From: Longimicrobiaceae bacterium
GTDB lineage: Bacteria > Gemmatimonadota > Gemmatimonadetes > Longimicrobiales > Longimicrobiaceae
Assembly (NCBI GenBank): GCA_036375715.1
Contig: DASVBS010000061.1
Location: 1 to 64,000 of the forward strand
Length of the DNA: 64,000 bases
Direction of reading: 5' to 3'
Shown one piece after another: positions 1 to 64,000 of this stretch (position 1 is the stretch's first letter; each line of letters opens with the position of its first letter). A program made the translations under genes and the position numbers. Below the pieces are notes generated by a model that saw nothing but the letters and a program-made list of their open reading frames with translations, was not told the DNA's origin and ran no database searches.

Positions 1-2
1 AC

Positions 3-1802
3 GACTCGCTCGCGGTGGCGATCGACCAGCAGGCGATCCCGCTGCCTTCCGTTTTCGCGCGGGTCTTCCCCGAGGTGCGTCAGTACGAGCGTACCGCCCG
101 GCTCATTGCCGCGCAGCTCGGTCCCACCGCCGCGTTCCTTCCCCTGCTGGACCGGCTCGGTGCGCGGATCCACGTCATCCCCCTGCACCAGGATCTGGCG
201 ACGGCCATTGGCGATCCTTCCGTCAGGATATCCGTCACCCCGGATCAGCGACGAGGGATGGACCTCCGTGCCGGCTCCGTGGACCTGGTGGGCGCGGTGG
301 GCATCGAGACGATCGAGCAGGGCGCGTTTCAGGGGCGTAGCCCCCTCCTGCGCGAGCTCGTTCACCTCGTGCATACGCACCTGCTCACCGATGCCCAGCG
401 TCGGCGCGTGCTGGAGCTGTACCGCGTCGCCGTACAGGAGGGCCGCACGCTCGACGCGGAGTCCAGGGCGAACGAGCGGGAGTTCCTCGCCCGCGCAATC
501 GAGGCTTACCTCGCTCCCGAACCCGTTCATCCACTCAGCGGGAAGGGGGGAGACTCGCGCGAAGAGCTCCAGCAGAAGGACCCGGAGGCGTATGCCTTCG
601 TGGAGGGACTGGTCGCGGAGATGACGCGCGCGATGGAGGGCGACCCGGCCGCGCTGGCGTCGAATCGGGCTCAGCTCTACGTGGAGCTCGCCCGGCGCGC
701 GTTGCGCGGAACGGATGGTCACGCGGACCCGGGTCGCGCCGCCGCGCTGCTGGATAGTGCGCTGGTGCACGACCCGGGATATCTGCCGGCGATGGTTGCC
801 TACGCCGCGGTCGAGGGAGTGAGGCTCGGGCCGGCGAGCGCCGAGATCTGGCTGAGGAACGCGGAGGGCATCGATCCGGAGTATGCGCCGATCCACGTGC
901 TGCGCTCGCGTCTGCTGGCCCGGAGCGAGCTCTCCCTGCCGGGGACGCTCGATACCCGGATCGCGCACCTGGAACGGGCCGCGACGGTCGAGCGTGAGCC
1001 GTGGCTGCGCGGCCAGATCGTGCGTGAGCTCTGGCGGCTGTACGAATCGTCGGGCCTGCTGGCCGAGGCCATCGCCACCGCGGAGGAATTTGCCCGATCC
1101 GCATCCACGGAGACCCCTCCCCTCCGGGCGCTGCGAGAAGCCGCGACCGCCGACGTCATGCGGATGCGCCTGCGGGCGGGCTATACCGAAGAGCCGCTCA
1201 CCTACTTTCGACAGCGGGTGAGTGAGGAGCCACACGACCTGGATTCACGCCGGTGGTATGCGGTGGCGCTGCGCGCTGCCGGCCAACCCGAAGAGGCGCT
1301 GAAGATCCTGGCCGACGCCCACGAGCTGCTCACGGCGGCGGGAGTGGCCGACCCGCGGATCTCCGTACCTCTGGCCGAGCTTCGATTGGCGGAGGGGGAC
1401 AGTGCCGGCGCGTTCGCCCTGCTCGAGCCGATTCTGGAGCCGGATGTGCCGCGGGACACCGTGGTCGACGGTTCTCTGGTTCGGTTGCTGGTCTCGTTGG
1501 GGCAGCGGACCGAGGCGCAACGCCAGCTTGCGCTCCAACCGGAGGCGGTGGAGCGCGGTGAGCGAGCGGAGCTGGCGTTTACCCGCGGCTGGATCAGTGC
1601 CTGGCGGGGAGACGACGAGATGGCGGAGCGGCTTTACCGCGAGGCGCTCGAGCTCGACCCGTACCACCGGGAAGTGAGGGTGGCGCTCTACCGCCTGCTG
1701 CGAGCGCGGGGCCGCGACGCTGAGGCGACCGCTCTGGCGGAGCAGGCCTCAATGCTGCCCCTGCCCCTGGGGCCTGCCTTCCAGGCGGCGATCGCGAATT
1801 GA
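3..1802 (+). CDS. TPR-repeat protein with degenerate zinc-peptidase-like N-terminal region (5' end outside window)
   Basis: The frame is open to the left edge, so the true start probably lies upstream; the first possible start inside is GTG at 15. Counting from there, residues 80-170 look like a metallopeptidase: a helix LLRELVHLVH (R113, E114, H117) followed about 40 residues later by NEREFLARAIEAYL. An active HExxH enzyme would have His where R113 stands, so catalysis is doubtful. From about residue 220 onward the protein is helical and TPR-like (DSALVHDPGYLPAMVAY, EALELDPYHREVRVALYRLL), which suggests a protein-interaction scaffold. It converges on the minus-strand protease next door. The peptidase relationship is an inference from motif and spacing only. 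Confidence 0.8.
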   Translation, partial: DSLAVAIDQQAIPLPSVFARVFPEVRQYERTARLIAAQLGPTAAFLPLLDRLGARIHVIPLHQDLATAIGDPSVRISVTPDQRRGMDLRAGSVDLVGAVGIETIEQGAFQGRSPLLRELVHLVHTHLLTDAQRRRVLELYRVAVQEGRTLDAESRANEREFLARAIEAYLAPEPVHPLSGKGGDSREELQQKDPEAYAFVEGLVAEMTRAMEGDPAALASNRAQLYVELARRALRGTDGHADPGRAAALLDSALVHDPGYLPAMVAYAAVEGVRLGPASAEIWLRNAEGIDPEYAPIHVLRSRLLARSELSLPGTLDTRIAHLERAATVEREPWLRGQIVRELWRLYESSGLLAEAIATAEEFARSASTETPPLRALREAATADVMRMRLRAGYTEEPLTYFRQRVSEEPHDLDSRRWYAVALRAAGQPEEALKILADAHELLTAAGVADPRISVPLAELRLAEGDSAGAFALLEPILEPDVPRDTVVDGSLVRLLVSLGQRTEAQRQLALQPEAVERGERAELAFTRGWISAWRGDDEMAERLYREALELDPYHREVRVALYRLLRARGRDAEATALAEQASMLPLPLGPAFQAAIAN

Positions 1803-1827
1803 GCGGCAGCGATTTCGGGAGATTTCT

Positions 1828-2733
1828 TCAGTGGAGCCCCGCCTCGGCGAGCAGACCGGGGAAGGCGGACACCCCCGGGGCCTCTTCGAGCGCGTGCTGC
1901 CACAGGGTCGACGGCACCATGTAGCTCGTCCCCTTCTCGCGGGCGTGCAGGAGGCCGATCAGCAGGAAGGTGACTCCGTCGCCGCCTTCTCGCCGGGCGA
2001 TGAAAACCGGACTGCCACTCTGTCCGTGCTCGACGGGCAGGCTCAGGATGAAGTCGTAGTGAACCGGCCCGAGCTCGTGGCGGCGGTTCAGCTCGACGAT
2101 CTCTCCCGAATCGATCATCCGCCGACCGCCGTTGGGATAGCCGGTGGTAATGACCTGCATCCCCGCCTCGACCTCGGCCGGGTCGAAGCCGATGTGACCC
2201 CCGAAGACGGGCAGTTCCCGATCGGCGCCCACCGTCCGAAGCAGCGTCATGTCGCCCCGCACGTCGCGCGCGATCTCGATCAGCGGGATGTCTTCCGGGG
2301 AGTCCTCGCCGTCTTCGGACACCGCGATGAACGTTTGCTCCGGATCCCGCGGTACGGCCCGCGTGTTGTTCCGGTTCTCCTTCAGGAAATGCCCCTCCTG
2401 CACCACGTAGTTGGTGGGGTCGGCGACGTGGTGGTTGGTGAGCACCAGGTACTCGGTGCGGCCGTTCACCTCCGTCGTGCCGATGACGATTCCCGAGCCG
2501 TGCACCGAGAGGGGGCGCTTCACCACCGAACGCAGGCCGGAGGAGGGATCGGGCACCGTGAGCTCGACCCTGGCATCCGTACGCAGGCGCACCACGCTCG
2601 CGCTGATGGCCTCGTACGCCCGGCGGACCTCCGGCTCGAGCGGATCCACCACCGCGGCAGTCTGCGGCATCGCCTTCCCCGCCAGGGCAAACTGAGCGGC
2701 TGTCAGGGCGATGGCGACTGCAATTCCGTTCAC
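1828..2733 (-). CDS. Secreted trypsin-like serine protease
   Basis: 301-residue protein with a chymotrypsin-fold protease domain. The triad is visible as TNHHV (His), DMTLL (Asp) and GQSGSPVF (Ser), in the usual order. The start is set at GTG 2733 because it gives a clean signal peptide (NGIAVAIALTAAQFALAGKA, cleavage near AGKA) and is preceded at 7 bases by GGGAG; a longer reading of the frame has no signal sequence. It is probably exported to the periplasm or beyond. The family includes HtrA-like and other trypsin-type proteases, but no PDZ domain is present. The substrate is unknown. It is convergent with the TPR gene and divergent from the methyltransferase. Confidence 0.88.
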   Translation of the reverse strand: MNGIAVAIALTAAQFALAGKAMPQTAAVVDPLEPEVRRAYEAISASVVRLRTDARVELTVPDPSSGLRSVVKRPLSVHGSGIVIGTTEVNGRTEYLVLTNHHVADPTNYVVQEGHFLKENRNNTRAVPRDPEQTFIAVSEDGEDSPEDIPLIEIARDVRGDMTLLRTVGADRELPVFGGHIGFDPAEVEAGMQVITTGYPNGGRRMIDSGEIVELNRRHELGPVHYDFILSLPVEHGQSGSPVFIARREGGDGVTFLLIGLLHAREKGTSYMVPSTLWQHALEEAPGVSAFPGLLAEAGLH

Positions 2734-3123
2734 GACGAGACTCCCGATAAAGGCGCCTGCTCGGTAGACTGCACTCCTGTGACGTAAGCCACCGGGGGTG
2801 CAAGGCCCGTGCCCCCCGCGCCACCCTCCAAGCGCTTGTAGCGACGTAGTTTGAGCGCTGCCAAGGGGAGTTGCCGCAGGAGCTTGCGCTCGCGGGGGCA
2901 GGGTGGCGCCGTATCTACCTTCGGCTGGTGGGTCCGGCCGCCCTGTGGAGCACCCGCGCCGGGTGTCGCTTGCTCCCCACGCGGGCTCGAAGGATATTCC
3001 GCCCGGGTAGCTGCACGTCCTCCAGAACGCACCGATGGCGCCCTTCCGTACGGACCATCCGACTCGCCCGCATTGCCTCGCTTCCGGAGGCGCTGGGCAC
3101 GCAACCGCTTGCACGATCGCGTC
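2734..3123. other. Non-coding gap between divergent genes
   Basis: About 390 bases between the start of the serine protease (minus strand) and the likely start of the methyltransferase (plus strand). Open frames run through it on both strands, but their translations are Arg/Pro/Gly-rich and look non-coding. The only structure seen is an imperfect long-range inverted repeat (gcgccaccct near 2818 and agggtggcgc near 2901). It presumably holds both promoters; I could not assign convincing -35/-10 boxes. Confidence 0.5.
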
Positions 3124-3876
3124 GTGACCGGGGGATCCTCAGGCCGGGCTTGGTGGGAGGAGTACTTCGACGAGGATTTCCTGGCGGTCTACGGCGACCT
3201 GCTTTCACCCGAGGAATCCGCCGAGGAAGCCCTGGCCGCGGTCGAGGCGCTCGGCTTGAAGCCGCCCGCCACGATCCTCGATCTCGCCTGCGGCTGGGGG
3301 CGCCACTCACTCCCCCTGGCGGAGCTCGGATACACGGTCACCGGGCTCGATCGCTCGGCCACCCTGCTGGAGCGGGCGCACGCAGCCGCGCGGGAGCGGC
3401 GGCTTTCACCGGCGTACGTACGCGGTGACCTGCGTGCGCTCCCGTTCTCGGCCTCTTTTGACGCGGTACTCTGTTTCTTCTCCTCGCTGGGGTACTCAAC
3501 CGACGAACACGATCTCGCGGCACTGCGCGAGGTCCGCCGGGTGCTGCGTCCGGGTGGACGATTGCTGATCGAGACGATGCACCGGGACCTCGTGGCCCGC
3601 GAGTTCGTGGAGCGGGACTGGTGGGAGGGCCCGGACGGCTTGCCGGTGCTGGTCGAGCGGGAGTTCGACGCAGTGGCAGGGGTGAGCCGCGAATGGCTGC
3701 GGTGGAAGGACGTCGAGAAATACCACGAGATTCGCGTCCGCGCCGCGTCCGAATGGGCTGGCCTGCTCGAGGCCGCAGGGTTCGAGCCGATTGCCTGGCT
3801 CGGCGGGTGGGACCTGACCCCCTTCGATCACACCTCCGAGCGCTTGATCGTGGTGGCGGCCCCCCGGTTGCAGTGA
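3124..3876 (+). CDS. Class I SAM-dependent methyltransferase
   Basis: 250 residues with a Rossmann-type methyltransferase core. Motif I is [15 protein letters not shown], followed by an acidic loop after the second strand ([10 protein letters not shown]), [24 protein letters not shown] and the post-motif region [13 protein letters not shown]. The C-terminal part resembles small-molecule methyltransferases of the Methyltransf_25/11 groups. The substrate cannot be read from sequence. The frame is open back to 2851 but the extra N-terminus is low-complexity, so the GTG at 3124 just before the [10 protein letters not shown] segment is preferred; no good Shine-Dalgarno is seen, so the start is uncertain. 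Confidence 0.8.
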
Positions 3877-3916
3877 GGGGGTGCGACTTCCAGCCTCACT
3901 AGCACAGCGAACAACG

Positions 3917-4341
<425 letters not shown>

Positions 4342-4345
<4 letters not shown>

Positions 4346-5985
4346 GCGGAGCGGAGGAGTCGGGTTCCCGCCTGGAGGCCCGTTCGCGCGCGCTGCGCGA
4401 GCTCTCCGCGCGCCTGCGCGAGGGCGGCGGCCCGCAGCGCATCGCCCGTCAGCACGCCCAGGGGAAGCTGACCGCCCGCGAGCGCGTCTCCCTCCTGCTC
4501 GACCCGCGGAGCTATTTTCAGGAGATCGGGCTGCTGGTCGCGCACGACAGCTATGACGGACAGGCGCCGGCCGCGGGCGTGGTCACCGGGATCGGAACCG
4601 TCCACGGTGGACCGGTAGTGGTGGTGGCGAACGACGCGACCGTCAAGGCGGGCTCCTGGTGGCCGGAGACGATCACCAAGATGCTGCGGGCGCAGGAGAT
4701 CGCCATGCGGTCCCGCGTGCCGATCGTCTACCTCGTCGACTCCGCCGGCGTGAACCTCCCCTACCAGGAGGGCGTCTTTCCCGGCCAGTACGGCGCCGCC
4801 CGGATCTTCTACTACAACTCGATCATGCGTCGGCGTCTGCGGGTGCCGCAGATCGCCGCCGTGATGGGGCCGTGCATCGCGGGCGGGGCGTACCTGCCCG
4901 CCCTCTCCGACGTGATCCTCATGGTCGAGGGGACCTCGTTCATGGGGCTGGGCGGCCCGAACCTGGTGAAGGGCGCCACCGGGCAGACCACCGACGCGGA
5001 GACCCTGGGCGGAGCGTACACGCACACCGCCATCTCCGGCGTGGCGCACTACCGCGTGCCCGACGACCGCGCCTGCCTCTCGCGCATCCGCGATCTCATC
5101 GCCGAGCTCCCGCGCCCGGAGTCGATCCAGGGCGGCGAAAGAGCTCGTCCCCCCACCCGGCCGATCGAAGATCTCGCCCGCATCCTGCCTGACGACCATC
5201 GCCAGCCCTACGAGGTGATGGACCTGCTGGCGTGCCTGCTCGACGAGGGCAGCTTCGACGAGTTCCAGGCCGACTTCGCCCCGGAGATCCTCTGCGCGAC
5301 CGCGCGCCTCTGCGGGATCCAGGTCGGGCTTCTCGCCAATCGGCGCGGGATGCTGCGGGACGCTCGCGGAGGGCCGCCCAAGCTGGGAGGCATCATCTAC
5401 CCGGAGAGCGCGGAGAAGGCGTCCTACTTCATCGAGACCATGGACCGCCACGGCACGCCGCTGCTCTTTCTGCAGGACGTCTCCGGGTTCATGGTCGGCA
5501 CCGAGGCGGAGCACGCGGGGATCATCCGCTCCGGTGCGCGCTTCGTGGAGGCCATGGCCACCACCCGGGTGCCGAAGATCGTGCTCACCATCAACCACGC
5601 CTCCGGCGCGGGTTACTACGCGATGGCGGGGCAGGGCTTCGACCCCGATTTCATCTTCACCTGGCCGACGGGCCGGATGGGGGTGATGGAGGGCGACTCG
5701 GCGGTCATGGCCCTCTTCAGCGAGCGCCTGGACGCCCTGCGCCGCGAGGGCAAAGAGGCCGACCCCGAGTTGCGCGCCCGCATGGAAGAGGTCCGCGCCG
5801 ACTACGAGCGCCAGCTCGACGCCCTCTACGCCGGAGCCCGCGGCTGGGTCGACGCGGTGCTGCTGCCCGAAGAGACGCGCCCCGCGCTGGAGCTGGCGCT
5901 GCGCACCGCGCTAGCCAGGGGGCGGGGTCCAAATGCGGGGGGTGGGGGTGGTAATTACGAATTACGAATTACGAATTACGAATGA
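4342..5985 (+). CDS. Acyl-CoA carboxylase carboxyltransferase (beta) subunit
   Basis: 547-residue crotonase-fold carboxyltransferase of the propionyl-/methylcrotonyl-CoA carboxylase family. Seen features: [13 protein letters not shown] near the N-terminus, the paired oxyanion-forming segments [13 protein letters not shown] and [13 protein letters not shown], and [15 protein letters not shown]. The [11 protein letters not shown] segment and overall form resemble the methylcrotonyl-CoA branch more than the PccB branch, but specificity is an inference. It needs a biotin carboxylase/BCCP subunit, absent here. The GTG start overlaps the stop of the B12-domain gene. The last residues ([10 protein letters not shown]) are encoded by a heptamer repeat array, so the native C-terminus has been replaced or extended by the repeat element. 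Confidence 0.9.
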
Positions 5986-6108
5986 TGGCCGGCAGCCGGC
6001 GCCGCGCATATGCGAGACTCCGTCCCGTCGGTATTTTGCGGCTGGGGATCACGACGATGATACACCTGACGCGCTTCGTAATCCGTAATTCGTAATTCGT
6101 AATTCGTA
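5953..6108. repeat. Heptamer-bounded element A
   Basis: The left array is about four copies of AATTACG (5953-5982). The right array (6075-6108) is about five copies of the reverse complement TTCGTAA, one degenerate. The arms can pair into a long stem with a roughly 90-base core. The left array overlaps the final codons of the carboxyltransferase gene. The right array ends 18 bases before the AtuA-family gene. No coding capacity of its own. Confidence 0.9.
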
Positions 6109-6126
6109 TATCCGCCCCGCGCCCAT

Positions 6127-7503
6127 ATGCGTACAACTCCATTGCGTATCGCCTCCGCCCAGGGTTTCTGGGGCGATCAGCTCGACGCGCCGCGGCAGCA
6201 GGTGGAGGGTGGGCCGATCGACTACCTCATGCTGGATTACCTGGCGGAGGTGACCATGTCGATCCTGCAGAAGCAGCGGGCGCGGGATGCGTCGGCGGGG
6301 TACGCGCGGGACTTCGTGCCGCTGATCGAGGAGATCCTGCCGGCGCTGGTGGAGCAGGGGATCCGGGTGGTGGTGAACGCGGGCGGGGTGAATCCCGAGG
6401 GGTGCCGCGACGCGGTGCTGGAGCGCGTGCGTGCGGCCAGGTATTCGGGGCGGCTGCGTGTGGGCGTGGTGACGGGGGACGACCTGCTGCCGCGCCTCGA
6501 GGAGTTGATCGAGCGGGGGCACCCGCTCGCGAACATGGAGACCGGGCAGCCGCTGAGCGAGGTGCTCGACCGGGTGCAGAGTGCCAACGCCTACATCGGG
6601 GCGGGGCCGATCGTCGACGCGCTGCGGCAGGGGGCGCGGGTGGTGATCACCGGTCGCTCGACCGACACCGCGCTGACCTACGCCCCGATGATTCACGAGT
6701 TCGGCTGGAGCCCCACCGATTACGACCGCATCGCCGCCGGCATCGTCGCCGGACACATCAACGAGTGCGGGGCGCAGGCCTCCGGGGGCAACTGCTTGAT
6801 CGATTGGGAGACGATCCCGGACCTGGCGCGGGTCGGCTACCCGATCATCGAGGCGCAGCCGGACGGCGTGTTCGTGGTCACCAAACACGAGGGGACCGGG
6901 GGGCGCATCAACGCGGCGGTGGTGAAGGAGCAGCTCGTCTACGAGATGGGCGATCCGCGCAGCTACATCACCCCGGACGCCGTGGCCGACTTCACCACGA
7001 TTCAACTGGAAGATCTGGGGAAGGATCGCGTGCGCGTGAGTGGCGTTCGGGGCGGCCCACCCCCCGACAGCCTGAAGGTGAGCATCGCCTACTCGGCCGG
7101 CTACAAGGCGGTGGGGACGCTGGTGTACGCCTGGCCCGACGCGGTCGCCAAGGCCCAGGCCGCCGACCGCGTGCTGCGCGAGCGGCTCGACCGGCTCGGC
7201 CTGCGCTTCGACGAGATCCTGACCGAGTACGTGGGATGGAACGCCACGCACGGCCCGCTGGCGGGCGACCCGCCCCCGGACCTCCCCGAGGTGACCGTGC
7301 GCTGGGCCGTGCGAGCCCAGGATCCCGCCCCCGTAGAGCGCTTCACCAAGGAGATCGCCCCCCTGGTGCTCGCCGGCCCGCCCTCCGTCACCGGCTTCGC
7401 CGGCGGCCGCCCCCGCGTCCAGGAAGTCGTCGCCTACTGGCCCGCGCTGATCCCGCGCGCCGAGGTCGAGGGGCGGGTGAGGGTCGAGGTGGTCACGGCG
7501 TGA
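6127..7503 (+). CDS. AtuA/DUF1446-family acyl-CoA or terpene catabolism protein
   Basis: 458-residue protein matching the DUF1446 (AtuA-like) family by its characteristic blocks: [11 protein letters not shown] at the start, [50 protein letters not shown] and [16 protein letters not shown]. AtuA belongs to the acyclic terpene/citronellol degradation cluster, which also contains a biotin-dependent carboxylase. The carboxyltransferase next door therefore fits a shared branched-acyl-CoA role, although the exact reaction of the family is not established. The ATG at 6127 gives a family-typical N-terminus. A heptamer element lies on each side. Confidence 0.85.
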
Positions 7504-7528
7504 GATGCCGGCGGAATCGGGAGTGTGG

Positions 7529-7730
7529 AATTACGAATTACGAATTACTGGTTCGAGGGCGTCAACCGACGTCCTGCAATTGACGAGGATGCGATGCGGA
7601 GGTACTCATCCGACCCGCTCGCGGGCCGGCTTGCAGCTGTACGATCCGCGCCCGTTAGCTCGCGCGCGTCGTTCGTAATTCGTAATTCGTAATTCGTAAT
7701 TCGTAATTCGTAATTCGTAATTCGTAATTC
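7529..7730. repeat. Heptamer-bounded element B
   Basis: The left array is about three copies of AATTACG (7529-7548). The right array (7672-7730) is more than eight copies of TTCGTAA in opposite orientation, the longest array in the window. The core of about 120 bases has no open reading frame of interest. It fills the gap between the AtuA-family gene and RNase Z and ends 15 bases before the latter's ATG. Confidence 0.92.
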
Positions 7731-7745
7731 CCCGCTCCCTTACCG

Positions 7746-8657
7746 ATGCGTATCACGTTCTTGGGCACCGCCGCCGCCCGGCCGACGGTGGGTCGGAATG
7801 TCAGCTCGCTCACCGTACAGCGGGAGGGGGAGTTGCTGATGTTCGATTGCGGCGAGGGGACCCAGCGCCAGATGATGCGCTTCGGCACCGGCTTCGCGCT
7901 GGACGACATCTTCTTCAGCCACCTGCACGCGGATCACTTCCTGGGGGTGATCGGGCTGCTGCGCACGCTGGGGCTGCAGGGGAGGGAGGAGCCGATGCGC
8001 CTGTGGACGCCGCGGGGCACCGAGGAGATCCTGCGGACGGCGGTGGACCTGGGCGTGGAGCGGGTGGGCTTCGAGGTGGCCATCATCGGGGTGGAGCCGG
8101 GAGAGGCGATCGACCGGGGCGCATACGAGATCGTTCCCTTCCGCTCGACGCACGGGCCGCGCTGTGTGGGTTATGCGATCCGCGAGCGCCCGCGCCTGGG
8201 CCGCTTCGACCCGGTGCGTGCGCGCGAGCTGGGGGTTCCGGAGGGGCCGCTCTGGGGGAAGCTCCACCGCGGCGAGGCGGTCGAGGTCGACGGCCGGCGC
8301 ATCGACCCAAGCGAAGTCGTGGGAGCGCCCCGCCCGGGGCGCCTCGTCGTTTATACCGGCGACACCCGCCCCTCCCGCTACACCGTCGAGGCTGCCGAAG
8401 AGGCAGATCTCCTCATCCACGAAGCCACCTTCGGCGCGGACGAAGCGGAGCGGGCGCGCAGCACCGGACACTCCACCGCCCGCGAGGCCGCACGCATCGC
8501 GCGGGAGGCGCGGGTTCGCCGGCTCGTGCTCACCCATTTCTCGCCCCGCTACGCCGACGATCCTCGCGCCCTCGAGCGCGAAGCGCGGGCGGTGTTCCCG
8601 GAAGTCACAGCGGCGTACGACGGAATGGTGGTGGAGGTGCCTTTTCGGGACGGCTGA
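7746..8657 (+). CDS. rnz: Ribonuclease Z (tRNA 3' processing endonuclease)
   Basis: 303-residue metallo-beta-lactamase-fold nuclease that cleaves pre-tRNA 3' trailers. The signature FLGTAAARPTVGRN is at the N-terminus, where RNase Z proteins carry FLGTgas.PT..RN. The zinc motif is HLHADH (H59, H61, D63, H64). Further metal and phosphate residues lie in HGPRCVGY, YTGDTRPS, HEATF and LTHFSPRY, and TGHSTAREAA is the conserved block before the C-terminal His. Length matches the bacterial short form. The start at 7746 is supported by the conserved MRITFLGT beginning. Confidence 0.93.
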   Translation: MRITFLGTAAARPTVGRNVSSLTVQREGELLMFDCGEGTQRQMMRFGTGFALDDIFFSHLHADHFLGVIGLLRTLGLQGREEPMRLWTPRGTEEILRTAVDLGVERVGFEVAIIGVEPGEAIDRGAYEIVPFRSTHGPRCVGYAIRERPRLGRFDPVRARELGVPEGPLWGKLHRGEAVEVDGRRIDPSEVVGAPRPGRLVVYTGDTRPSRYTVEAAEEADLLIHEATFGADEAERARSTGHSTAREAARIAREARVRRLVLTHFSPRYADDPRALEREARAVFPEVTAAYDGMVVEVPFRDG

Positions 8658-8692
8658 GATTCCGGTTGGGGGGTCGGGGGGGAGCCAGGAGT

Positions 8693-8726
8693 CAGAAGCC
8701 AGAAGCTAGAAGTTAGAAGCTAGAAG
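8693..8726. repeat. Heptamer array, YAGAAGY type
   Basis: About five tandem degenerate heptamers of the form (C/T)AGAAG(C/T) directly after RNase Z. A short run in the same orientation (gaagctggaagccgaag) recurs near 8925-8941, on the far side of the neighbouring inverted arrays. Confidence 0.8.
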
Positions 8727-8760
8727 GGTGGCGGAGCGAGGCTCCCGGGATCGGGATACG

Positions 8761-8906
8761 ACACGGAGAAAGAAACACGGAGGACGCAGAGGTAAGTCCC
8801 TGAACAACCCCCGATTTCTTCTGGAAACGCTATACAACCGGGGGATTTGGGGGAATCGGGTTTCCTCCGTGCCCTCCGTGATTACCTCCGTGTCCTCCGT
8901 GTTTCC
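8761..8906. repeat. Inverted ACGGAG/CTCCGT arrays (element G)
   Basis: Left: two spaced copies of ACACGGAG plus relatives at 8761-8792. Right: four copies of CCTCCGTG at 8862-8906 in opposite orientation. The core also pairs with itself (aacccccgattt against a gggggaatcggg-like segment). With the array at 8693 this accounts for most of the gap between rnz and groES. No gene is supported here. Confidence 0.7.
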
Positions 8907-9062
8907 ATCTCTGGGAAGCTGGAAGCCGAAGCGCGGGTTGTTCCCTCCTGTCGCTGCGGCAAATTGGCGCGGCCGCGGCAGCCCGCCGGGTCGGGATCTC
9001 TGCCTTTTTGGCGCTCTGGAAACGGCACATCTCCTGCACAGAAACGGGCCGTCTTGCGGGGG

Positions 9063-9090
9063 TTGACGCCACCCGGCGCCCCCGTATCTT
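9063..9090 (+). promoter_or_regulatory. Sigma-70-type promoter of groESL
   Basis: TTGACG (9063-9068), a 16-base spacer and TATCTT (9085-9090). This places transcription start at about 9097, immediately before the CIRCE element and about 70 bases before groES. Confidence 0.75.
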
Positions 9091-9101
9091 ACCAGGCCGT
9101 G

Positions 9102-9128
9102 TTAGCACTCGCTCGTGATGAGTGCTAA
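9102..9128. promoter_or_regulatory. CIRCE operator (HrcA binding site)
   Basis: Exact inverted repeat TTAGCACTC, nine bases, GAGTGCTAA, identical to the CIRCE consensus. Its position at the predicted transcription start of groES implies repression by HrcA and induction by heat shock. The hrcA gene is not in this window. Confidence 0.97.
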
Positions 9129-9169
9129 CAGCGTACGTTTCAACCATCATTCACGGAGGGGCATATCGT

Positions 9170-9475
9170 ATGGCCACCGCGACCGATCTGAAGGTCAAGC
9201 CGCTGGCGGACCGCGTCGTCGTCAAGCCTCTGGAGGAAGCCGAGCAGATGCGTGGCGGCCTCTACATTCCCGACACGGCCAAGGAGAAGCCGCAGCAGGG
9301 CGAGATCGTCGCCGTCGGGCCGGGCAAGATGACCGACGATGGGAAGCGGATCGAGATGGAGCTGAAGGTCGGCGACCGGGTCCTGTACGGGAAGTACAGC
9401 GGCACGGAGGTCACCCTCGACGACACCCAGTACCTGATCCTGCGCGAGGCGGACGTCCTCGCCGTGATCGGCTGA
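9170..9475 (+). CDS. groES: Co-chaperonin GroES
   Basis: 101-residue heptameric lid of the GroEL chaperonin. The family block LKVKPLADRVVVKPLEE, the mobile-loop region around EQMRGGLYIPDTAKEK that contacts GroEL, and the C-terminal YLILREADVLAVIG are all present. The ATG at 9170 follows a strong GGAGGGG ribosome site; upstream in-frame starts would run into the CIRCE element and are rejected. It is co-transcribed with groEL 38 bases downstream and controlled by the CIRCE element. Confidence 0.97.
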   Translation: MATATDLKVKPLADRVVVKPLEEAEQMRGGLYIPDTAKEKPQQGEIVAVGPGKMTDDGKRIEMELKVGDRVLYGKYSGTEVTLDDTQYLILREADVLAVIG

Positions 9476-9501
9476 TTCGCTTCTCCCCAATCTACCGGTA
9501 G

Positions 9502-11145
<1,644 letters not shown>

Positions 11146-11175
11146 TCGCCGCAACACCCTTCGTGGGAAGAATGG

Positions 11176-11210
11176 GGCCCGGCTCGAGTGATCGAGCCGG
11201 GCCTTTTCGT
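11176..11210 (+). terminator. Intrinsic terminator of groESL
   Basis: Perfect 12-bp stem (GGCCCGGCTCGA, loop GTGA, TCGAGCCGGGCC) followed by TTTTCGTT. Confidence 0.95.
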
Positions 11211-11547
11211 TGTTGAATTGGGGGCGCCCGCCCCGCGAGACTGGCGGGTCGGCGGATGATGCGCAATGATACGGACCGGTCCGCCAACGTGACCTGGATA
11301 TTGCCCGCGAGGCCGTCCCTTGTGGGCGCCCGCACGCCGGCAACAGGGGCGGGTTCGTTTGGCGCCGCGCCCCGGCGATGCCCCCCGCGAATGCCTGGGT
11401 TTCGCGCCCCGTGAGTCCGGTTGCGGTAACGCCTCGCCTGGTGGCGCCTGCGGGGGATGTGCCTCCGAAATGTCTGGGATCCCTCGCTATTTCCCGTAGG
11501 GGCGCCCCTACGGGCGATTACCAGACCTATTCACGCTCCTGACCCCT
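11211..11547. other. Intergenic region with REP-like palindromes
   Basis: About 340 bases after the groEL terminator with no supported gene. It contains a segment CCTTGTGGGCGCCCGCACGC near 11316 that recurs at 22450, and a perfect 22-base palindrome at 11493-11514 listed separately. The promoter of the following esterase gene must also be here but no confident boxes were found. Confidence 0.6.
11493..11514. repeat. 22-base perfect palindrome, REP-like
   Basis: An 11-base half-site CCCGTAGGGGC is followed directly by its exact reverse complement. Related GTAGGGGC/GCCCCTAC sequences occur at 22439-22473 and 42122-42140, so this is a dispersed repeat family in this genome. Confidence 0.8.
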
Positions 11548-12627
11548 ATGCGCCGATCAGCCGCTCCCCTAGCGCTATCCCTGCTCCTCTCGCTGGCGCT
11601 CGCCGCTCCCGCCCGCGCCCAGCAGCAAGACACCCTCACCCCCGTCGTCCCCCTCAAGGGCACCCTCGAGCGCATCACCGTGCACGGCAAATCCCTGGAG
11701 GGTAACCTCGCGGGCGACTCCCCCGACCGGCCGGTCACCGTGTACCTGCCGCCGAGCTACCAGAGCTCTCCCCAGCGGCGCTATCCCGTCGTCTACCTCC
11801 TGCACGGGTTCACCGACAACGACCTGCAGTGGATGGGGTGGCGCGAGCACTTCGTGAACGTGCCCGCGGCCATGGAGCGCGCCCTCGAGGCGGGCACGGC
11901 GGGGGAGATGATCCTGGTGATGCCGAACGCCTTCACCGCCTTCGAGGGGAGCTTCTACGGCAGCTCGGTCAACACCGGCGATTGGGAGACCTACGTGGCG
12001 GGGGAGCTGGTGGCCTACATCGACAGCCACTACCGCACGCTCGCGCAACGCGAGAGCCGGGGGCTGGCCGGTCACTCCATGGGCGGATACGGCACGCTGC
12101 GCATCGGCATGAAGCGCCCCGACGTGTTCTCAGCCATCTACGCGATGAGCCCGTGCTGCCTGGCACCGAATCTCAATGCCGGCGGGGGACCCAACGCCGC
12201 GCAGCTCGAGCAGATCCGCAGCGTGGAGCAGGTCCATCAGGCGAGCTTCTTCGTGAAGGCAGTGTTCGCGAGCGCCGCCGCCTGGTCGCCGGATCCCAAC
12301 AAGCCCCCGCTGTACCTCGACCTTCCCACCGAGAACGGGGAGGTGCAGCCGGATGTCGTCGCCCGCTGGGTGGCCAACGCGCCGCTGGCCACAGTCCACC
12401 AGTACGTGCCGGAGCTTCGCTCCCTTAGCGCCATCGCGCTGGACGCCGGGGCGCAGGACCGCGGCATCGCCGAGACGACGCGGCAGTTCTCCGAGGTGCT
12501 GACCGAGTACGGAATCGAGCACTTCGTGGAGATCTACGACCCCGGCGATCACATCAACCGCGTCGACGAGCGGGTGGAGGAGCACGTGCTCCCGTTCTTC
12601 ACCCGGCATCTGGAGGGCGCTCGGTGA
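11548..12627 (+). CDS. Secreted alpha/beta-hydrolase esterase (esterase D / antigen 85-like)
   Basis: 359 residues with a signal peptide (MRRSAAPLALSLLLSLALA, cleavage after APARA). The fold is that of the PF00756 esterase group: VYLPPSYQ, VVYLLHGFTDND (oxyanion strand), nucleophile elbow GLAGHSMGGYG with S177, and a late His in DPGDHINRV; an Asp around DAGAQDRG is a candidate third member. Such enzymes hydrolyse esters such as S-formylglutathione, feruloyl or siderophore esters. The export signal argues against the cytosolic S-formylglutathione hydrolase role. It stands alone between the groESL terminator and the redox module. Confidence 0.87.
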   Translation: MRRSAAPLALSLLLSLALAAPARAQQQDTLTPVVPLKGTLERITVHGKSLEGNLAGDSPDRPVTVYLPPSYQSSPQRRYPVVYLLHGFTDNDLQWMGWREHFVNVPAAMERALEAGTAGEMILVMPNAFTAFEGSFYGSSVNTGDWETYVAGELVAYIDSHYRTLAQRESRGLAGHSMGGYGTLRIGMKRPDVFSAIYAMSPCCLAPNLNAGGGPNAAQLEQIRSVEQVHQASFFVKAVFASAAAWSPDPNKPPLYLDLPTENGEVQPDVVARWVANAPLATVHQYVPELRSLSAIALDAGAQDRGIAETTRQFSEVLTEYGIEHFVEIYDPGDHINRVDERVEEHVLPFFTRHLEGAR

Positions 12628-12712
12628 CCCTTGCCGGGCGGGCCGTGCGCTGACACTATATAGGAGCCTTCCTCTGCTACGGCCTCAGACCACCCTGCCT
12701 CCCTGACGCCAC

Positions 12713-13294
12713 ATGCACACTACCCTGTACGGCGGTGCGCCAGCCCATCCCACGACGCTGATCGAGCGCCTCAACACCGTGGGGCATGAGCGCGGTCTCC
12801 AGATCTTCATGGCCATCGTGCTCGCCCACTGGGCGGAGCATCTCGCCCAGGCGTTCCAGATCTACGTGCTGGGCTGGCCGCGTCCTCAAGCCGGTGGCGT
12901 GCTGGGTCTGTTCTTCCCCTGGTTGGTCAGCTCGGAAGTGCTCCACTACGGCTATGCCCTGGTCATGCTGATCGGCATCTGGGTGCTCCGCTCGGGTTTC
13001 GTGGGCCGTGCCCGCACCTGGTGGATGATCTCCTTCGGCATCCAGTTCTGGCACCACATCGAGCACGCGCTTCTGCAGGGCCAGGCACTGATCGGGGAGA
13101 ACCTCTTCAACTCGCCCGTCCCGATCAGCATCGCGCAGCTCTTCATCCCGCGCGTGGAGCTCCACCTCATCTACAACACGCTGGTCTTCATCCCGATGGT
13201 CATCGGGGTCTATTACCATATGTTCCCGGCCGCGGAGGAGGCATCGCGGATGCGCTGCACCTGCGCGGTTCACCCGCACGTCGTACCCGCCTGA
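12713..13294 (+). CDS. Unrecognised His-rich integral membrane protein
   Basis: 193 residues with about four hydrophobic segments (roughly 30-52, 68-92, 101-120, 155-168). His residues stand at helix ends in paired patterns: AHWAEHLAQ, EVLHYGY, FWHHIEHAL and RVELHLIY. Such HxxEH-type patterns could bind heme or metal, but no family is recognised. The C-terminus has two Cys (RCTCAVH) that might be exposed ligands. Its stop lies 8 bases before the start of a membrane ferredoxin, and a predicted secreted protein follows, so a role in membrane electron transfer or metal handling is plausible but inferred from context only. Confidence 0.75.
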   Translation: MHTTLYGGAPAHPTTLIERLNTVGHERGLQIFMAIVLAHWAEHLAQAFQIYVLGWPRPQAGGVLGLFFPWLVSSEVLHYGYALVMLIGIWVLRSGFVGRARTWWMISFGIQFWHHIEHALLQGQALIGENLFNSPVPISIAQLFIPRVELHLIYNTLVFIPMVIGVYYHMFPAAEEASRMRCTCAVHPHVVPA

Positions 13295-13302
13295 CCACAG
13301 TG

Positions 13303-14760
13303 GTGAGTGTACAGGAACCGGCCTCCGGGGCACGTCCCGGGGGCCGGTTCGACCTGCTTCGCATCCCCGCCCTGGGGCGGTTTCTACGCTGGCGGTTCGC
13401 CCGGCCGGTGTTGCAGGCGATCCTCCTCGTGGCGGCCGCCGCCATCGTCTTGCACGGGTTCTTCGGCCCCCGCCTGGCGCCCCAGAACCTGGCAACGCTG
13501 CTGACCTGGATCCACTACCGTGGCATCCTGGTGCTGGTGCTGGTGGCCGCCGGCAACCTGTTCTGCATGGGCTGCCCCTTCATGCTCCCGCGCAATCTGG
13601 CGCGGCGCTTCTTCAAGCCGGTCCTCAACTGGCCGCGCTGGCTGCGGAACAAGTGGCTGGCCATCGCCCTCTTCGTGGCCATCCTGTTCGCGTACGAGCG
13701 ATACGCTCTTTGGGGTGCCCCGCGCTGGACCGCCGCGCTGATCCTCGCCTACTTCGTCGCCGCGCTGCTCATCGACGGGCTCTTCCGCAACGCTTCCTTC
13801 TGCAAGTACGTCTGCCCGCTCGGGCAGTACAACTTTACCGCGTCGATGGTGTCGCCGCTGGAGGTCGCCGTGGCGGATCCCGACGTCTGCGCGACCTGCA
13901 CCACGCACGACTGCATCCGGGGGCGCCGGGACCCCGCCGGTGAGATCGTTCAACGGGGGTGTGAGCTGGCGCTCTTCCAGCCGCTCAAGGTCGGCAACAC
14001 GGACTGCACCTTCTGCCTGGACTGCGTGCACGCCTGTCCGTACGACAACGTCGCGATCACCACGCGCCTCCCCGGGTCGGAGCTGTGGAACGACCAGCGC
14101 CGCTCCGGCGTCGGACGGCTCTCCCAAAGAAAGGATCTCGCCGCGCTCGCCCTGCTCTTCGTCTTCGGGGGATTGATCAATGCCTTTGCGATGGTGCATC
14201 CCGCCCACGCGCTGCAGGCGTGGCTGGGGGGCATCTTCCGCCTGAGCTCGGAGTCCGCGACCCTGGGCCTCCTGTTCCTGGTGATGCTCGTTCTGGCCCC
14301 CGCGCTTCTGCTCGCTTCCGCCGCCGGGATGACGCGCGCCGCCACCCGCGCCAGTGAACCGATCCTATCCGTGATCACCCGTTTCGCGTATGCCCTGATT
14401 CCCATGGGCCTGGGGGTCTGGCTGGCGCACTACGCCTTCCACCTGCTCACCGGCCTCTGGACGGTGGTCCCCGTGACCCAGCAGGCGCTCCGTGACCTGG
14501 GCCTCACCTGGGTCGGCGAGCCGCACTGGATGCTGACCGGCCTTCCCGAGGAGTACGTCGCGCCGCTGGAGATCGGCTTCCTCGCGCTCGGCTGGGTGGC
14601 CTCGCTGGTGGTCGCTTTCCGCATCGCCGAGCGCGATCATCCCGCGCGGCCGGCGCCAGCGTTCCTGCCCTGGGCGGCGGTGGCGACGGTGGTTCTGGCG
14701 GCTGCAGTCTGGACGATGGGGCAGCCGATGGCGATGCGTGGCTCGATGATGGGGATGTGA
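13303..14760 (+). CDS. Polytopic membrane 4Fe-4S ferredoxin (NapH/CcoG/NosR-like)
   Basis: 485 residues. N-terminal membrane helices carry FCMGCPFMLPRN (C88, C91) and SFCKYVCPLGQY (C167, C171), the FC..CP.G pattern of the NapH/NosR/CcoG family. A soluble loop follows, with C196xxC199x4C204, C220 and a classic CxxCxxCxxxCP cluster at 235-245. A second membrane block (about 285-480) ends in a Met-rich tail (MGQPMAMRGSMMGM). The family passes electrons across the membrane or helps copper enzyme maturation. The start is ambiguous between GTG 13300 and 13303; earlier residues in the frame overlap the upstream gene and are rejected. It is tightly packed between two genes of unknown function. Confidence 0.85.
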   Translation: MSVQEPASGARPGGRFDLLRIPALGRFLRWRFARPVLQAILLVAAAAIVLHGFFGPRLAPQNLATLLTWIHYRGILVLVLVAAGNLFCMGCPFMLPRNLARRFFKPVLNWPRWLRNKWLAIALFVAILFAYERYALWGAPRWTAALILAYFVAALLIDGLFRNASFCKYVCPLGQYNFTASMVSPLEVAVADPDVCATCTTHDCIRGRRDPAGEIVQRGCELALFQPLKVGNTDCTFCLDCVHACPYDNVAITTRLPGSELWNDQRRSGVGRLSQRKDLAALALLFVFGGLINAFAMVHPAHALQAWLGGIFRLSSESATLGLLFLVMLVLAPALLLASAAGMTRAATRASEPILSVITRFAYALIPMGLGVWLAHYAFHLLTGLWTVVPVTQQALRDLGLTWVGEPHWMLTGLPEEYVAPLEIGFLALGWVASLVVAFRIAERDHPARPAPAFLPWAAVATVVLAAAVWTMGQPMAMRGSMMGM

Positions 14761-14761
14761 G

Positions 14762-15286
14762 GTGACGAGGTCCGCCCGGAGATCGTTCTCGGCTCTGTTG
14801 CTCGGGCTGGCGCTGTTGCTCTCGCCGCGTCCGGTTCTCGCCCATGAGGGACCGCCGTTCCCCATCATCGTGGACGAGCGGGTGGGCCCTTACGTGGTTT
14901 CGGTCTGGACCGACCCGGACATCGGCATCGCGACCTTCTTTGTGGTCCTGGAGCCGGCGCACGGCGACGAATTGCCGCCGGGTACGGTGGTGCGGATCGG
15001 GGTGCAGCCGGTATCGGGCAGGCTTCCCGAGAAGGTCTATGACGCGGAACCCCAGCCGGTGCGCTACGGGGAGAGGCACTACGCCGAGGTCGAATTCGAT
15101 CGGGGGGAGATGTGGCGCGTGCGGGTCCGGCTGGACGGCCCGGGCGGCGATTCGGAGCTGTTCACCGAGGTCGAAGCGACCCCCGACGGGACCATCGGAC
15201 CGATCGGGCTGGTGATCTACGCTCTCCCCTTCGTCGCCATCGGCTTCATCTGGCTCAAGGCGGTCCTGCGGCGGAGGCAGGCTTAA
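14762..15286 (+). CDS. Exported, C-terminally membrane-anchored protein, YtkA/FixH-like in layout
   Basis: 174 residues starting with GTG one base after the ferredoxin stop. It has a signal peptide (SFSALLLGLALLLSPRPVLA) whose mature part begins HEGPPFPIIVD, with a His directly at the new N-terminus. A beta-rich domain of about 110 residues follows, then one C-terminal membrane helix (IGLVIYALPFVAIGFIWLK) and a basic tail. The layout resembles periplasmic proteins that accompany copper or cytochrome-oxidase assembly factors, but I do not recognise a specific family. The tight coupling says it works with the ferredoxin. Confidence 0.75.
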   Translation: MTRSARRSFSALLLGLALLLSPRPVLAHEGPPFPIIVDERVGPYVVSVWTDPDIGIATFFVVLEPAHGDELPPGTVVRIGVQPVSGRLPEKVYDAEPQPVRYGERHYAEVEFDRGEMWRVRVRLDGPGGDSELFTEVEATPDGTIGPIGLVIYALPFVAIGFIWLKAVLRRRQA

Positions 15287-15313
15287 AGCCGGTCTTTATG
15301 TTTGCGTCCGAGG

Positions 15314-15353
15314 CTGGTAGTTTCCTGCCCCTGACGGCAGGACCTACCAGGAG
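15314..15353 (+). promoter_or_regulatory. Leader hairpin overlapping the thrS ribosome-binding site
   Basis: CTGGTAG (15314-15320) pairs with CTACCAG (15344-15350) and inside it TCCTGCC pairs with GGCAGGA, leaving a six-base loop. The 3' arm ends inside the Shine-Dalgarno AGGAG (15349-15353), seven bases before the ATG. This is consistent with translational control of thrS, as in the E. coli operator, but no clear anticodon-like loop is seen. Confidence 0.6.
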
Positions 15354-15359
15354 CTCGAG

Positions 15360-17315
15360 ATGACGCAGACGGTCGATACCACGCAGCGAATCCGCATTAC
15401 CCTTCCCGACGGCTCGCAACGCGAAGTACCCCGCGGAACGACGGTTCTCGAGCTGGCGGAATCGATCGGCCCGCGTCTGGCGAAGGCGGCCATCGCCGGA
15501 AAGGTCGATGGCCAGGTCGTCGACCTCTCCCGTCCCATCGAGGCCGATGCCCGGGTCGAGATCCTGACCGAGAAGAGCCCCGAGGCGCTGGACGTACTGC
15601 GTCACTCCGCGGCGCACGTGCTGGCCACGGCGGTGCGCCAGGTGCGCCCCGACGCCAAGATCGGGTTCGGGCCGCCCATCGAGGACGGCTTCTACTACGA
15701 CTTCGAGGTCGACCACCCCTTCACCGAAGAGGAGCTCGCGGAGATCGAGCGCCGCATGGCGGAGGTATCCGCCGCGTCACAGCCGTTCGAGCGGCGAGTC
15801 GTGTCGGCCGAGGAAGCCCGTCAGCTCTTCGCGGACGACCCCCTGAAGCTCGAGCGCCTGGAAGAGTTCGGGGAGGACGAGGTCATCACCGTCTACCGCA
15901 ACGGACCCTTCCTCGACCTCTGCCGTGGACCGCACGTACCGGAAACGGGGCGCATCCGGCACTTCAAGCTGCTGAATACGGCGTCTGCCTACTGGCGAGG
16001 GGATTCCCGTCGGCAGACGCTGCAGCGCATCTACGGAACGGCCTGGTTCACCCAGAAGGATCTCGAGGACTACCTGCATCGGTTGGAGGAGGCGAAGAAG
16101 CGTGACCATCGCCGCCTCGGCCGCGAGCTCGACCTCTTCCTCTTCCATCCCTACTCGCCCGGCGCGGCATTCTGGACGCACCGCGGCACCATCGTCTACG
16201 ACGCCCTGGTGGGGTGGATGCGCGAGGTGCTGCTGGCGAACGATTACCAGTTGGTGAAGACACCCCTGCTGTACAACAAGGGGCTCTGGGAGATCTCCGG
16301 GCACTGGGGCAAGTACCGGGAGAACATGTTCCTCGTGCTGGACAACGAGACCGAGGAACACGACTTCGGCCTCAAGCCGATGAACTGCCCCTCGCACCAC
16401 CTGCTCTACGCCACCCGGAAGCACTCCTACCGCGAGCTGCCGATCCGCTACGCCACGCAGGACGTGCTGCACCGCAACGAGGTCTCCGGTGCGCTGAGCG
16501 GCCTCACGCGCGTAAGGCAGTTCCAGCAGGACGACGCGCACATCTACCTGGCCGAGAACCAGATCGCCGACGAGGTGAAGCGGCTGGTCGCGCTGCTGGA
16601 TTCGTTCTACGACAAGCTCGGGCTCACCTACACGGCGAAGTTCGCGACGCGGCCCGAGGTGCGGATCGGCGACGACGCCACCTGGGACCGCGCCGAGGCG
16701 GCCCTCCGGCACGCGCTGGAGGCGACCGGCCTCCCCTACGAGCTGAAGGAAGGCGACGGCGCCTTCTACGGCCCCAAGATCGACTTCGACGTCTCCGATT
16801 CCATCGGGCGGAAGTGGCAGCTCGGGACGATCCAGCTGGATTACCAGAACGCCGAGCGCTTCGACCTCACCTATACGGGAGAGGACAACCACGAACACCG
16901 GCCGGTGATCATCCACCGGGCGATCTTCGGCTCCTTCGAGCGGTTCATCGCCATCCTGGTGGAGCATTTCGCGGGTGCGTTCCCGCTCTGGCTCGCGCCG
17001 GTGCAGGTGCTGGTCCTCCCCATCTCGGACGATCAGCTCCCCAGTGCGCGGGAGCTGGAGGCGCAGCTGCGGGCCGCCGGGATCCGGGCCGAGGTCGACG
17101 CCAGGAGCGAGACGCTCAACTACAAGATCCGCGAGGCGGAGACGCAGAAGGTGCCGTACATGGGGGTGGTCGGTGGACGGGAAGCGGAGGCGGGCACGGT
17201 GGCGGTCCGCGTGCGCGGTGCCGGGCGAAAGCAGGTCATCCTCCCGCGCGACCGCTTCGTGGAGCAGCTCGCCGCGCAGATCGCGTCGAAGACGCTCGAC
17301 CTCGGTGTCGAGTAG
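15360..17315 (+). CDS. thrS: Threonyl-tRNA synthetase
   Basis: 651-residue class II synthetase charging tRNA-Thr. Domains in order: TGS (about 10-72); the editing domain with RHSAAHVLATAV (H82, H86) and its later Cys/His segment LCRGPHVPETG; the catalytic core with MNCPSHHLLY (zinc ligands), YATQDVLHRNEVSGALSGL and RVRQFQQDDAHIYL; and the anticodon-binding domain after about 545 (APVQVLVLPISD). Length is normal. The expected downstream partners infC-rpmI-rplT are displaced by a SusC/SusD pair. Confidence 0.97.
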   Translation: MTQTVDTTQRIRITLPDGSQREVPRGTTVLELAESIGPRLAKAAIAGKVDGQVVDLSRPIEADARVEILTEKSPEALDVLRHSAAHVLATAVRQVRPDAKIGFGPPIEDGFYYDFEVDHPFTEEELAEIERRMAEVSAASQPFERRVVSAEEARQLFADDPLKLERLEEFGEDEVITVYRNGPFLDLCRGPHVPETGRIRHFKLLNTASAYWRGDSRRQTLQRIYGTAWFTQKDLEDYLHRLEEAKKRDHRRLGRELDLFLFHPYSPGAAFWTHRGTIVYDALVGWMREVLLANDYQLVKTPLLYNKGLWEISGHWGKYRENMFLVLDNETEEHDFGLKPMNCPSHHLLYATRKHSYRELPIRYATQDVLHRNEVSGALSGLTRVRQFQQDDAHIYLAENQIADEVKRLVALLDSFYDKLGLTYTAKFATRPEVRIGDDATWDRAEAALRHALEATGLPYELKEGDGAFYGPKIDFDVSDSIGRKWQLGTIQLDYQNAERFDLTYTGEDNHEHRPVIIHRAIFGSFERFIAILVEHFAGAFPLWLAPVQVLVLPISDDQLPSARELEAQLRAAGIRAEVDARSETLNYKIREAETQKVPYMGVVGGREAEAGTVAVRVRGAGRKQVILPRDRFVEQLAAQIASKTLDLGVE

Positions 17316-17354
17316 GGATGCACGCCCGTCGATGATTGGTGAGATCGTTTCCTG

Positions 17355-17432
17355 AAGGGCCGTGACGGAGCAACACGACGCCGACGGCGCAGGATGCGCC
17401 GTCGGTCCGTCGACCGCTCCGACACGGCCCTT
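17355..17432 (+). terminator. Large nested hairpin after thrS
   Basis: The outer stem is AAGGGCCGTG (17355-17364) with CACGGCCCTT (17423-17432). The inner hairpin is an 11-bp perfect stem, 17381-17391 with 17395-17405. The 3' side has no strong T run, so it may be a processing or stability structure and not a classical terminator. Confidence 0.55.
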
Positions 17433-17611
17433 GCCGTTCAGCCATCTGCCGCCCCAGCCAGCCTCGTAAGCGCCCGCCAGGGCATCTTTTGAGTACGTTG
17501 TTGCCGAACCAAACGCTCGCGGAGCCGTCCGCTCCCGCAGGGGAGTCGACCTCCACTTTCTGTCCCCCGGGGACTCGACGTCCCCTCCTCCTCCACCCGG
17601 GAAGCAGTGCT

Positions 17612-20600
17612 ATGAGCAGATCTCGTGTGCTACGAGCACTGGTCGTGATGGCCACTGCAGGTGGCCTCATGGCGATCGGCCAGGTCGCAGAGGCCAGCCC
17701 CAGCCTGACCGCTCATCGCTGGATGCGGCAGGTGCCAGCGCAGCAGTCGCAGGGAACGATCAGCGGAATCGTCACCGATTCCACGAGCGGCGCGCCGCTC
17801 GCGAACGCGAGCGTGCAGGTAGTCGGAACCGATCAGGTAGCCGTCACGGACAATGCCGGCCGCTTTCTCATCTCCAACGTTCCCGCGGGAACCCAGACGG
17901 TACGCGTCGGGCTCATCGGGTACCAGCAGGTCGAGCGGCAGGTCGAGGTGACCAGCGGCGCCACCGTGGAGGCGAATTTCACGCTCGCGCCCGCGGCCGT
18001 CGCACTGGAAGAGCTCGTCGCCGTGGCGTATGGCACGCAGCGGCGCGGCGACCTCACCAGCGCGGTTACCGCCGTGGGTGGCGAGGAGCTGGCCGAGCGG
18101 CCCGCGCGCAACATCCAGTCGGCGCTGCAGGGACGGGCGCCCGGCGTGACCGTCTGGGACCAGGGCGGTGAGCCCGGCGCGGCCGACATGTACTTCCGCA
18201 TCCGCGGCACCACGACGCTGGGCAATAATGCCCCTCTCGTGATCGTCGACGGCATCGAGCAGAACTGGTCATACATCAATCCCAATGAGATCGAGAGCAT
18301 CTCGATCCTCAAAGACGCGGCTTCCACCGCGATCTACGGCTCGCGGGGGGCGAACGGCATCGTCCTCATCACCACCAAGCGCGGGCGTGAAGGTGATTTC
18401 CGCGTGAGCTACAACACCTCCTTCGATTTCCAGAATCTGGCCACGGTCCCGGAGCACATGGAGACCGAGGAGTACCTCCGCCTGCAGAACATCGCCTACC
18501 AGAACCGCGGCAGCGAGCCGCCCTATTCGGAGGAGGAGATCGCCCTCTACCTCAGCGGCGAAGATCGCCTCCGTTATCCGCTGCCGAATACCTGGTTCGA
18601 GACGGTGATCCAGGACAACGCTCCGATGCAGAACCACTCGCTGACTGTTTCCGGCGGGACGGAGCGCCTGACCTCGCTGGTGGGACTGAACTACTTCGAC
18701 CAGCAGGGGATCTATCCGAACCGGGATGCACAACGGTACAGCCTGAGGCTGAACAACGACCTGCGGCTCAACGACCGCCTGAGCCTCGGCGCCGATCTGA
18801 ACGTGCGCCGCAACCTGCGCCGTACCACCAACTTCGGCAGCCTGTACCACCGGATGATGCACGGGTCGCAGTTCGCGGTACCTCGCTTTCCGGATGGGAC
18901 TTACGGGCTCAGCGCCCAGGGACACAATCCGCTGCTGTACTCCGACCCGGACTACTACGGTCGGACCAAGTGGCAGATCGACTACAACGTCCTGAACCTC
19001 ACCGGCGACTGGGAGATCCTTCCCGGCCTCAGTCTGCAGAGCCAGTTCGGGATCGAGGCGGAGAAGCTCTCGCGCCTGCAGAACAACCCCACCTTCGAGG
19101 TTCGCGACTACTGGAACCCGTCGGTGATTCTCAAGCAGAACAACGTCAACACGCTGGAGGAGCAGCGGCAGGAATCGCTGCAGACGACCTGGAACACCAC
19201 ACTCACCTGGCGTACGGAGTTCGGCGACCACGGGCTGACCCTGCTCGGCGGGTATAGCGAGATCGCCTTCGACGGCAACAACCTGACGGCCGGGGGCCGC
19301 AACTTCTACAACAACGACATCCGCGCGCTGGGCCAGAGCGATCCGGAGAACCGGGATCTGGGCAGCTCCTACACCGACTGGGGGCTGCGCTCCTTCTTCG
19401 GCCGCCTGAACTACGCCTACGCCGACCGCTACCTCATCGAGGCGAACATGCGGTACGACGGCTCCAGCCGCTTCCCGCCGGGCGATCGCTACACCTTCTT
19501 CCCCTCGCTCTCGCTGGGTTGGCGCGTGTCTGACGAGCCGTTCTGGGAGCCGCTCAGCGCCACCATCAATGAGTTCAAGCCGCGCGTCTCCTGGGGCCGT
19601 GCGGGCAATCAGAACGTCGGCCTCTACAGCTATTTCGACCGACTGGCGGTGGGGAACGACTACGTGTTCAACGGCACGCCGGTGACCGGAGTGCGGCAGA
19701 ACTCGATGACCTCCACCGATCTCACCTGGGAGACGACCACGCAGACCAACATCGGCCTCGACGCAGCCCTCTTCGACAACCGGCTGGAGGTGACCTTCGA
19801 CTGGTTCGACAAGACCACCGAGGGAATTCTGCTGAACCTGCCGGTACCGGGGGTCCTCGGGTTGAACCCAGCCCCCACCAACGCGGGCAGCGTCAAGAAC
19901 GTCGGTTGGGAGCTGGCGCTACAGCACCGGGGGGCGTGGCGGGAGGTCGATTACGGCGTCTCGCTCAACGTCTCCGACGTGAAGAACGAGATCGTCGACC
20001 TCGCCGGCACCGGACCGTACTTCAGCGGGGAGAAGAACTGGTTCGTTCGCCAGGAGGGATATCCGATCGATGCCCTCTGGGGCTACCGCACGGACGGCTA
20101 CTACACCCAGGAGGACCTCGATGCGGGCTATCCGACCTGGGCGGCGGACGCGGCCCCGGGTGACATCAAGTACGTCGACCTCAATGAGGATGGGGTGATC
20201 GGGCCGGACGATCGGACCGTGCTGGGCTCCACGCAGCCGCGCTACACCTACGGTGCGGCGCTGGACCTCGGCTGGCGGAACTGGGACCTCAACCTCCACG
20301 CCCAGGGAGTCGGCAAGCAGGACATGGCCATCATGGGCGCGTATGTCGAGAACGGGAGCTGGGAGGGCTTCGCGTTGAAGATCGGCGAGGACTACTGGAC
20401 TCCCGAGGATCCCGATGCGCGCTTCCCCCGTCCGCAGAAGCAGACCCAGAAGAATACCGAGCCGTCGGATCACTGGGTGATCGACGCCTCCTATTTCCGG
20501 CTCAAGAACGTGCAGCTCGGCTACACCTTGCCGCAGTCGCTCACCGATCGCGCAGGTCTGCGGCGCATGCGCCTCTATGTGGGCGGGACCAATCTCTTCA

Positions 20601-20710
20601 CCAGATCGGACCTCACGGAGTGGGGCACGGACGCGGAGACCGTCACTGGTCGGACCGACTACTACCAGCCGGTGAAGACCTACACGATCGGGCTGAACGT
20701 AGACCTGTGA
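17612..20710 (+). CDS. SusC/RagA-family TonB-dependent outer-membrane transporter
   Basis: 1032 residues. Signal peptide (MSRSRVLRALVVMATAGG onward), then a carboxypeptidase-regulatory-like domain (GTISGIVTDSTSGAPLANASV), a TonB-box-like stretch (LEELVAVAYGTQRRGDLTSAV), the plug (LQGRAPGVTV, FRIRGTTTLGN, IESISILKDAASTAIYGSRGANG, VLITTKRG) and a long beta-barrel ending in an aromatic-alternating strand (TYTIGLNVDL). SusC proteins import oligosaccharides or peptides with a SusD lipoprotein, powered by TonB; the partner follows 8 bases downstream. The ATG at 17612 is chosen because it begins the signal peptide. No polysaccharide-degrading enzymes are adjacent, so the ligand is unknown. Confidence 0.95.
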   Translation: MSRSRVLRALVVMATAGGLMAIGQVAEASPSLTAHRWMRQVPAQQSQGTISGIVTDSTSGAPLANASVQVVGTDQVAVTDNAGRFLISNVPAGTQTVRVGLIGYQQVERQVEVTSGATVEANFTLAPAAVALEELVAVAYGTQRRGDLTSAVTAVGGEELAERPARNIQSALQGRAPGVTVWDQGGEPGAADMYFRIRGTTTLGNNAPLVIVDGIEQNWSYINPNEIESISILKDAASTAIYGSRGANGIVLITTKRGREGDFRVSYNTSFDFQNLATVPEHMETEEYLRLQNIAYQNRGSEPPYSEEEIALYLSGEDRLRYPLPNTWFETVIQDNAPMQNHSLTVSGGTERLTSLVGLNYFDQQGIYPNRDAQRYSLRLNNDLRLNDRLSLGADLNVRRNLRRTTNFGSLYHRMMHGSQFAVPRFPDGTYGLSAQGHNPLLYSDPDYYGRTKWQIDYNVLNLTGDWEILPGLSLQSQFGIEAEKLSRLQNNPTFEVRDYWNPSVILKQNNVNTLEEQRQESLQTTWNTTLTWRTEFGDHGLTLLGGYSEIAFDGNNLTAGGRNFYNNDIRALGQSDPENRDLGSSYTDWGLRSFFGRLNYAYADRYLIEANMRYDGSSRFPPGDRYTFFPSLSLGWRVSDEPFWEPLSATINEFKPRVSWGRAGNQNVGLYSYFDRLAVGNDYVFNGTPVTGVRQNSMTSTDLTWETTTQTNIGLDAALFDNRLEVTFDWFDKTTEGILLNLPVPGVLGLNPAPTNAGSVKNVGWELALQHRGAWREVDYGVSLNVSDVKNEIVDLAGTGPYFSGEKNWFVRQEGYPIDALWGYRTDGYYTQEDLDAGYPTWAADAAPGDIKYVDLNEDGVIGPDDRTVLGSTQPRYTYGAALDLGWRNWDLNLHAQGVGKQDMAIMGAYVENGSWEGFALKIGEDYWTPEDPDARFPRPQKQTQKNTEPSDHWVIDASYFRLKNVQLGYTLPQSLTDRAGLRRMRLYVGGTNLFTRSDLTEWGTDAETVTGRTDYYQPVKTYTIGLNVDL

Positions 20711-20718
20711 GGAGAGCG

Positions 20719-22332
20719 ATGAATCTCAAGCTGCACAGATTTCCGGCGCTCGCGCTGGTCGCCGTGCTGGCGGCCTGCCAGGGCGACCTGCTGGATAGTC
20801 GGCCGACCGACTCCCTGAACGACGCGATCTTCTGGCAGTCGGAGAGGGACGCGGTGAACGCGGTGAACGCGCTCTACCCGTTTCTCCCCGGCCAGGGAGA
20901 GATGCAGTGGGACATGATGTCCGACATCGGCCACACCACCAACACCGCTGCCCAGACCGCCAGCGTGGAGCGCGGTACCCACAACGCGGAGATGGGGTTG
21001 ATCGGCAACACCTGGGACAACGCCTACCAGGGGATCCGGGCGGCCAACTACTTCCTGGAGAACCTGCCGCGGGTGCTGGAGAACGACCCCTCGATGAGCA
21101 CCGAGCTGGCCGCGCGGCTGGAGGCCGAGGCCCGCTTCATCCGGGCGTTCCTGTATGCGCGGCTGGTGATGTTGTACGGGGACGTACCGCTCGTGACCCA
21201 CACGCTGACGCTGGAGGAGAGCAAGCAGGTTACGAGGGCACCGGCGGACGAGGTGTGGGACTACATCTCGAGCGAGCTCCAGGAGGTCGCCGAGGTGCTG
21301 CCCGAGAGCTATCCGAGCAGCGACATCGGCAGGATCACGAGGGGTGCCGCCCATGCGATGCGCGCCCGCGCCATGCTCTACGCCGGTCGCTGGCAGGAGG
21401 CCGCGGAAGCGGCGAAGGCCGTGATGGACATGGGGGTCTACTCCCTCCATCCCTCCTACGAGGATCTCTTCACTTACGCCGGCGAAGGGAACGCCGAGGT
21501 GATCCTGGATCGGCAGTACGCGCAGGACGTCGCGGCGAACTCCTTCTTCCAGAGCTTCGGCCCGCGCGGCATGAACGGCAGCGTGGGCATCTCGCCGACC
21601 CGCACGCTGGTCGACGCCTACGAGACGATCAACGGGCTGCCGATCGACGAGGATCCCGAGTACGATCCGCTGAACCCGTACGCGAACCGGGATCCGCGGC
21701 TGGACTACACGCTCTTCCTGCCGGCCTTCTCCGACGACGTGCCCGGCGAGCTGCTGTACAACGGCCAGGAATACGATCCGCGACCCGGCTCCGGTACGGC
21801 GGACGAGGTCGAAGTGGACTTCCAGCGGACCAAGACCGGCTTCAACACCCAGAAGTACGTCCTCCCCGAGGACATGAACGATCGCAGCAACGGCGGGACG
21901 AATTTCATCCTGATTCGTTACGCGGACGTGCTCCTCATGTACGCCGAGGCGAAGATCGAGCTGGGGGAGATCGACCAGAGCGTGTACGATGCGATCAACG
22001 CCGTCCGGCAGCGGCCGGATGTCGGACTGCCGCCCATCGAGCCGGGCAAGAGCCAGGAGGAGATGCGGGAGATCGTGCGAAGAGAGCGGACGGTCGAGCT
22101 GGCGATGGAGGGGCTGCGCTTCTTCGACATCCGGCGGTGGCGCACTGCGGACGAGGTGATGCCTGGTCCGATTCCCGGGATGCGCTACATCCGCAGCGGC
22201 GAGACCGAGGTGCGCACCCTCACCTACGGCGGCGTGGTCCGCGCCTTCAATCCGGATCGCGATTACCTGTGGCCGATTCCGCAGCAGGAGCGGGTGCTGA
22301 ACCCGAATCTGACGCAGAACCCCGGGTATTGA
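20719..22332 (+). CDS. SusD/RagB-family nutrient-binding lipoprotein
   Basis: 537 residues, surface-exposed partner of the SusC-type transporter. Lipoprotein signal with lipobox LAAC (C20), then the family N-terminus LLDSRPTDSLNDAIFWQSERDA, TPR-like helices with ARFIRAFLYARLVMLYGDVPLV, and the C-terminal ERTVELAMEGLRFFDIRRW block that is diagnostic of SusD. The ATG at 20719 follows GAGGAGAG. Together with SusC it forms the lid and barrel of one importer. Substrate specificity cannot be read from sequence. Confidence 0.95.
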   Translation: MNLKLHRFPALALVAVLAACQGDLLDSRPTDSLNDAIFWQSERDAVNAVNALYPFLPGQGEMQWDMMSDIGHTTNTAAQTASVERGTHNAEMGLIGNTWDNAYQGIRAANYFLENLPRVLENDPSMSTELAARLEAEARFIRAFLYARLVMLYGDVPLVTHTLTLEESKQVTRAPADEVWDYISSELQEVAEVLPESYPSSDIGRITRGAAHAMRARAMLYAGRWQEAAEAAKAVMDMGVYSLHPSYEDLFTYAGEGNAEVILDRQYAQDVAANSFFQSFGPRGMNGSVGISPTRTLVDAYETINGLPIDEDPEYDPLNPYANRDPRLDYTLFLPAFSDDVPGELLYNGQEYDPRPGSGTADEVEVDFQRTKTGFNTQKYVLPEDMNDRSNGGTNFILIRYADVLLMYAEAKIELGEIDQSVYDAINAVRQRPDVGLPPIEPGKSQEEMREIVRRERTVELAMEGLRFFDIRRWRTADEVMPGPIPGMRYIRSGETEVRTLTYGGVVRAFNPDRDYLWPIPQQERVLNPNLTQNPGY

Positions 22333-22427
22333 GGTCGGTGGTCATGCCTTTCTCGGGCCGGTGGCCGATTCTCGGCACTATGGCTGTCTGGAGTGCCGCT
22401 GCGTTCGGTGAGAATCGCCACCGTCTG

Positions 22428-22551
22428 GATACCCGCCTGTAGGGGCGCCCCTTGTGGGCGCCCGCACGCGGATGCGGCAAATCGGTGGCGTCCGGAACCC
22501 TCAATTTTTGCGCACGGGCGGCCACAACGGCCGACCCCACAGGCGGGTATC
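22428..22551. repeat. Inverted-repeat element with 13-bp perfect ends
   Basis: GATACCCGCCTGT (22428-22440) and its exact reverse complement (22539-22551) enclose about 98 bases, which themselves pair imperfectly (a GTAGGGGCGCCCCTTGTGGG-like segment against cggccacaacggccgaccccac). The inner sequence shares GTGGGCGCCCGCACGC with 11322-11337. It is a dispersed palindromic repeat, located after the SusD gene and before the infC promoter. Confidence 0.75.
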
Positions 22552-22612
22552 GCGATGAGTGTTGGCGGGCTGATGCCGGTCCACGGTATGGGGAGGATGC
22601 CGTGTCCTCATC

Positions 22613-22642
22613 TTGACATTTCCGCTTGACGCAGGGTAGATT
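22613..22642 (+). promoter_or_regulatory. Sigma-70-type promoter of infC-rpmI-rplT
   Basis: TTGACA (22613-22618), an 18-base spacer and TAGATT (22637-22642). It gives a leader of about 165 bases before the proposed infC start and shows that the operon has its own promoter downstream of the SusC/SusD pair. Confidence 0.7.
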
Positions 22643-22648
22643 TCGCGC

Positions 22649-22816
22649 ACAACCTGGTGAAGCAGGAGCCCCGAGCTCCTCACCTTTCGGCTCGCAGCAG
22701 GCGACGCCGCCGGGTCCTGCAAAGCTCGTCGTGACCGATCGGGTCCGACGAAGTGGGCGGATCCGTGTATGCGGCTCCGCCCTTTCTGTTTCCGCCTTCA
22801 TCCGAGAGCCACGGCC
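22649..22816 (+). promoter_or_regulatory. Structured infC leader with attenuator-like hairpin
   Basis: The 5' part can form a stem closed by GCAGGA with TCCTGC around an inner CGAGC/GCTCG hairpin. It is followed by a terminator-like hairpin GGGCGGA...TCCGCCC (22755-22782, with an inner CCG/CGG pair) and TTTCTGTTT. Terminator-like structures before infC-rpmI-rplT are known from L20-regulated leaders in other phyla. Equivalence here is an inference. Confidence 0.55.
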
Positions 22817-23329
22817 ATCAACGAGAGAACGCGCGTCAATCAGCAGATCCGGATCAGCCCAGTCCGGGTCATCGACCAGCATGGGGAGCAGATCGGAATC
22901 CTTCCGATCGAGCGAGCCCTTGAGATCGCCGAGGAGCAGGGGTTGGATCTGGTCGAGGTGGCGCCGATGGCGCGTCCGCCCGTTTGCCGGATTATGGATT
23001 ACGGGAAATTCCGCTACGAGGAGCAGCGGAAGGCCCGGGAGGCGCGCAAGAAGCAGCACCAGGTTCAGATCAAGGAAGTGAAGCTCCGCCCGGGGATCGA
23101 GGAGCACGACTTCGAGTTCAAGCTCCGCCATGCCCGGCGCTTCCTCGAGGAGGGGAACAAGGTCAAGATTACGATGATGTTCCGCGGCCGGCAGATGGCC
23201 CATCCGGAGCTGGGTCGAGAGGTGCTCGACCGGGTGGTCCAGGAGGTCGCCGACGTCGGGAAGGTGGAGTCCAGCCCGACTCTGGAGGCGCGCAGCATGA
23301 CCATGGTTCTCGCCCCGATCAAGGGGTGA
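22817..23329 (+). CDS. infC: Translation initiation factor IF-3
   Basis: 170 residues from a proposed ATC start. IF3-N is clear ([54 protein letters not shown]) and IF3-C follows ([35 protein letters not shown]). It keeps free 30S subunits apart and monitors the initiator tRNA. The only in-frame ATG (22769) would put 16 extra residues inside the attenuator stem. An ATC at 22817 gives [12 protein letters not shown], matching family length, and IF3 genes are known for AUU/AUC starts that support autoregulation. First gene of the infC-rpmI-rplT operon. Confidence 0.9.
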
Positions 23330-23393
23330 GCCGGTCCGCGCCGCACCACACGAACACCGCCCAGGCGGTGTGCAGATCGAAAGAGATATTCTT

Positions 23394-23588
23394 ATGCCAA
23401 AGATGAAGACGCACCGCGGCGCTGCAAAGCGCTTCAAGAAGACCGGTTCCGGCAAGGTGAAGCGCTCGCAGGCGTACACCAGCCACATTCTGACGAAGAA
23501 ATCTCCGAAGCGGAAGCGGCATCTGCGGCAGAGTGCCCTCATCGACAAGGCCGACGAGAAGCGCGTGAAGCGCCTCATCCTGGCCTGA
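23394..23588 (+). CDS. rpmI: Ribosomal protein bL35
   Basis: 64 residues beginning [21 protein letters not shown], the family signature, and ending in a basic helix ([13 protein letters not shown]). A component of the large ribosomal subunit. The ATG at 23394 is chosen over an upstream in-frame start because the [10 protein letters not shown] beginning is conserved. It lies between infC and rplT in the standard order. Confidence 0.96.
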
Positions 23589-23628
23589 GCGGCCCGACTT
23601 CGCAAACCCTTTCGTTCGAGATAGAATC

Positions 23629-23985
23629 ATGCCTCGCGTTAGCAACAACGTGGCGCGGCTCAAGCGCAAGCGCCGCATCCTCAAGCATGCGAAGGGCTAC
23701 TTCGGCCGCCGCAAGAACCTCTACAAGACGGCCAAGGAGGCGGTCGAGCGGGGGTGGGTGTATGCCTACCGCGACCGGAAGAATCGGAAGCGCGACTTCC
23801 GCCGGCTCTGGATCATGCGGATCAACGCCGCCGCCCGGGTGCACGATCTCTCCTACTCGCGCTTCATGAACGGGCTGAAGCTCGCGGGCATCGAGATCAA
23901 CCGGAAGATCCTGGCGGACCTCGCCATCCGGGATCCGAACGCCTTCGCCCGCCTGGCCGAGGCGGCCAAGGCCCGGTTGAGCTGA
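23629..23985 (+). CDS. rplT: Ribosomal protein bL20
   Basis: 118 residues, normal length. The N-terminus [20 protein letters not shown] differs slightly from the usual MPRVKrGv form but keeps the long basic helix, followed by [36 protein letters not shown] and [19 protein letters not shown]. It binds 23S rRNA early in 50S assembly and, in other bacteria, represses this operon through the infC leader. A terminator follows. Confidence 0.96.
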
Positions 23986-24006
23986 GGCGAATGTCGGTCA
24001 TTGAAG

Positions 24007-24046
24007 GGCGGCGTCGGGGGGCTCCTCGACGCCGCCTTCGTCTTTT
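24007..24046 (+). terminator. Intrinsic terminator of infC-rpmI-rplT
   Basis: Ten-bp stem GGCGGCGTCG (24007-24016) with CGACGCCGCC (24027-24036), followed by TTCGTCTTTTCTT. Confidence 0.9.
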
Positions 24047-24118
24047 CTTCCCTCATCGCGCGCTGGCGAGGACCGGCCTGCGCTCTTGCTCGCGAGGGGA
24101 GCACCGGGAGGGGGCGGC

Positions 24119-25594
24119 ATGAGCCGTCGTGGCCGCCGCAGCAGGGGCGAGCGGCGAGGTGTGGCGGAAGCGGGGGCGTTCGAGCTCCCTGCCGGATTCC
24201 GCGAGCGGATGGCGGGGCTCCTGGGCCCGGAGACGGAGGTCTTTCTGGAAGCGCTCTCGGCTCCGCCGAGCGGCCTGCGGGTCAACACGCTCAAGGTTCC
24301 GCCGGAACGCTTGCGGGCGATGGCTCCTTTCGAGCTGGTACCGCTAGAATACCCGCCGGAGGGCTTTCTCGTAGCCGAGGGCGAGCGCCCCGGTTCGCAC
24401 CCGTACCATGCCGCGGGCCTGTACTATCTGCAGGATCCCGGTGCGATGGTCGTGGGCGCCGTTCCCGACCTGCCGGAGGGGGCGCGGGTGCTGGATCTGG
24501 CTGCGGCGCCCGGGGGAAAGTCGACCCACCTGGCGGCTCGCCTGGCGGGTCGCGGCGTGCTGGTCGCGAACGACGTGGTTCCGGCACGCGCCCGGGAGCT
24601 CGCCGGCAACCTGGAGCGCTGCGGGGTGCGCAACGCCGTCGTCACGGCCGAGAGACCGGAGCGCTTGCGGGAGCGATGGGGCGGCTGGTTCGACGTGGTG
24701 CTCGTGGACGCCCCCTGCTCGGGAGAGTCGATGTTCCACAAGAGCGCGGCCGCTCGAATGGAGTGGTCGCCGGAGGCGGTCCTCGGATGCGCGCGGCGCC
24801 AGCAGGAGCTGCTGCGCGACGCCGTGGAGCTGGTGAGGCCCGGGGGTGTGCTGGTGTACTCGACCTGCACCTTCGCTCCGGAGGAGAACGAGGGGGTGCT
24901 CGCTGCCCTGCTGGAGCGTCATCCCGAGCTCGAGCCGATCGACCCGCCCGCGATCCCCGGGGCGGAGCCCGCCCGGCCCGACTGGGTCACGCCGCCGGCG
25001 CCGCCCTCGGTAATGCGGGCGATCCGCCTCTGGCCGCACCGCGTACCCGGCGCCGGACACTTCGTGGCAATCCTCCGCCGCTCAGACGGACCGCTCGCCG
25101 ACGACGCCGGCCAAGGGCACGATGCCGCATCTCCCGCCGCCCATGCGGCGCCTCCAGCCGCTCGGCCGACCTCCGCGACGCTCAAGGCCATGGCGAACTT
25201 CTTCGAGGAGGTGCTTCCCGGCCTCGACCATAGCCGGCTGGATGTTGCGCAGATTGGTGACCAGCTCCAGGCCCTTCCTCCCGTGTGCCCTGCACTGGCG
25301 CGACTGCGCGTTCTGCGGACCGGTTGGTGGCTGGGCACCGTGCGGAACGGGCGGTTCGAGCCGGCTCACAGCCTGGCCATGGCGATCGATCCGGCGCTGG
25401 CCGCGCAGCGCATCGACCTCGCCTCCGATGATCCGGTCGGCGAGGTGGAGCGCTACCTGAGGGGCGAAACTCTGCGCTCCGCCGGCGAGGACGGCTGGGT
25501 GCTGGTCTCGGTGGACGGCTTCTCACTCGGATGGGGGAAGCGCACGGGGGGCGTGGTCAAGAACCACTATCCGAAACGCCTCCGCCGACGCTGA
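24119..25594 (+). CDS. rRNA cytosine-C5 methyltransferase, RsmF/RsmB type
   Basis: 491 residues. SAM motif I is LDLAAAPGGKSTHLAARL. The m5C catalytic pair is DAPCSGESMF (C200) and STCTFAPEENE (C250, expected nucleophile). The N-terminal SGLRVNTLKV and YYLQDPGAMVV blocks are typical of the RsmF/NOL1-NOP2-Sun family. The C-terminal region (about 340-491) holds a RsmF-type extension and a PUA-like end with a GEVERYLRGE-like segment, probably for rRNA binding. The exact rRNA position is not predictable. The ATG at 24119 follows GGGAGGGGG; the short upstream extension is rejected. Confidence 0.9.
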   Translation: MSRRGRRSRGERRGVAEAGAFELPAGFRERMAGLLGPETEVFLEALSAPPSGLRVNTLKVPPERLRAMAPFELVPLEYPPEGFLVAEGERPGSHPYHAAGLYYLQDPGAMVVGAVPDLPEGARVLDLAAAPGGKSTHLAARLAGRGVLVANDVVPARARELAGNLERCGVRNAVVTAERPERLRERWGGWFDVVLVDAPCSGESMFHKSAAARMEWSPEAVLGCARRQQELLRDAVELVRPGGVLVYSTCTFAPEENEGVLAALLERHPELEPIDPPAIPGAEPARPDWVTPPAPPSVMRAIRLWPHRVPGAGHFVAILRRSDGPLADDAGQGHDAASPAAHAAPPAARPTSATLKAMANFFEEVLPGLDHSRLDVAQIGDQLQALPPVCPALARLRVLRTGWWLGTVRNGRFEPAHSLAMAIDPALAAQRIDLASDDPVGEVERYLRGETLRSAGEDGWVLVSVDGFSLGWGKRTGGVVKNHYPKRLRRR

Positions 25595-25684
25595 GCCCGC
25601 CTCTGCGGGGGTAGCCAAAGGGGAGGGGTATCCGCAAATTACGCGGTTCGAAACGAACGGCGATCACGGGCGAAATCTCACGGA

Positions 25685-26707
25685 ATGGTGAACGACCTGA
25701 AGGAGCGGCTGAGTCTCCTGGAGAGCCAAGGCGAGGCGGCGATCGAGCGCGCAGGGAGCGCGGAAGAGCTGGAGCGACTCCGGCACGAGCTGCTGGGTCG
25801 TAAGGGGCGCCTGACCGGCGTGCTGCGCGGTCTGGGGCAACTTCCGCCCGAGGAGCGGCCGGTGGTGGGTGCGGAAGCCAATCGCATCAAGGAGCGACTC
25901 ACCGCGCGTTTCGATGCACGCCAGGCCGAGCTGTCCGAGGCGCCGGAGACCGCCCCTCGCGACGACCTCACGCTGCCCGGGCGAGCGCGCTGGAAGGGAG
26001 CCGCCCATCCGGTCAGCATCGTGGTCGACGAGATCTGCGAGATCTTCCGCGACCTGGGTTTCGCCCGCGTGCGGGGGCCGGAGGTCGAGACGGTCGACTA
26101 CAACTTCATCAAGCTCAATACGCCCCTGGACCATCCGGCGGCGGATGAGCACGACACCTTCTACCTCTCCGATCGGGTCGTGCTGCGGACGCACACCTCG
26201 CCGGTGCAGGCCCGCATCATGGAGAGGTATCCGCCGCCCGTGCGGGTGGTCGTGCCGGGAATGGTGTATCGCCGCGATCCCTTCGACGCCTCCCACGCCC
26301 CCGCCTTCGAGCAGCTCGAGGGGTTGGCCGTCGACGAGGGGATCGACTTTCGGGACTTCCGGGCCACCATCGGTGAGTTCGCGCGGCGCTTCTTCGGCCC
26401 GAAGACGCGCACCCGGTTCCGGCCGTCGTTCTTCCCGTTCACCGAGCCCTCCGCCGAGGTCGACGTGTCCTGCCAGATCTGCGGCGGGGCGGGCTGCAGC
26501 GCCTGCAAGCGCACCGGGTGGATGGAGATCATGGGCGCCGGCATGGTCGACCCGGCCGTCTTCGAGGCCGTCGGCTACGACCCCGAGCGCTACACCGGTT
26601 ACGCCTTCGGCATGGGCCCCGCGCGCATCGCCATGCAGCGCTACCGCATTCCGGACATCCGGTTGCTGTACGAGAACGACGTGAGGTTTCTGGAGCAGTT
26701 TGGGTGA
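25685..26707 (+). CDS. pheS: Phenylalanyl-tRNA synthetase alpha subunit
   Basis: 340 residues, catalytic subunit of the class II tetramer charging tRNA-Phe. An N-terminal coiled-coil (MVNDLKERLSLLESQGEAAIERA) is followed by the catalytic core: HPVSIVVDEICEIFRDLGF, the motif-2 region LRTHTSPVQARIMERYPPP with RRDPFDASHAPAFEQLEGL, FRPSFFPFTEPSAEVDVSC and motif 3 FGMGPARIAMQRY. Normal length. pheT follows but is separated by a repeat element, which is unusual for this pair. Confidence 0.97.
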   Translation: MVNDLKERLSLLESQGEAAIERAGSAEELERLRHELLGRKGRLTGVLRGLGQLPPEERPVVGAEANRIKERLTARFDARQAELSEAPETAPRDDLTLPGRARWKGAAHPVSIVVDEICEIFRDLGFARVRGPEVETVDYNFIKLNTPLDHPAADEHDTFYLSDRVVLRTHTSPVQARIMERYPPPVRVVVPGMVYRRDPFDASHAPAFEQLEGLAVDEGIDFRDFRATIGEFARRFFGPKTRTRFRPSFFPFTEPSAEVDVSCQICGGAGCSACKRTGWMEIMGAGMVDPAVFEAVGYDPERYTGYAFGMGPARIAMQRYRIPDIRLLYENDVRFLEQFG

Positions 26708-26715
26708 GGATCCGT

Positions 26716-26879
26716 TGTACGTTATCCGTGTTCGTTATCGGATATCCGGTCGAAACGAGGCGTCTGGGTCTCTCTCGCCTCTGAACAAATCGCCCTTGAG
26801 CCAAACGTCGGTTCCAGACCGACAAAGCAATGGGCTGATAAACGGATAACGGATAGCTGATAACGGATAACGGATAACC
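26716..26879. repeat. Heptamer-bounded element C, inside the pheS-pheT operon
   Basis: The left arm (26720-26748) carries GTTATCC/GTTATCG-type heptamers. The right array (26841-26879) has five tandem units AACGGAT, AACGGAT, AGCTGAT, AACGGAT, AACGGAT in opposite orientation. The core is about 90 bases. It fills the whole gap between pheS and pheT, so it must be transcribed with the operon unless pheT has its own promoter. Confidence 0.85.
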
Positions 26880-26920
26880 CAACGCCGTACGCCGCAGCTT
26901 CTTCGCACGCTTACACATAA

Positions 26921-29296
26921 ATGAACATCTCCTACCGCTGGCTTCGCGCGCTGGCGCCTACCATCACCGACACCCCCGAGCAGCTCGCGGAGCGGCTCGG
27001 GATGCTGGGTGCGCCCGTGGACGAGCTGACCCGGGTGGGCGCGGAGCTGGCTGACATTGTCATCGCACGCGTGGCCGACGTGCGGCCGCACCCGAACGCG
27101 GATCGCCTGCGGCTGTGCATGGTGGACGCGGGCGGTAACGGCGTGCTGCAGGTGGTCTGCGGCGCAACCAACGTGCAGGCGGGCGGCTTCTATCCCTTCG
27201 CGCCCGTCGGCGCGTCGCTCCCGGGCGGGGTGGTGATCCGCAAGGCCAAGCTGCGCGGCGAGGTCTCGGAGGGGATGCTATGCTCCGCACGCGAGCTCGG
27301 ACTCGGGCGGGATCACTCGGGGATCATGGAGCTCTCGGGTGAATGGGCGCCGGGCGCCTCCTTCGTGGAGTCGCTCGGCCTCGACGACGCGCGCCTCTTG
27401 ATCGATGTGACCGCGAACCGGCCGGATCTGCTGTCGCATCTCGGTGTGGCGCGTGAGCTGGCCCCCGGCGGTCAGGCAGATCTCCGGCTGGAGCCCTTCT
27501 CGTCCGGCGCGGGGGATCTGGAACTGGTGGAGACCGGTCACGAGGGGGAGACCGGCGGCGTGAGGATCTCCATCGAGGATGCCGCTCGCTGCCCCCGCTA
27601 TACCTCCGCCGTGATTCGCGGCGTGCGGGTGGGCCCCTCCCCCGAGTGGCTGGCTACGCGCCTGCGGACGATCGGCCTCCGTCCGATCAACAACATCGTG
27701 GACGCGACCAACTTCGTCCTCCACGAGCTGGGTCAGCCACTCCACGCCTTCGATCTCGAGCGCCTCGGCGGGCGCGTGGTCGTGCGCCAGGCGAGGGCGG
27801 GGGAGAGGCTGCGCACGCTCGACGGGGTGGAGCGGGAGCTGGACGAGGGAATGTTGGTGATCGCGGACGCGGAGCGGCCGGTGGCGCTGGCCGGGGTGAT
27901 GGGTGGTGAGGACACCGAGGTCACCGACGCCACCTCCGACGTACTCCTGGAGTGCGCCCTTTTCGATCCCAGGGCGGTGCGTCGTACGGCGCGCGGCCTG
28001 GGGATGTCGACCGACGCCTCCTATCGCTTCGAGCGCGGGGTGGACCCCGAGCTGCAGCCGCTGGCGCTGCGGCGAGTCGTGGATCTCATCCTTTCCGTGG
28101 CCGGGGGCGAGGTCGTGCGCCCCGGGGTCGACGTCCATCCCGGTCGCGTGGAACGGACCGTCGTCGAGCTGCGTCCTGCCCGTGCGGAGCGGGTCCTTGG
28201 CGTTCCGGTACCCCCCGAGGACGTCTCGCGTCTGCTCGAGCCGATCGGGTTTGCGGTTGCGAACGGTGGAGAGAAGCTGCGTGTTACTGTCCCTGGCGCG
28301 CGGCCGGACGTCACTCGCGAGATCGACGTGATCGAGGAGCTGGCGCGACGGCGCGGCTATGATTCTTTCGATGAGCGGCTGCTCCCGCTGCGGCCGAGCA
28401 ATGCGCCTCCGGATGGCCTGAACACGGTGGCCACGGCGGTGCACCAGCTCTTCCGCCGCTGGGGCTTCCTCGAGGCCCGCACCGCCGGGTTCGCCCCCGC
28501 GCGCGAGGACCGGGTTCCGCTGCTGAACCCGCTATCCAGCGAGGAGAGCCACCTGCGCAACGACCTGCTCTCGGGACTTCTGCGGCGACTGGAGCACAAC
28601 TGGGCGCACGGCGTTCGCGACGTGCGACTGTACGAGATCGGCACCGTCTTCCTCCCGGGTGAGGGCGAGATGCCCCGCGAAGAGATCCGGGTCGCCGCCG
28701 TCGCCACCGGCGCCCGGCAGCCGCAGCACTGGAGCGGCACGCGAGAGGCGTGGGACCGGTGGGATCTCAAGGCGCTCTTCGTGGAGCTGGCCGAGGTGCT
28801 GCGTCTCGGCACGGTGAGCGGCGGAGAAGGAGCCCCCGACGCGGGGTTGCTGGTCGCCTCCGAGGTCTTCAGCGCCGGTGGCGGTGCCGCCGAAGCTGGC
28901 CGCGTCCGCGACGACGTGATGGATGCGCCGCTGTGGGCCGAGCCCGTCTGGGCAATCGAGGCGCGCCTACCCGAGATTCTCGCGCCTCAGGAGGTCCGCT
29001 ATCGCCCGCTTCCAGAGCATCCGGCGGTGGAGCGTGACCTGGCGCTGGTCGGCGACCGCGGCCTCCCGGCCGAAGCGGTCGAGCAGGTCATCCGCGAAGC
29101 GGCGGGAGAGTTGCTGGAGACGGTGAGGCCATTCGATCTGTACGAAGGGAAGGGAATTCCGGAGGGGGAGCGCAGCATCGCCTGGCGCCTCCGCTTCCGT
29201 CATCCCGAGCGGACCTTGACCGACCCGGAAGTGGATCGCGCGATCGAGGCGGTGCTCGGGGCACTGCATCAACGACTGAATGTCCGTCGGCGCTGA
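26921..29296 (+). CDS. pheT: Phenylalanyl-tRNA synthetase beta subunit
   Basis: 791 residues. Domains in order: N-terminal EMAP/tRNA-binding OB domain (about 40-150: IVIARVADVRPHPNADRLRLC), B3/B4 editing domain (RLRTIGLRPINNIVDATNFVLHELGQPLH, editing of Tyr-tRNA-Phe), B5 (about 405-475), catalytic-like domain with LLNPLSSEESHLRNDLLSGLL, and a C-terminal ferredoxin-fold anticodon-binding domain (LFDLYEGKGIPEGERSIAWRL-like). Length is normal. The short coiled-coil gene overlaps its last 17 bases. Confidence 0.97.
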   Translation: MNISYRWLRALAPTITDTPEQLAERLGMLGAPVDELTRVGAELADIVIARVADVRPHPNADRLRLCMVDAGGNGVLQVVCGATNVQAGGFYPFAPVGASLPGGVVIRKAKLRGEVSEGMLCSARELGLGRDHSGIMELSGEWAPGASFVESLGLDDARLLIDVTANRPDLLSHLGVARELAPGGQADLRLEPFSSGAGDLELVETGHEGETGGVRISIEDAARCPRYTSAVIRGVRVGPSPEWLATRLRTIGLRPINNIVDATNFVLHELGQPLHAFDLERLGGRVVVRQARAGERLRTLDGVERELDEGMLVIADAERPVALAGVMGGEDTEVTDATSDVLLECALFDPRAVRRTARGLGMSTDASYRFERGVDPELQPLALRRVVDLILSVAGGEVVRPGVDVHPGRVERTVVELRPARAERVLGVPVPPEDVSRLLEPIGFAVANGGEKLRVTVPGARPDVTREIDVIEELARRRGYDSFDERLLPLRPSNAPPDGLNTVATAVHQLFRRWGFLEARTAGFAPAREDRVPLLNPLSSEESHLRNDLLSGLLRRLEHNWAHGVRDVRLYEIGTVFLPGEGEMPREEIRVAAVATGARQPQHWSGTREAWDRWDLKALFVELAEVLRLGTVSGGEGAPDAGLLVASEVFSAGGGAAEAGRVRDDVMDAPLWAEPVWAIEARLPEILAPQEVRYRPLPEHPAVERDLALVGDRGLPAEAVEQVIREAAGELLETVRPFDLYEGKGIPEGERSIAWRLRFRHPERTLTDPEVDRAIEAVLGALHQRLNVRRR

Positions 29297-29594
29297 GGGA
29301 ACCGGCCGGGCCGAGTTGCCGCCCGAGTGGGAGCGCTTGGAGCGCGTGGCCGAGGCCGCGGCCGCCGAGGTCGTCTTCTGGCGTCGTCGGACGGCCGAGG
29401 CAGAGGAGGAGATCGCCCGCCTGCGTAAGGCGCTCGAGGAGCTGGCGGCGCTTCAGGGCGACGGCCCGGCGGGCGACCGTGAGCAGATCGTTCGCCTGAA
29501 AGCCGAGAACGCGGCGTTGCAGAGTCGGATGCTGCAGGCGCGCAAGCGCGTGAACGCCTTGTTGAAGCGGCTGACGGCGCTGGAGCTGGATTGA
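29280..29594 (+). CDS. Small coiled-coil protein between pheT and zapA
   Basis: 104 residues, predicted almost entirely helical and coiled-coil: charged heptads from about 17 to 100 (AEAEEEIARLRKALEELAAL, then EQIVRLKAENAALQSRMLQ). No catalytic motif. It overlaps the end of pheT by 17 bases, and its stop TGA shares one base with the zapA ATG. The strict coupling to zapA and the coiled-coil nature suggest a division-associated partner analogous to ZapB, but this is an inference; similarity to a named family was not recognised. Confidence 0.8.
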   Translation: MSVGAEGTGRAELPPEWERLERVAEAAAAEVVFWRRRTAEAEEEIARLRKALEELAALQGDGPAGDREQIVRLKAENAALQSRMLQARKRVNALLKRLTALELD

Positions 29595-29938
29595 TGGCTG
29601 GATCGAAGTCTCTGAAGACGAGCGTCACCGTCGAGATCGCGGGAGAGAAGCACGTCCTGCGCTCCGACGCACCCGTCGAATACACCCATTCCGTCGCCGC
29701 GCACGTGGACGGAACGATCCGTTCGCTGGGGAGGGCGGATGGCCTCGAGCCGCATCGGACCGCTATTCTCGCGGCGATGGTGATCACCGACGAGCTCTTC
29801 CGCACCAGAGAGGAGCTGCGTGCCCTCCGCGAAGAAATCGAGCGGCGTGCCGCGCTACTGGCCGACCGCCTCGAGAGGGCGACATCGCCGGGGGACGGGC
29901 CTCCCAGCGCGGAACCCAACCCCGGCGAGATCGCGTAA
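29594..29938 (+). CDS. zapA: Cell division protein ZapA
   Basis: 114 residues. The N-terminal beta region SVTVEIAGEKHVLRSDAP is followed by YTHSVAAHVDGTIRSL, the ZapA-type helix start, and then TAILAAMVITDELFRTREELRALREEI, whose A.L.A..I.DEL pattern leads the long dimerisation coiled coil. ZapA bundles FtsZ protofilaments at the Z-ring. The ATG at 29594 overlaps the preceding stop (TGATG); a TTG one codon earlier is not needed. The pheT-coiled coil-zapA order and the position before rny agree with conserved neighbourhoods in several phyla. Confidence 0.88.
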   Translation: MAGSKSLKTSVTVEIAGEKHVLRSDAPVEYTHSVAAHVDGTIRSLGRADGLEPHRTAILAAMVITDELFRTREELRALREEIERRAALLADRLERATSPGDGPPSAEPNPGEIA

Positions 29939-29956
29939 ACTTTAGTAGGCGCCGGT

Positions 29957-30136
29957 ATCGCCCCGTCTCAATCCCCCGCCGTCTGGCGCGCGACCCGTAG
30001 GTTCAATTCCTCTGAAGGCTTGCGCGCTGTCGAGCCGATCCCGTATTGTTGCTACAGGAGTCCCCTTTTCCTTCCCGCACTGGTTCCACCGCGGCGATCG
30101 CAATTCCGGTTTCTCGCCGAAACATAGACGGGGAAC
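29957..30136 (+). ncRNA. Candidate structured RNA downstream of zapA (possible 6S RNA)
   Basis: About 180 bases with terminal pairing CCCCGTCT (29960-29967) with AGACGGGG (30125-30132), and internal hairpins closed by GCGCGC/GCGCGC (about 29986-30027) and CGGCGA/TCGCCG (about 30092-30119). Size, terminal closing stem and position after zapA all fit 6S RNA (ssrS lies beside zapA in many proteobacteria). Primary sequence does not let me confirm it, and the region could instead be only the rny leader. Confidence 0.35.
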
Positions 30137-30203
30137 GGAAGGGCGACTAATCCATCAACTTCCTGATCGTCATTCGGGCACTGCCCGGGTCGAGATACAT
30201 CGT

Positions 30204-31769
30204 ATGGAAATTCTTCTGTCGGCCGCCGTTGCGGCGATCGTCGGCATCGGCGTGGGCTATGTAGCCGGACGCTCGCTGCTGCTCGCCCGCCTCCGGCGCG
30301 AACGCGCGACGGCTGAGGAGGAGGCGGAACGAATCCGGTCTCAGGCGATCGTCGAGGCCGAGAATCTTCGCAAGGCAGAGGTCCTTGCGGGCAAGGAGGA
30401 AGCCTTCCGCGCCAAAGAGGAGTGGGAGCGGGAGGAGGCTCGCCGGCGAGAGGATCTGGAGCGTACCGAGCGGCGCCTGGACGAGCGCGCGGAGACGCTC
30501 GAGCGCAAGCTCCAGATGCTGGACGAGAAGATCCAGGCGCAGGACGAGCGGGCCACCAAGCTGGCGCAGCGTGAGAAGTCGGTCGAACAGCGCGAAGAAG
30601 AGCTGGAGACCCGCATTGCGGAGGTGCGGAAGCGGCTGGAATCCCTTGCCGGGCTGAGCGCGGACGAGGCGCGACGCCAGCTCGTGCAGGAGATGGAGGA
30701 GGCGGCGCGGTCGGAGGCGGCCCAGCGCATTCGCGAGATCAAGGAGGAAGCCAAGCGCGACGCGGATCGCGAGGCGAAGAAGATCATCTCGCTGGCCATC
30801 CAGCGCATCGCCGCCGATCACACGGCGGAGACCACGGTGTCGGTCGTGGCGCTGCCTTCGGACGAGATGAAGGGGCGCATCATCGGTCGTGAGGGGCGGA
30901 ACATCCGCGCCTTCGAGCAGGCGACCGGGATCGACGTGATCATCGACGACACTCCCGAGGCCGTCGTGCTTTCGGGATTCGACCCGGTGCGCCGCGAGGT
31001 GGCGCGCATCGCCCTGGAGAAGCTGGTCGCCGACGGGCGGATCCATCCGGGGCGCATCGAGGACGTGGTCGCGAAGGCCAGGAAGGAAGTGGAGACCTCC
31101 ATGCGCGAGGCGGCGGAGGAGGTGCTCTACGAGCTGGGTCTGCACGGTATCCATCCCGAGATCGTCAAGGTCCTCGGGCGGCTGAAGTTCCGCACCTCGT
31201 ACGGCCAGAATCAGCTGCTACACGCGAAAGAGGTGGCGCTGCTGGCCGGCAACATGGCCGCGGAGATGGGCTTCGACGTGCAGATGGCCAAGCGCATGGG
31301 GCTGCTGCACGACATCGGCAAGGGCCTCACCCACGAGCACGAGGGGACCCACGTGGAGCTCGGGTGGAACCTGTGCAAGAAGCACGGGGAATCCGAGCAG
31401 GTCCTCAACGCCATCAAGGCGCACCACGACGAGGAGCCGCACCTCTTCCCCGAGACGTTCCTGGTCACGGCCGCGGACGCGATTTCCGGCTCGCGGCCGG
31501 GGGCCCGCCGCGAGAACTTCGAAACCTACGTGAAGCGACTCGAGCGCCTGGAGGAGATCGCGACCTCCTTCCCGGGCGTGGAGCGCTGCTTTGCCATTCA
31601 GGCCGGTCGGGAGCTGCGCATCATGGTCACCCCCGACGAGGTCTCCGACGAGGACATGGCCCGCCTCAGCGACGAGACCGCGCGACGCATCGAGGCGGAG
31701 CTGCAGTACCCCGGTCAGATCAAGGTGGTGGTGATCCGGGAAACGAGAGCGGTGGATTTTGCGAGGTAG
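30204..31769 (+). CDS. rny: Ribonuclease Y
   Basis: 521 residues. N-terminal membrane anchor ([22 protein letters not shown]), long coiled coil (about 30-200), KH domain with [19 protein letters not shown], and an HD phosphohydrolase domain with [19 protein letters not shown] plus the later HHDEEPH segment. It is an endoribonuclease that starts mRNA decay at the membrane. Length matches the family. The next gene is a YmdB-type phosphodiesterase, the conserved neighbour in other bacteria, although a repeat element separates them here. Confidence 0.96.
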
Positions 31770-31796
31770 CGCGTGCGCGAAGCTGCGCTTCGCGCG

Positions 31797-32001
31797 GTTA
31801 TCCGTTACCGATTATCCGCTATCCGTTCAGTTGTGACTTGGCGGCTTTCAGCTGGGGGAGAGCGGCGAGGTTCAGGGATGAGGCCGGGCTTTGACGGAGT
31901 GGGTCTCGTGCAGGACTGGCGCTGCGGCGGGTGGAGTGACTATCGTCGAGGCTGAAAGCCAGCGGTCGAAATACGGATAACTGATAACGGACAACGGATA
32001 G
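31797..32001. repeat. Heptamer-bounded element D
   Basis: The left array has four units (GTTATCC, GTTACCG, ATTATCC, GCTATCC; 31797-31824). The right array has four units (CGGATAA, CTGATAA, CGGACAA, CGGATAG; 31974-32001) in opposite orientation. Inside is a perfect 10-bp inverted repeat, GGCTTTCAGC (31843-31852) with GCTGAAAGCC (31951-31960). It fills the gap between rny and the YmdB-type gene. Confidence 0.88.
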
Positions 32002-32031
32002 CCGCCGGCCCGGAGGGCCGGCCGACCACCC

Positions 32032-32850
32032 ATGCGCATCCTCTTCGTCGCCGACGTGATCGGCTCGCCCGGCCGGCGGGCGGTGAAGGGGCTGTTACGC
32101 CTGGTTCGATCGCGCTACCGGGTCGATGTCGTGATCCTCAACGGTGAGAACGCCGCGGGCGGCTTCGGGATCACTCCCGAAATCGCCCGCGAGTTCTTCG
32201 CGCTGGGTGTGGAGGTGATCACGACCGGCAACCACGTCTGGGACAAGAAGGAGATCCACGAGTACCTGGACCAGGAGCCGCGCCTCCTGAGGCCGGCGAA
32301 CTATCCGCCGGGGAATCCCGGGCGCGGGGTGGTCATCGTTCCGGTCGGGGCGCGCCGCCTGGCAGTGATGAATCTGCAGGGGCGCGTCTTCATGCCCGCG
32401 ATCGACGATCCGTACCAGGTGGTGGACCGGTTGCTCGCTGAGGTGGAGGGGAAGGCGGACGTGGTGGTCGTCGATTTCCACGCCGAGGCCACCTCGGAGA
32501 AGCAGGCGTTCGGGCGGTACCTCGACGGCCGGGTGGCGGCGGTGGTGGGGACCCACACCCACGTGCAGACCGCCGATGAACGGATTCTCGCCGGGGGCAC
32601 CGCCTTCATCACCGACATCGGGCTGACCGGGGGGCTGGACGGCGTGATCGGAATGAAGACGGAGATCTCCATCGCCCGTCAGCGCCTCCAGACGCGCGGC
32701 GAGCGGATGCAACCCGCCGACGGCGACCTCCACCTGCAGGGTGCCCTCGTGGAAGTCGACCCCGCTACCCGCCGCGCCCGCTCGATCCAGCGCCTGAGCA
32801 TCCCCTACGCGGTGGTGCTGGAGGGAGCATTTCAGGGCGGGAAATTTTGA
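32032..32850 (+). CDS. YmdB-family metallophosphodiesterase (TIGR00282)
   Basis: 272 residues. Metal-binding motifs of the calcineurin-like fold: FVADVIGSPGR (D8), LNGENAAGG (N/E pair), TTGNHVWDKKE (GNH), VDFHAEATSEK and VGTHTHVQTAD. B. subtilis YmdB hydrolyses 2',3'-cyclic nucleotides and affects biofilm and RNA turnover, and its gene follows rny as here. Length is standard and the ATG start is supported by the conserved MRILFVADVIG beginning. Confidence 0.93.
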   Translation: MRILFVADVIGSPGRRAVKGLLRLVRSRYRVDVVILNGENAAGGFGITPEIAREFFALGVEVITTGNHVWDKKEIHEYLDQEPRLLRPANYPPGNPGRGVVIVPVGARRLAVMNLQGRVFMPAIDDPYQVVDRLLAEVEGKADVVVVDFHAEATSEKQAFGRYLDGRVAAVVGTHTHVQTADERILAGGTAFITDIGLTGGLDGVIGMKTEISIARQRLQTRGERMQPADGDLHLQGALVEVDPATRRARSIQRLSIPYAVVLEGAFQGGKF

Positions 32851-33010
32851 ATTTTGGATTTTGAATTTTGAGTTATGCCAAATTGCTAGTTACGAATCAC
32901 GGCCGGCCCCCTGCTGTTATGCTGTTCTGAGAGGCGACCTTCACTTTCGGTAAACAGCGAAGCCGAGCATCGGGCGCCAATTCAAAATTCAAAATCCAAA
33001 ATTCAAAATT
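32843..33010. repeat. Heptamer-bounded element E with perfect 29-bp inverted ends
   Basis: The left array at 32843-32871 consists of AATTTTG, AATTTTG, GATTTTG and AATTTTG units. The right array (32982-33010) is its exact reverse complement, including the single GATTTTG variant unit at the matching place. The core of about 110 bases contains a degenerate trace of another heptamer type (AGTTACGAATCACG). The left array begins inside the last codons of the phosphodiesterase gene. Confidence 0.93.
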
Positions 33011-33032
33011 ACAATCAGAAATCGTCAGAGTG

Positions 33033-33944
33033 ATGGCCAAGCTGATAGATGGCCTCCGCATGAGCGCGGAGATACGTGCGGAGCTGGCGGAAAAGGTGGA
33101 GGATCTGCGTCGTGACGGGATCGTGCCGGGACTCACCGTCGTGCTGGTGGGGAACGATCCGGCGAGCGAGGTCTACGTTCGCAACAAGACCCGGGCGTGT
33201 GAGCAGCTCGGCATGAACGCACGCACCATCCACCTGCCCGAAGACGTCGGTCGGGAGGAGCTCTTCGGCGTGATCGACGGGCTGAACGCCGATCCGACGG
33301 TCCACGGGATCCTGGTGCAGCTCCCGATTCCGCCTCATCTCCCCTACAAGTCGGTGCTGGAGCACATCGATCCCGACAAGGACGTCGACGGGTTCCACCC
33401 CCTCAACAACGGGCGGGCGTTCGTCGGCGATCCGCGCGGCTTCGTTCCCGCCACGCCCGCGGGGATCATGGAGATGCTGCGCCGGGAGGAGATCCCCACG
33501 CACGGCCGCCATGTCGTCATCGTGGGCCGCAGCCTCATCGTCAGCAAGCCGCTGATGTCGCTGCTCATGGCGCCCGGGCCGAACGCGACGGTGACGCTGA
33601 CCCACAAGTACACCACCAACCTCGCGGCCCACACCCGCATGGCCGACATCCTGGTGGTGGCGGTGGGGAAGCCGGGGCTGATCACCGCCGACATGGTGAA
33701 GCCCGGTGTGGTGGTGATCGATGTGGGCACCAGTCGCGTCCCCGACGACTCGGAGCGGGGATATCGGATCGCGGGAGACGTGGACTTCGAGAGCGTCTCG
33801 AAGGTGGCTTCCGCCATCACTCCGGTGCCGGGGGGCGTGGGCCCGATGACCATCACGATGCTGCTCGCCAACACCGTGGAGGCGGCCCGACGCACCCGCG
33901 ATGGCATCCCCGGCGCCCCGGACGACGGGCTCCTCCGCGAGTGA
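33033..33944 (+). CDS. folD: Bifunctional methylenetetrahydrofolate dehydrogenase/cyclohydrolase
   Basis: 303 residues. FolD interconverts 5,10-methylene-, methenyl- and 10-formyl-THF using NADP. Motifs: YVRNKTRACEQLGM (contains the catalytic Lys of the YxxxK type), VQLPIPPHL, PDKDVDGFHPLNNG, the cofactor loop VGRSLIVSKPL and the C-terminal PGGVGPMTITMLLANT. The ATG at 33033 is used; the preceding in-frame GTG is one codon earlier. Its stop overlaps the GTG of the polyprenyl synthase (GTGA), the usual start of a folD-xse-isp-dxs neighbourhood, here without xseA/xseB. Confidence 0.96.
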   Translation: MAKLIDGLRMSAEIRAELAEKVEDLRRDGIVPGLTVVLVGNDPASEVYVRNKTRACEQLGMNARTIHLPEDVGREELFGVIDGLNADPTVHGILVQLPIPPHLPYKSVLEHIDPDKDVDGFHPLNNGRAFVGDPRGFVPATPAGIMEMLRREEIPTHGRHVVIVGRSLIVSKPLMSLLMAPGPNATVTLTHKYTTNLAAHTRMADILVVAVGKPGLITADMVKPGVVVIDVGTSRVPDDSERGYRIAGDVDFESVSKVASAITPVPGGVGPMTITMLLANTVEAARRTRDGIPGAPDDGLLRE

Positions 33945-34858
33945 CGCGGAGCAGGCTCATGGCTCCCTCCGAGCTCACGGCCTGGCTCGAGCAGGAGAAG
34001 GAAGCGGTCGACAAGGAGCTGGATGCGATCGCCGAGCGCGCTCGTACGATGGTGTCGCCTTCGCTCGCCGACGCCGTCGAGTACGCCCTGTCGACGCGTG
34101 GAAAGCGGATCCGCCCGATCCTGTGCCTGGCGGCGTATCGAGCGGTAGGCGGGAAGGAGTGCGCCGCAATCTATCGGCTCGCCGCCGCCCTCGAGATCGT
34201 CCACACGTATTCGCTGGTGCACGACGATCTCCCCTGCATGGACGACGACGACCTGCGGCGGGGTCGGCCGACCGTACATCGGGTCTTCGGGGTGCCGCAG
34301 GCGACGCTGGCGGGGGCCGCGCTGCTCCCGCTGGCGGTGCGCGTCCTCGAGGAAGGGGCGATGGGTCTGGGGCTGTCGAGCGAGGTGCGCCGCGCGCTCG
34401 TGACCGAGCTCTGTCGTGCCGCCGGTGCCGCCGGAATGGTCGGTGGCCAGCTGCGGGACCTGGAAGCGGAACGGATGGAGGTGGATGCCCGGGGGCTGGA
34501 AGAGATCCACCGGGCCAAGACAGGCGCCCTGCTCACCGCCTCCCTCCGCCTCGGCGGGATCGCCGCGGACTGCAGCCCGGGCGACCTGGAGCGCCTGACC
34601 GCCTACGGCGAAGCGTTGGGGCTTGCCTTCCAGATCACCGACGACATTCTGGACGTAGTGGGTGATCAGGGCGCCCTGGGCAAGGCTGCCGGGCGCGACG
34701 AGCGGCTGCGCAAGGCCTCGTATCCCGCCCTCTTCGGTGTGACCGGCGCCCGGGCGCTGGCGCGCGCCCGCGCGGACGACGCCAAAGCCGCGCTCGAGGG
34801 GATCGCCTCCGCCGAGCTGATCGCCCTGGCGGACTATGTCGTGGAGAGGGAGAAGTAA
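33941..34858 (+). CDS. ispA: Short-chain polyprenyl diphosphate synthase (farnesyl/geranylgeranyl type)
   Basis: 305 residues. The first Asp-rich motif is VHDDLPCMDDDDLRRG, with the two-residue insertion typical of type II FPP and some GGPP synthases, and the second is FQITDDILDV. GKRIRPILCL and GGQLRDLEAE are further family blocks. It condenses isopentenyl diphosphate onto allylic primers in the cytosol. Product length is not certain. The GTG start overlaps the folD stop; an internal ATG at 33959 is an alternative. dxs directly downstream supplies the same pathway. Confidence 0.92.
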   Translation: MTRSRLMAPSELTAWLEQEKEAVDKELDAIAERARTMVSPSLADAVEYALSTRGKRIRPILCLAAYRAVGGKECAAIYRLAAALEIVHTYSLVHDDLPCMDDDDLRRGRPTVHRVFGVPQATLAGAALLPLAVRVLEEGAMGLGLSSEVRRALVTELCRAAGAAGMVGGQLRDLEAERMEVDARGLEEIHRAKTGALLTASLRLGGIAADCSPGDLERLTAYGEALGLAFQITDDILDVVGDQGALGKAAGRDERLRKASYPALFGVTGARALARARADDAKAALEGIASAELIALADYVVEREK

Positions 34859-34931
34859 GGTCGCACCTTCGGTGGCTCGTGGTGTAATCCTTGCCGCCAC
34901 CGGTACGCAACTCAGCAGGAGATAGAACTCA

Positions 34932-36857
34932 GTGTCCGTTCTCGGCCAGATTCGCTCGCCCGCCGACCTTCGTGCGCTGCCGGCTGATCAGCTGCGGCCG
35001 CTCGCCGACGAGGTTCGCGAGCGCATCCTGGATGTAGTCTCGAGCCACAAGGGAGCGCACTTCGGGTCCAACCTGGGAACGGTCGAGCTGAGTATCGCCC
35101 TCCATCGTGTCTTCGACACCCCCCGTGACCAGCTCATCTGGGACGTGGGGCACCAGGCCTATCCCCACAAGATCCTCACCGGTCGCAACGAGCAGCTCCC
35201 CACTATCCGTCGCAAGGGCGGACTCTCGGGCTTCCTGCGCCGCGACGAGTCGCCGTACGACGTCTTCGGCGCGGGGCACGCGGCCACCTCCATCTCGGCG
35301 GCCTGTGGCATCGCCGCCGCACGCGACCTCAAAGGAGAGGATTTCGAGGTCATCGCCGTGATCGGCGATGGGTCCATGAGCTGCGGCCTTGCCTTCGAGG
35401 CCCTCAACAACGTTGGCGCCACCGATCGAGACCTGATCGTCGTGCTCAACGACAACCAGATGTCGATCTCGCCGAACGTGGGGGCGATGCACCGCGCCCT
35501 CACCAACATGCGCACCAGCCCGTTCTACAACCGGGTGCGCGAGGAGGTGAAGCGGGTGATCCACGCCGCGCCTCGTTTCGGGTCGCTGGGCGGACTGGTC
35601 GAGCAGTTCGCGGTGCGCATGGACGACGCGGTGAAGGGGATGTTCGTTCCCGGCATGCTCTTCGAGGAGCTCGGCCTGCGCTACGTCGGTCCGGTGGACG
35701 GGCACAACCTCGACAGCCTGATCGAGGTACTGCGCGACGTGAAGCGCATGGAGGGACCGCGGATCGTCCACGTGCTCACGACCAAGGGGAAGGGGTTTGC
35801 GCCCGCGGAAGAGGACCAGGTCAAGTGGCACGCCTGCGGTGGCTTCGACAAGCGGACGGGGGCGCCGATCCGCAAGCCCTCCGGGAAGACGCTGCCGCGT
35901 TATCAGCAGGTATTCGGCGAAGCGCTCACCGAGCTGGGGAAGAAGCACCCCCACGTGGTCGCCATCACCGCCGCGATGGCCACCGGGACCAGCACCGACA
36001 TCTTCCAGGCTGCCCACCCGGACCGTTTCTATGACGTCGGGATCGCCGAGGGCCACGCGGTCACCTTCGCGGCCGGGCTGGCTACGCAGGGGATCAAGCC
36101 GGTAGTGGCGATCTACTCCACCTTCCTCCAGCGCGCCTACGACTCGATCGTGCACGACGTCGCGCTGCAGGATCTGCCGGTGCTCTTCTGCATGGACCGC
36201 GCGGGTCTCGCGGGTGACGACGGCCCGACGCACCACGGTTGCCTCGACATCGCGTACCTTCTGGCCGTTCCCGGGATGACGATCACCGCGCCCATGGACG
36301 GGGAGGAGATGGTGGGGCTGTTGCGCCTGGGTGTGGAGTGGCGGGAGGGGCCTTTCTCGATCCGCTGGCCGCGCGACGCCGTTCCCGCCGAGGTCCGGCC
36401 GGAGAGCGAGATCCCCCACGTTCCTTACGGGACCTGGAGAGTGCTGCGCGAGGGAGCCGACGTGGTACTGCTGGCCACCGGCACGATGGTCCTCCCCTCG
36501 CTCGAGGCGGCCGAGTCGTTGGCCCGGCAAGGGATCGAGGCCACGGTGGTGAACTGCCGCTTCATCAAGCCGCTGGACGAGGCGTGCCTCGCGCGCCTCT
36601 TCCCCGCGCACACCCGCGTGGTGACGGTCGAGGAGGGCACGGTGGTGAATGGGTTTGGCGCCTACGTCCGCAGCTACATCGGCGAGCGCTGGCCGTCGGT
36701 ACGCGGGACCTCGCTGGGTCTGCCCGATCGCTTCGTCAGCCACGGCGAGCGAGGCGAGCTGCTGGTGGAGGTGGGCCTCACGGCGGAGGGGATTGCGGAG
36801 CGCGTGCGGGAATTCACGGGCACGGCCCGCGCTCCCTCCCTGCGCGAAACGGCTTGA
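34932..36857 (+). CDS. dxs: 1-deoxy-D-xylulose-5-phosphate synthase
   Basis: 641 residues, thiamine-diphosphate enzyme catalysing the first step of the MEP isoprenoid pathway from pyruvate and glyceraldehyde-3-phosphate. Visible: DVGHQAYPHKILTGR, AGHAATSISAACG, the ThDP motif GDGSMSCGLAFEALNN to LNDNQMSIS, the pyrimidine-domain DVGIAEGHAVTFAAG, and RAGLAGDDGPTHHG. Length is normal. The GTG start follows GCAGGAGATAG. It lies between the polyprenyl synthase and nadK; nadK begins 5 bases after its stop. Confidence 0.96.
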   Translation: MSVLGQIRSPADLRALPADQLRPLADEVRERILDVVSSHKGAHFGSNLGTVELSIALHRVFDTPRDQLIWDVGHQAYPHKILTGRNEQLPTIRRKGGLSGFLRRDESPYDVFGAGHAATSISAACGIAAARDLKGEDFEVIAVIGDGSMSCGLAFEALNNVGATDRDLIVVLNDNQMSISPNVGAMHRALTNMRTSPFYNRVREEVKRVIHAAPRFGSLGGLVEQFAVRMDDAVKGMFVPGMLFEELGLRYVGPVDGHNLDSLIEVLRDVKRMEGPRIVHVLTTKGKGFAPAEEDQVKWHACGGFDKRTGAPIRKPSGKTLPRYQQVFGEALTELGKKHPHVVAITAAMATGTSTDIFQAAHPDRFYDVGIAEGHAVTFAAGLATQGIKPVVAIYSTFLQRAYDSIVHDVALQDLPVLFCMDRAGLAGDDGPTHHGCLDIAYLLAVPGMTITAPMDGEEMVGLLRLGVEWREGPFSIRWPRDAVPAEVRPESEIPHVPYGTWRVLREGADVVLLATGTMVLPSLEAAESLARQGIEATVVNCRFIKPLDEACLARLFPAHTRVVTVEEGTVVNGFGAYVRSYIGERWPSVRGTSLGLPDRFVSHGERGELLVEVGLTAEGIAERVREFTGTARAPSLRETA

Positions 36858-36862
36858 CTCCC

Positions 36863-37774
36863 GTGTCGGAAGGGACCTTCGTTCCACCCCGACTGATCGG
36901 GGTGGTCGGGCACCCGCGCTACGCATCGCTGCACGCGACCTTCGAGCGCGTCATGCGCTTCGCGGAAAGCCGGGGCCTGGAGCTCGCCTTCGAGCCCGAG
37001 CTGGTGGACGACGGCTACGACACCTCCCTTCACCTCAAGCCCGAACAGCTCCCCCACCTCGATCTCCTGCTGACGCTCGGCGGTGACGGCACCCTGCTGC
37101 GCGGGGCGCGCATGGTCGCGCCCTACGGCGTGCCTGTTCTCGGGGTGAATCTCGGGCATCTGGGTTTCCTCACCTCGTTCGGTCCCTCGGAGCTGGAGCA
37201 GGGTCTGGAGAAGGCGATCTCCGGGGAGACCGTGGTGGACGAGCGAATGGTGCTGGAGATCCGCGCCGAGAGTGCGGATGGCGTGGTGCACTCCACCTCT
37301 CTCGCGCTCAACGACGCGGTGCTGCACCGGGGCGGGATGGCGCGCATGATCCGGATGGCCGTCTACGCCCACGACGAGGAGGTAGGGACCTACAGCGCCG
37401 ACGGGATCATCGTCGCGACTCCCACCGGGTCGACGGCATACTCGCTCTCGGCTGGGGGACCGATCGTCTCCCCCATCGTCGATTGCATCATCGCCACCCC
37501 GATCTGCCCCCACACGCTGGCGGTGCGGCCGCTCGTCCTCTCGGCCGCGGAGACCGTCACCGTCGAGGTGCTCTCCCCGACCGAGGAGCTCATCCTGACC
37601 GTCGATGGGCAGGAAAGTGCCAACCTGGTCCCCGGGGATCGTCTGGTGGCAAAGCGTACCAGGCCGCCGCTGAAGCTCGTGCGGGTGCCCGGCCAGACCT
37701 TCTTCTCCACCCTACGCCGCAAGCTGCGCTGGGGTGACCTCCAGGAGCGCGATCAGGATCAATCGAATCGGTAG
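36863..37774 (+). CDS. nadK: NAD kinase
   Basis: 303 residues. ATP-dependent phosphorylation of NAD to NADP. The GGDGT motif is at 73-77 (LTLGGDGTLLRGA), then PVLGVNLGHLGFL, SLALNDAVLHRG (the NE/ND NAD contact), and DGIIVATPTGSTAYSLSAGGPI with the Gly-rich conserved region. The GTG at 36863 gives a normal N-terminus; TTG 36854, overlapping the dxs stop, is an alternative. The long open frame upstream lies over dxs in another frame and is rejected. NADP demand of the MEP pathway fits the neighbourhood. Confidence 0.94.
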   Translation: MSEGTFVPPRLIGVVGHPRYASLHATFERVMRFAESRGLELAFEPELVDDGYDTSLHLKPEQLPHLDLLLTLGGDGTLLRGARMVAPYGVPVLGVNLGHLGFLTSFGPSELEQGLEKAISGETVVDERMVLEIRAESADGVVHSTSLALNDAVLHRGGMARMIRMAVYAHDEEVGTYSADGIIVATPTGSTAYSLSAGGPIVSPIVDCIIATPICPHTLAVRPLVLSAAETVTVEVLSPTEELILTVDGQESANLVPGDRLVAKRTRPPLKLVRVPGQTFFSTLRRKLRWGDLQERDQDQSNR

Positions 37775-37865
37775 GACCGATCCCGCCTCCGCTCGGCTCG
37801 CCCCAGCCCTTTTCCGCGCCCCAAAAACCGGCACGCTTCTTTCCCTTCGAGCCTGCAGCGCAACT

Positions 37866-37958
37866 CCGCCCGTCCAAGCCGTTTCGCGGGCGGACGGGAT
37901 GGAGAAAATCCAGTCCCGGAGCGGCTTTCCAGACCTGAGATCGCTCCGCTCCGGGACT
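37866..37958 (+). promoter_or_regulatory. clpB leader with two strong hairpins
   Basis: The first hairpin is CCGCCCG with CGGGCGG (about 37867-37892). The second is a 13-bp perfect stem AGTCCCGGAGCGG (37912-37924) with CCGCTCCGGGACT (37946-37958), ending four bases before the GGAAGGAG ribosome site. Placement suggests post-transcriptional control of a heat-shock gene. No CIRCE is present and no confident sigma-32-type promoter was found. Confidence 0.5.
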
Positions 37959-37974
37959 CGCGGAAGGAGTTATC

Positions 37975-40611
<2,637 letters not shown>

Positions 40612-40623
40612 GCCGGCGTCGGG

Positions 40624-40653
40624 TTGACACCGTGGGTGGGACAGGTCTAGCAT
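40624..40653 (+). promoter_or_regulatory. Sigma-70-type promoter of the lipoprotein gene
   Basis: TTGACA (40624-40629), an 18-base spacer and TAGCAT (40648-40653), about 50 bases before the proposed GTG start at 40706. Confidence 0.65.
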
Positions 40654-40705
40654 ACCCCGGCCCGGCATATGGCGGGCCCCCACCCACCCCTCGCCTTCGG
40701 ATTCG

Positions 40706-41161
40706 GTGAACGACGTGCAGCGACTCTTCTCGGCACTGACGCTCGTGTTCACGCTGGTGCTGGCGGCCGCGTGCAGCTCGGGATTGCGCCCTCCCGCAGG
40801 CGGGGTCGGGGCACCTGCGCCGGCGGCCGCGGTGGAGCGCTTCCTGCAACTCGCGGGGGAGGATCAGTACCTGGAGATGGGGTGGTTCTTCGGCACCGCC
40901 GAGGGTCCGATTCTGGAGCGTGATCCGCCTTCCGAGGTGGAGAAGCGCATGTATGCGCTCGCCATGGTGCTGCGGAACGGGGGCTACGTAGTGGGCCCCG
41001 GTGCGACCGTGCCGGGTCGGGTGGGTGCGGCGCAGCGCTTCACTGTCCGGCTACAGAAGGAACAGAGGCAGGTCGAGGTGCCGGTGATCGTCGTGCGCGG
41101 TCCCGGTGAGCGGTGGCTCGTGGAGCAGATCGACGTCCAGGCGATTACCGGCACTCGCTGA
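40706..41161 (+). CDS. Small lipoprotein of unknown function
   Basis: 151 residues with a lipoprotein signal: basic-hydrophobic stretch and lipobox LAAACSS (Cys about 23). The mature part has a Pro/Ala-rich linker (PPAGGVGAPAPAAA), then an alpha/beta domain (ERFLQLAGEDQYLEMGWFFGT) ending in beta strands (VEVPVIVVRGPGERWLVEQIDVQAI). The GXXDQYLEMGWFFGT region resembles short envelope proteins of the NTF2/SnoaL-like type in outline, but this is not a firm match. GTG start; it has its own promoter. No operon partner: it converges on the methylmalonyl-CoA epimerase. Confidence 0.8.
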   Translation: MNDVQRLFSALTLVFTLVLAAACSSGLRPPAGGVGAPAPAAAVERFLQLAGEDQYLEMGWFFGTAEGPILERDPPSEVEKRMYALAMVLRNGGYVVGPGATVPGRVGAAQRFTVRLQKEQRQVEVPVIVVRGPGERWLVEQIDVQAITGTR

Positions 41162-41174
41162 GGGCTAGCAGGTA

Positions 41175-41579
41175 TTACTCCGGGGCTTCGACCAGCTCGA
41201 CGAGGACGCCGTTCAGCGAGCGGGGGTGAAGGAAGGCGATGCGGCGGCCATGGGAACCCTTTCGCGGGCTCTCGTCGACAAGGGCGAAGCCCTCGGCGCG
41301 AAGGTCCTCCAGCGCCGCCTCGAGATCCGGGACGCGGAAGGCAAGGTGGTGAATCCCCTGGCCGCGTCGCTCGAGGAACTGCGCCACCGGGGTGTTGGGG
41401 CGTGTGGGGGTGATGAGCTCGACGCGCGAGCTCCCTGATCCGAGGAAGACGACTTCCACGTACTGGTCGTCGACTACCTCGCGGTCGGAGGATGAAACGC
41501 CGAGCAGGCCTTCCCAGAGAGGGATGGCCTCGTCGAGCGAAGCGACGGCGATGCCAACGTGGTCGAGAGTGCGTTCCAT
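41175..41579 (-). CDS. mce: Methylmalonyl-CoA epimerase
   Basis: 134 residues of the vicinal-oxygen-chelate fold with two beta-alpha-beta-beta-beta repeats: LDHVGIAVASLDEAIPLWEGLLG, VELITPT, QGIHHLAFRVPDLEAAL and NGVLVELVEAPE. The two His and the Glu residues are the expected metal ligands. It converts (S)- to (R)-methylmalonyl-CoA before the B12 mutase, which links it functionally to 3917-5985. The ATG at 41579 begins the conserved domain; the longer open frame upstream covers trxA in antisense and is rejected. Divergent from trxA. Confidence 0.92.
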   Translation of the reverse strand: MERTLDHVGIAVASLDEAIPLWEGLLGVSSSDREVVDDQYVEVVFLGSGSSRVELITPTRPNTPVAQFLERRGQGIHHLAFRVPDLEAALEDLRAEGFALVDESPRKGSHGRRIAFLHPRSLNGVLVELVEAPE

Positions 41580-41669
41580 CGGGACCCTTGGTGCAGGTAG
41601 TCGGTTCGGCTTTCGAGGTTCAAGCCCCGTCGGTATGCAGGGGCCGTAGATATCTACAGGAGAAGACAC

Positions 41670-42002
41670 ATGGCGGAGAACGGCAAGACGGTTACCATCA
41701 CGGACGAGAACTTCGCGACCGAGATCGAGGGCGCGGAAGGGCTGGCGCTGGTTGACTTCTGGGCGGCCTGGTGCGGCCCGTGCCGGATGGTGGCCCCGAT
41801 TGTCGAGCAGCTTGCTTCCGACTACGAGGGGAAGCTGAAGGTCGGCAAGCTCGACGTGGACGCCAACATTCGCACCGCCTCGCGGTTCAACGTGCGCTCC
41901 ATCCCCAGCATCCTGTTCTTCAAGGATGGCAAGCTGGTGGACACGGTCGTGGGCGCGGTGCCGAGGCCGGTGCTGGAGCGTAAGCTGCAGCAGCATCTGT
42001 AA
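41670..42002 (+). CDS. trxA: Thioredoxin
   Basis: 110 residues. The active site WCGPC (C35, C38) sits in VDFWAAWCGPCRM. The buried Asp precedes it, and the cis-Pro loop is RSIPSILFFKDGK. A typical cytosolic disulfide reductase, with GAVPRPVLERKL at the C-terminus. The start has GGAGAAG upstream. A strong terminator follows. Confidence 0.97.
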   Translation: MAENGKTVTITDENFATEIEGAEGLALVDFWAAWCGPCRMVAPIVEQLASDYEGKLKVGKLDVDANIRTASRFNVRSIPSILFFKDGKLVDTVVGAVPRPVLERKLQQHL

Positions 42003-42007
42003 GACGA

Positions 42008-42203
42008 GGCTGTCGGCTGTCGGTAGCCGGGCTTGCAGCGATGGGCCCCCGGGATGTTCCCGGGGGTCCATTTGCGTATCTTCCGGGGCCAGGCGGACGA
42101 GGTGACGCCCCGCGCGCCACAAGGGCCGCCCCTACGGGCCGATTCCGTGCCGTGTGCAGGGAGTGGCCGAGATTGCCGGGCTGATAGCCCATAGCCGATA
42201 GCC
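42008..42203. repeat. Heptamer-bounded element H
   Basis: Left: GGCTGTC, GGCTGTC, GGTAGCC (42008-42028). Right: GGCTGAT, AGCCCAT, AGCCGAT, AGCC (about 42179-42203), which pair as inverted GGCTRTC-type heptamers. The core carries the trxA terminator and a GCCCCTAC-type REP fragment (42122-42140). It ends four bases before the rsmI GTG. Confidence 0.7.
42042..42075 (+). terminator. Intrinsic terminator of trxA
   Basis: Thirteen-bp stem TGGGCCCCCGGGA (42042-42054) with TCCCGGGGGTCCA (42058-42070), loop of three bases, then TTTGCG. The T run is short, but the stem is very strong. Confidence 0.8.
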
Positions 42204-42207
42204 TTCC

Positions 42208-43062
42208 GTGCCTTCCCTCTACATCGTCTCCACGCCGATCGGCAACCTGGGCGACATCACGCAGCGCGCCATCGAGGTGCTGCGTTCGGTGGACGTCATT
42301 CTGGCGGAGGATACGCGCCGCACGGGGATGCTGCTGCGACACCTCGGCATCGAGGGGAGGCTGATCTCGGCCCACGAGCACAACGAGTCCGCGCGGGCGC
42401 GGCTGGTGGCCGAGCTGCTCGCGGAGGGGAAGGACGTGGCGCTGGTCTCGGACGCGGGAACCCCGCTCCTCTCCGACCCGGGAGCGCGCCTCGTGCGCAG
42501 CGCGATCGAGGCGGGGTTCGACGTGGTGCCCGTCCCGGGCGCCTCGGCGCTGCTCACCGCGCTGGTGGCCTCGGGCATCTCGGCGGATCGCTTCACCTTC
42601 TACGGCTTCCTTCCGCGCAGGGGCGGGGCGCGCGACGCCCTTCTCCGGGAGATCGCCCGCTCCCGGTACACGAGCGTGCTCTACGAGGCACCGCAACGGG
42701 TTGCTCAGCTCCTCGAGGACCTGCGTGTACACGCCGGCGAACAACGGCAGGTGGTCCTCGCGCGGGAGCTGACCAAGCTCCACGAAGAGTTTCTCCGCGC
42801 GCCACTGGGAGAGGCTTTGTGGCGCGTCCGCGAGATCGAGCCGCGGGGGGAGTACGTGGTGATCGTGGAGGGCGCGGCCGAGGATCCGGAGGCGGCAGCG
42901 GGCGAGGCCGAAGCCGCCCGCACCCTGGCCCGGGCGCTTCTCTCCGCGGGAGTCTCGCCCAGCACCGCGGCGCGAGAGCTACGCGAGCGGCTGAACATCC
43001 CCCGTAACGAGGCCTACCAGCTGGTGCAGGAGATCGCCTCCGGCTCGGCGTCGGATGCCTGA
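42208..43062 (+). CDS. rsmI: 16S rRNA 2'-O-ribose C1402 methyltransferase
   Basis: 284 residues of the tetrapyrrole-methylase fold. Diagnostic blocks: LYIVSTPIGNLGDITQRAIEVL, ILAEDTRRTGMLLRHLGI, VALVSDAGTPLLSDPG, VPVPGASALLTALVASG, FYGFLPRRGGAR and ARELTKLHEEF. RsmI modifies the ribosomal P-site with RsmH. The C-terminal HTH-like region (AARELRERLNIPRNEAYQLV) is common in the family. The GTG start gives the expected MPSLYIVSTPIGN. Confidence 0.95.
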   Translation: MPSLYIVSTPIGNLGDITQRAIEVLRSVDVILAEDTRRTGMLLRHLGIEGRLISAHEHNESARARLVAELLAEGKDVALVSDAGTPLLSDPGARLVRSAIEAGFDVVPVPGASALLTALVASGISADRFTFYGFLPRRGGARDALLREIARSRYTSVLYEAPQRVAQLLEDLRVHAGEQRQVVLARELTKLHEEFLRAPLGEALWRVREIEPRGEYVVIVEGAAEDPEAAAGEAEAARTLARALLSAGVSPSTAARELRERLNIPRNEAYQLVQEIASGSASDA

Positions 43063-43137
43063 CCCGTCCGGCTGGCTCCTTCCAGCTCAAGCGCCTAGAT
43101 TGGACTCACTTACATGAGCTTCCCGCGCGGCTGAGCG

Positions 43138-43377
43138 ATGACCGTAGACAAGGCAATTTTTCAGGACGAACGCGGGCGAGGTTGGCTCGTGGAGATTCTC
43201 TATGGCCATCCCGCCCCCACGGAGCGGGGGATCTTCGCCGCGCGCTTTCTCTGCCCAGAAGACCCCAGCGAGCCTGTGCGGGTCGGCTACATCTTTCAGG
43301 CGATGCTCGACCCGCCGCACGAGGAGGCGCTGCGCGAGGCGCTCGCCGAGGCGGAGCCGGCCCGAGCGATCGGATGA
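43138..43377 (+). CDS. Unrecognised 79-residue protein coupled to the JAMM-helicase gene
   Basis: Short acidic, apparently cytosolic protein (MTVDKAIFQDERGRGWLVEI; AMLDPPHEEALREALAEAE). No Cys, no membrane helix and no recognised domain; predicted as a beta-strand half followed by a helix. Its stop overlaps the ATG of the helicase (ATGA at 43374-43377), so translation is coupled and a functional link is likely. Codon choice matches the neighbours, which supports it as real. The function is unknown. Confidence 0.7.
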   Translation: MTVDKAIFQDERGRGWLVEILYGHPAPTERGIFAARFLCPEDPSEPVRVGYIFQAMLDPPHEEALREALAEAEPARAIG

Positions 43378-45908
43378 GCACGAACTCCGCGGCGCTGATC
43401 GCCGACCGTGAGCTCACCCTGAGCCCGGTTGCCGCGGAGCGGATCCGGCGGGAGGTCGCGCGCGCCCATGGCAACGAGGTCTCGTTTCTCGCGCGCGTTG
43501 GGGACGACGGGGAACTGTTGGAGCCGCGGGTGGTCGCCCGCGGCAACAGCACGGCCGTGCTGGCAGCGGTGCGAAATCCGGATCCAGGTGGCGTGCTGGT
43601 GCACAACCACCCATCCGGGGTGCTCGAGCCCTCGCACGCCGACCTGGCGGTGGCGCAGCGCCTCTGGGAGATGGGGCTCGGCTTTGCGATCACTAACAAC
43701 GAGGCGAGCAGTCTGTACGTCGTGCTCGCCCCGCCCGAGGAGGGCCCGGCGCGCCGGCCGATCGACCTGGACAGCCTGGAGCGGGACCTGGCGCCGGAGG
43801 GACCGATCGCCCGCACGCACGCGGCCTACGAGGATCGTCCGCAGCAGCGCGAGCTGAGCCGGCTGGTGGGCACGCTGTACAACGAGGGTGGGATCGGGAT
43901 CGCCGAGGCGGGTACTGGAACAGGCAAATCGATCGCCTACCTGCTCCCGGCAATCCGCTGGGGCCTGCTCAACAAGGAGCGGACCGTCGTCTCCACCAAC
44001 ACGATCAACCTGCAGGAACAGCTCGTCCGCAAGGATCTCCCGTTTCTTCGTTCCGCCCTGGGGGAGGACTTCCGCTTCACCCTGGTGAAGGGGCGCTCCA
44101 ACTACATATCGATCCGGCGGGCACGGCTGGCGTGGGAGAGCGCGCCCTCTCTGCTCCCCGACGATCGGCAGCAGGAGCTGCAGACGATCATGGAGTGGCT
44201 GGAGGAGACGCAGGACGGCTCGCTGTCCGACCTGCCGTTCCGGCCATCGGCTGAGGTGTGGGACGAGGTTGCCTCCGAGGCGGACGTCTGCTTGCGCACC
44301 CGCTGCCCGCATTTCGAGCAGTGTTTCTATCAGCGAGCGCGCCGCGAAGCGGCCACCGCGGACGTTCTGGTGGTGAACCACCACCTGCTCTTCTCCGACA
44401 TCGGGGTCCGGCAAGCACAGGGGAATTACGACGCGCCCGCTGTCCTCCCTCGATACGGGCGCCTGATCCTGGACGAGGCGCACAACCTGGAGGACGTCGC
44501 CACCCGGCACCTGGGTGCGCTCGTCTCCCGTCGTAGCCTTTTCCGAGTGCTTAGCCGGCTGGAGCACCGCGGCCGCGGAGTGTTTCCCGCGCTGGCCAAG
44601 GCGATCACCAGCGGCCGGTGGGACCTGCTGGCGCAGGACGCGGCGGACCTGCTGGCCGAGAAGCTGTTCCCGGCGGTGGAGGGTGCGCGCAACGCGGCTG
44701 GCCAGGTGTTCGACCACCTCGAGGAAGTGTTGGGCCAACAGGGTGACGGGGTGCTGCGCATCGACGAACGGTTCAACAGGCATCCGGTCTGGTCAGTGGG
44801 CCTCAAGGAGGCCCTGGACAATCTGTTGGTGCACCTGCACACCCTCTTGCAGGGGATGGATCTCCTGCGCGAGCGCATCGTGGTGGACGAGGAGGCGCGC
44901 CACGCCCTGGAGGCTCAGCTGCTCGAGCTGCGGGGGGCGGCGAATCGTCTCGATGCCGCCACCTTCGCGCTGCGATCGACGCTGAAGCCGGCAGAGGGAG
45001 GGCTCGAGATGGTACGCTGGATGGAGCTGCGCCGCGGTGCGCGGGGCAGGGAGTCGAACATCAGCCTGGCCGCCGCTCCACTCGACCTGTCCGGTATGCT
45101 GCGGGAAGCGCTCTTCGACCGTCTGCCCACCATCGTCATGACCTCCGCGACCCTGGCGACCCGACGTGATTTCGGGTTCCTGCGCGAGCGACTGGGGTTG
45201 ACGGAGGAGCATCCGCTGCGAGAGGCGATCTTCCCCTCGCCCTTCGATTTCGAGCACCAGGCGATGCTGGCGGTGCCGACCGACCTGCCTGTTCCCGGTG
45301 GAGAGGTGGATCCGCGTCACGGGGAAGCGACGGTGCGCGCGACCATCGAGCTCGCGAAGATCACCGGCGGAGGGCTGTTCGTGCTGTTCACCTCGTACCG
45401 GGCGCTGCGCGAAGCCGCCGGGGGCTTGCGTCAGCGAGGGAGCGATCGGGAGTGGCCACTCTTCGTGCAGGGGGAGGCGCCACGGGCCCAGCTCGTCCAG
45501 CGCTTCGTCGATTCGGGTAACGGGATCCTGCTGGGCACCAGCTCGTTCTGGGAGGGAGTGGATGTGCCGGGACGCCCCTTGCGGGGTCTGGTGATCCCCC
45601 GCCTCCCCTTCAAGGTGCCCTCCGAGCCGATCACCGCGGCCCGCGTCGAGGCGATCGAGGCGCGCGGCGGCAACGCATTCACCAGCTATATGCTGCCCCA
45701 TGCGGCGATCCGCCTGAAGCAGGGCCTCGGCCGACTCATCCGCTCGCGCTCCGACTACGGCGTGGTGCTCCTCCTGGACGCGCGCATCGTCAAGAAGGCC
45801 TACGGAGCCTACCTGCTCGAATCCCTCCCCCCCGCGCGCACGGTGGTCGGACCGTGGAGGGAGGTGAGGGGGGAGATGGAGGCGTTCTATCGGAATTTTG
45901 AATTTTGA
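43374..45908 (+). CDS. Fusion of a JAMM/RadC-like domain and a DinG/XPD-type helicase
   Basis: 844 residues. Residues about 15-118 form a JAB/MPN domain: E35, then H77-N-H79-PSG, S87 and D90 exactly in the HxH-x7-S-x2-D JAMM pattern used by RadC-like and deubiquitinase-like zinc proteins. Residues about 150-844 are an XPD/DinG superfamily 2 helicase: Walker A AGTGTGKS (180-186), STNTINLQEQL, DEAH box LILDEAHNLEDV, TSATLA, GTSSFWEGVDVPG and the final QGLGRLIRS motif. Iron-sulfur Cys C306, C311 and C317 are present with canonical spacing, but the first ligand position is S246. The last residues (RNFEF) come from a heptamer repeat. Probably repair of branched or damaged DNA; the JAMM role is unknown. 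Confidence 0.9.
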   Translation: MSTNSAALIADRELTLSPVAAERIRREVARAHGNEVSFLARVGDDGELLEPRVVARGNSTAVLAAVRNPDPGGVLVHNHPSGVLEPSHADLAVAQRLWEMGLGFAITNNEASSLYVVLAPPEEGPARRPIDLDSLERDLAPEGPIARTHAAYEDRPQQRELSRLVGTLYNEGGIGIAEAGTGTGKSIAYLLPAIRWGLLNKERTVVSTNTINLQEQLVRKDLPFLRSALGEDFRFTLVKGRSNYISIRRARLAWESAPSLLPDDRQQELQTIMEWLEETQDGSLSDLPFRPSAEVWDEVASEADVCLRTRCPHFEQCFYQRARREAATADVLVVNHHLLFSDIGVRQAQGNYDAPAVLPRYGRLILDEAHNLEDVATRHLGALVSRRSLFRVLSRLEHRGRGVFPALAKAITSGRWDLLAQDAADLLAEKLFPAVEGARNAAGQVFDHLEEVLGQQGDGVLRIDERFNRHPVWSVGLKEALDNLLVHLHTLLQGMDLLRERIVVDEEARHALEAQLLELRGAANRLDAATFALRSTLKPAEGGLEMVRWMELRRGARGRESNISLAAAPLDLSGMLREALFDRLPTIVMTSATLATRRDFGFLRERLGLTEEHPLREAIFPSPFDFEHQAMLAVPTDLPVPGGEVDPRHGEATVRATIELAKITGGGLFVLFTSYRALREAAGGLRQRGSDREWPLFVQGEAPRAQLVQRFVDSGNGILLGTSSFWEGVDVPGRPLRGLVIPRLPFKVPSEPITAARVEAIEARGGNAFTSYMLPHAAIRLKQGLGRLIRSRSDYGVVLLLDARIVKKAYGAYLLESLPPARTVVGPWREVRGEMEAFYRNFEF

Positions 45909-46105
45909 ATTCTTGATTTTGAATTACGAATTACGAATTACGAATTACTTGCACATGCTCGTCATCCGAGCGAAGCGAAGGATCCCGATCGATGCCAAGG
46001 CCCGCGAGGGATCCTTCGCTACGCTCAGGACGACAGAGGGGCTAATGATGGCTGCCAGCAACGAACAAAGTAATTCGTAATTCGTGATTCGTAATTCGCA
46101 GTTCG
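45894..46105. repeat. Heptamer-bounded element F, hybrid array with REP-like core
   Basis: The left array (45894-45948) starts with AATTTTG-type units and switches to AATTACG units. The right array (46071-46105) is TAATTCG-type in opposite orientation. The core carries an inverted repeat GCGAAGGATCCC (45975-45986) with GGGATCCTTCGC (46008-46019), inside longer GTCATCCGAGCGAAG / CTCAGGACGAC arms of the widespread GAGCGAAGCGAAG repeat type. It overlaps the end of the helicase gene. Confidence 0.9.
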
Positions 46106-46133
46106 AGGCCCAACATTGGAATATCGAAATTCT

Positions 46134-46736
46134 GTGAAGATCGTCTGCGTTGGCCGCAACTATTTGGCGCATGCCCGGGAGCTCGGAAACGAGATGCCCG
46201 AGCGGCCGCTGATCTTTCTCAAGCCGCCGTCGGCGGTGATCGGCAGCGGTGAAACGATCCTCCTGCCGACGGAGTCCAACCGGGTGGAGCACGAGGCGGA
46301 GATCGCGGTGATCATCGGGCGGCGCTGCTCACGGGTGCGAGCGGAGGATGCGCTCGCCTACGTGGGGCAGTATGCTCCGTTGAACGACGTAACCGCACGC
46401 GACCTGCAGCGCATGGACGGGCAGTGGACGCGGGCCAAGGGATTCGACACCTTCTGTCCGATCGGGCCGGCCGCGCCCGCTGACGGGATGGATCCGTCCG
46501 CGCTGGAGGTAATCGGGCGGGTCAACGGCGAGGTGCGCCAGCGCGGTCGCGCTTCGCAGATGGCCTTTCCCATCCCGGTGCTGATCGAGTACATCTCGGG
46601 GATCATGACGCTCGAGCCGGGCGACGTGATCGCCACCGGCACGCCCGCGGGCGTGGGGCCGCTGGAACCCGGGGACACGGTGGAGGTCGAGATCCCCGGA
46701 ATCGGTATTCTCTCGAACCCGGTGCGCGCACGATGA
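46134..46736 (+). CDS. Fumarylacetoacetate hydrolase (FAH)-family protein
   Basis: 200 residues. FAH-fold markers: KIVCVGRNYLAHARELGN, PLIFLKPPSAVIG, the metal-binding VEHEAEIAVIIG (Glu pair), NDVTARDLQR (Asp), ARAKGFDTFCPIGP-like Lys-Gly-Phe-Asp segment and IATGTPAGVGPLEPGD. The short form corresponds to acylpyruvases, oxaloacetate decarboxylases or 2-hydroxyhepta-2,4-diene-1,7-dioate isomerases, which cannot be separated by sequence reading. GTG at 46134 gives the family start VKIVCVGRNY; TTG 46116 is an alternative lying at the repeat edge. Its stop overlaps the lspA start. Confidence 0.9.
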   Translation: MKIVCVGRNYLAHARELGNEMPERPLIFLKPPSAVIGSGETILLPTESNRVEHEAEIAVIIGRRCSRVRAEDALAYVGQYAPLNDVTARDLQRMDGQWTRAKGFDTFCPIGPAAPADGMDPSALEVIGRVNGEVRQRGRASQMAFPIPVLIEYISGIMTLEPGDVIATGTPAGVGPLEPGDTVEVEIPGIGILSNPVRAR

Positions 46737-47230
46737 GCCGTGGTAGAGACCGCCTCCTCGCCGCAACGGTCGTCGCGCTGGTCGCGGCGGACTGGCTGAG
46801 CAAGATCTGGGTCACCCGGCAACTCGCGCTGGGCGAGAGCCGTTCGCTGGTGGAGGGCTGGCTCTACGTGGTGCACCGCCGGAACCCGGGGGTGGCCTTC
46901 AGCATCTTCGCCGACCTGCCGGAGGGCTGGCGTCTCCCGATCCTGGTGGGCCTGAGTCTGGTGGGTGTCGTGGTGTTCGCCCGCCTGGTGCTGTCCAGTG
47001 GGGATATGATCATCCGGGCAGCGGCGACCGTCGTGCTCGCGGGTGCGCTGGGGAATCTTGGCGACCGGCTGCTCAACGGCTCGGTTACCGATTTCATGCT
47101 GGTTCGCTACTTTCCCTTCGTCTTCAACCTCGCCGACGCGGCCATCACGGTAGGGGGAATTCTGCTCGCCGTCCGCCTGGTCCTGATGGACGAGGCATTG
47201 GAGCCGTCGCCGGCGACGCGCACCCCCTGA
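46733..47230 (+). CDS. lspA: Lipoprotein signal peptidase (signal peptidase II)
   Basis: 165 residues with four membrane helices. The conserved blocks are AADWLSKIWV (DxxxK-type), RRNPGVAFSIF, GALGNLGDRLLNGSVTDF (catalytic D120) and FNLADAAITVGG (catalytic D135). It removes the signal peptide of diacylated prolipoproteins in the inner membrane, such as the SusD-type and 40706 lipoproteins here. The ATG overlaps the upstream stop (ATGA). Confidence 0.96.
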   Translation: MSRGRDRLLAATVVALVAADWLSKIWVTRQLALGESRSLVEGWLYVVHRRNPGVAFSIFADLPEGWRLPILVGLSLVGVVVFARLVLSSGDMIIRAAATVVLAGALGNLGDRLLNGSVTDFMLVRYFPFVFNLADAAITVGGILLAVRLVLMDEALEPSPATRTP

Positions 47231-47247
47231 ACCAGAACGGTCGCAAC

Positions 47248-48435
47248 GTGCCGTCTTCCGCCAGCAGATTCGAGCGTCTTCCGCCGTACCCGATGGCCGA
47301 TCTCCCCGCGATCAAGCGGGAGATGCGAGCCCGCGGCGCGGACCTGATCGATCTGGGTGTGGGAGACGCCGACCTTCCGCCTCCGCCGGCCGCAGTCGAG
47401 GCGCTGCAGCGCGCGGTGGAGGACCCCGCCAACTCGCGGTATTCCTTTCAGCTCGGACTGACCGCATTCCGGGAGGAGATCACCGCGTTCATGCGGTCGC
47501 GCTTCGGGGTCGAGATCGATCCCGTCCGCGAGCTGGTCCCCCTCATTGGATCGAAAGAGGGGATCTTTCACCTCCCCTTTGCGCTCCTGGACGCTGGTGA
47601 CGTGGCGATCATCCCCGACCCGGGGTACCAGGCGTACGTCGGGGGCACCGTGCTCGCCGGTGGGGTGCCGCACCTCGTGCCCCTGCGGCCGGAGCACGGG
47701 TTCCTGATTCCGCTCGAGGAGATTCCGTCGGAGATCGCGCGCCGGGCGAAGCTCCTCTACCTGAACTATCCGAACAACCCGACTACGGCGATCGCCCCGC
47801 GCGAGTACCTGCACGACGTCGTCGCCTTCTGCCACGAACACGACATCCTGCTGGCGTACGACAACGCCTACTCGGAGGTCGCCTTCGACGGGTACGTGCC
47901 GCCGTCGATCCTGGAGGTGGAGGGGGCCCGCGAGATTGCGGTCGAATTCCACTCGCTGTCCAAGACCTACAACATGACAGGTTGGCGGGTGGGATGGGCG
48001 GCGGGCGCGGAGCGATGGATCGCCGCGTTGACGCGCATCAAGACCTACGCCGATACAGGGCTGCCGTACACGATACAGCACGCGGCGGTGGCAGCTCTGA
48101 AGTCGCGAGCCGCGTGGCTACCCGGGAACCTCGAGGTCTTTCGGCGGCGGCGGGACGTGGCGGTCGAGGCGCTGCGGCGAGCCGGCCTGGACATCGAGGT
48201 ACCCGTCGCCACCATGTACCTCTGGGTTGCCGTCCCCGGCGGGGAACCGTCCGGAGATTTCGCCCGACGACTCCTTCGCGAGGAGGCGGTCGCCGTGCTT
48301 CCCGGTGCGGCCCTGGGCCAGGGGGGTGAGGGCTTCTTCCGCATCGCTCTCACCCTCAGCGAGGAACGCTTACGCGAGGCAGTGGAACGCATCTCGCGCG
48401 CTCTCGCCACTGGCGGCGCTTCGCATCGTCCATAG
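47248..48435 (+). CDS. Class I/II PLP-dependent aminotransferase, LL-diaminopimelate aminotransferase-like
   Basis: 395 residues of fold-type I. Seen: LGVGDADLPPPPA (N-terminal substrate loop), PLIGSKEGIFHLPFALLDAGD, IIPDPGYQAYVGG, LYLNYPNNPTTA, YDNAYSEVAFDG and FHSLSKTYNMTGWRVGWAAG, where the SKTYNMTGWR Lys forms the PLP aldimine. These blocks are close to DapL (GIGDttlPLP, YPNNPTGA), but DapL is not certain; alanine or aspartate transaminase is possible. GTG start. A hairpin follows its stop. Confidence 0.88.
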   Translation: MPSSASRFERLPPYPMADLPAIKREMRARGADLIDLGVGDADLPPPPAAVEALQRAVEDPANSRYSFQLGLTAFREEITAFMRSRFGVEIDPVRELVPLIGSKEGIFHLPFALLDAGDVAIIPDPGYQAYVGGTVLAGGVPHLVPLRPEHGFLIPLEEIPSEIARRAKLLYLNYPNNPTTAIAPREYLHDVVAFCHEHDILLAYDNAYSEVAFDGYVPPSILEVEGAREIAVEFHSLSKTYNMTGWRVGWAAGAERWIAALTRIKTYADTGLPYTIQHAAVAALKSRAAWLPGNLEVFRRRRDVAVEALRRAGLDIEVPVATMYLWVAVPGGEPSGDFARRLLREEAVAVLPGAALGQGGEGFFRIALTLSEERLREAVERISRALATGGASHRP

Positions 48436-48439
48436 CGTC

Positions 48440-48465
48440 GTCGGATCGCTGTCGCAGCGTCCGAC
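48440..48465 (+). terminator. Hairpin after the aminotransferase gene
   Basis: GTCGGA and CGCTG pair with CAGCG and TCCGAC with one bulged base and a three-base loop. There is no T run, so it is only a possible terminator. Confidence 0.4.
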
Positions 48466-48517
48466 AGCGGTCCTGTGGTCACGGAACCCCGGTATCCTGG
48501 TCGAGTAGAACCGTGGT

Positions 48518-49459
48518 ATGACCCCCATCGGCCTGGCACCGCCCCCCCACGACATCGAGCAGGACGACTCCGCCCGAGTGGAGCCGGGCATGCCAGTATG
48601 GTCGGCCGTCCGCCGGGCTTCTCGCGACAGCTTTCGCCCGGAGCTCGCCGCGGGGCTGTGGATCTCGTTAGCGGTCCACTTCTTCGCGCTGATCGCTCTG
48701 CTGCTGTTCTCGTGGTTCGGCCCGCGGCCGACGCCCGTCCGCGCGCCGGCGGAGGAGACCATCCAGTTCATCGATCTGATCCCGCCCTCGGAGTTCCCCC
48801 AGGCGCCGGAGGAGCAAGCTACGGAGACGGGGCAGACGACCGAGCCGGAGGAAGAGGCCGAAATTGGAGCGGTCTCGTTCCCCGCTGCGCCTACCGGCGA
48901 CGGGGCACCGGCCCCCGGGACCGGCGCGGAGGGTGCGCCCGAGACCGGCGAAGAGGGTGGAATTCCCGTCGCTCCGGGCGGTGCGCCGGGGGCAACCGGC
49001 CGTGGCAGCGTGGCGGAACGGCTGCGTCCCGGCTTCAGTGACGCCCGCCTGTACGCCGATCCCGAGCTGGCGCGGCTCCGCGAGGCAGGGCCGTCGAAGG
49101 CACAGCAGTACCAGGAGCACCTCCAGCGGCGCATCGAGGCGCTGAACGACAGCCTCTACGGTCGCAGCGGTCCGAAGACCGACTGGACGGTAAAGGATGG
49201 CTCCGGTAAGCGTTGGGGCGTGTCGGAGGAAGGCATTCACCTCGGGCCGATTACCATTCCTCGCGCGCTGGTGCCCGTACCGTCCGCCACCGGCACGAAC
49301 CAGGACATCGAGCAGGCGCGGGAGGAGCGGCGTCAGAAGGAGGAAATCGACCGCCAGGAGGCCGAGCGGGAGCGGCGCAGGGCGCTGGAAGAGCACAACG
49401 CCGCGATCGGTGAAAACGCCGGGGGCGACGGTCCGGGAGACACCGAAACCGACGACTGA
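48518..49459 (+). CDS. Single-pass membrane protein with TonB-like N-terminus
   Basis: 313 residues. An N-terminal cytoplasmic stretch is followed by one membrane helix (about 43-66: AAGLWISLAVHFFALIALLLF) and then PAEETIQFIDLIPPSEFPQAP, the usual arrangement at the start of TonB/energy-transducer proteins. A Pro/Glu/Gly-rich periplasmic linker (about 85-170) follows, and then a helical C-terminus with a charged coiled coil (QAREERRQKEEIDRQEAER). The folded TonB C-terminal domain is absent, so it is not a normal TonB. It has its own intrinsic terminator. The function is unknown. Confidence 0.75.
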   Translation: MTPIGLAPPPHDIEQDDSARVEPGMPVWSAVRRASRDSFRPELAAGLWISLAVHFFALIALLLFSWFGPRPTPVRAPAEETIQFIDLIPPSEFPQAPEEQATETGQTTEPEEEAEIGAVSFPAAPTGDGAPAPGTGAEGAPETGEEGGIPVAPGGAPGATGRGSVAERLRPGFSDARLYADPELARLREAGPSKAQQYQEHLQRRIEALNDSLYGRSGPKTDWTVKDGSGKRWGVSEEGIHLGPITIPRALVPVPSATGTNQDIEQAREERRQKEEIDRQEAERERRRALEEHNAAIGENAGGDGPGDTETDD

Positions 49460-49485
49460 CAAGGCCGACCCTGGAACGCGAATTG

Positions 49486-49529
49486 CACCCTCGACAGCCG
49501 GAGAATGGGTTGTCGGGGGTGTCTTTTTT
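49486..49529 (+). terminator. Intrinsic terminator
   Basis: Eleven-bp stem CACCCTCGACA (49486-49496) with TGTCGGGGGTG (49511-49521, one G-T pair), followed by TCTTTTTT. Confidence 0.9.
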
Positions 49530-49551
49530 ACCAGCGTCGCCAGAGGACCAG

Positions 49552-50427
49552 ATGCGGTTGTTTCATGAGCCCGAGCCGGACTATGGACGCGACGCGTTGA
49601 CCTTCGCGCTGGGTGCAGCCGGGGGGCTCGCGCTCGGCCTCCTGCTCGTGCGCAGTCTTCCGACTCCGCAGCGGTCCGGCGACATCGGACGGGGTCTCCG
49701 GGAGAGAGCGCGGGCGGTGGCGGGCCGGTTTCGCCCTGCCCGTTTGCGGCGGCGCGGCCCGGAGCAGCGCGAGCTGGCCGCCCTGGAGGATCGGGTTCTC
49801 GAGGCCTTTTTCGCCGACCCGGTCCTGAGCGAGCGCGGGATCGACGTGGGGGCAATCAGCCCGGGGATCGTGGAGCTCTCGGGCTCCGTGTGGACGGAGG
49901 AGGAGGCAGAGGCCGCGGTGCGCCTGGCCAGCCGGGTCTCCGGGGTGCGGACGGTAGTCAACCGCATGGACGTCGAGGAAGAGGAGGAGAGGCGGCGCAG
50001 GCGAGTCGAGGACGATTCACAGACCTCCATTCAGCACGGCATCGCGCGGGTCGGAGGTATGGGGGTTCGGCGACAGGGTCTGGAAACCGAACCGGCTCGT
50101 CCCGATGAATCCCGCGACATCGCGCTGAACGCGCTCAACCGCGCCGACCGCGAGCAGCGCGAGGACGAGGATCTGACATCTTCCGCAACGGGCGAGGGGG
50201 ACCAGCCCTGGCGGCAACGCTTCGCTGAAGACGAGGTCGCCCCCCAGGATCCGCATGGCAAGCACGCGCCGGTGACGCTGGATGCGCCACAGCAGGCTCT
50301 GAATTCGAGCTCGCGGGTGGGCGAGGCGCCCAAGCCGGGGGAGCACCTGGCGCTCGAGCAGGCGGACGTACCTGCCAAGCCGCACGGACGAAATTCGGTG
50401 TCCGAGGGGAACGAGCCCGCGGAGTAG
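49552..50427 (+). CDS. Membrane-anchored BON-domain protein
   Basis: 291 residues. One N-terminal membrane helix (about 16-35: LTFALGAAGGLALGLLLV), a basic region, then a BON domain (about 77-145: LEDRVLEAFFADPVLSERGIDVGAI, SPGIVELSGSVWTEEEAEAAVRLASRVSGVRTVVNRM). BON domains bind lipid or envelope surfaces in osmotic-stress proteins such as OsmY. The C-terminal 140 residues are polar and probably disordered (TSSATGEGDQPWRQRF, APVTLDAPQQALNSS). The ATG at 49552 is chosen because earlier codons lie inside the upstream terminator. Exact role unknown. Confidence 0.82.
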   Translation: MRLFHEPEPDYGRDALTFALGAAGGLALGLLLVRSLPTPQRSGDIGRGLRERARAVAGRFRPARLRRRGPEQRELAALEDRVLEAFFADPVLSERGIDVGAISPGIVELSGSVWTEEEAEAAVRLASRVSGVRTVVNRMDVEEEEERRRRRVEDDSQTSIQHGIARVGGMGVRRQGLETEPARPDESRDIALNALNRADREQREDEDLTSSATGEGDQPWRQRFAEDEVAPQDPHGKHAPVTLDAPQQALNSSSRVGEAPKPGEHLALEQADVPAKPHGRNSVSEGNEPAE

Positions 50428-50449
50428 GTGGTATCGATCCACCGGTGAG

Positions 50450-50485
50450 CGAAGCGCGCGGCGGTTGCTTCCGCCGCGCGCTTCG
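50450..50485. repeat. Perfect 15-bp hairpin
   Basis: CGAAGCGCGCGGCGG (50450-50464), loop TTGCTT, then the exact reverse complement (50471-50485). No T run follows, so it is either a bidirectional-terminator-like barrier or a dispersed palindrome between the BON gene and yqeY. Confidence 0.8.
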
Positions 50486-50538
50486 TGATTGCGGGAGGAC
50501 CAGGATCCCTGGGGGGATCCTTTCCATCACGGGCCGAC

Positions 50539-50991
50539 ATGGCGAACGAGTCACTGAAAGAGCGCCTCCGCGAGGACCTCAACGCCTCGCGTCGAGCGCG
50601 CGAGAAGCTACGCACGCTGGTACTGACCACCTTCCTCTCCGAAATCCGCAACCGCGAGATCGAGCTGGGGAAGGAGGCGGACGATGCCGAGGTCGAACGT
50701 CTGCTCGCGTCCGCCATCAAGCGGAGGCGCGAGGCCGCGGAGCAGATGCGACAGGGGGGAAGGGAGGAGCTGGCAGCGCGCGAGGAGGAGGAGGCGGAGA
50801 TTCTGCGCGCATACCTTCCTCCGCAACTCGACGAGGCCGAGGTGCGCGGCTACGTGCGCGAAGCGATTGCCGCCGGCGCGGCCGACCTCGGCTCTGTGAT
50901 GAAGTCGGTGATGCCGCGCGTGAAGGGACGCTTCGAGGGGAAGGAGCTGAACCGCATCGCGAGAGAGGAGCTGGGAACGACGGCCGACTGA
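50539..50991 (+). CDS. yqeY: YqeY/GatB-tail family protein
   Basis: 150 residues. The family blocks are SLKERLREDLNASRRAREKLRTLVLTTFL, EIRNREIELGKEADDAEVERLLASAIKRR, EEEEAEILRAYLPPQLDEAEV and the C-terminal GSVMKSVMPRVKGRFEGKELNRI. YqeY resembles the tRNA-binding tail of the GatB amidotransferase subunit; its function is unclear, although it is often beside rpsU and dnaG. The ATG at 50539 matches the conserved start. dnaG lies about 3.7 kb downstream here. Confidence 0.92.
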   Translation: MANESLKERLREDLNASRRAREKLRTLVLTTFLSEIRNREIELGKEADDAEVERLLASAIKRRREAAEQMRQGGREELAAREEEEAEILRAYLPPQLDEAEVRGYVREAIAAGAADLGSVMKSVMPRVKGRFEGKELNRIAREELGTTAD

Positions 50992-51007
50992 CGTCGGCCG
51001 TCAGCTC

Positions 51008-51310
51008 TCACAAGCGCGAATCCAGCGCATCGAGGACCAGCTCGCGGGCCTGGTGACGCTGCTCGTACCAGCGGGTGCGGAGCAGCGTCTCCCGGTCGAG
51101 GTCGGCGTCCTCTAGCCAGTCGAGAAGGGTTTCCTGGTCCATCCCGTCGTAGCCCAGCACCGGCTCTTCCTCGAGATCCTCCTCTTCAGGAGCTTCAAAA
51201 GGGCGTGGGAAGCCAGCGGGCATCAACCATCCCCCCCGTGCCGAATCCCTGAACGCGATGAGGATGACCCCCACCGCGGCCCCCGCGAGTAACGCTTTCC
51301 AGACGCTCAT
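51008..51310 (-). CDS. Small membrane-anchored acidic protein, unrecognised
   Basis: 100 residues: MSVWKALLAGAAVGVILIAF is an N-terminal membrane helix, followed by a Pro-containing linker and an acidic helical domain (EAPEEEDLEEEPVLGYDGMDQETLLDWLEDADLDRETLLRTRWYEQR). Start at the ATG at 51310; a longer reading upstream is Arg/Ser-rich and unlikely. It lies 70 bases downstream of the MntR-type gene on the same strand and could share its transcript. No family recognised. Confidence 0.7.
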   Translation of the reverse strand: MSVWKALLAGAAVGVILIAFRDSARGGWLMPAGFPRPFEAPEEEDLEEEPVLGYDGMDQETLLDWLEDADLDRETLLRTRWYEQRHQARELVLDALDSRL

Positions 51311-51380
51311 CGTTGTTCCATTCGAGGTGCACACGCCCGCCTTCGGCCAGGCGCAAGAGGTCTGCCAATCGGTGTTCGCT

Positions 51381-52064
51381 TCAGTTGGCGTCCGATCCGG
51401 ACGCTCCCGGCTCTTCGCTGGCGACCGAGAGCTGGCGCGCGAGCATGCGTGAGAGCACACGCGGAGCTCCGTTCACCTGCAGGGAGATGGGGCCGTCGAA
51501 AGGCGCAGCTTCGATGACCTGCACCCGCGCCCCCGGGTAGAGGTCGAGCGAGCCGAGGTAGCGAAGCTGCTCCGGCTCATGGACGCGGACCTCGACGATG
51601 CGCACCGTATCCCCGGCGGCCAGGTCCGCGAGGGTGGGGTATTCGTCCTGGGCGAGCTCTCCCTGGGCCGTAGGGATGGCCGAGCCGTGAGGGTCACGTT
51701 CCGGCTCGCCCAGCAACCGGGCCAGGCGCTCGATCAGCTCATCGCTGGCAGCGTGCTCGAGGCGCTCCGCCTCGTCGTGCACGCGGTCCCACTCGTAGCC
51801 GAGCTTTTCCGTCAAGAACAGCTCCAGCACCCGGTGCCGGCGGATGATTCGCAGGCTCGCCAGCTCGCCTGCGGGTGTCAGCCGCACGCCGTAATATGGC
51901 TCGTGGCGGAGCAAGCCGTTTTCCGCCAACCGCTTCACCATGGCGGTGACGGCCGCCGCGGAGAGCCCGAGGCGCTCGGCGATCCGCGAAGTGGAGACCG
52001 GAGCTTCGGTCTGCTGCAGCGTCCAGATCGCCTTGAGATAGTCCTCGACGACGGGTGTGTACAT
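51381..52064 (-). CDS. DtxR-family metalloregulator with MntR-type metal site
   Basis: 227 residues. Winged helix (about 5-65: VSTSRIAERLGLSAAAVTAMVKRLAENGLL), dimerisation/metal domain (RRHRVLELFLTEKLG, VHDEAERLEHAASDELIERL) and a C-terminal FeoA/SH3-like domain (about 150-215: LADLAAGDTVRIVEVRVHEPEQLRYLGSLDLYPGARV). At the two positions that separate iron from manganese sensors it has Asp in VVEDYL (DtxR Met10) and Glu in DEAERLEH (DtxR Cys102), the MntR choice, so Mn(II) response is inferred. The ATG at 52064 matches family length; the longer frame runs over mutS2 in antisense and is rejected. Divergent from mutS2. Confidence 0.9.
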   Translation of the reverse strand: MYTPVVEDYLKAIWTLQQTEAPVSTSRIAERLGLSAAAVTAMVKRLAENGLLRHEPYYGVRLTPAGELASLRIIRRHRVLELFLTEKLGYEWDRVHDEAERLEHAASDELIERLARLLGEPERDPHGSAIPTAQGELAQDEYPTLADLAAGDTVRIVEVRVHEPEQLRYLGSLDLYPGARVQVIEAAPFDGPISLQVNGAPRVLSRMLARQLSVASEEPGASGSDAN

Positions 52065-52147
52065 CCGCTGGAGCCAGGGTTCTTCGGATATCTCGTTGTT
52101 GGAAGGCTGCGCTTCCGTCCTTTCGCCGTCAAGGGGAGAAGCCGGCG

Positions 52148-52173
52148 TGCCGGGGTAGTATGCCGGGGTAGTA
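52148..52173. repeat. Two tandem 13-base direct repeats in the divergent mntR-mutS2 promoter region
   Basis: TGCCGGGGTAGTA occurs twice without spacing (52148-52160 and 52161-52173). The second copy merges with TATATT, a possible -10 element for either strand. It could be a regulator site or a replication slip. Confidence 0.7.
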
Positions 52174-52292
52174 TATTGACTGCCGAACCCGGGCGGAGGA
52201 TTCGCACGCTCGCGTATCCGAACATGTCGGCACGGCCATCGCCGACAGCGGGCAGGGGCGGCAGAGTCCGCGTGGCCAATCAGCAGGTGGGA

Positions 52293-54686
52293 ATGAACTC
52301 GCACGCACTGGAAGTACTGGGATACCGGGAAGCGCTGTCGATCGTCGGGCGGATGGCCTCCTCCGCTCTCGGCCGCGCCGCCGTGGAGGGGCTGTCTCCC
52401 TCGACCGATCCCGGGTGGATCGCCGACGAGTTGGCTTTGGTGACCGAGATGTCGGGGCTGCTCCGGCGCGACGATGGCTGGGGCCTTCCCGCCATCCCCG
52501 ACCTGCACGACGCGATCCGTCGCCTGCGTGTGGATGGCTCGGTGCTGGAGGGCGAGGAGCTCCGCGCGGCCTCCGTTCTTCTCTCTTCCAGCCACACCGT
52601 TCGCCGGAGCCTGCTGGGGCAACGCGAGCAGCTCCCCCGTCTGGCGGCCGAGGCGGAGCCGCTGGCCGACCTTCCCTCGGTGGTCGCCGCAATCGATCGG
52701 GCGATCGACGAGAACGGCGAAGTCAAGGACGACGCCTCTCCCGAGCTGGCACGGCTGCGCCGCGCGATCGGGGGTGCCCGCGCTCGCATCGTGGCGCGGC
52801 TGAACGCCTATGTCGCCTCGCTGCCGGAGGCGTACCGGGTCCCGGATACCGCGGTGACGATTCGTGAGGGGCGCTACGTGATCGCCATCCGGCGCGAGGG
52901 GCGTGCGGAGGTGGGCGGCATCGTACACGACGAATCGGGTACCGGGGCGACCCTCTTCGTCGAGCCGCCGGCGGCGATCGAGATGATGAACGAGCTCCGC
53001 GAGATGGAGGCCGAGGCGGCCCGGGAGGTCCGCCGCATCCTGCGCGAGCTCACGGCGTCGCTGCGTCCACACCAGGAGGCGTTGAGTGCGAGCCTGAGCG
53101 CGCTCGTGCGCCTCGATACGGTGCTGGCGAGGGCCCGCTACGCCGCCAGCGTCGTCGGTGTCGCTCCGCAGATGGAGGCGGACCGGCCGGCGCCGTACGA
53201 AGTGGTGAACGGGCGGCATCCCCTTCTGCTTGCCCGCTCCAGCGAGGTAGTCCCCTTCGACCTGCGCATGGATCCCTCCGAGCGGACGCTGGTCATATCG
53301 GGGCCGAACACCGGCGGTAAGACCGTTCTGTTGAAGGCGATCGGCCTTATCTCACTGCTGGCGCAGAGCGGCGTGATCCCGCCGGTATCCGCCGGTACGC
53401 GCCTGCCGATCTTCCGCTCGGTCTACGCCGACATCGGCGACGAGCAATCCATCGAGGCCTCGCTCTCGACCTTCTCCGCACATCTCAAGAACCTGCGTGA
53501 GACCATTCAGGACGCCGACGCGGATTCGCTGGTCCTGATCGACGAGATCGGGAGCGGCACTGACCCCGTCGAAGGCGCGGCGCTGGCCCGCGCGATTCTG
53601 CAGACGCTCACCCGCAGGGGGGCCTTCACGGTGGCGACCACGCACCTGGGCGACCTGAAGCTGATCGCCACCGAGGACGAGCGTGTGGTGAACGCCTCGC
53701 TGCAATTCGACGCCGAGCGCCTGGAGCCGACCTATCGCCTGCTCAAGGGGGTCCCGGGGCGATCCTACGGCCTGGCGATCGCGCGCAGACTCGGCATGCC
53801 CGCGCAGATCCTGGAGGAGGCAGAGGCGGCGCTTCCCCGGGGTGAGCGCGACGTCGCCCGCCTGCTGCTGGAGCTCGAAGCCAAGGAACAGAGGGCGGAA
53901 GAAGCCGCGGCGCGGCTGGAGCGGGAGCTGGCGGAGGTGCGCGCGCGCGGCGAGGCGCTGGAGCAACGCGAGCGCCAGCTGCGCGAGAGGGAGAAGGACG
54001 CCGAGCGGAGAGCCCGGCAGCAGGCGCGCGATCTCCTGTTGCACGCCCGGCGCGAGGTGGAGCAGGCAATCGCCGAGGTGCGTGCCGCCGCGGACGAGGC
54101 GAAGCTGGAGGAGGCGGCGCGTGCCGCGCGTCGCCGGGTGGAGGAGGCCGCCCGGGCGCAGAGGGAACGGGTGCCGCGGGAGCGACCGCGCAAGCGGGCG
54201 CCGGAGGCGGAGAGCACGGCCACCGGACCGCTCGAGATCGGACTGCGCGTCCGCATCCTCTCACTGGGGAAGGTGGGCACCGTGGTGGAGCTGCGAGACG
54301 GCAAGGCGATGGTCGAGACCGGCGGGCTGCGCATGCTGCTCCCGCGCGAGGACCTGTCTCCGCTGCCGCCGGGGGATCAGCAGGTCGCCGAGAAGGCCCG
54401 TCGGAGCCCGGCCGGCGGGGGCTACATCGACATGACTAGCGAGGCGAGCGCGGAGGTGGACCTGCGTGGATTGCGGGTGGACGAGCTCGAGCTGGCCCTC
54501 GGCCGCGCGCTCGACGCCGCGCTGATGTCCGGCCTGCCTTCCTTCCGGGTGATCCACGGCAAGGGAATGGGGGCGCTGCGGGCGCGCGTGCAGGAGCTGC
54601 TCCGTGCCGATCCACGGGTCGTGCGCTTCCGGCCCGGGGATCGCTTCGAAGGAGGAACCGGGGTGACCGTGGCGGAGTTCGAGTGA
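52293..54686 (+). CDS. mutS2: MutS2 endonuclease/ATPase
   Basis: 797 residues. N-terminal clamp/core (LEVLGYREALSIVGRMASSALGRAAV), ATPase with Walker A SGPNTGGKTVLLKAIGL (about 335-351), DEQSIEASLSTFSAHL, Walker B LIDEIGSGTDPVEGAALA, a long coiled coil (about 505-620), a KOW-like segment and the C-terminal Smr nuclease domain (VDLRGLRVDELELAL, FRVIHGKGMGALR). It acts on branched DNA or collided ribosomes, not in mismatch repair. The ATG at 52293 with GGTGGGA upstream gives the conserved start MNSHALEVLGY; longer frame extensions are rejected. Its stop overlaps the dnaG ATG. Confidence 0.96.
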   Translation: MNSHALEVLGYREALSIVGRMASSALGRAAVEGLSPSTDPGWIADELALVTEMSGLLRRDDGWGLPAIPDLHDAIRRLRVDGSVLEGEELRAASVLLSSSHTVRRSLLGQREQLPRLAAEAEPLADLPSVVAAIDRAIDENGEVKDDASPELARLRRAIGGARARIVARLNAYVASLPEAYRVPDTAVTIREGRYVIAIRREGRAEVGGIVHDESGTGATLFVEPPAAIEMMNELREMEAEAAREVRRILRELTASLRPHQEALSASLSALVRLDTVLARARYAASVVGVAPQMEADRPAPYEVVNGRHPLLLARSSEVVPFDLRMDPSERTLVISGPNTGGKTVLLKAIGLISLLAQSGVIPPVSAGTRLPIFRSVYADIGDEQSIEASLSTFSAHLKNLRETIQDADADSLVLIDEIGSGTDPVEGAALARAILQTLTRRGAFTVATTHLGDLKLIATEDERVVNASLQFDAERLEPTYRLLKGVPGRSYGLAIARRLGMPAQILEEAEAALPRGERDVARLLLELEAKEQRAEEAAARLERELAEVRARGEALEQRERQLREREKDAERRARQQARDLLLHARREVEQAIAEVRAAADEAKLEEAARAARRRVEEAARAQRERVPRERPRKRAPEAESTATGPLEIGLRVRILSLGKVGTVVELRDGKAMVETGGLRMLLPREDLSPLPPGDQQVAEKARRSPAGGGYIDMTSEASAEVDLRGLRVDELELALGRALDAALMSGLPSFRVIHGKGMGALRARVQELLRADPRVVRFRPGDRFEGGTGVTVAEFE

Positions 54687-56545
54687 TGCCGATCTCCGAC
54701 GCCCTCCTGGAAGAGGTCCGACAGCGTGCCGACCTGGTGGAGATCGTCAGCGAGCACACCACGCTGAAGCGCTCCGGACGGACCTTCCGCGGACCGTGCC
54801 CCCTCCACGGCGGAGAAGGGCCGAACTTCTCCGTCGATCCCAGTCGCAACGTCTTCAAGTGCTTCACCTGCGGCGAGAGCGGGGACGTCTTCTCGTTCCC
54901 CATGAAGATGCTCGGCCTGGGTTTCCTCGAAGCCGTGCGCTTCGTGGCGGAGCGCGCCGGCATCGAGATCCCCGAGGATGAACCTGGAGAGCCGCGGGAA
55001 GATCCGAACGCCCCCCTGTACGAGGCCAATGCGTTTGCGGCCGAGTGGTTCCAGCGGCAGCTGCGGGAACCGGCGGGAGAGCGGGCGCGGGCCTACCTGG
55101 AAGGCCGGGGGATCGACGAGGCGGCGGTAGAGCGCTTCGGCCTCGGATGGGCGCCCGAGAGCTGGAACGCGCTCAGCGAAGCCGCGCGTCGGCAAGGAAT
55201 TGCGAGCGACGTGTTGCTGGCGGTGGGGCTCGCGAAGTCCCCCGCGAGCGGGCGCGATCCCTACGACGCCTTCCGCGGTCGGTTGATCTTCCCGATCGAA
55301 GACCTGGGCGGTCGGGTGGTGGGATTCGGGGGGAGGGTGATCGGGCAGGTGGAGGAGCACATTCCCAAGTACCTCAACTCCCCTGAATCTCCCATCTACC
55401 ACAAGGGCGAGCTGCTGTACGGCCTGTCGTGGAGTCGGGGCGCGATCCGCCGCGCGGAGAACGCATTGGTGGTCGAAGGCTACATGGATTACGTGAGCCT
55501 GGCGGCCCGGGGCGTGGAGAACGTCGTGGCGCCACTGGGAACCGCGATGACCCCCCACCAGGCGCAGCTCCTGGCGCGGTACAGCAAACGGGTCACGCTC
55601 CTGTACGACAGCGACACCGCCGGCCTCAAGGCGACCTTCCGCGCGGGCGACGAGCTGCTGCGCGCGGGCGTGGAGGTCCTGGTCGCGACCCTTCCCGAGG
55701 GCGAAGACCCCGACTCGCTGGTCCGCGGCCAGGGCGTGAAGGCGCTGCAGGGCTACCTGCGCGACGCGGTCGACGTTCTCGAGCGCAAAATCCAGATCCT
55801 CGAGCGCCGCGACCTCTTTCGCTCCATCGCCGGGGTGCGGCGGGCGGTCGATGCGCTGCTTCCCACCGTCCGCGCGGCCGCCGACGAGGTGCTCCGGGGC
55901 GTCTACATCACCCGCATCGCCGAGCGTGCCGGGGTGCCCCGGGAGACGATCGAGCGGGAGGTGGCGCAGGCGGAGGAGCGCGAGGCAATTCGGGCGGAGA
56001 CGCGCCGGAGGTATGAGCTCGCGCAGCAGCGCCGACGCGAGGACGTTCCGATCCGGCTTCCCGCTACGGACACTAACTCCGAGCGGATCGTCCTGCTGCT
56101 CCTGCTGCGGGACGAGAGCCTGCTGGAGCGCGCGGCGCGCGACCTGAGCCCCGAGGACTTCAGCGACCCTCGCTATCGGGAGATCTACAGCGAGCTCCTT
56201 CATCTGCCTCATCATCGCGATCCGGAGGGGAGCTGGATCGAGGCGTTGCCTCCCGAGCTGATCCCGCTGGTGGAGGAGCTACGGGGAGATCCCGAAGCCG
56301 CGTCGCTGACGCCGTCGGACGAATTCTATTCGGCCAGCATCCGCAAGATCCTGCTGCGATCGTACGAAAAGCGGCTGGCGGAGATCCAGAGGGAGGTCAG
56401 CATGGCCACGGGGGAGGACCAGATGCGCCTGCTGCTGGAGCAGATCGAGGTGCGGCAGAAGATCCGTGAGCAGGAGCTCACGGAGGCACGGAAGAGCGGT
56501 ATGCTGCGGGCCGCGCTCCCGGAAGAGAGGACGGGTCGGGGATGA
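54686..56545 (+). CDS. dnaG: DNA primase
   Basis: 619 residues. CHC2 zinc finger (C38, H41, C59, C62) within FRGPCPLHGGEGPNF and FKCFTCGESGD, catalytic TOPRIM core with VVEGYMDYVSLA and LLYDSDTAGLKATF, and a C-terminal helicase-binding region (about 450-600). It makes RNA primers for replication. The ATG at 54686 shares its A with the mutS2 stop; the in-frame GTG one codon earlier is not needed. The usual dnaG-rpoD pairing is not seen: the next gene is a small Cys protein. Confidence 0.96.
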   Translation: MPISDALLEEVRQRADLVEIVSEHTTLKRSGRTFRGPCPLHGGEGPNFSVDPSRNVFKCFTCGESGDVFSFPMKMLGLGFLEAVRFVAERAGIEIPEDEPGEPREDPNAPLYEANAFAAEWFQRQLREPAGERARAYLEGRGIDEAAVERFGLGWAPESWNALSEAARRQGIASDVLLAVGLAKSPASGRDPYDAFRGRLIFPIEDLGGRVVGFGGRVIGQVEEHIPKYLNSPESPIYHKGELLYGLSWSRGAIRRAENALVVEGYMDYVSLAARGVENVVAPLGTAMTPHQAQLLARYSKRVTLLYDSDTAGLKATFRAGDELLRAGVEVLVATLPEGEDPDSLVRGQGVKALQGYLRDAVDVLERKIQILERRDLFRSIAGVRRAVDALLPTVRAAADEVLRGVYITRIAERAGVPRETIEREVAQAEEREAIRAETRRRYELAQQRRREDVPIRLPATDTNSERIVLLLLLRDESLLERAARDLSPEDFSDPRYREIYSELLHLPHHRDPEGSWIEALPPELIPLVEELRGDPEAASLTPSDEFYSASIRKILLRSYEKRLAEIQREVSMATGEDQMRLLLEQIEVRQKIREQELTEARKSGMLRAALPEERTGRG

Positions 56546-56745
56546 CGGTCGAGCCGGGGCTGTGTGGAAGATGCGCGAACGTAAGGGTGGTGGAGACACG
56601 TACCGGGAGCCGGTTCTACCTGTGCGAGCTCTCCCGCACCCGGCCGGAGTTTCCGCGCTATCCCCGCCTGCCAGTTCTGAGCTGCCGCGGCTTCGTACCC
56701 GATGCCTCCGTTACCTCGTCCAACCCGGCACCGCCCTTCGCGTGA
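56542..56745 (+). CDS. Small Cys4 protein, probable zinc-binding, unknown function
   Basis: 67 residues. C8 and C11 (LCGRCANVRVV), C28 (RFYLCELS) and C48 (VLSCRGFV) give a CxxC-x16-C-x19-C arrangement suited to one zinc. The segment RTRPEFPRYPRLPVL is a recognisable feature of a small uncharacterised family I associate with several soil phyla. ATG overlaps the dnaG stop (ATGA). It ends 73 bases before the chosen recJ start. Placement between primase and RecJ suggests, but does not prove, a nucleic-acid role. Confidence 0.75.
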   Translation: MTVEPGLCGRCANVRVVETRTGSRFYLCELSRTRPEFPRYPRLPVLSCRGFVPDASVTSSNPAPPFA

Positions 56746-56818
56746 CCGGGCGATCACCACTCCGGCCGCGCCGGCACGGCCGCTTGATCTTCCGCCGCCC
56801 CGGCTTAGCTTCCGCGCC

Positions 56819-58564
56819 ATGCAGATTCACGTAGCCCGCCGCGTTTCGCGGCCGCTCGATCGACGCTGGGTGATCGCCCCGGCGCCCCCTCTCGAGGCGG
56901 TCGAATCGCTCTCCCGCAACCTGTCGTTGCCCCCGGTGCTCTGCCGCGTGCTGGCCGCGCGCGGCATCCACGACGTGGAAGCGGCGCGCGAATACCTCCG
57001 GCCGCGGCTACACCACATCCACGACCCCACGCTGCTGGCGGGCATGGGGGACGCGGTGGCGCGGCTGGCCCGCGCGGTACGGTCCGGCGAGACGATCCTC
57101 GTCCACGGCGACTACGACGTGGACGGAATCTGCGCGACGGCGGTGTACGTGCGCGCGCTGCGGATGATGGGCGGGCGGGCGGAGGCGTTCGTCCCGCACC
57201 GGCTCAACGACGGCTACGACCTGACCCACGCGGGGGTGGGCGCCGCGCAGGCGGTAGGGGCGGGGCTGATCCTTACCGGCGACTGCGGCATCGTGGCCCA
57301 TCAGGCGATCGAGTTGGCGGCGCGCTCCGGGATCGACGTGGTGGTCACCGATCACCATACACCGGGCCCCACCCTGCCCGACGCGATCGCGGTGGTGAAC
57401 CCGAACCGGCCGGATTGTAGCTATCCGGACAAGGGGCTCGCCGGCGCAGGGGTCGCCTACAAGGTCTGCTGCGCCCTGGCCGCGGAGCTGGGTTTTCCGG
57501 TGGAGCGGCTCGTCTGTTTCCTCGACCTCGTGGCCATCGCCACGATCGCGGATCTGGCGCCGCTCACTATGGAGAACCGGGCGCTTGTGCGCTGGGGGCT
57601 CAGCATCCTTCCCGACACGCCGAACCCTGGACTGCGGGCCCTCCTGGTCACCACCGGGCTCGCGGGACGGGGCCCGATCTCGGCCGGACAGGTGGGTTAC
57701 GTGCTCGCGCCCCGCATCAACGCGGTCGGCCGGATGGGAGAAGCGCTGCGGGGTGTCCAGCTACTGCTGACCGACGATCCCCACGAGGCGCGCCGCATCG
57801 CGGCCACGCTGGAGGAGGAGAATCGGTGGCGGCGCGAAGTCGACGCCGAGACCCTGCGCGAGGCGATGGCGATGCTGGAGCGGGCGTACGACCCCGCGCG
57901 GGACCGGGGGCTGGTGCTCGCGTCGGAGCGCTGGCACCCGGGAGTGATCGGAATCGTGGCCTCGCGGGTGGTGGAGGAGGTGCACCGGCCCACGGTGCTG
58001 ATCGCGCTCAACGGCGAGGAGGGAAGGGGAAGCGCGCGCTCCATCCCGGGGTTCCACCTCTACGAGGCGATGCGGGCCTGCGCGCACCACCTCACCCGCT
58101 TCGGTGGGCATCGCGCTGCCGCCGGCTGTTCGCTCACCCGCGATCGGGTGGATGCCTTCCGCGCCGCGTTCGATGCGGAGGCGCGGGCGCGTCTGAGCGA
58201 AGAGCAGCTCATCCCCGAGGTTCGTATCGATCTGGAGGTCTCCCTGGCCGAGATCGATCATGGTCTCTACCGGTTGCTGAAGCACGCGGCGCCCTTCGGA
58301 GTGGGTAACCCTACCCCGGTGTTCGCCGCCCGGGGCATCCGTCTGGCGGGCACGCCACGGGTGGTCGGCAGGCGGCACCTGCGCATGACGCTGGCGATGG
58401 ACGGCGCACGCCTGGAGGCGATCGGTTACGGAATGGCGGAGCGGCTCGCCGAGGTGAACAACGCGGCTCGCCGGATCGACGTGGCGTTCAAGCTGGACGA
58501 GAACCACTGGAACGGTCGCACCGAGCTGCAGGCAAAGCTGCTCGACCTGCGGCCGGCGCAGTGA
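56819..58564 (+). CDS. recJ: Single-stranded-DNA-specific exonuclease RecJ
   Basis: 581 residues of the DHH superfamily. Motif I is VHGDYDVDGICATA (D98, D100, D102), motif II LTGDCG, motif III VVVTDHHTPGP, motif IV near LDLVAIATIADL, and the DHHA1 block FGGHRAAAGCSL with a later OB-fold. It degrades 5' ends of single-stranded DNA in recombination and repair. ATG at 56819 gives a normal N-terminus; the upstream in-frame part overlaps the Cys4 gene. Its stop overlaps the rsmD GTG. Confidence 0.95.
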   Translation: MQIHVARRVSRPLDRRWVIAPAPPLEAVESLSRNLSLPPVLCRVLAARGIHDVEAAREYLRPRLHHIHDPTLLAGMGDAVARLARAVRSGETILVHGDYDVDGICATAVYVRALRMMGGRAEAFVPHRLNDGYDLTHAGVGAAQAVGAGLILTGDCGIVAHQAIELAARSGIDVVVTDHHTPGPTLPDAIAVVNPNRPDCSYPDKGLAGAGVAYKVCCALAAELGFPVERLVCFLDLVAIATIADLAPLTMENRALVRWGLSILPDTPNPGLRALLVTTGLAGRGPISAGQVGYVLAPRINAVGRMGEALRGVQLLLTDDPHEARRIAATLEEENRWRREVDAETLREAMAMLERAYDPARDRGLVLASERWHPGVIGIVASRVVEEVHRPTVLIALNGEEGRGSARSIPGFHLYEAMRACAHHLTRFGGHRAAAGCSLTRDRVDAFRAAFDAEARARLSEEQLIPEVRIDLEVSLAEIDHGLYRLLKHAAPFGVGNPTPVFAARGIRLAGTPRVVGRRHLRMTLAMDGARLEAIGYGMAERLAEVNNAARRIDVAFKLDENHWNGRTELQAKLLDLRPAQ

Positions 58565-59088
58565 GGATCATTGCCGGGAGCTGGGGAGGGCGCATCATCG
58601 CGGCGCCACCGGGCCGCGATACCCGTCCCACCGCCGATCGAGTGCGCGAGGCCTGGATGAGCGCCGTCGCGCCGGAGCTTCCCGGTGCGTCGGTGCTCGA
58701 TCTCTTCGCCGGCTCCGGGGCGCTGGGGCTGGAGGCGCTGTCGCGAGGGGCGCGCGAGGCCACCTTCGTCGAGCGGGCGCCCGCGGCACTGAAGGTGCTT
58801 CGGGCCAACATCGAAGCGCTCGGGGCGGGTCCGCGCGCGACGGTTCACGCGGTCGACGCACTCCGCTACCTCGACGGGCTCGGGGAGCTGGCCTTCGATC
58901 TCGCCTTCGCTGACCCGCCATACGGCCGGGGGCTGGCATCCGCGGTGGTCGAGCGATTCCGCGCCCGGCCCTTTGCCCGACTCCTGGTGGTGGAACATCG
59001 CCGCGACGACGATCTCCCGGAGGGAGCGGGCGACCGCGTGCGCAGCTACGGCGACACCCGGCTGACCTTCATCTCCGCCCCCGAATGA
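58561..59088 (+). CDS. rsmD: 16S rRNA m2G966 methyltransferase
   Basis: 175 residues. RIIAGSWGGRIIAAPPGRDTRPTADRVREAW is the family N-terminus, followed by motif I VLDLFAGSGALGLEALSRGA, FVERAPAALKVLRANI and the N6/N2-amine methyltransferase motif FADPPYGRG. It modifies G966 in 16S rRNA. GTG start overlaps the recJ stop. The rsmD-coaD order is a conserved pair. Confidence 0.95.
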   Translation: MRIIAGSWGGRIIAAPPGRDTRPTADRVREAWMSAVAPELPGASVLDLFAGSGALGLEALSRGAREATFVERAPAALKVLRANIEALGAGPRATVHAVDALRYLDGLGELAFDLAFADPPYGRGLASAVVERFRARPFARLLVVEHRRDDDLPEGAGDRVRSYGDTRLTFISAPE

Positions 59089-59095
59089 GCCGCGA

Positions 59096-59599
59096 ATGAA
59101 CGAACGCGCGCGAGTGGCCCTCTGCCCGGGCTCCTTCGATCCCCTGACGCTGGGTCACGAAGACATCGTACGCCGCGCGCTGCAACTGGCGGACGAGGTG
59201 ATCGTGGCCGTCGGGCACCAGCCGAGCGAGACGAAGCGGCACCTCTTCGCGATCGAGGAGCGGCTCGAGCTGATCCGCGAGGTGTTCGCGAACGAGCCGC
59301 GCGTGATCCCCGCCGAGTTCCAGGGGCTGACCGTCGAGTTCGCTCGTCAGCGGGGCGCCAGCCTGATCGTGCGTGGTGTGCGTACAGCCGGGGATTTCGA
59401 GTACGAGGCCCGCATGGCGCGGATGAACCGCGCCCTTGCTCCCGGGATCGACACCGTCTACCTGGCCGCCGATCCCAGGCACGTGTTCCTTTCGGCGTCG
59501 CTGGTACGGGAGGTGTGGTCGCTGGGAGGAGACGTGGCGCCGTTCGTCTCGCCCCCCGTGCTTCGCGCGTTGGAGAGGCGGCGGGAGGGGAGCGGATGA
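59096..59599 (+). CDS. coaD: Phosphopantetheine adenylyltransferase
   Basis: 167 residues. Nucleotidyltransferase motif [18 protein letters not shown] (TxGH-type, H21), substrate loop [48 protein letters not shown], and [17 protein letters not shown] (variant of the ISSSxvRE motif). It catalyses the penultimate CoA-synthesis step. Stop overlaps the pta start. Confidence 0.96.
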
Positions 59600-60591
59600 G
59601 CTTCCTGGAGGGATTGCGGCGCCGGGCTCGGGAGCGGAAGCGTCGGCTGGTGTTTCCCGAAGGGCTGGATCCGCGAACCCAGGCCGCCGCGCGCCGGCTG
59701 GCGGAAGAGGGCTTGGCGGAGCCGATCCTCATCGTCCCGGCGGACCGGCGGAGCGAGCTCGAGGCCTCGCATCCGGGCATTCGCTGGTTCGATCCTGACG
59801 ACGACGCGTGGCGGGGGAGGCTGGGCCAGATTCTGTGGGAGCGGCGTCGGGCGAAAGGGATGACCCAGGAGGACGCCCTGAAGCTCGCGGGCGAGCCACT
59901 GATGTGCGGCGCACTGCTGGTGGCGGCCGGGGAAGCGGACGGGTCCGTTGCGGGGGCGGTGAACGCGACGAGTGACGTGCTGCGCGCGGCTTTCTGGGCG
60001 ATCGGGCCGGCGCCGGGGATCACCACCGTGTCCTCGGCCTTCTACATGGTCCTCCCGCCCCGCGGGGAGGAGCCCGCGCGGGTGCTCACCTTCACCGATG
60101 CCGCCGTGGTGCCGGAGCCGACGCCCTTGCAGCTTGCCGAGATCGCCCTGGCGGCCTCGGAGGCGAGACGGCGGGTAGTGGGGGACGAACCGCGGGTCGC
60201 CTTTCTCTCCTACTCCACCCACGGCAGCGCGCAGGGTCCGCTGGTCGACCGGGTGCGGGAGGCCGTAGCTCTGTTCCGCAAGCGGGCACCGCATATTCCC
60301 TCGGACGGCGAGTTGCAGGCGGATGCGGCGCTGGTGCCTGCCGTTGCCGAGCGAAAGGCACCGGGCTCACCCCTGGCGGGAACGGCGAACGTTCTGGTCT
60401 TCCCCAACCTCGATGCCGGCAACATTGGCTACAAGCTGGTGGAGCGCCTGGCCGGCGCGAGGGCGATCGGCCCGATCGTGCAAGGGCTTGCCCGTCCGTG
60501 CAACGACCTCTCCCGCGGAGCGGGTCCGGACGACATCGTGAACGTCGCCTGCATCACAGCGCTGATGGCGTCGGGAGGGGAGGGCGCGTGA
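59596..60591 (+). CDS. pta: Phosphate acetyltransferase
   Basis: 331 residues, the compact PTA_PTB-only form. [22 protein letters not shown] is the family start, [26 protein letters not shown] the acyl-binding block, and [85 protein letters not shown] complete the diagnostic set. It interconverts acetyl-CoA and acetyl phosphate. ATG at 59596 overlaps the coaD stop. ackA is not adjacent. Confidence 0.95.
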
Positions 60592-60797
60592 TCGATTACG
60601 CGGGCCATGGTCGTACCTGTCGGGCGTGAGGGGGAAGGGGGGCTGCCAGGACGCGTGGCGGGTGGGTTCCAGATGGGTTACATCAGGTGCGCGCGAGTGC
60701 GTCCCAGCACGCCCTGGCGCGCCGGATCCGGATAGACCAGAATCAAACTCCGCGCCTGCATTCGCCCCTCTGCGCGACTTCCGCAGGGGTATGGGGA

Positions 60798-60814
60798 TTG
60801 GCACGTGCCTTGCC
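60798..60814 (+). promoter_or_regulatory. Sigma-54-type (-24/-12) promoter
   Basis: TTGGCACG-TGCC-TTGCC, with the GG (60800-60801) and GC (60812-60813) elements exactly ten bases apart. It lies about 50 bases before the STAS-protein ATG in an otherwise empty 270-base gap. No recognised enhancer-binding site was found upstream by eye. Confidence 0.65.
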
Positions 60815-60863
60815 CTGGGTACCGCGCATTCTTGCGCCCCACCTTCAGTCAAGCGGAGGATTC

Positions 60864-61196
60864 ATGAGCTTCCAGACGAGCAAGGAGAACGGTGTGGTGG
60901 TCGTCGATGTCGACGGGCAGCTCATCGTTGGTAACCGTCAGGAACTGAAGCAAAAGGTGCTCGAAGAGCTCGAGGCCGGTGAGCGCAAGTTTCTCATCGA
61001 CTTCGCCAACACCGGTTACATCGATTCATCCGGGCTTGGCGTGCTGGTGAGCCTGTCGAAGAAGATCCGCGAGCAGAACGGCGAGCTGCGCCTTGCCAAC
61101 CTGAACGAGGATCTCCGGACCCTGTTCGAGCTGACGAAGCTGGACACTCTCTTCAACATCGCGGACTCGCGCGAGGAGGCGCTCGCGGGGTTCTGA
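60864..61196 (+). CDS. Anti-sigma factor antagonist (STAS domain, RsbV/SpoIIAA-like)
   Basis: 110 residues, a single STAS domain. VVVVDVDGQLIVGNRQELKQKVLEELEAGE is followed by FLIDFANTGYIDSSGLGVLVSLSKKI, which contains the phosphorylatable Ser (S55/S56 in DSSGLG). Unphosphorylated forms bind the partner kinase and release its target. ATG at 60864 with GGAGGA upstream; longer frame readings run through the promoter. First gene of a three-gene partner-switching set. Confidence 0.94.
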   Translation: MSFQTSKENGVVVVDVDGQLIVGNRQELKQKVLEELEAGERKFLIDFANTGYIDSSGLGVLVSLSKKIREQNGELRLANLNEDLRTLFELTKLDTLFNIADSREEALAGF

Positions 61197-61200
61197 AGTC

Positions 61201-61722
61201 GTGCCCGCCCAGCCCAGTGGTACCGACTCCGAACCAAACTCCATGAACCGAGGTCTCCCGACGGAGGAGACGAGGCGGGGCAGCTCCGGAAGGACCGAGT
61301 TCGTCCTTCAGTTACCGAGCGATCTGCGGATGATCGAGGCTGCCGTATCCTACCTCGTCGGCCGCTGTCGTGCGCATGCGTTCCGCGGTTCCCGCCTCAG
61401 CCTCAACTTCCGCGTGGGGGTCACGGAGGCCCTCGCCAACGCCGTCCTCTACGGCAGCCGCGAGGACCCCGCGAAGTACGTGCGGGTGGAGGTGTGCATC
61501 GATAGTTCCCGCGTGGAGGTGTGCGTGCGGGATCCAGGCCCGGGGTTCGACCCGGATGCGGTCCCCGATCCCACCCTTCCCGAGAATCGCCAGCGGCCGG
61601 GCGGACGGGGGCTCTTCCTCATCCGGCAGCTGATGGACGAGGTCGAGTTCAGCGAGCGCGGCAACGCCATCCGGCTGGTCCTGCTGCGCGAGGCGCCCAC
61701 CCGCCGCATGGTGCCGCGGTGA
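61201..61722 (+). CDS. Anti-sigma-type serine kinase (HATPase, RsbW-like)
   Basis: 173 residues with a GHKL ATPase domain. N-box VGVTEALANAVLYG (N80), G1 RDPGPGFDPDAV (D111) and G2 GGRGLFLIRQLMDEV. It would phosphorylate the STAS partner and hold a sigma factor or other target. The N-terminal 30 residues are variable; ATG 61243 is an alternative to the GTG at 61201. No sigma factor gene is nearby. Four bases separate it from the STAS gene, and its stop overlaps a GTG in the phosphatase frame. Confidence 0.92.
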   Translation: MPAQPSGTDSEPNSMNRGLPTEETRRGSSGRTEFVLQLPSDLRMIEAAVSYLVGRCRAHAFRGSRLSLNFRVGVTEALANAVLYGSREDPAKYVRVEVCIDSSRVEVCVRDPGPGFDPDAVPDPTLPENRQRPGGRGLFLIRQLMDEVEFSERGNAIRLVLLREAPTRRMVPR

Positions 61723-61802
61723 CCCGGTCCCGTCGCGGCGCCCCCGGTGTGATCTCGCCGGAATGTCACGATCCTTCGGATCGATCCGGAGGCCCGAGTC
61801 GA

Positions 61803-63377
61803 ATGGAATCCGCTTCCCGCCCCATGGTCCTGCCCGAGAGCGTCACGCACCTCCTGCGTGAGTTCCGGGATGCGTACGGCCTGGAGGCGGTCGTCTGGGT
61901 GAGAGCGGCGTCGGGGTGGCGGCGGGCGGACCACGGGACCGGATACCACGGGGCAGAGAAGGTGGTAGCCGATCTGTCGCCGGATGCCGCTCCCATCATC
62001 ACCGACGTCGGGCCGGAGATGGCCGTTCAGGTCCTCGGCGGGGAGGATCCGCGGCGGCACGCCCGCTTCCTCTCCAGCGTGCTGGCCACCGCGATGGAGC
62101 ACGAGCAGGAGTCTCGCTCCTTCGGGCAGGAGATCGGCTATCGCTACGAGGAGATCACCCTCCTCTATTCGATCAGCGAGATCCTGGGCTCGGTGATCTC
62201 TCTCGAGCAGGCGGCCAACACGATCCTCAAGGAGGTCGCCACCACCCTCAGCGTGAAGCAAGCGGCCCTCTGGCTCCACAACCCCGAGAGGCAGACGCTG
62301 GAGCTGGTGGCCTCCTACGGCGCCCCCGGGGCGACCGAGCCGATCGCGGTGGACGACCAGACCTCGATTGCGGCAGCCGTCTTCCGTGACCGCATACCCA
62401 TCAACTTCGAACCGGAGGAGCAGGTCGCCGAGAAGAGGGCCGCTCCGGAAGCCGATCCCCACCGCTCGCTGCTCTCGGTGCCCGTGATCTACAATCCTCC
62501 GGAAGGCGAGGCACGGACGATCGGCGTGATCAACCTGATCGGGCACGGGCGAGGCCACCGCTTCCTGGCCGGCGACGAGAAGCTGATGATGGCGATCGCC
62601 AGCCAGATCGGCGCGGCGGTCGAGAACAGTCGCCTGGTAGAGGCGAGCCTGCAGCAGGAGCGGATGGAACGGGAGATGGAGCTCGCCCACGACCTCCAGC
62701 TCAAGCTCCTCCCGACTCTGGAGCAATTCGACGGTTACGCCGAGGTGGCCGCGCGCTGCGTTCCGGCCGAATCGGTGGGCGGAGACTTCTATCACCTGTT
62801 CCGCCTGCCGGGGTCGCGACTGGGGGTGATGATCGGCGACGTTTCCAGCCACGGCTTCGGGGCGGCGCTGATCATGGCCCTGTCGATGAGCGCTGTGGCC
62901 ATCCACGCATCGGAAGGCGACTCGCCCGCCGAGGTCCTTCGCCGCACCCACCAGACGCTCATCGACGAGCTGGAGAGCACGGAGATGTTCCTGACGCTGT
63001 TCTACGGCGTCATCGACCCCGGTCGAGGTGAGCTCGCCTACGCCAATGCCGGGCACGCCCAGGCATTCGTCCTCGATAGCCAGGGCGGATCGAAGCGCCT
63101 CAACGCCACCAACCCGCCGCTGGGCATCGTGGACCTGGACGCCTACGGGGAGGAGACCACCGACTGGCGTCGGGGCGACGACCTGCTGCTCCTCTTCACG
63201 GACGGTCTCTCGGACGCGCTGGACCTGGGCGAGATCCGCGGCCAACAACGGGTGCTGGACGAGGTGATCGCGCACCGCCACCTGCCAGTTCAGAGCGTAC
63301 TCGATCACCTCTTCGCGCTTCCGGTGGCGGATAACGTCCACGTGGACGACCGTACCGCCGTCCTGGTCCGCTTCTGA
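61803..63377 (+). CDS. GAF-domain PP2C-type (SpoIIE/RsbU) serine phosphatase
   Basis: 524 residues. A variable N-terminal sensor region, a GAF-like domain (about 115-275: SEILGSVISLEQAANTILKEVATTL, KQAALWLHNPERQTLELVASYG), a short coiled coil (LVEASLQQERMEREMELAHDLQLKLLP) and a SpoIIE phosphatase domain with SVGGDFYHLF, GDVSSHGFGAALIMAL, YANAGHAQAFVLD, LLLFTDGLSDALD and DDRTAVLVRF, which carry the metal-binding Asp residues. It dephosphorylates the STAS protein in response to a signal sensed by GAF. ATG at 61803 has GGAGG upstream; a GTG at 61719 overlapping the kinase stop is possible. Confidence 0.93.
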   Translation: MESASRPMVLPESVTHLLREFRDAYGLEAVVWVRAASGWRRADHGTGYHGAEKVVADLSPDAAPIITDVGPEMAVQVLGGEDPRRHARFLSSVLATAMEHEQESRSFGQEIGYRYEEITLLYSISEILGSVISLEQAANTILKEVATTLSVKQAALWLHNPERQTLELVASYGAPGATEPIAVDDQTSIAAAVFRDRIPINFEPEEQVAEKRAAPEADPHRSLLSVPVIYNPPEGEARTIGVINLIGHGRGHRFLAGDEKLMMAIASQIGAAVENSRLVEASLQQERMEREMELAHDLQLKLLPTLEQFDGYAEVAARCVPAESVGGDFYHLFRLPGSRLGVMIGDVSSHGFGAALIMALSMSAVAIHASEGDSPAEVLRRTHQTLIDELESTEMFLTLFYGVIDPGRGELAYANAGHAQAFVLDSQGGSKRLNATNPPLGIVDLDAYGEETTDWRRGDDLLLLFTDGLSDALDLGEIRGQQRVLDEVIAHRHLPVQSVLDHLFALPVADNVHVDDRTAVLVRF

Positions 63378-63381
63378 CCCG

Positions 63382-64000
63382 ATGCCCCCACCACCTCCGC
63401 GCGAGGGACGCCCGGCGCACCGGGCGAAGCGTTCGCTGGGCCAGAACTTCCTGATCGACCCCAACCTGCAGCGCCGGATCGTCGATGCCGTCCAGCCCGA
63501 CGCCGAGGACGAGGTGATGGAAATCGGACCCGGCCAGGGCGCGCTTACCCGACACCTCGCGGGGCGGGTTCGTCGGCTGGTGCTGGTGGAGCTGGACCGT
63601 GACCTGGCGGCGCGCCTGCGCGAACAGTATGCGGGACGGCCGGATGTCGAGATGATCGAGGGCGACGTACTCGAGCTGAAGCTGGAGGACGTGACGACGG
63701 ACGTCGCCGCCCTGAAGGTCATCGGTAATATCCCCTACAACATCACCACCCCGATCGTCTTCTCCCTGCTCGAGCGGCGTCCGCGGCCTCGCATGATCGT
63801 GCTGATGGTGCAGCGCGAGGTGGCAGAGCGAATGGCCGCGGCACCGGGTGGCAAGGACTATGGTGCCCTGGCGGTGGGCGTGCAGAGCGTCGCGACCGTG
63901 CAGCGGGTCCTCAGCGTCGGCCGCCGCGCCTTCCGGCCCGTGCCGGACGTCGATTCGGCGGTCGTGCGCATCGTCCCTCGTACGCCGCTCCCGCTGAGCG
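63382..64000 (+). CDS. rsmA: 16S rRNA dimethyladenosine transferase (3' end outside window)
   Basis: Translation of the visible 206 residues gives HRAKRSLGQNFLIDPNLQRRIV, the KsgA/RsmA start, then motif I VMEIGPGQGALTRHL, LVELDRDLAARL, EGDVLELKL, and the diagnostic NIPYNITTPIVFSLL, followed by VQREVAERMAA and VPDVDSAVVRI. It dimethylates A1518 and A1519 of 16S rRNA. ATG at 63382, four bases after the phosphatase stop. The C-terminal domain continues past the window edge. Confidence 0.95.
   Translation, partial: MPPPPPREGRPAHRAKRSLGQNFLIDPNLQRRIVDAVQPDAEDEVMEIGPGQGALTRHLAGRVRRLVLVELDRDLAARLREQYAGRPDVEMIEGDVLELKLEDVTTDVAALKVIGNIPYNITTPIVFSLLERRPRPRMIVLMVQREVAERMAAAPGGKDYGALAVGVQSVATVQRVLSVGRRAFRPVPDVDSAVVRIVPRTPLPLS

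Follow-up and report, generated by a model that had tools for sequence, protein, structure and literature searches.

A RadC/JAMM domain fused to a DinG/YoaA-type helicase in Gemmatimonadota, and its retention, decay and loss across the phylum

RadC has been known for decades, and its function is disputed. Its fusion to DinG/RAD3-like helicases was mentioned in 2017 in a paper which noted that those JAB domains with known biochemistry are peptidases, argued that RadC is unlikely to have a ubiquitin-tail groove and proposed a role in nucleic-acid processing (PMC5512222). A more recent review names RadC-like DinG as one of ten DinG subgroups (section 3.8) and gives a model of the protein from Desulfuromonas soudanensis; no biochemistry or demonstrated activity is reported for the subgroup (Cheng, 2025; PMC11981726). 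According to this review, the RadC-like N-terminus has a putative metal site of one glutamate, two histidines and one aspartate and is followed by a YoaA-like DinG helicase, HolC is absent from the organisms concerned, and a DALI search with a relative returned metalloproteases and no nucleases. Other subgroups described there have an N-terminal exonuclease or endonuclease, and one with a pseudo-exonuclease is named pExoDinG. Within the literature searched, no text other than this review uses the term 'RadC-like DinG'. A preliminary description of the present locus had considered the fusion undescribed, which these two papers show to be wrong; the peptidase and nuclease options that it offered are the two discussed in the literature, and its analogy with other DinG proteins that bear DnaQ-type modules at the N-terminus is supported.

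In this study, we analysed a 64 000-nucleotide stretch of a Longimicrobiaceae genome (the window) that encodes a RadC-like DinG. The protein comes from Gemmatimonadota, a phylum with 0 mentions in the main text of the review. That the architecture is already known limits its interest; the main addition here is the pattern in which the domain is kept, decayed or lost across one phylum. This natural series of intact, dead and missing RadC domains on a helicase of an understood type provides a direct route to the function of RadC-type JAMM domains.

The gene translates as one unbroken 844-residue frame (Table 1) in which, as had been proposed from the letters, a JAMM domain and a DinG-type helicase are joined, as the translation, PF04002 and the DinG/YoaA models confirm. 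The protein is a genuine fusion, with a complete helicase behind the RadC/JAMM domain, and GC3 is alike in the two parts (0.88 and 0.85). The start at 43374 is accepted because similarity to homologues begins at residues 6–14; a longer, TTG-started frame of 908 residues is unneeded.

Table 1. Coordinates of the fusion gene, its motifs and the adjacent genes in the window
Feature	Position	Strand	Basis or conservation
rsmI, upstream of the helicase gene	42208-43062		
79-residue ORF, stop overlapping the helicase start (ATGA)	43138..43377	+	conserved neighbour
RadC-like DinG gene, RadC/JAMM + DinG/YoaA/XPD-type helicase, 844 residues + stop	43374..45908	+	frame translation, profile matches, homologues
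N-terminal RadC/JAMM domain, about residues 13-120	43410..43733	+	PF04002, AlphaFold fold, Foldseek
JAMM glutamate E35	43476..43478	+	found in 96/98 domain sequences
HNHPSG, residues 77-82, with putative metal-binding H77 and H79	43602..43619	+	each His in 97/98 domain sequences
SHAD, residues 87-90, with S87 and putative metal-binding D90	43632..43643	+	S87 in 96, D90 in 95 of the 97-98 sequences reaching there
DinG/YoaA-type helicase region, about residues 145-840	43806..45893	+	NF053712, DinG models, PF13307, Foldseek
Walker A region EAGTGTGKS, residues 178-186	43905..43931	+	K185 invariant in alignments
S246, aligned with the first of the four Fe-S cysteines in other DinG/YoaA proteins	44109..44111	+	alignments
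Other three Fe-S cysteines C306, C311, C317	44289..44324	+	invariant in alignments
DEAH box, residues 367-370	44472..44483	+	D367, E368, H370 invariant in alignments
Fumarylacetoacetate-hydrolase-family gene, downstream	46116-46736		

The JAMM signature of the preliminary description (E35, H77xH79, S87 and D90, with the HNHPSG form) was recovered at every position in the translation. The search of the N-terminal region against PF04002 that it had proposed gave a significant match (residues 1–139, E = 1.1e-7, 32.2 bits against a cut-off of 22.1, with only residues 72–103 aligned), and the same family is matched by 12 of the 12 members of the domain alignment. A profile of that alignment retrieves the structure of C. 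tepidum RadC (2qlc; E = 1.9e-6) and pairs with the canonical RadC of the same genome at a probability of 96.7% (hhalign). The NCBIfam equivalog/subfamily cut-offs for RadC (TIGR00608 and NF000642) are missed by the fused domain (28.6 bits versus 180 and 24 versus 133.85). An AlphaFold2 model of residues 1–139 built from four aligned sequences (mean pLDDT 80.9) has a JAMM-type topology, in which E35 lies beside strand 36–42, the HxH motif ends strand 74–78 and S87 and D90 start helix 88–99. Five chains of 2qlc are the top Foldseek matches (best E = 1.4e-5, probability 1.00), followed by Pyrococcus JAMM1, AF2198, Rpn11 homologues and bacterial Ubl-deubiquitinase complexes; the TM-score to the best 2qlc chain is modest, about 0.46–0.50, and thus establishes fold and topology rather than fine geometry or close superposition. 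The N-terminal domain as modelled has the JAMM/RadC fold, and the predicted clustering of the metal site agrees with the earlier expectation, as judged from topology and fold matches rather than distances.

The genome itself, a draft assembly of 87 contigs that is 95.2% complete, also carries a separate canonical RadC of about 240 residues (L039:1159-1881; C84:5984-6343, 152.7 bits), so the fused domain is not simply the RadC of this genome. The two share HNHPSG, the metal site and, with 2qlc, the fold; they differ in that the canonical copy stands alone and the RadC models align to the fused domain over only part of their length.

The helicase part is equally recognizable. Residues 145–840 match the YoaA model NF053712, the best NCBIfam model, at E = 2.4e-166 and DinG models at E ≤ 1e-106, and the best Foldseek match of the whole-protein AlphaFold model (mean pLDDT 78.4) is E. 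coli DinG with ssDNA (6fwr; E = 2.4e-36). Helicase architecture and motifs are thus those of E. coli YoaA and DinG, but scores remain below the curated equivalog cut-offs (555.1 bits versus 680 for NF053712), and the gammaproteobacterial relatives differ in lacking a RadC domain (L036 and L037, and likewise L038, all matched only from residues 130–139 on). YoaA works with HolC, whereas HolC (PF04364) gave no match in the window's genome at its 95.2% completeness. The window protein is the sole PF13307 match in that genome, which gave no second DinG-type helicase match. Similarity to the PADLOC profile of the type IV CRISPR DinG (CasDinG) is confined to the helicase part. ExoDinG, the DinG of Bacillus and Staphylococcus with a 3'-5' exonuclease, also has an extra enzymatic domain at the N-terminus, but this is of DnaQ type and unrelated to the RadC/JAMM domain; the ExoDinG model TIGR01407 matches the window protein only from model position 244, i.e. 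over the helicase. Of the features given for RadC-like DinG in the review, those found here are the fusion itself, the glutamate, two histidines and aspartate, the JAMM-type fold and the absence of a HolC match.

DinG and YoaA proteins otherwise have four Fe–S cysteines. In the window protein the first is replaced by serine, and in this it differs from RadC-like DinG as described in the main text of the review (PMC11981726). According to the review, the motif can vary at one position (CCHC or CCCS, for example) and domains with three cysteines still count as Fe–S domains, and the three cysteines plus S246 found here fall within the three or four cysteines given for the subgroup. The first position is serine in all aligned order-level relatives, whether or not they have a RadC domain, and cysteine in class-level relatives, Fusobacterium and two gammaproteobacteria. 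Because serine occurs order-wide irrespective of the domain, the substitution follows, on these alignments, the lineage and has no connection with the RadC domain. The Fe–S cluster itself is not certain in the window's order, since the motif there reads SCCC.

Matches to the protein were obtained in 96 of the 99 genomes nearest the window, mostly near full length or in two pieces. In a phylum-wide sample of 249 genomes, 204 gave a match to the N-terminal domain, a count that includes a minority of weak matches (E near 1e-4), mostly in family f7, which may be canonical RadC; a whole-protein search of five f7 genomes gave no helicase match. Full-length fusions recur throughout the order, and relatives across the phylum mostly show 51–68% identity over nearly the full length. 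The identity matrices of domain and helicase are strongly correlated (Mantel r = 0.88; the largest of 2000 permutations reached 0.48), which indicates that the two parts evolved together. On this comparison the fusion appears to be old and vertical in the sample. A recent insertion of the domain is ruled out by the same correlation together with the similar GC3. A mobile-element origin was also rejected: a scan of viral contigs was empty, and no plasmid record matched at least 80% of the query.

All five JAMM residues (E/H/H/S/D) are intact in 95 of the 98 aligned domain sequences of the phylum, which implies selection on the metal site and is hard to explain otherwise. One of the three remaining rows (L017) is a frame break and not a loss. 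The domain is degenerate in three Gemmatimonadota helicases: the JAMM positions read K/H/R/L/E in G063 (L116) and, by tblastn alignment, S/I/H/S/E in G061 (L075, genus g32), and a decay resembling the latter is seen by eye in G057 (L074, also g32). Nine further helicases have no recognizable RadC domain, seven of them in family f5 (G113, G117, G119, G122, G174, G177 and G191) and two in family f3 (G026 and G044). The helicase of G044 (L072 / L069) has a different N-terminal extension of ~200 residues in an open frame. Outside the phylum, the N-terminal region of the Fusobacterium vincentii helicase (L052) aligns to the family (hhalign probability 72%, E = 3.3e-5); the initial expectation of a full RadC-like DinG is ruled out by its five JAMM positions (S/R/T/S/E). 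The gene concerned (L052:2932-5400) lies on a 2.1 Mb record that was deposited as a plasmid and is chromosome-sized. When the intact, degenerate and absent states are mapped on a 51-row helicase tree, 6 changes are required versus 13.1 for shuffled labels; the number of events is approximate, since Fusobacterium, G044 and G026 sit on long branches of uncertain placement. In most of the aligned sequences both the domain and its metal site are retained, and yet the domain is dispensable for the helicase; it looks like a usually selected but losable module.

We consider it somewhat more probable than any other reading, at slightly better than even confidence, that RadC-like DinG is a genome-maintenance XPD/DinG helicase which carries an accessory metal-dependent hydrolase in cis. 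The chromosomal helicase would probably travel along single-stranded DNA in the 5' to 3' direction and serve general genome maintenance, such as at stalled forks, R-loops or damaged DNA. The N-terminal JAMM site, probably occupied by zinc, would constitute the accessory hydrolase and, being held in cis, would act on whatever the helicase meets or exposes. As to the substrate, the choice is close to even, and we lean very slightly to nucleic acid over peptide, since nucleases occupy this place in other DinG proteins and RadC has been argued to lack the ubiquitin-tail groove. The wider fold matches point to a protease, and the position in the DinG family and the kinship with RadC point to nucleic acid.

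The main competitor, possible but clearly less probable, is that the JAMM domain is a protease for DNA-bound or crosslinked proteins or for a ubiquitin-like modifier, and that the helicase delivers it to the obstruction. The best fold matches outside RadC (Pyrococcus JAMM1, AF2198, the Rpn11 homologues and the Ubl-deubiquitinase complexes) argue for it, as do the metalloproteases returned without nucleases by the DALI search in the review and the peptidase activity of the characterised JAB domains (PMC11981726; PMC5512222). However, the nearest relatives by both sequence and fold are RadC proteins, for which the groove is argued to be absent (PMC5512222), and no ubiquitin-like partner gene is present among the annotated neighbours of the helicase gene. 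In a more specific and improbable form, the protein would by itself clear protein obstructions from DNA, by means of a JAMM metalloprotease linked in cis with an XPD-type helicase; if true, this would be a bacterial functional counterpart of the eukaryotic helicase- and protease-dependent repair of DNA–protein crosslinks.

Against a hydrolase of either kind stands the doubtful alternative that the domain is mainly structural or regulatory, binding DNA or a partner, with catalysis secondary or absent. The ligands are lost and the fold is seemingly kept in G057, G061, G063 and Fusobacterium vincentii, from which it follows that the domain can persist without catalysis, and the pExoDinG subgroup of the review offers a parallel (PMC11981726). 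The homology of the Fusobacterium region is, however, no more than moderately supported by its hhalign probability, and the near-universal retention of the five JAMM residues in the phylum speaks against such a role as the general one. Where the ligands are gone, the domain is likely to act non-catalytically; this is less likely for the window protein, for which the accessory hydrolase remains the preferred reading. An assembly, frame or annotation artefact, which the draft state of the genome might suggest, is practically negligible given the recurrence of the architecture in many independent genomes at the identities above and the like GC3 of the two parts.

Beyond the genes in Table 1, the annotated neighbours of the helicase gene are thioredoxin, lspA and an aminotransferase. 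Of 20 other genomes in the window's family, 18 carry the 79-residue ORF, and in 16 of these 18 its coordinates place it beside the helicase gene; it was not found in the other genomes of the order searched outside that family, and it has no Pfam or NCBIfam match. By position alone, it is a possible partner of the helicase. On the 3' side of the helicase gene (45893-46132), tandem GAATTACGAATTAC-like units flank an inverted repeat, GAGCGAAGCGAAGGATCCC/GGGATCCTTCGCTACGCTC. With up to 2 mismatches allowed, the core pattern is seen twice in the window (0.07 expected); with up to 1 allowed, a search of the genome yields seven copies, and 0 for the reversed control. Since the pattern exceeds both expectation and control, this stretch looks like a low-copy repeat element.
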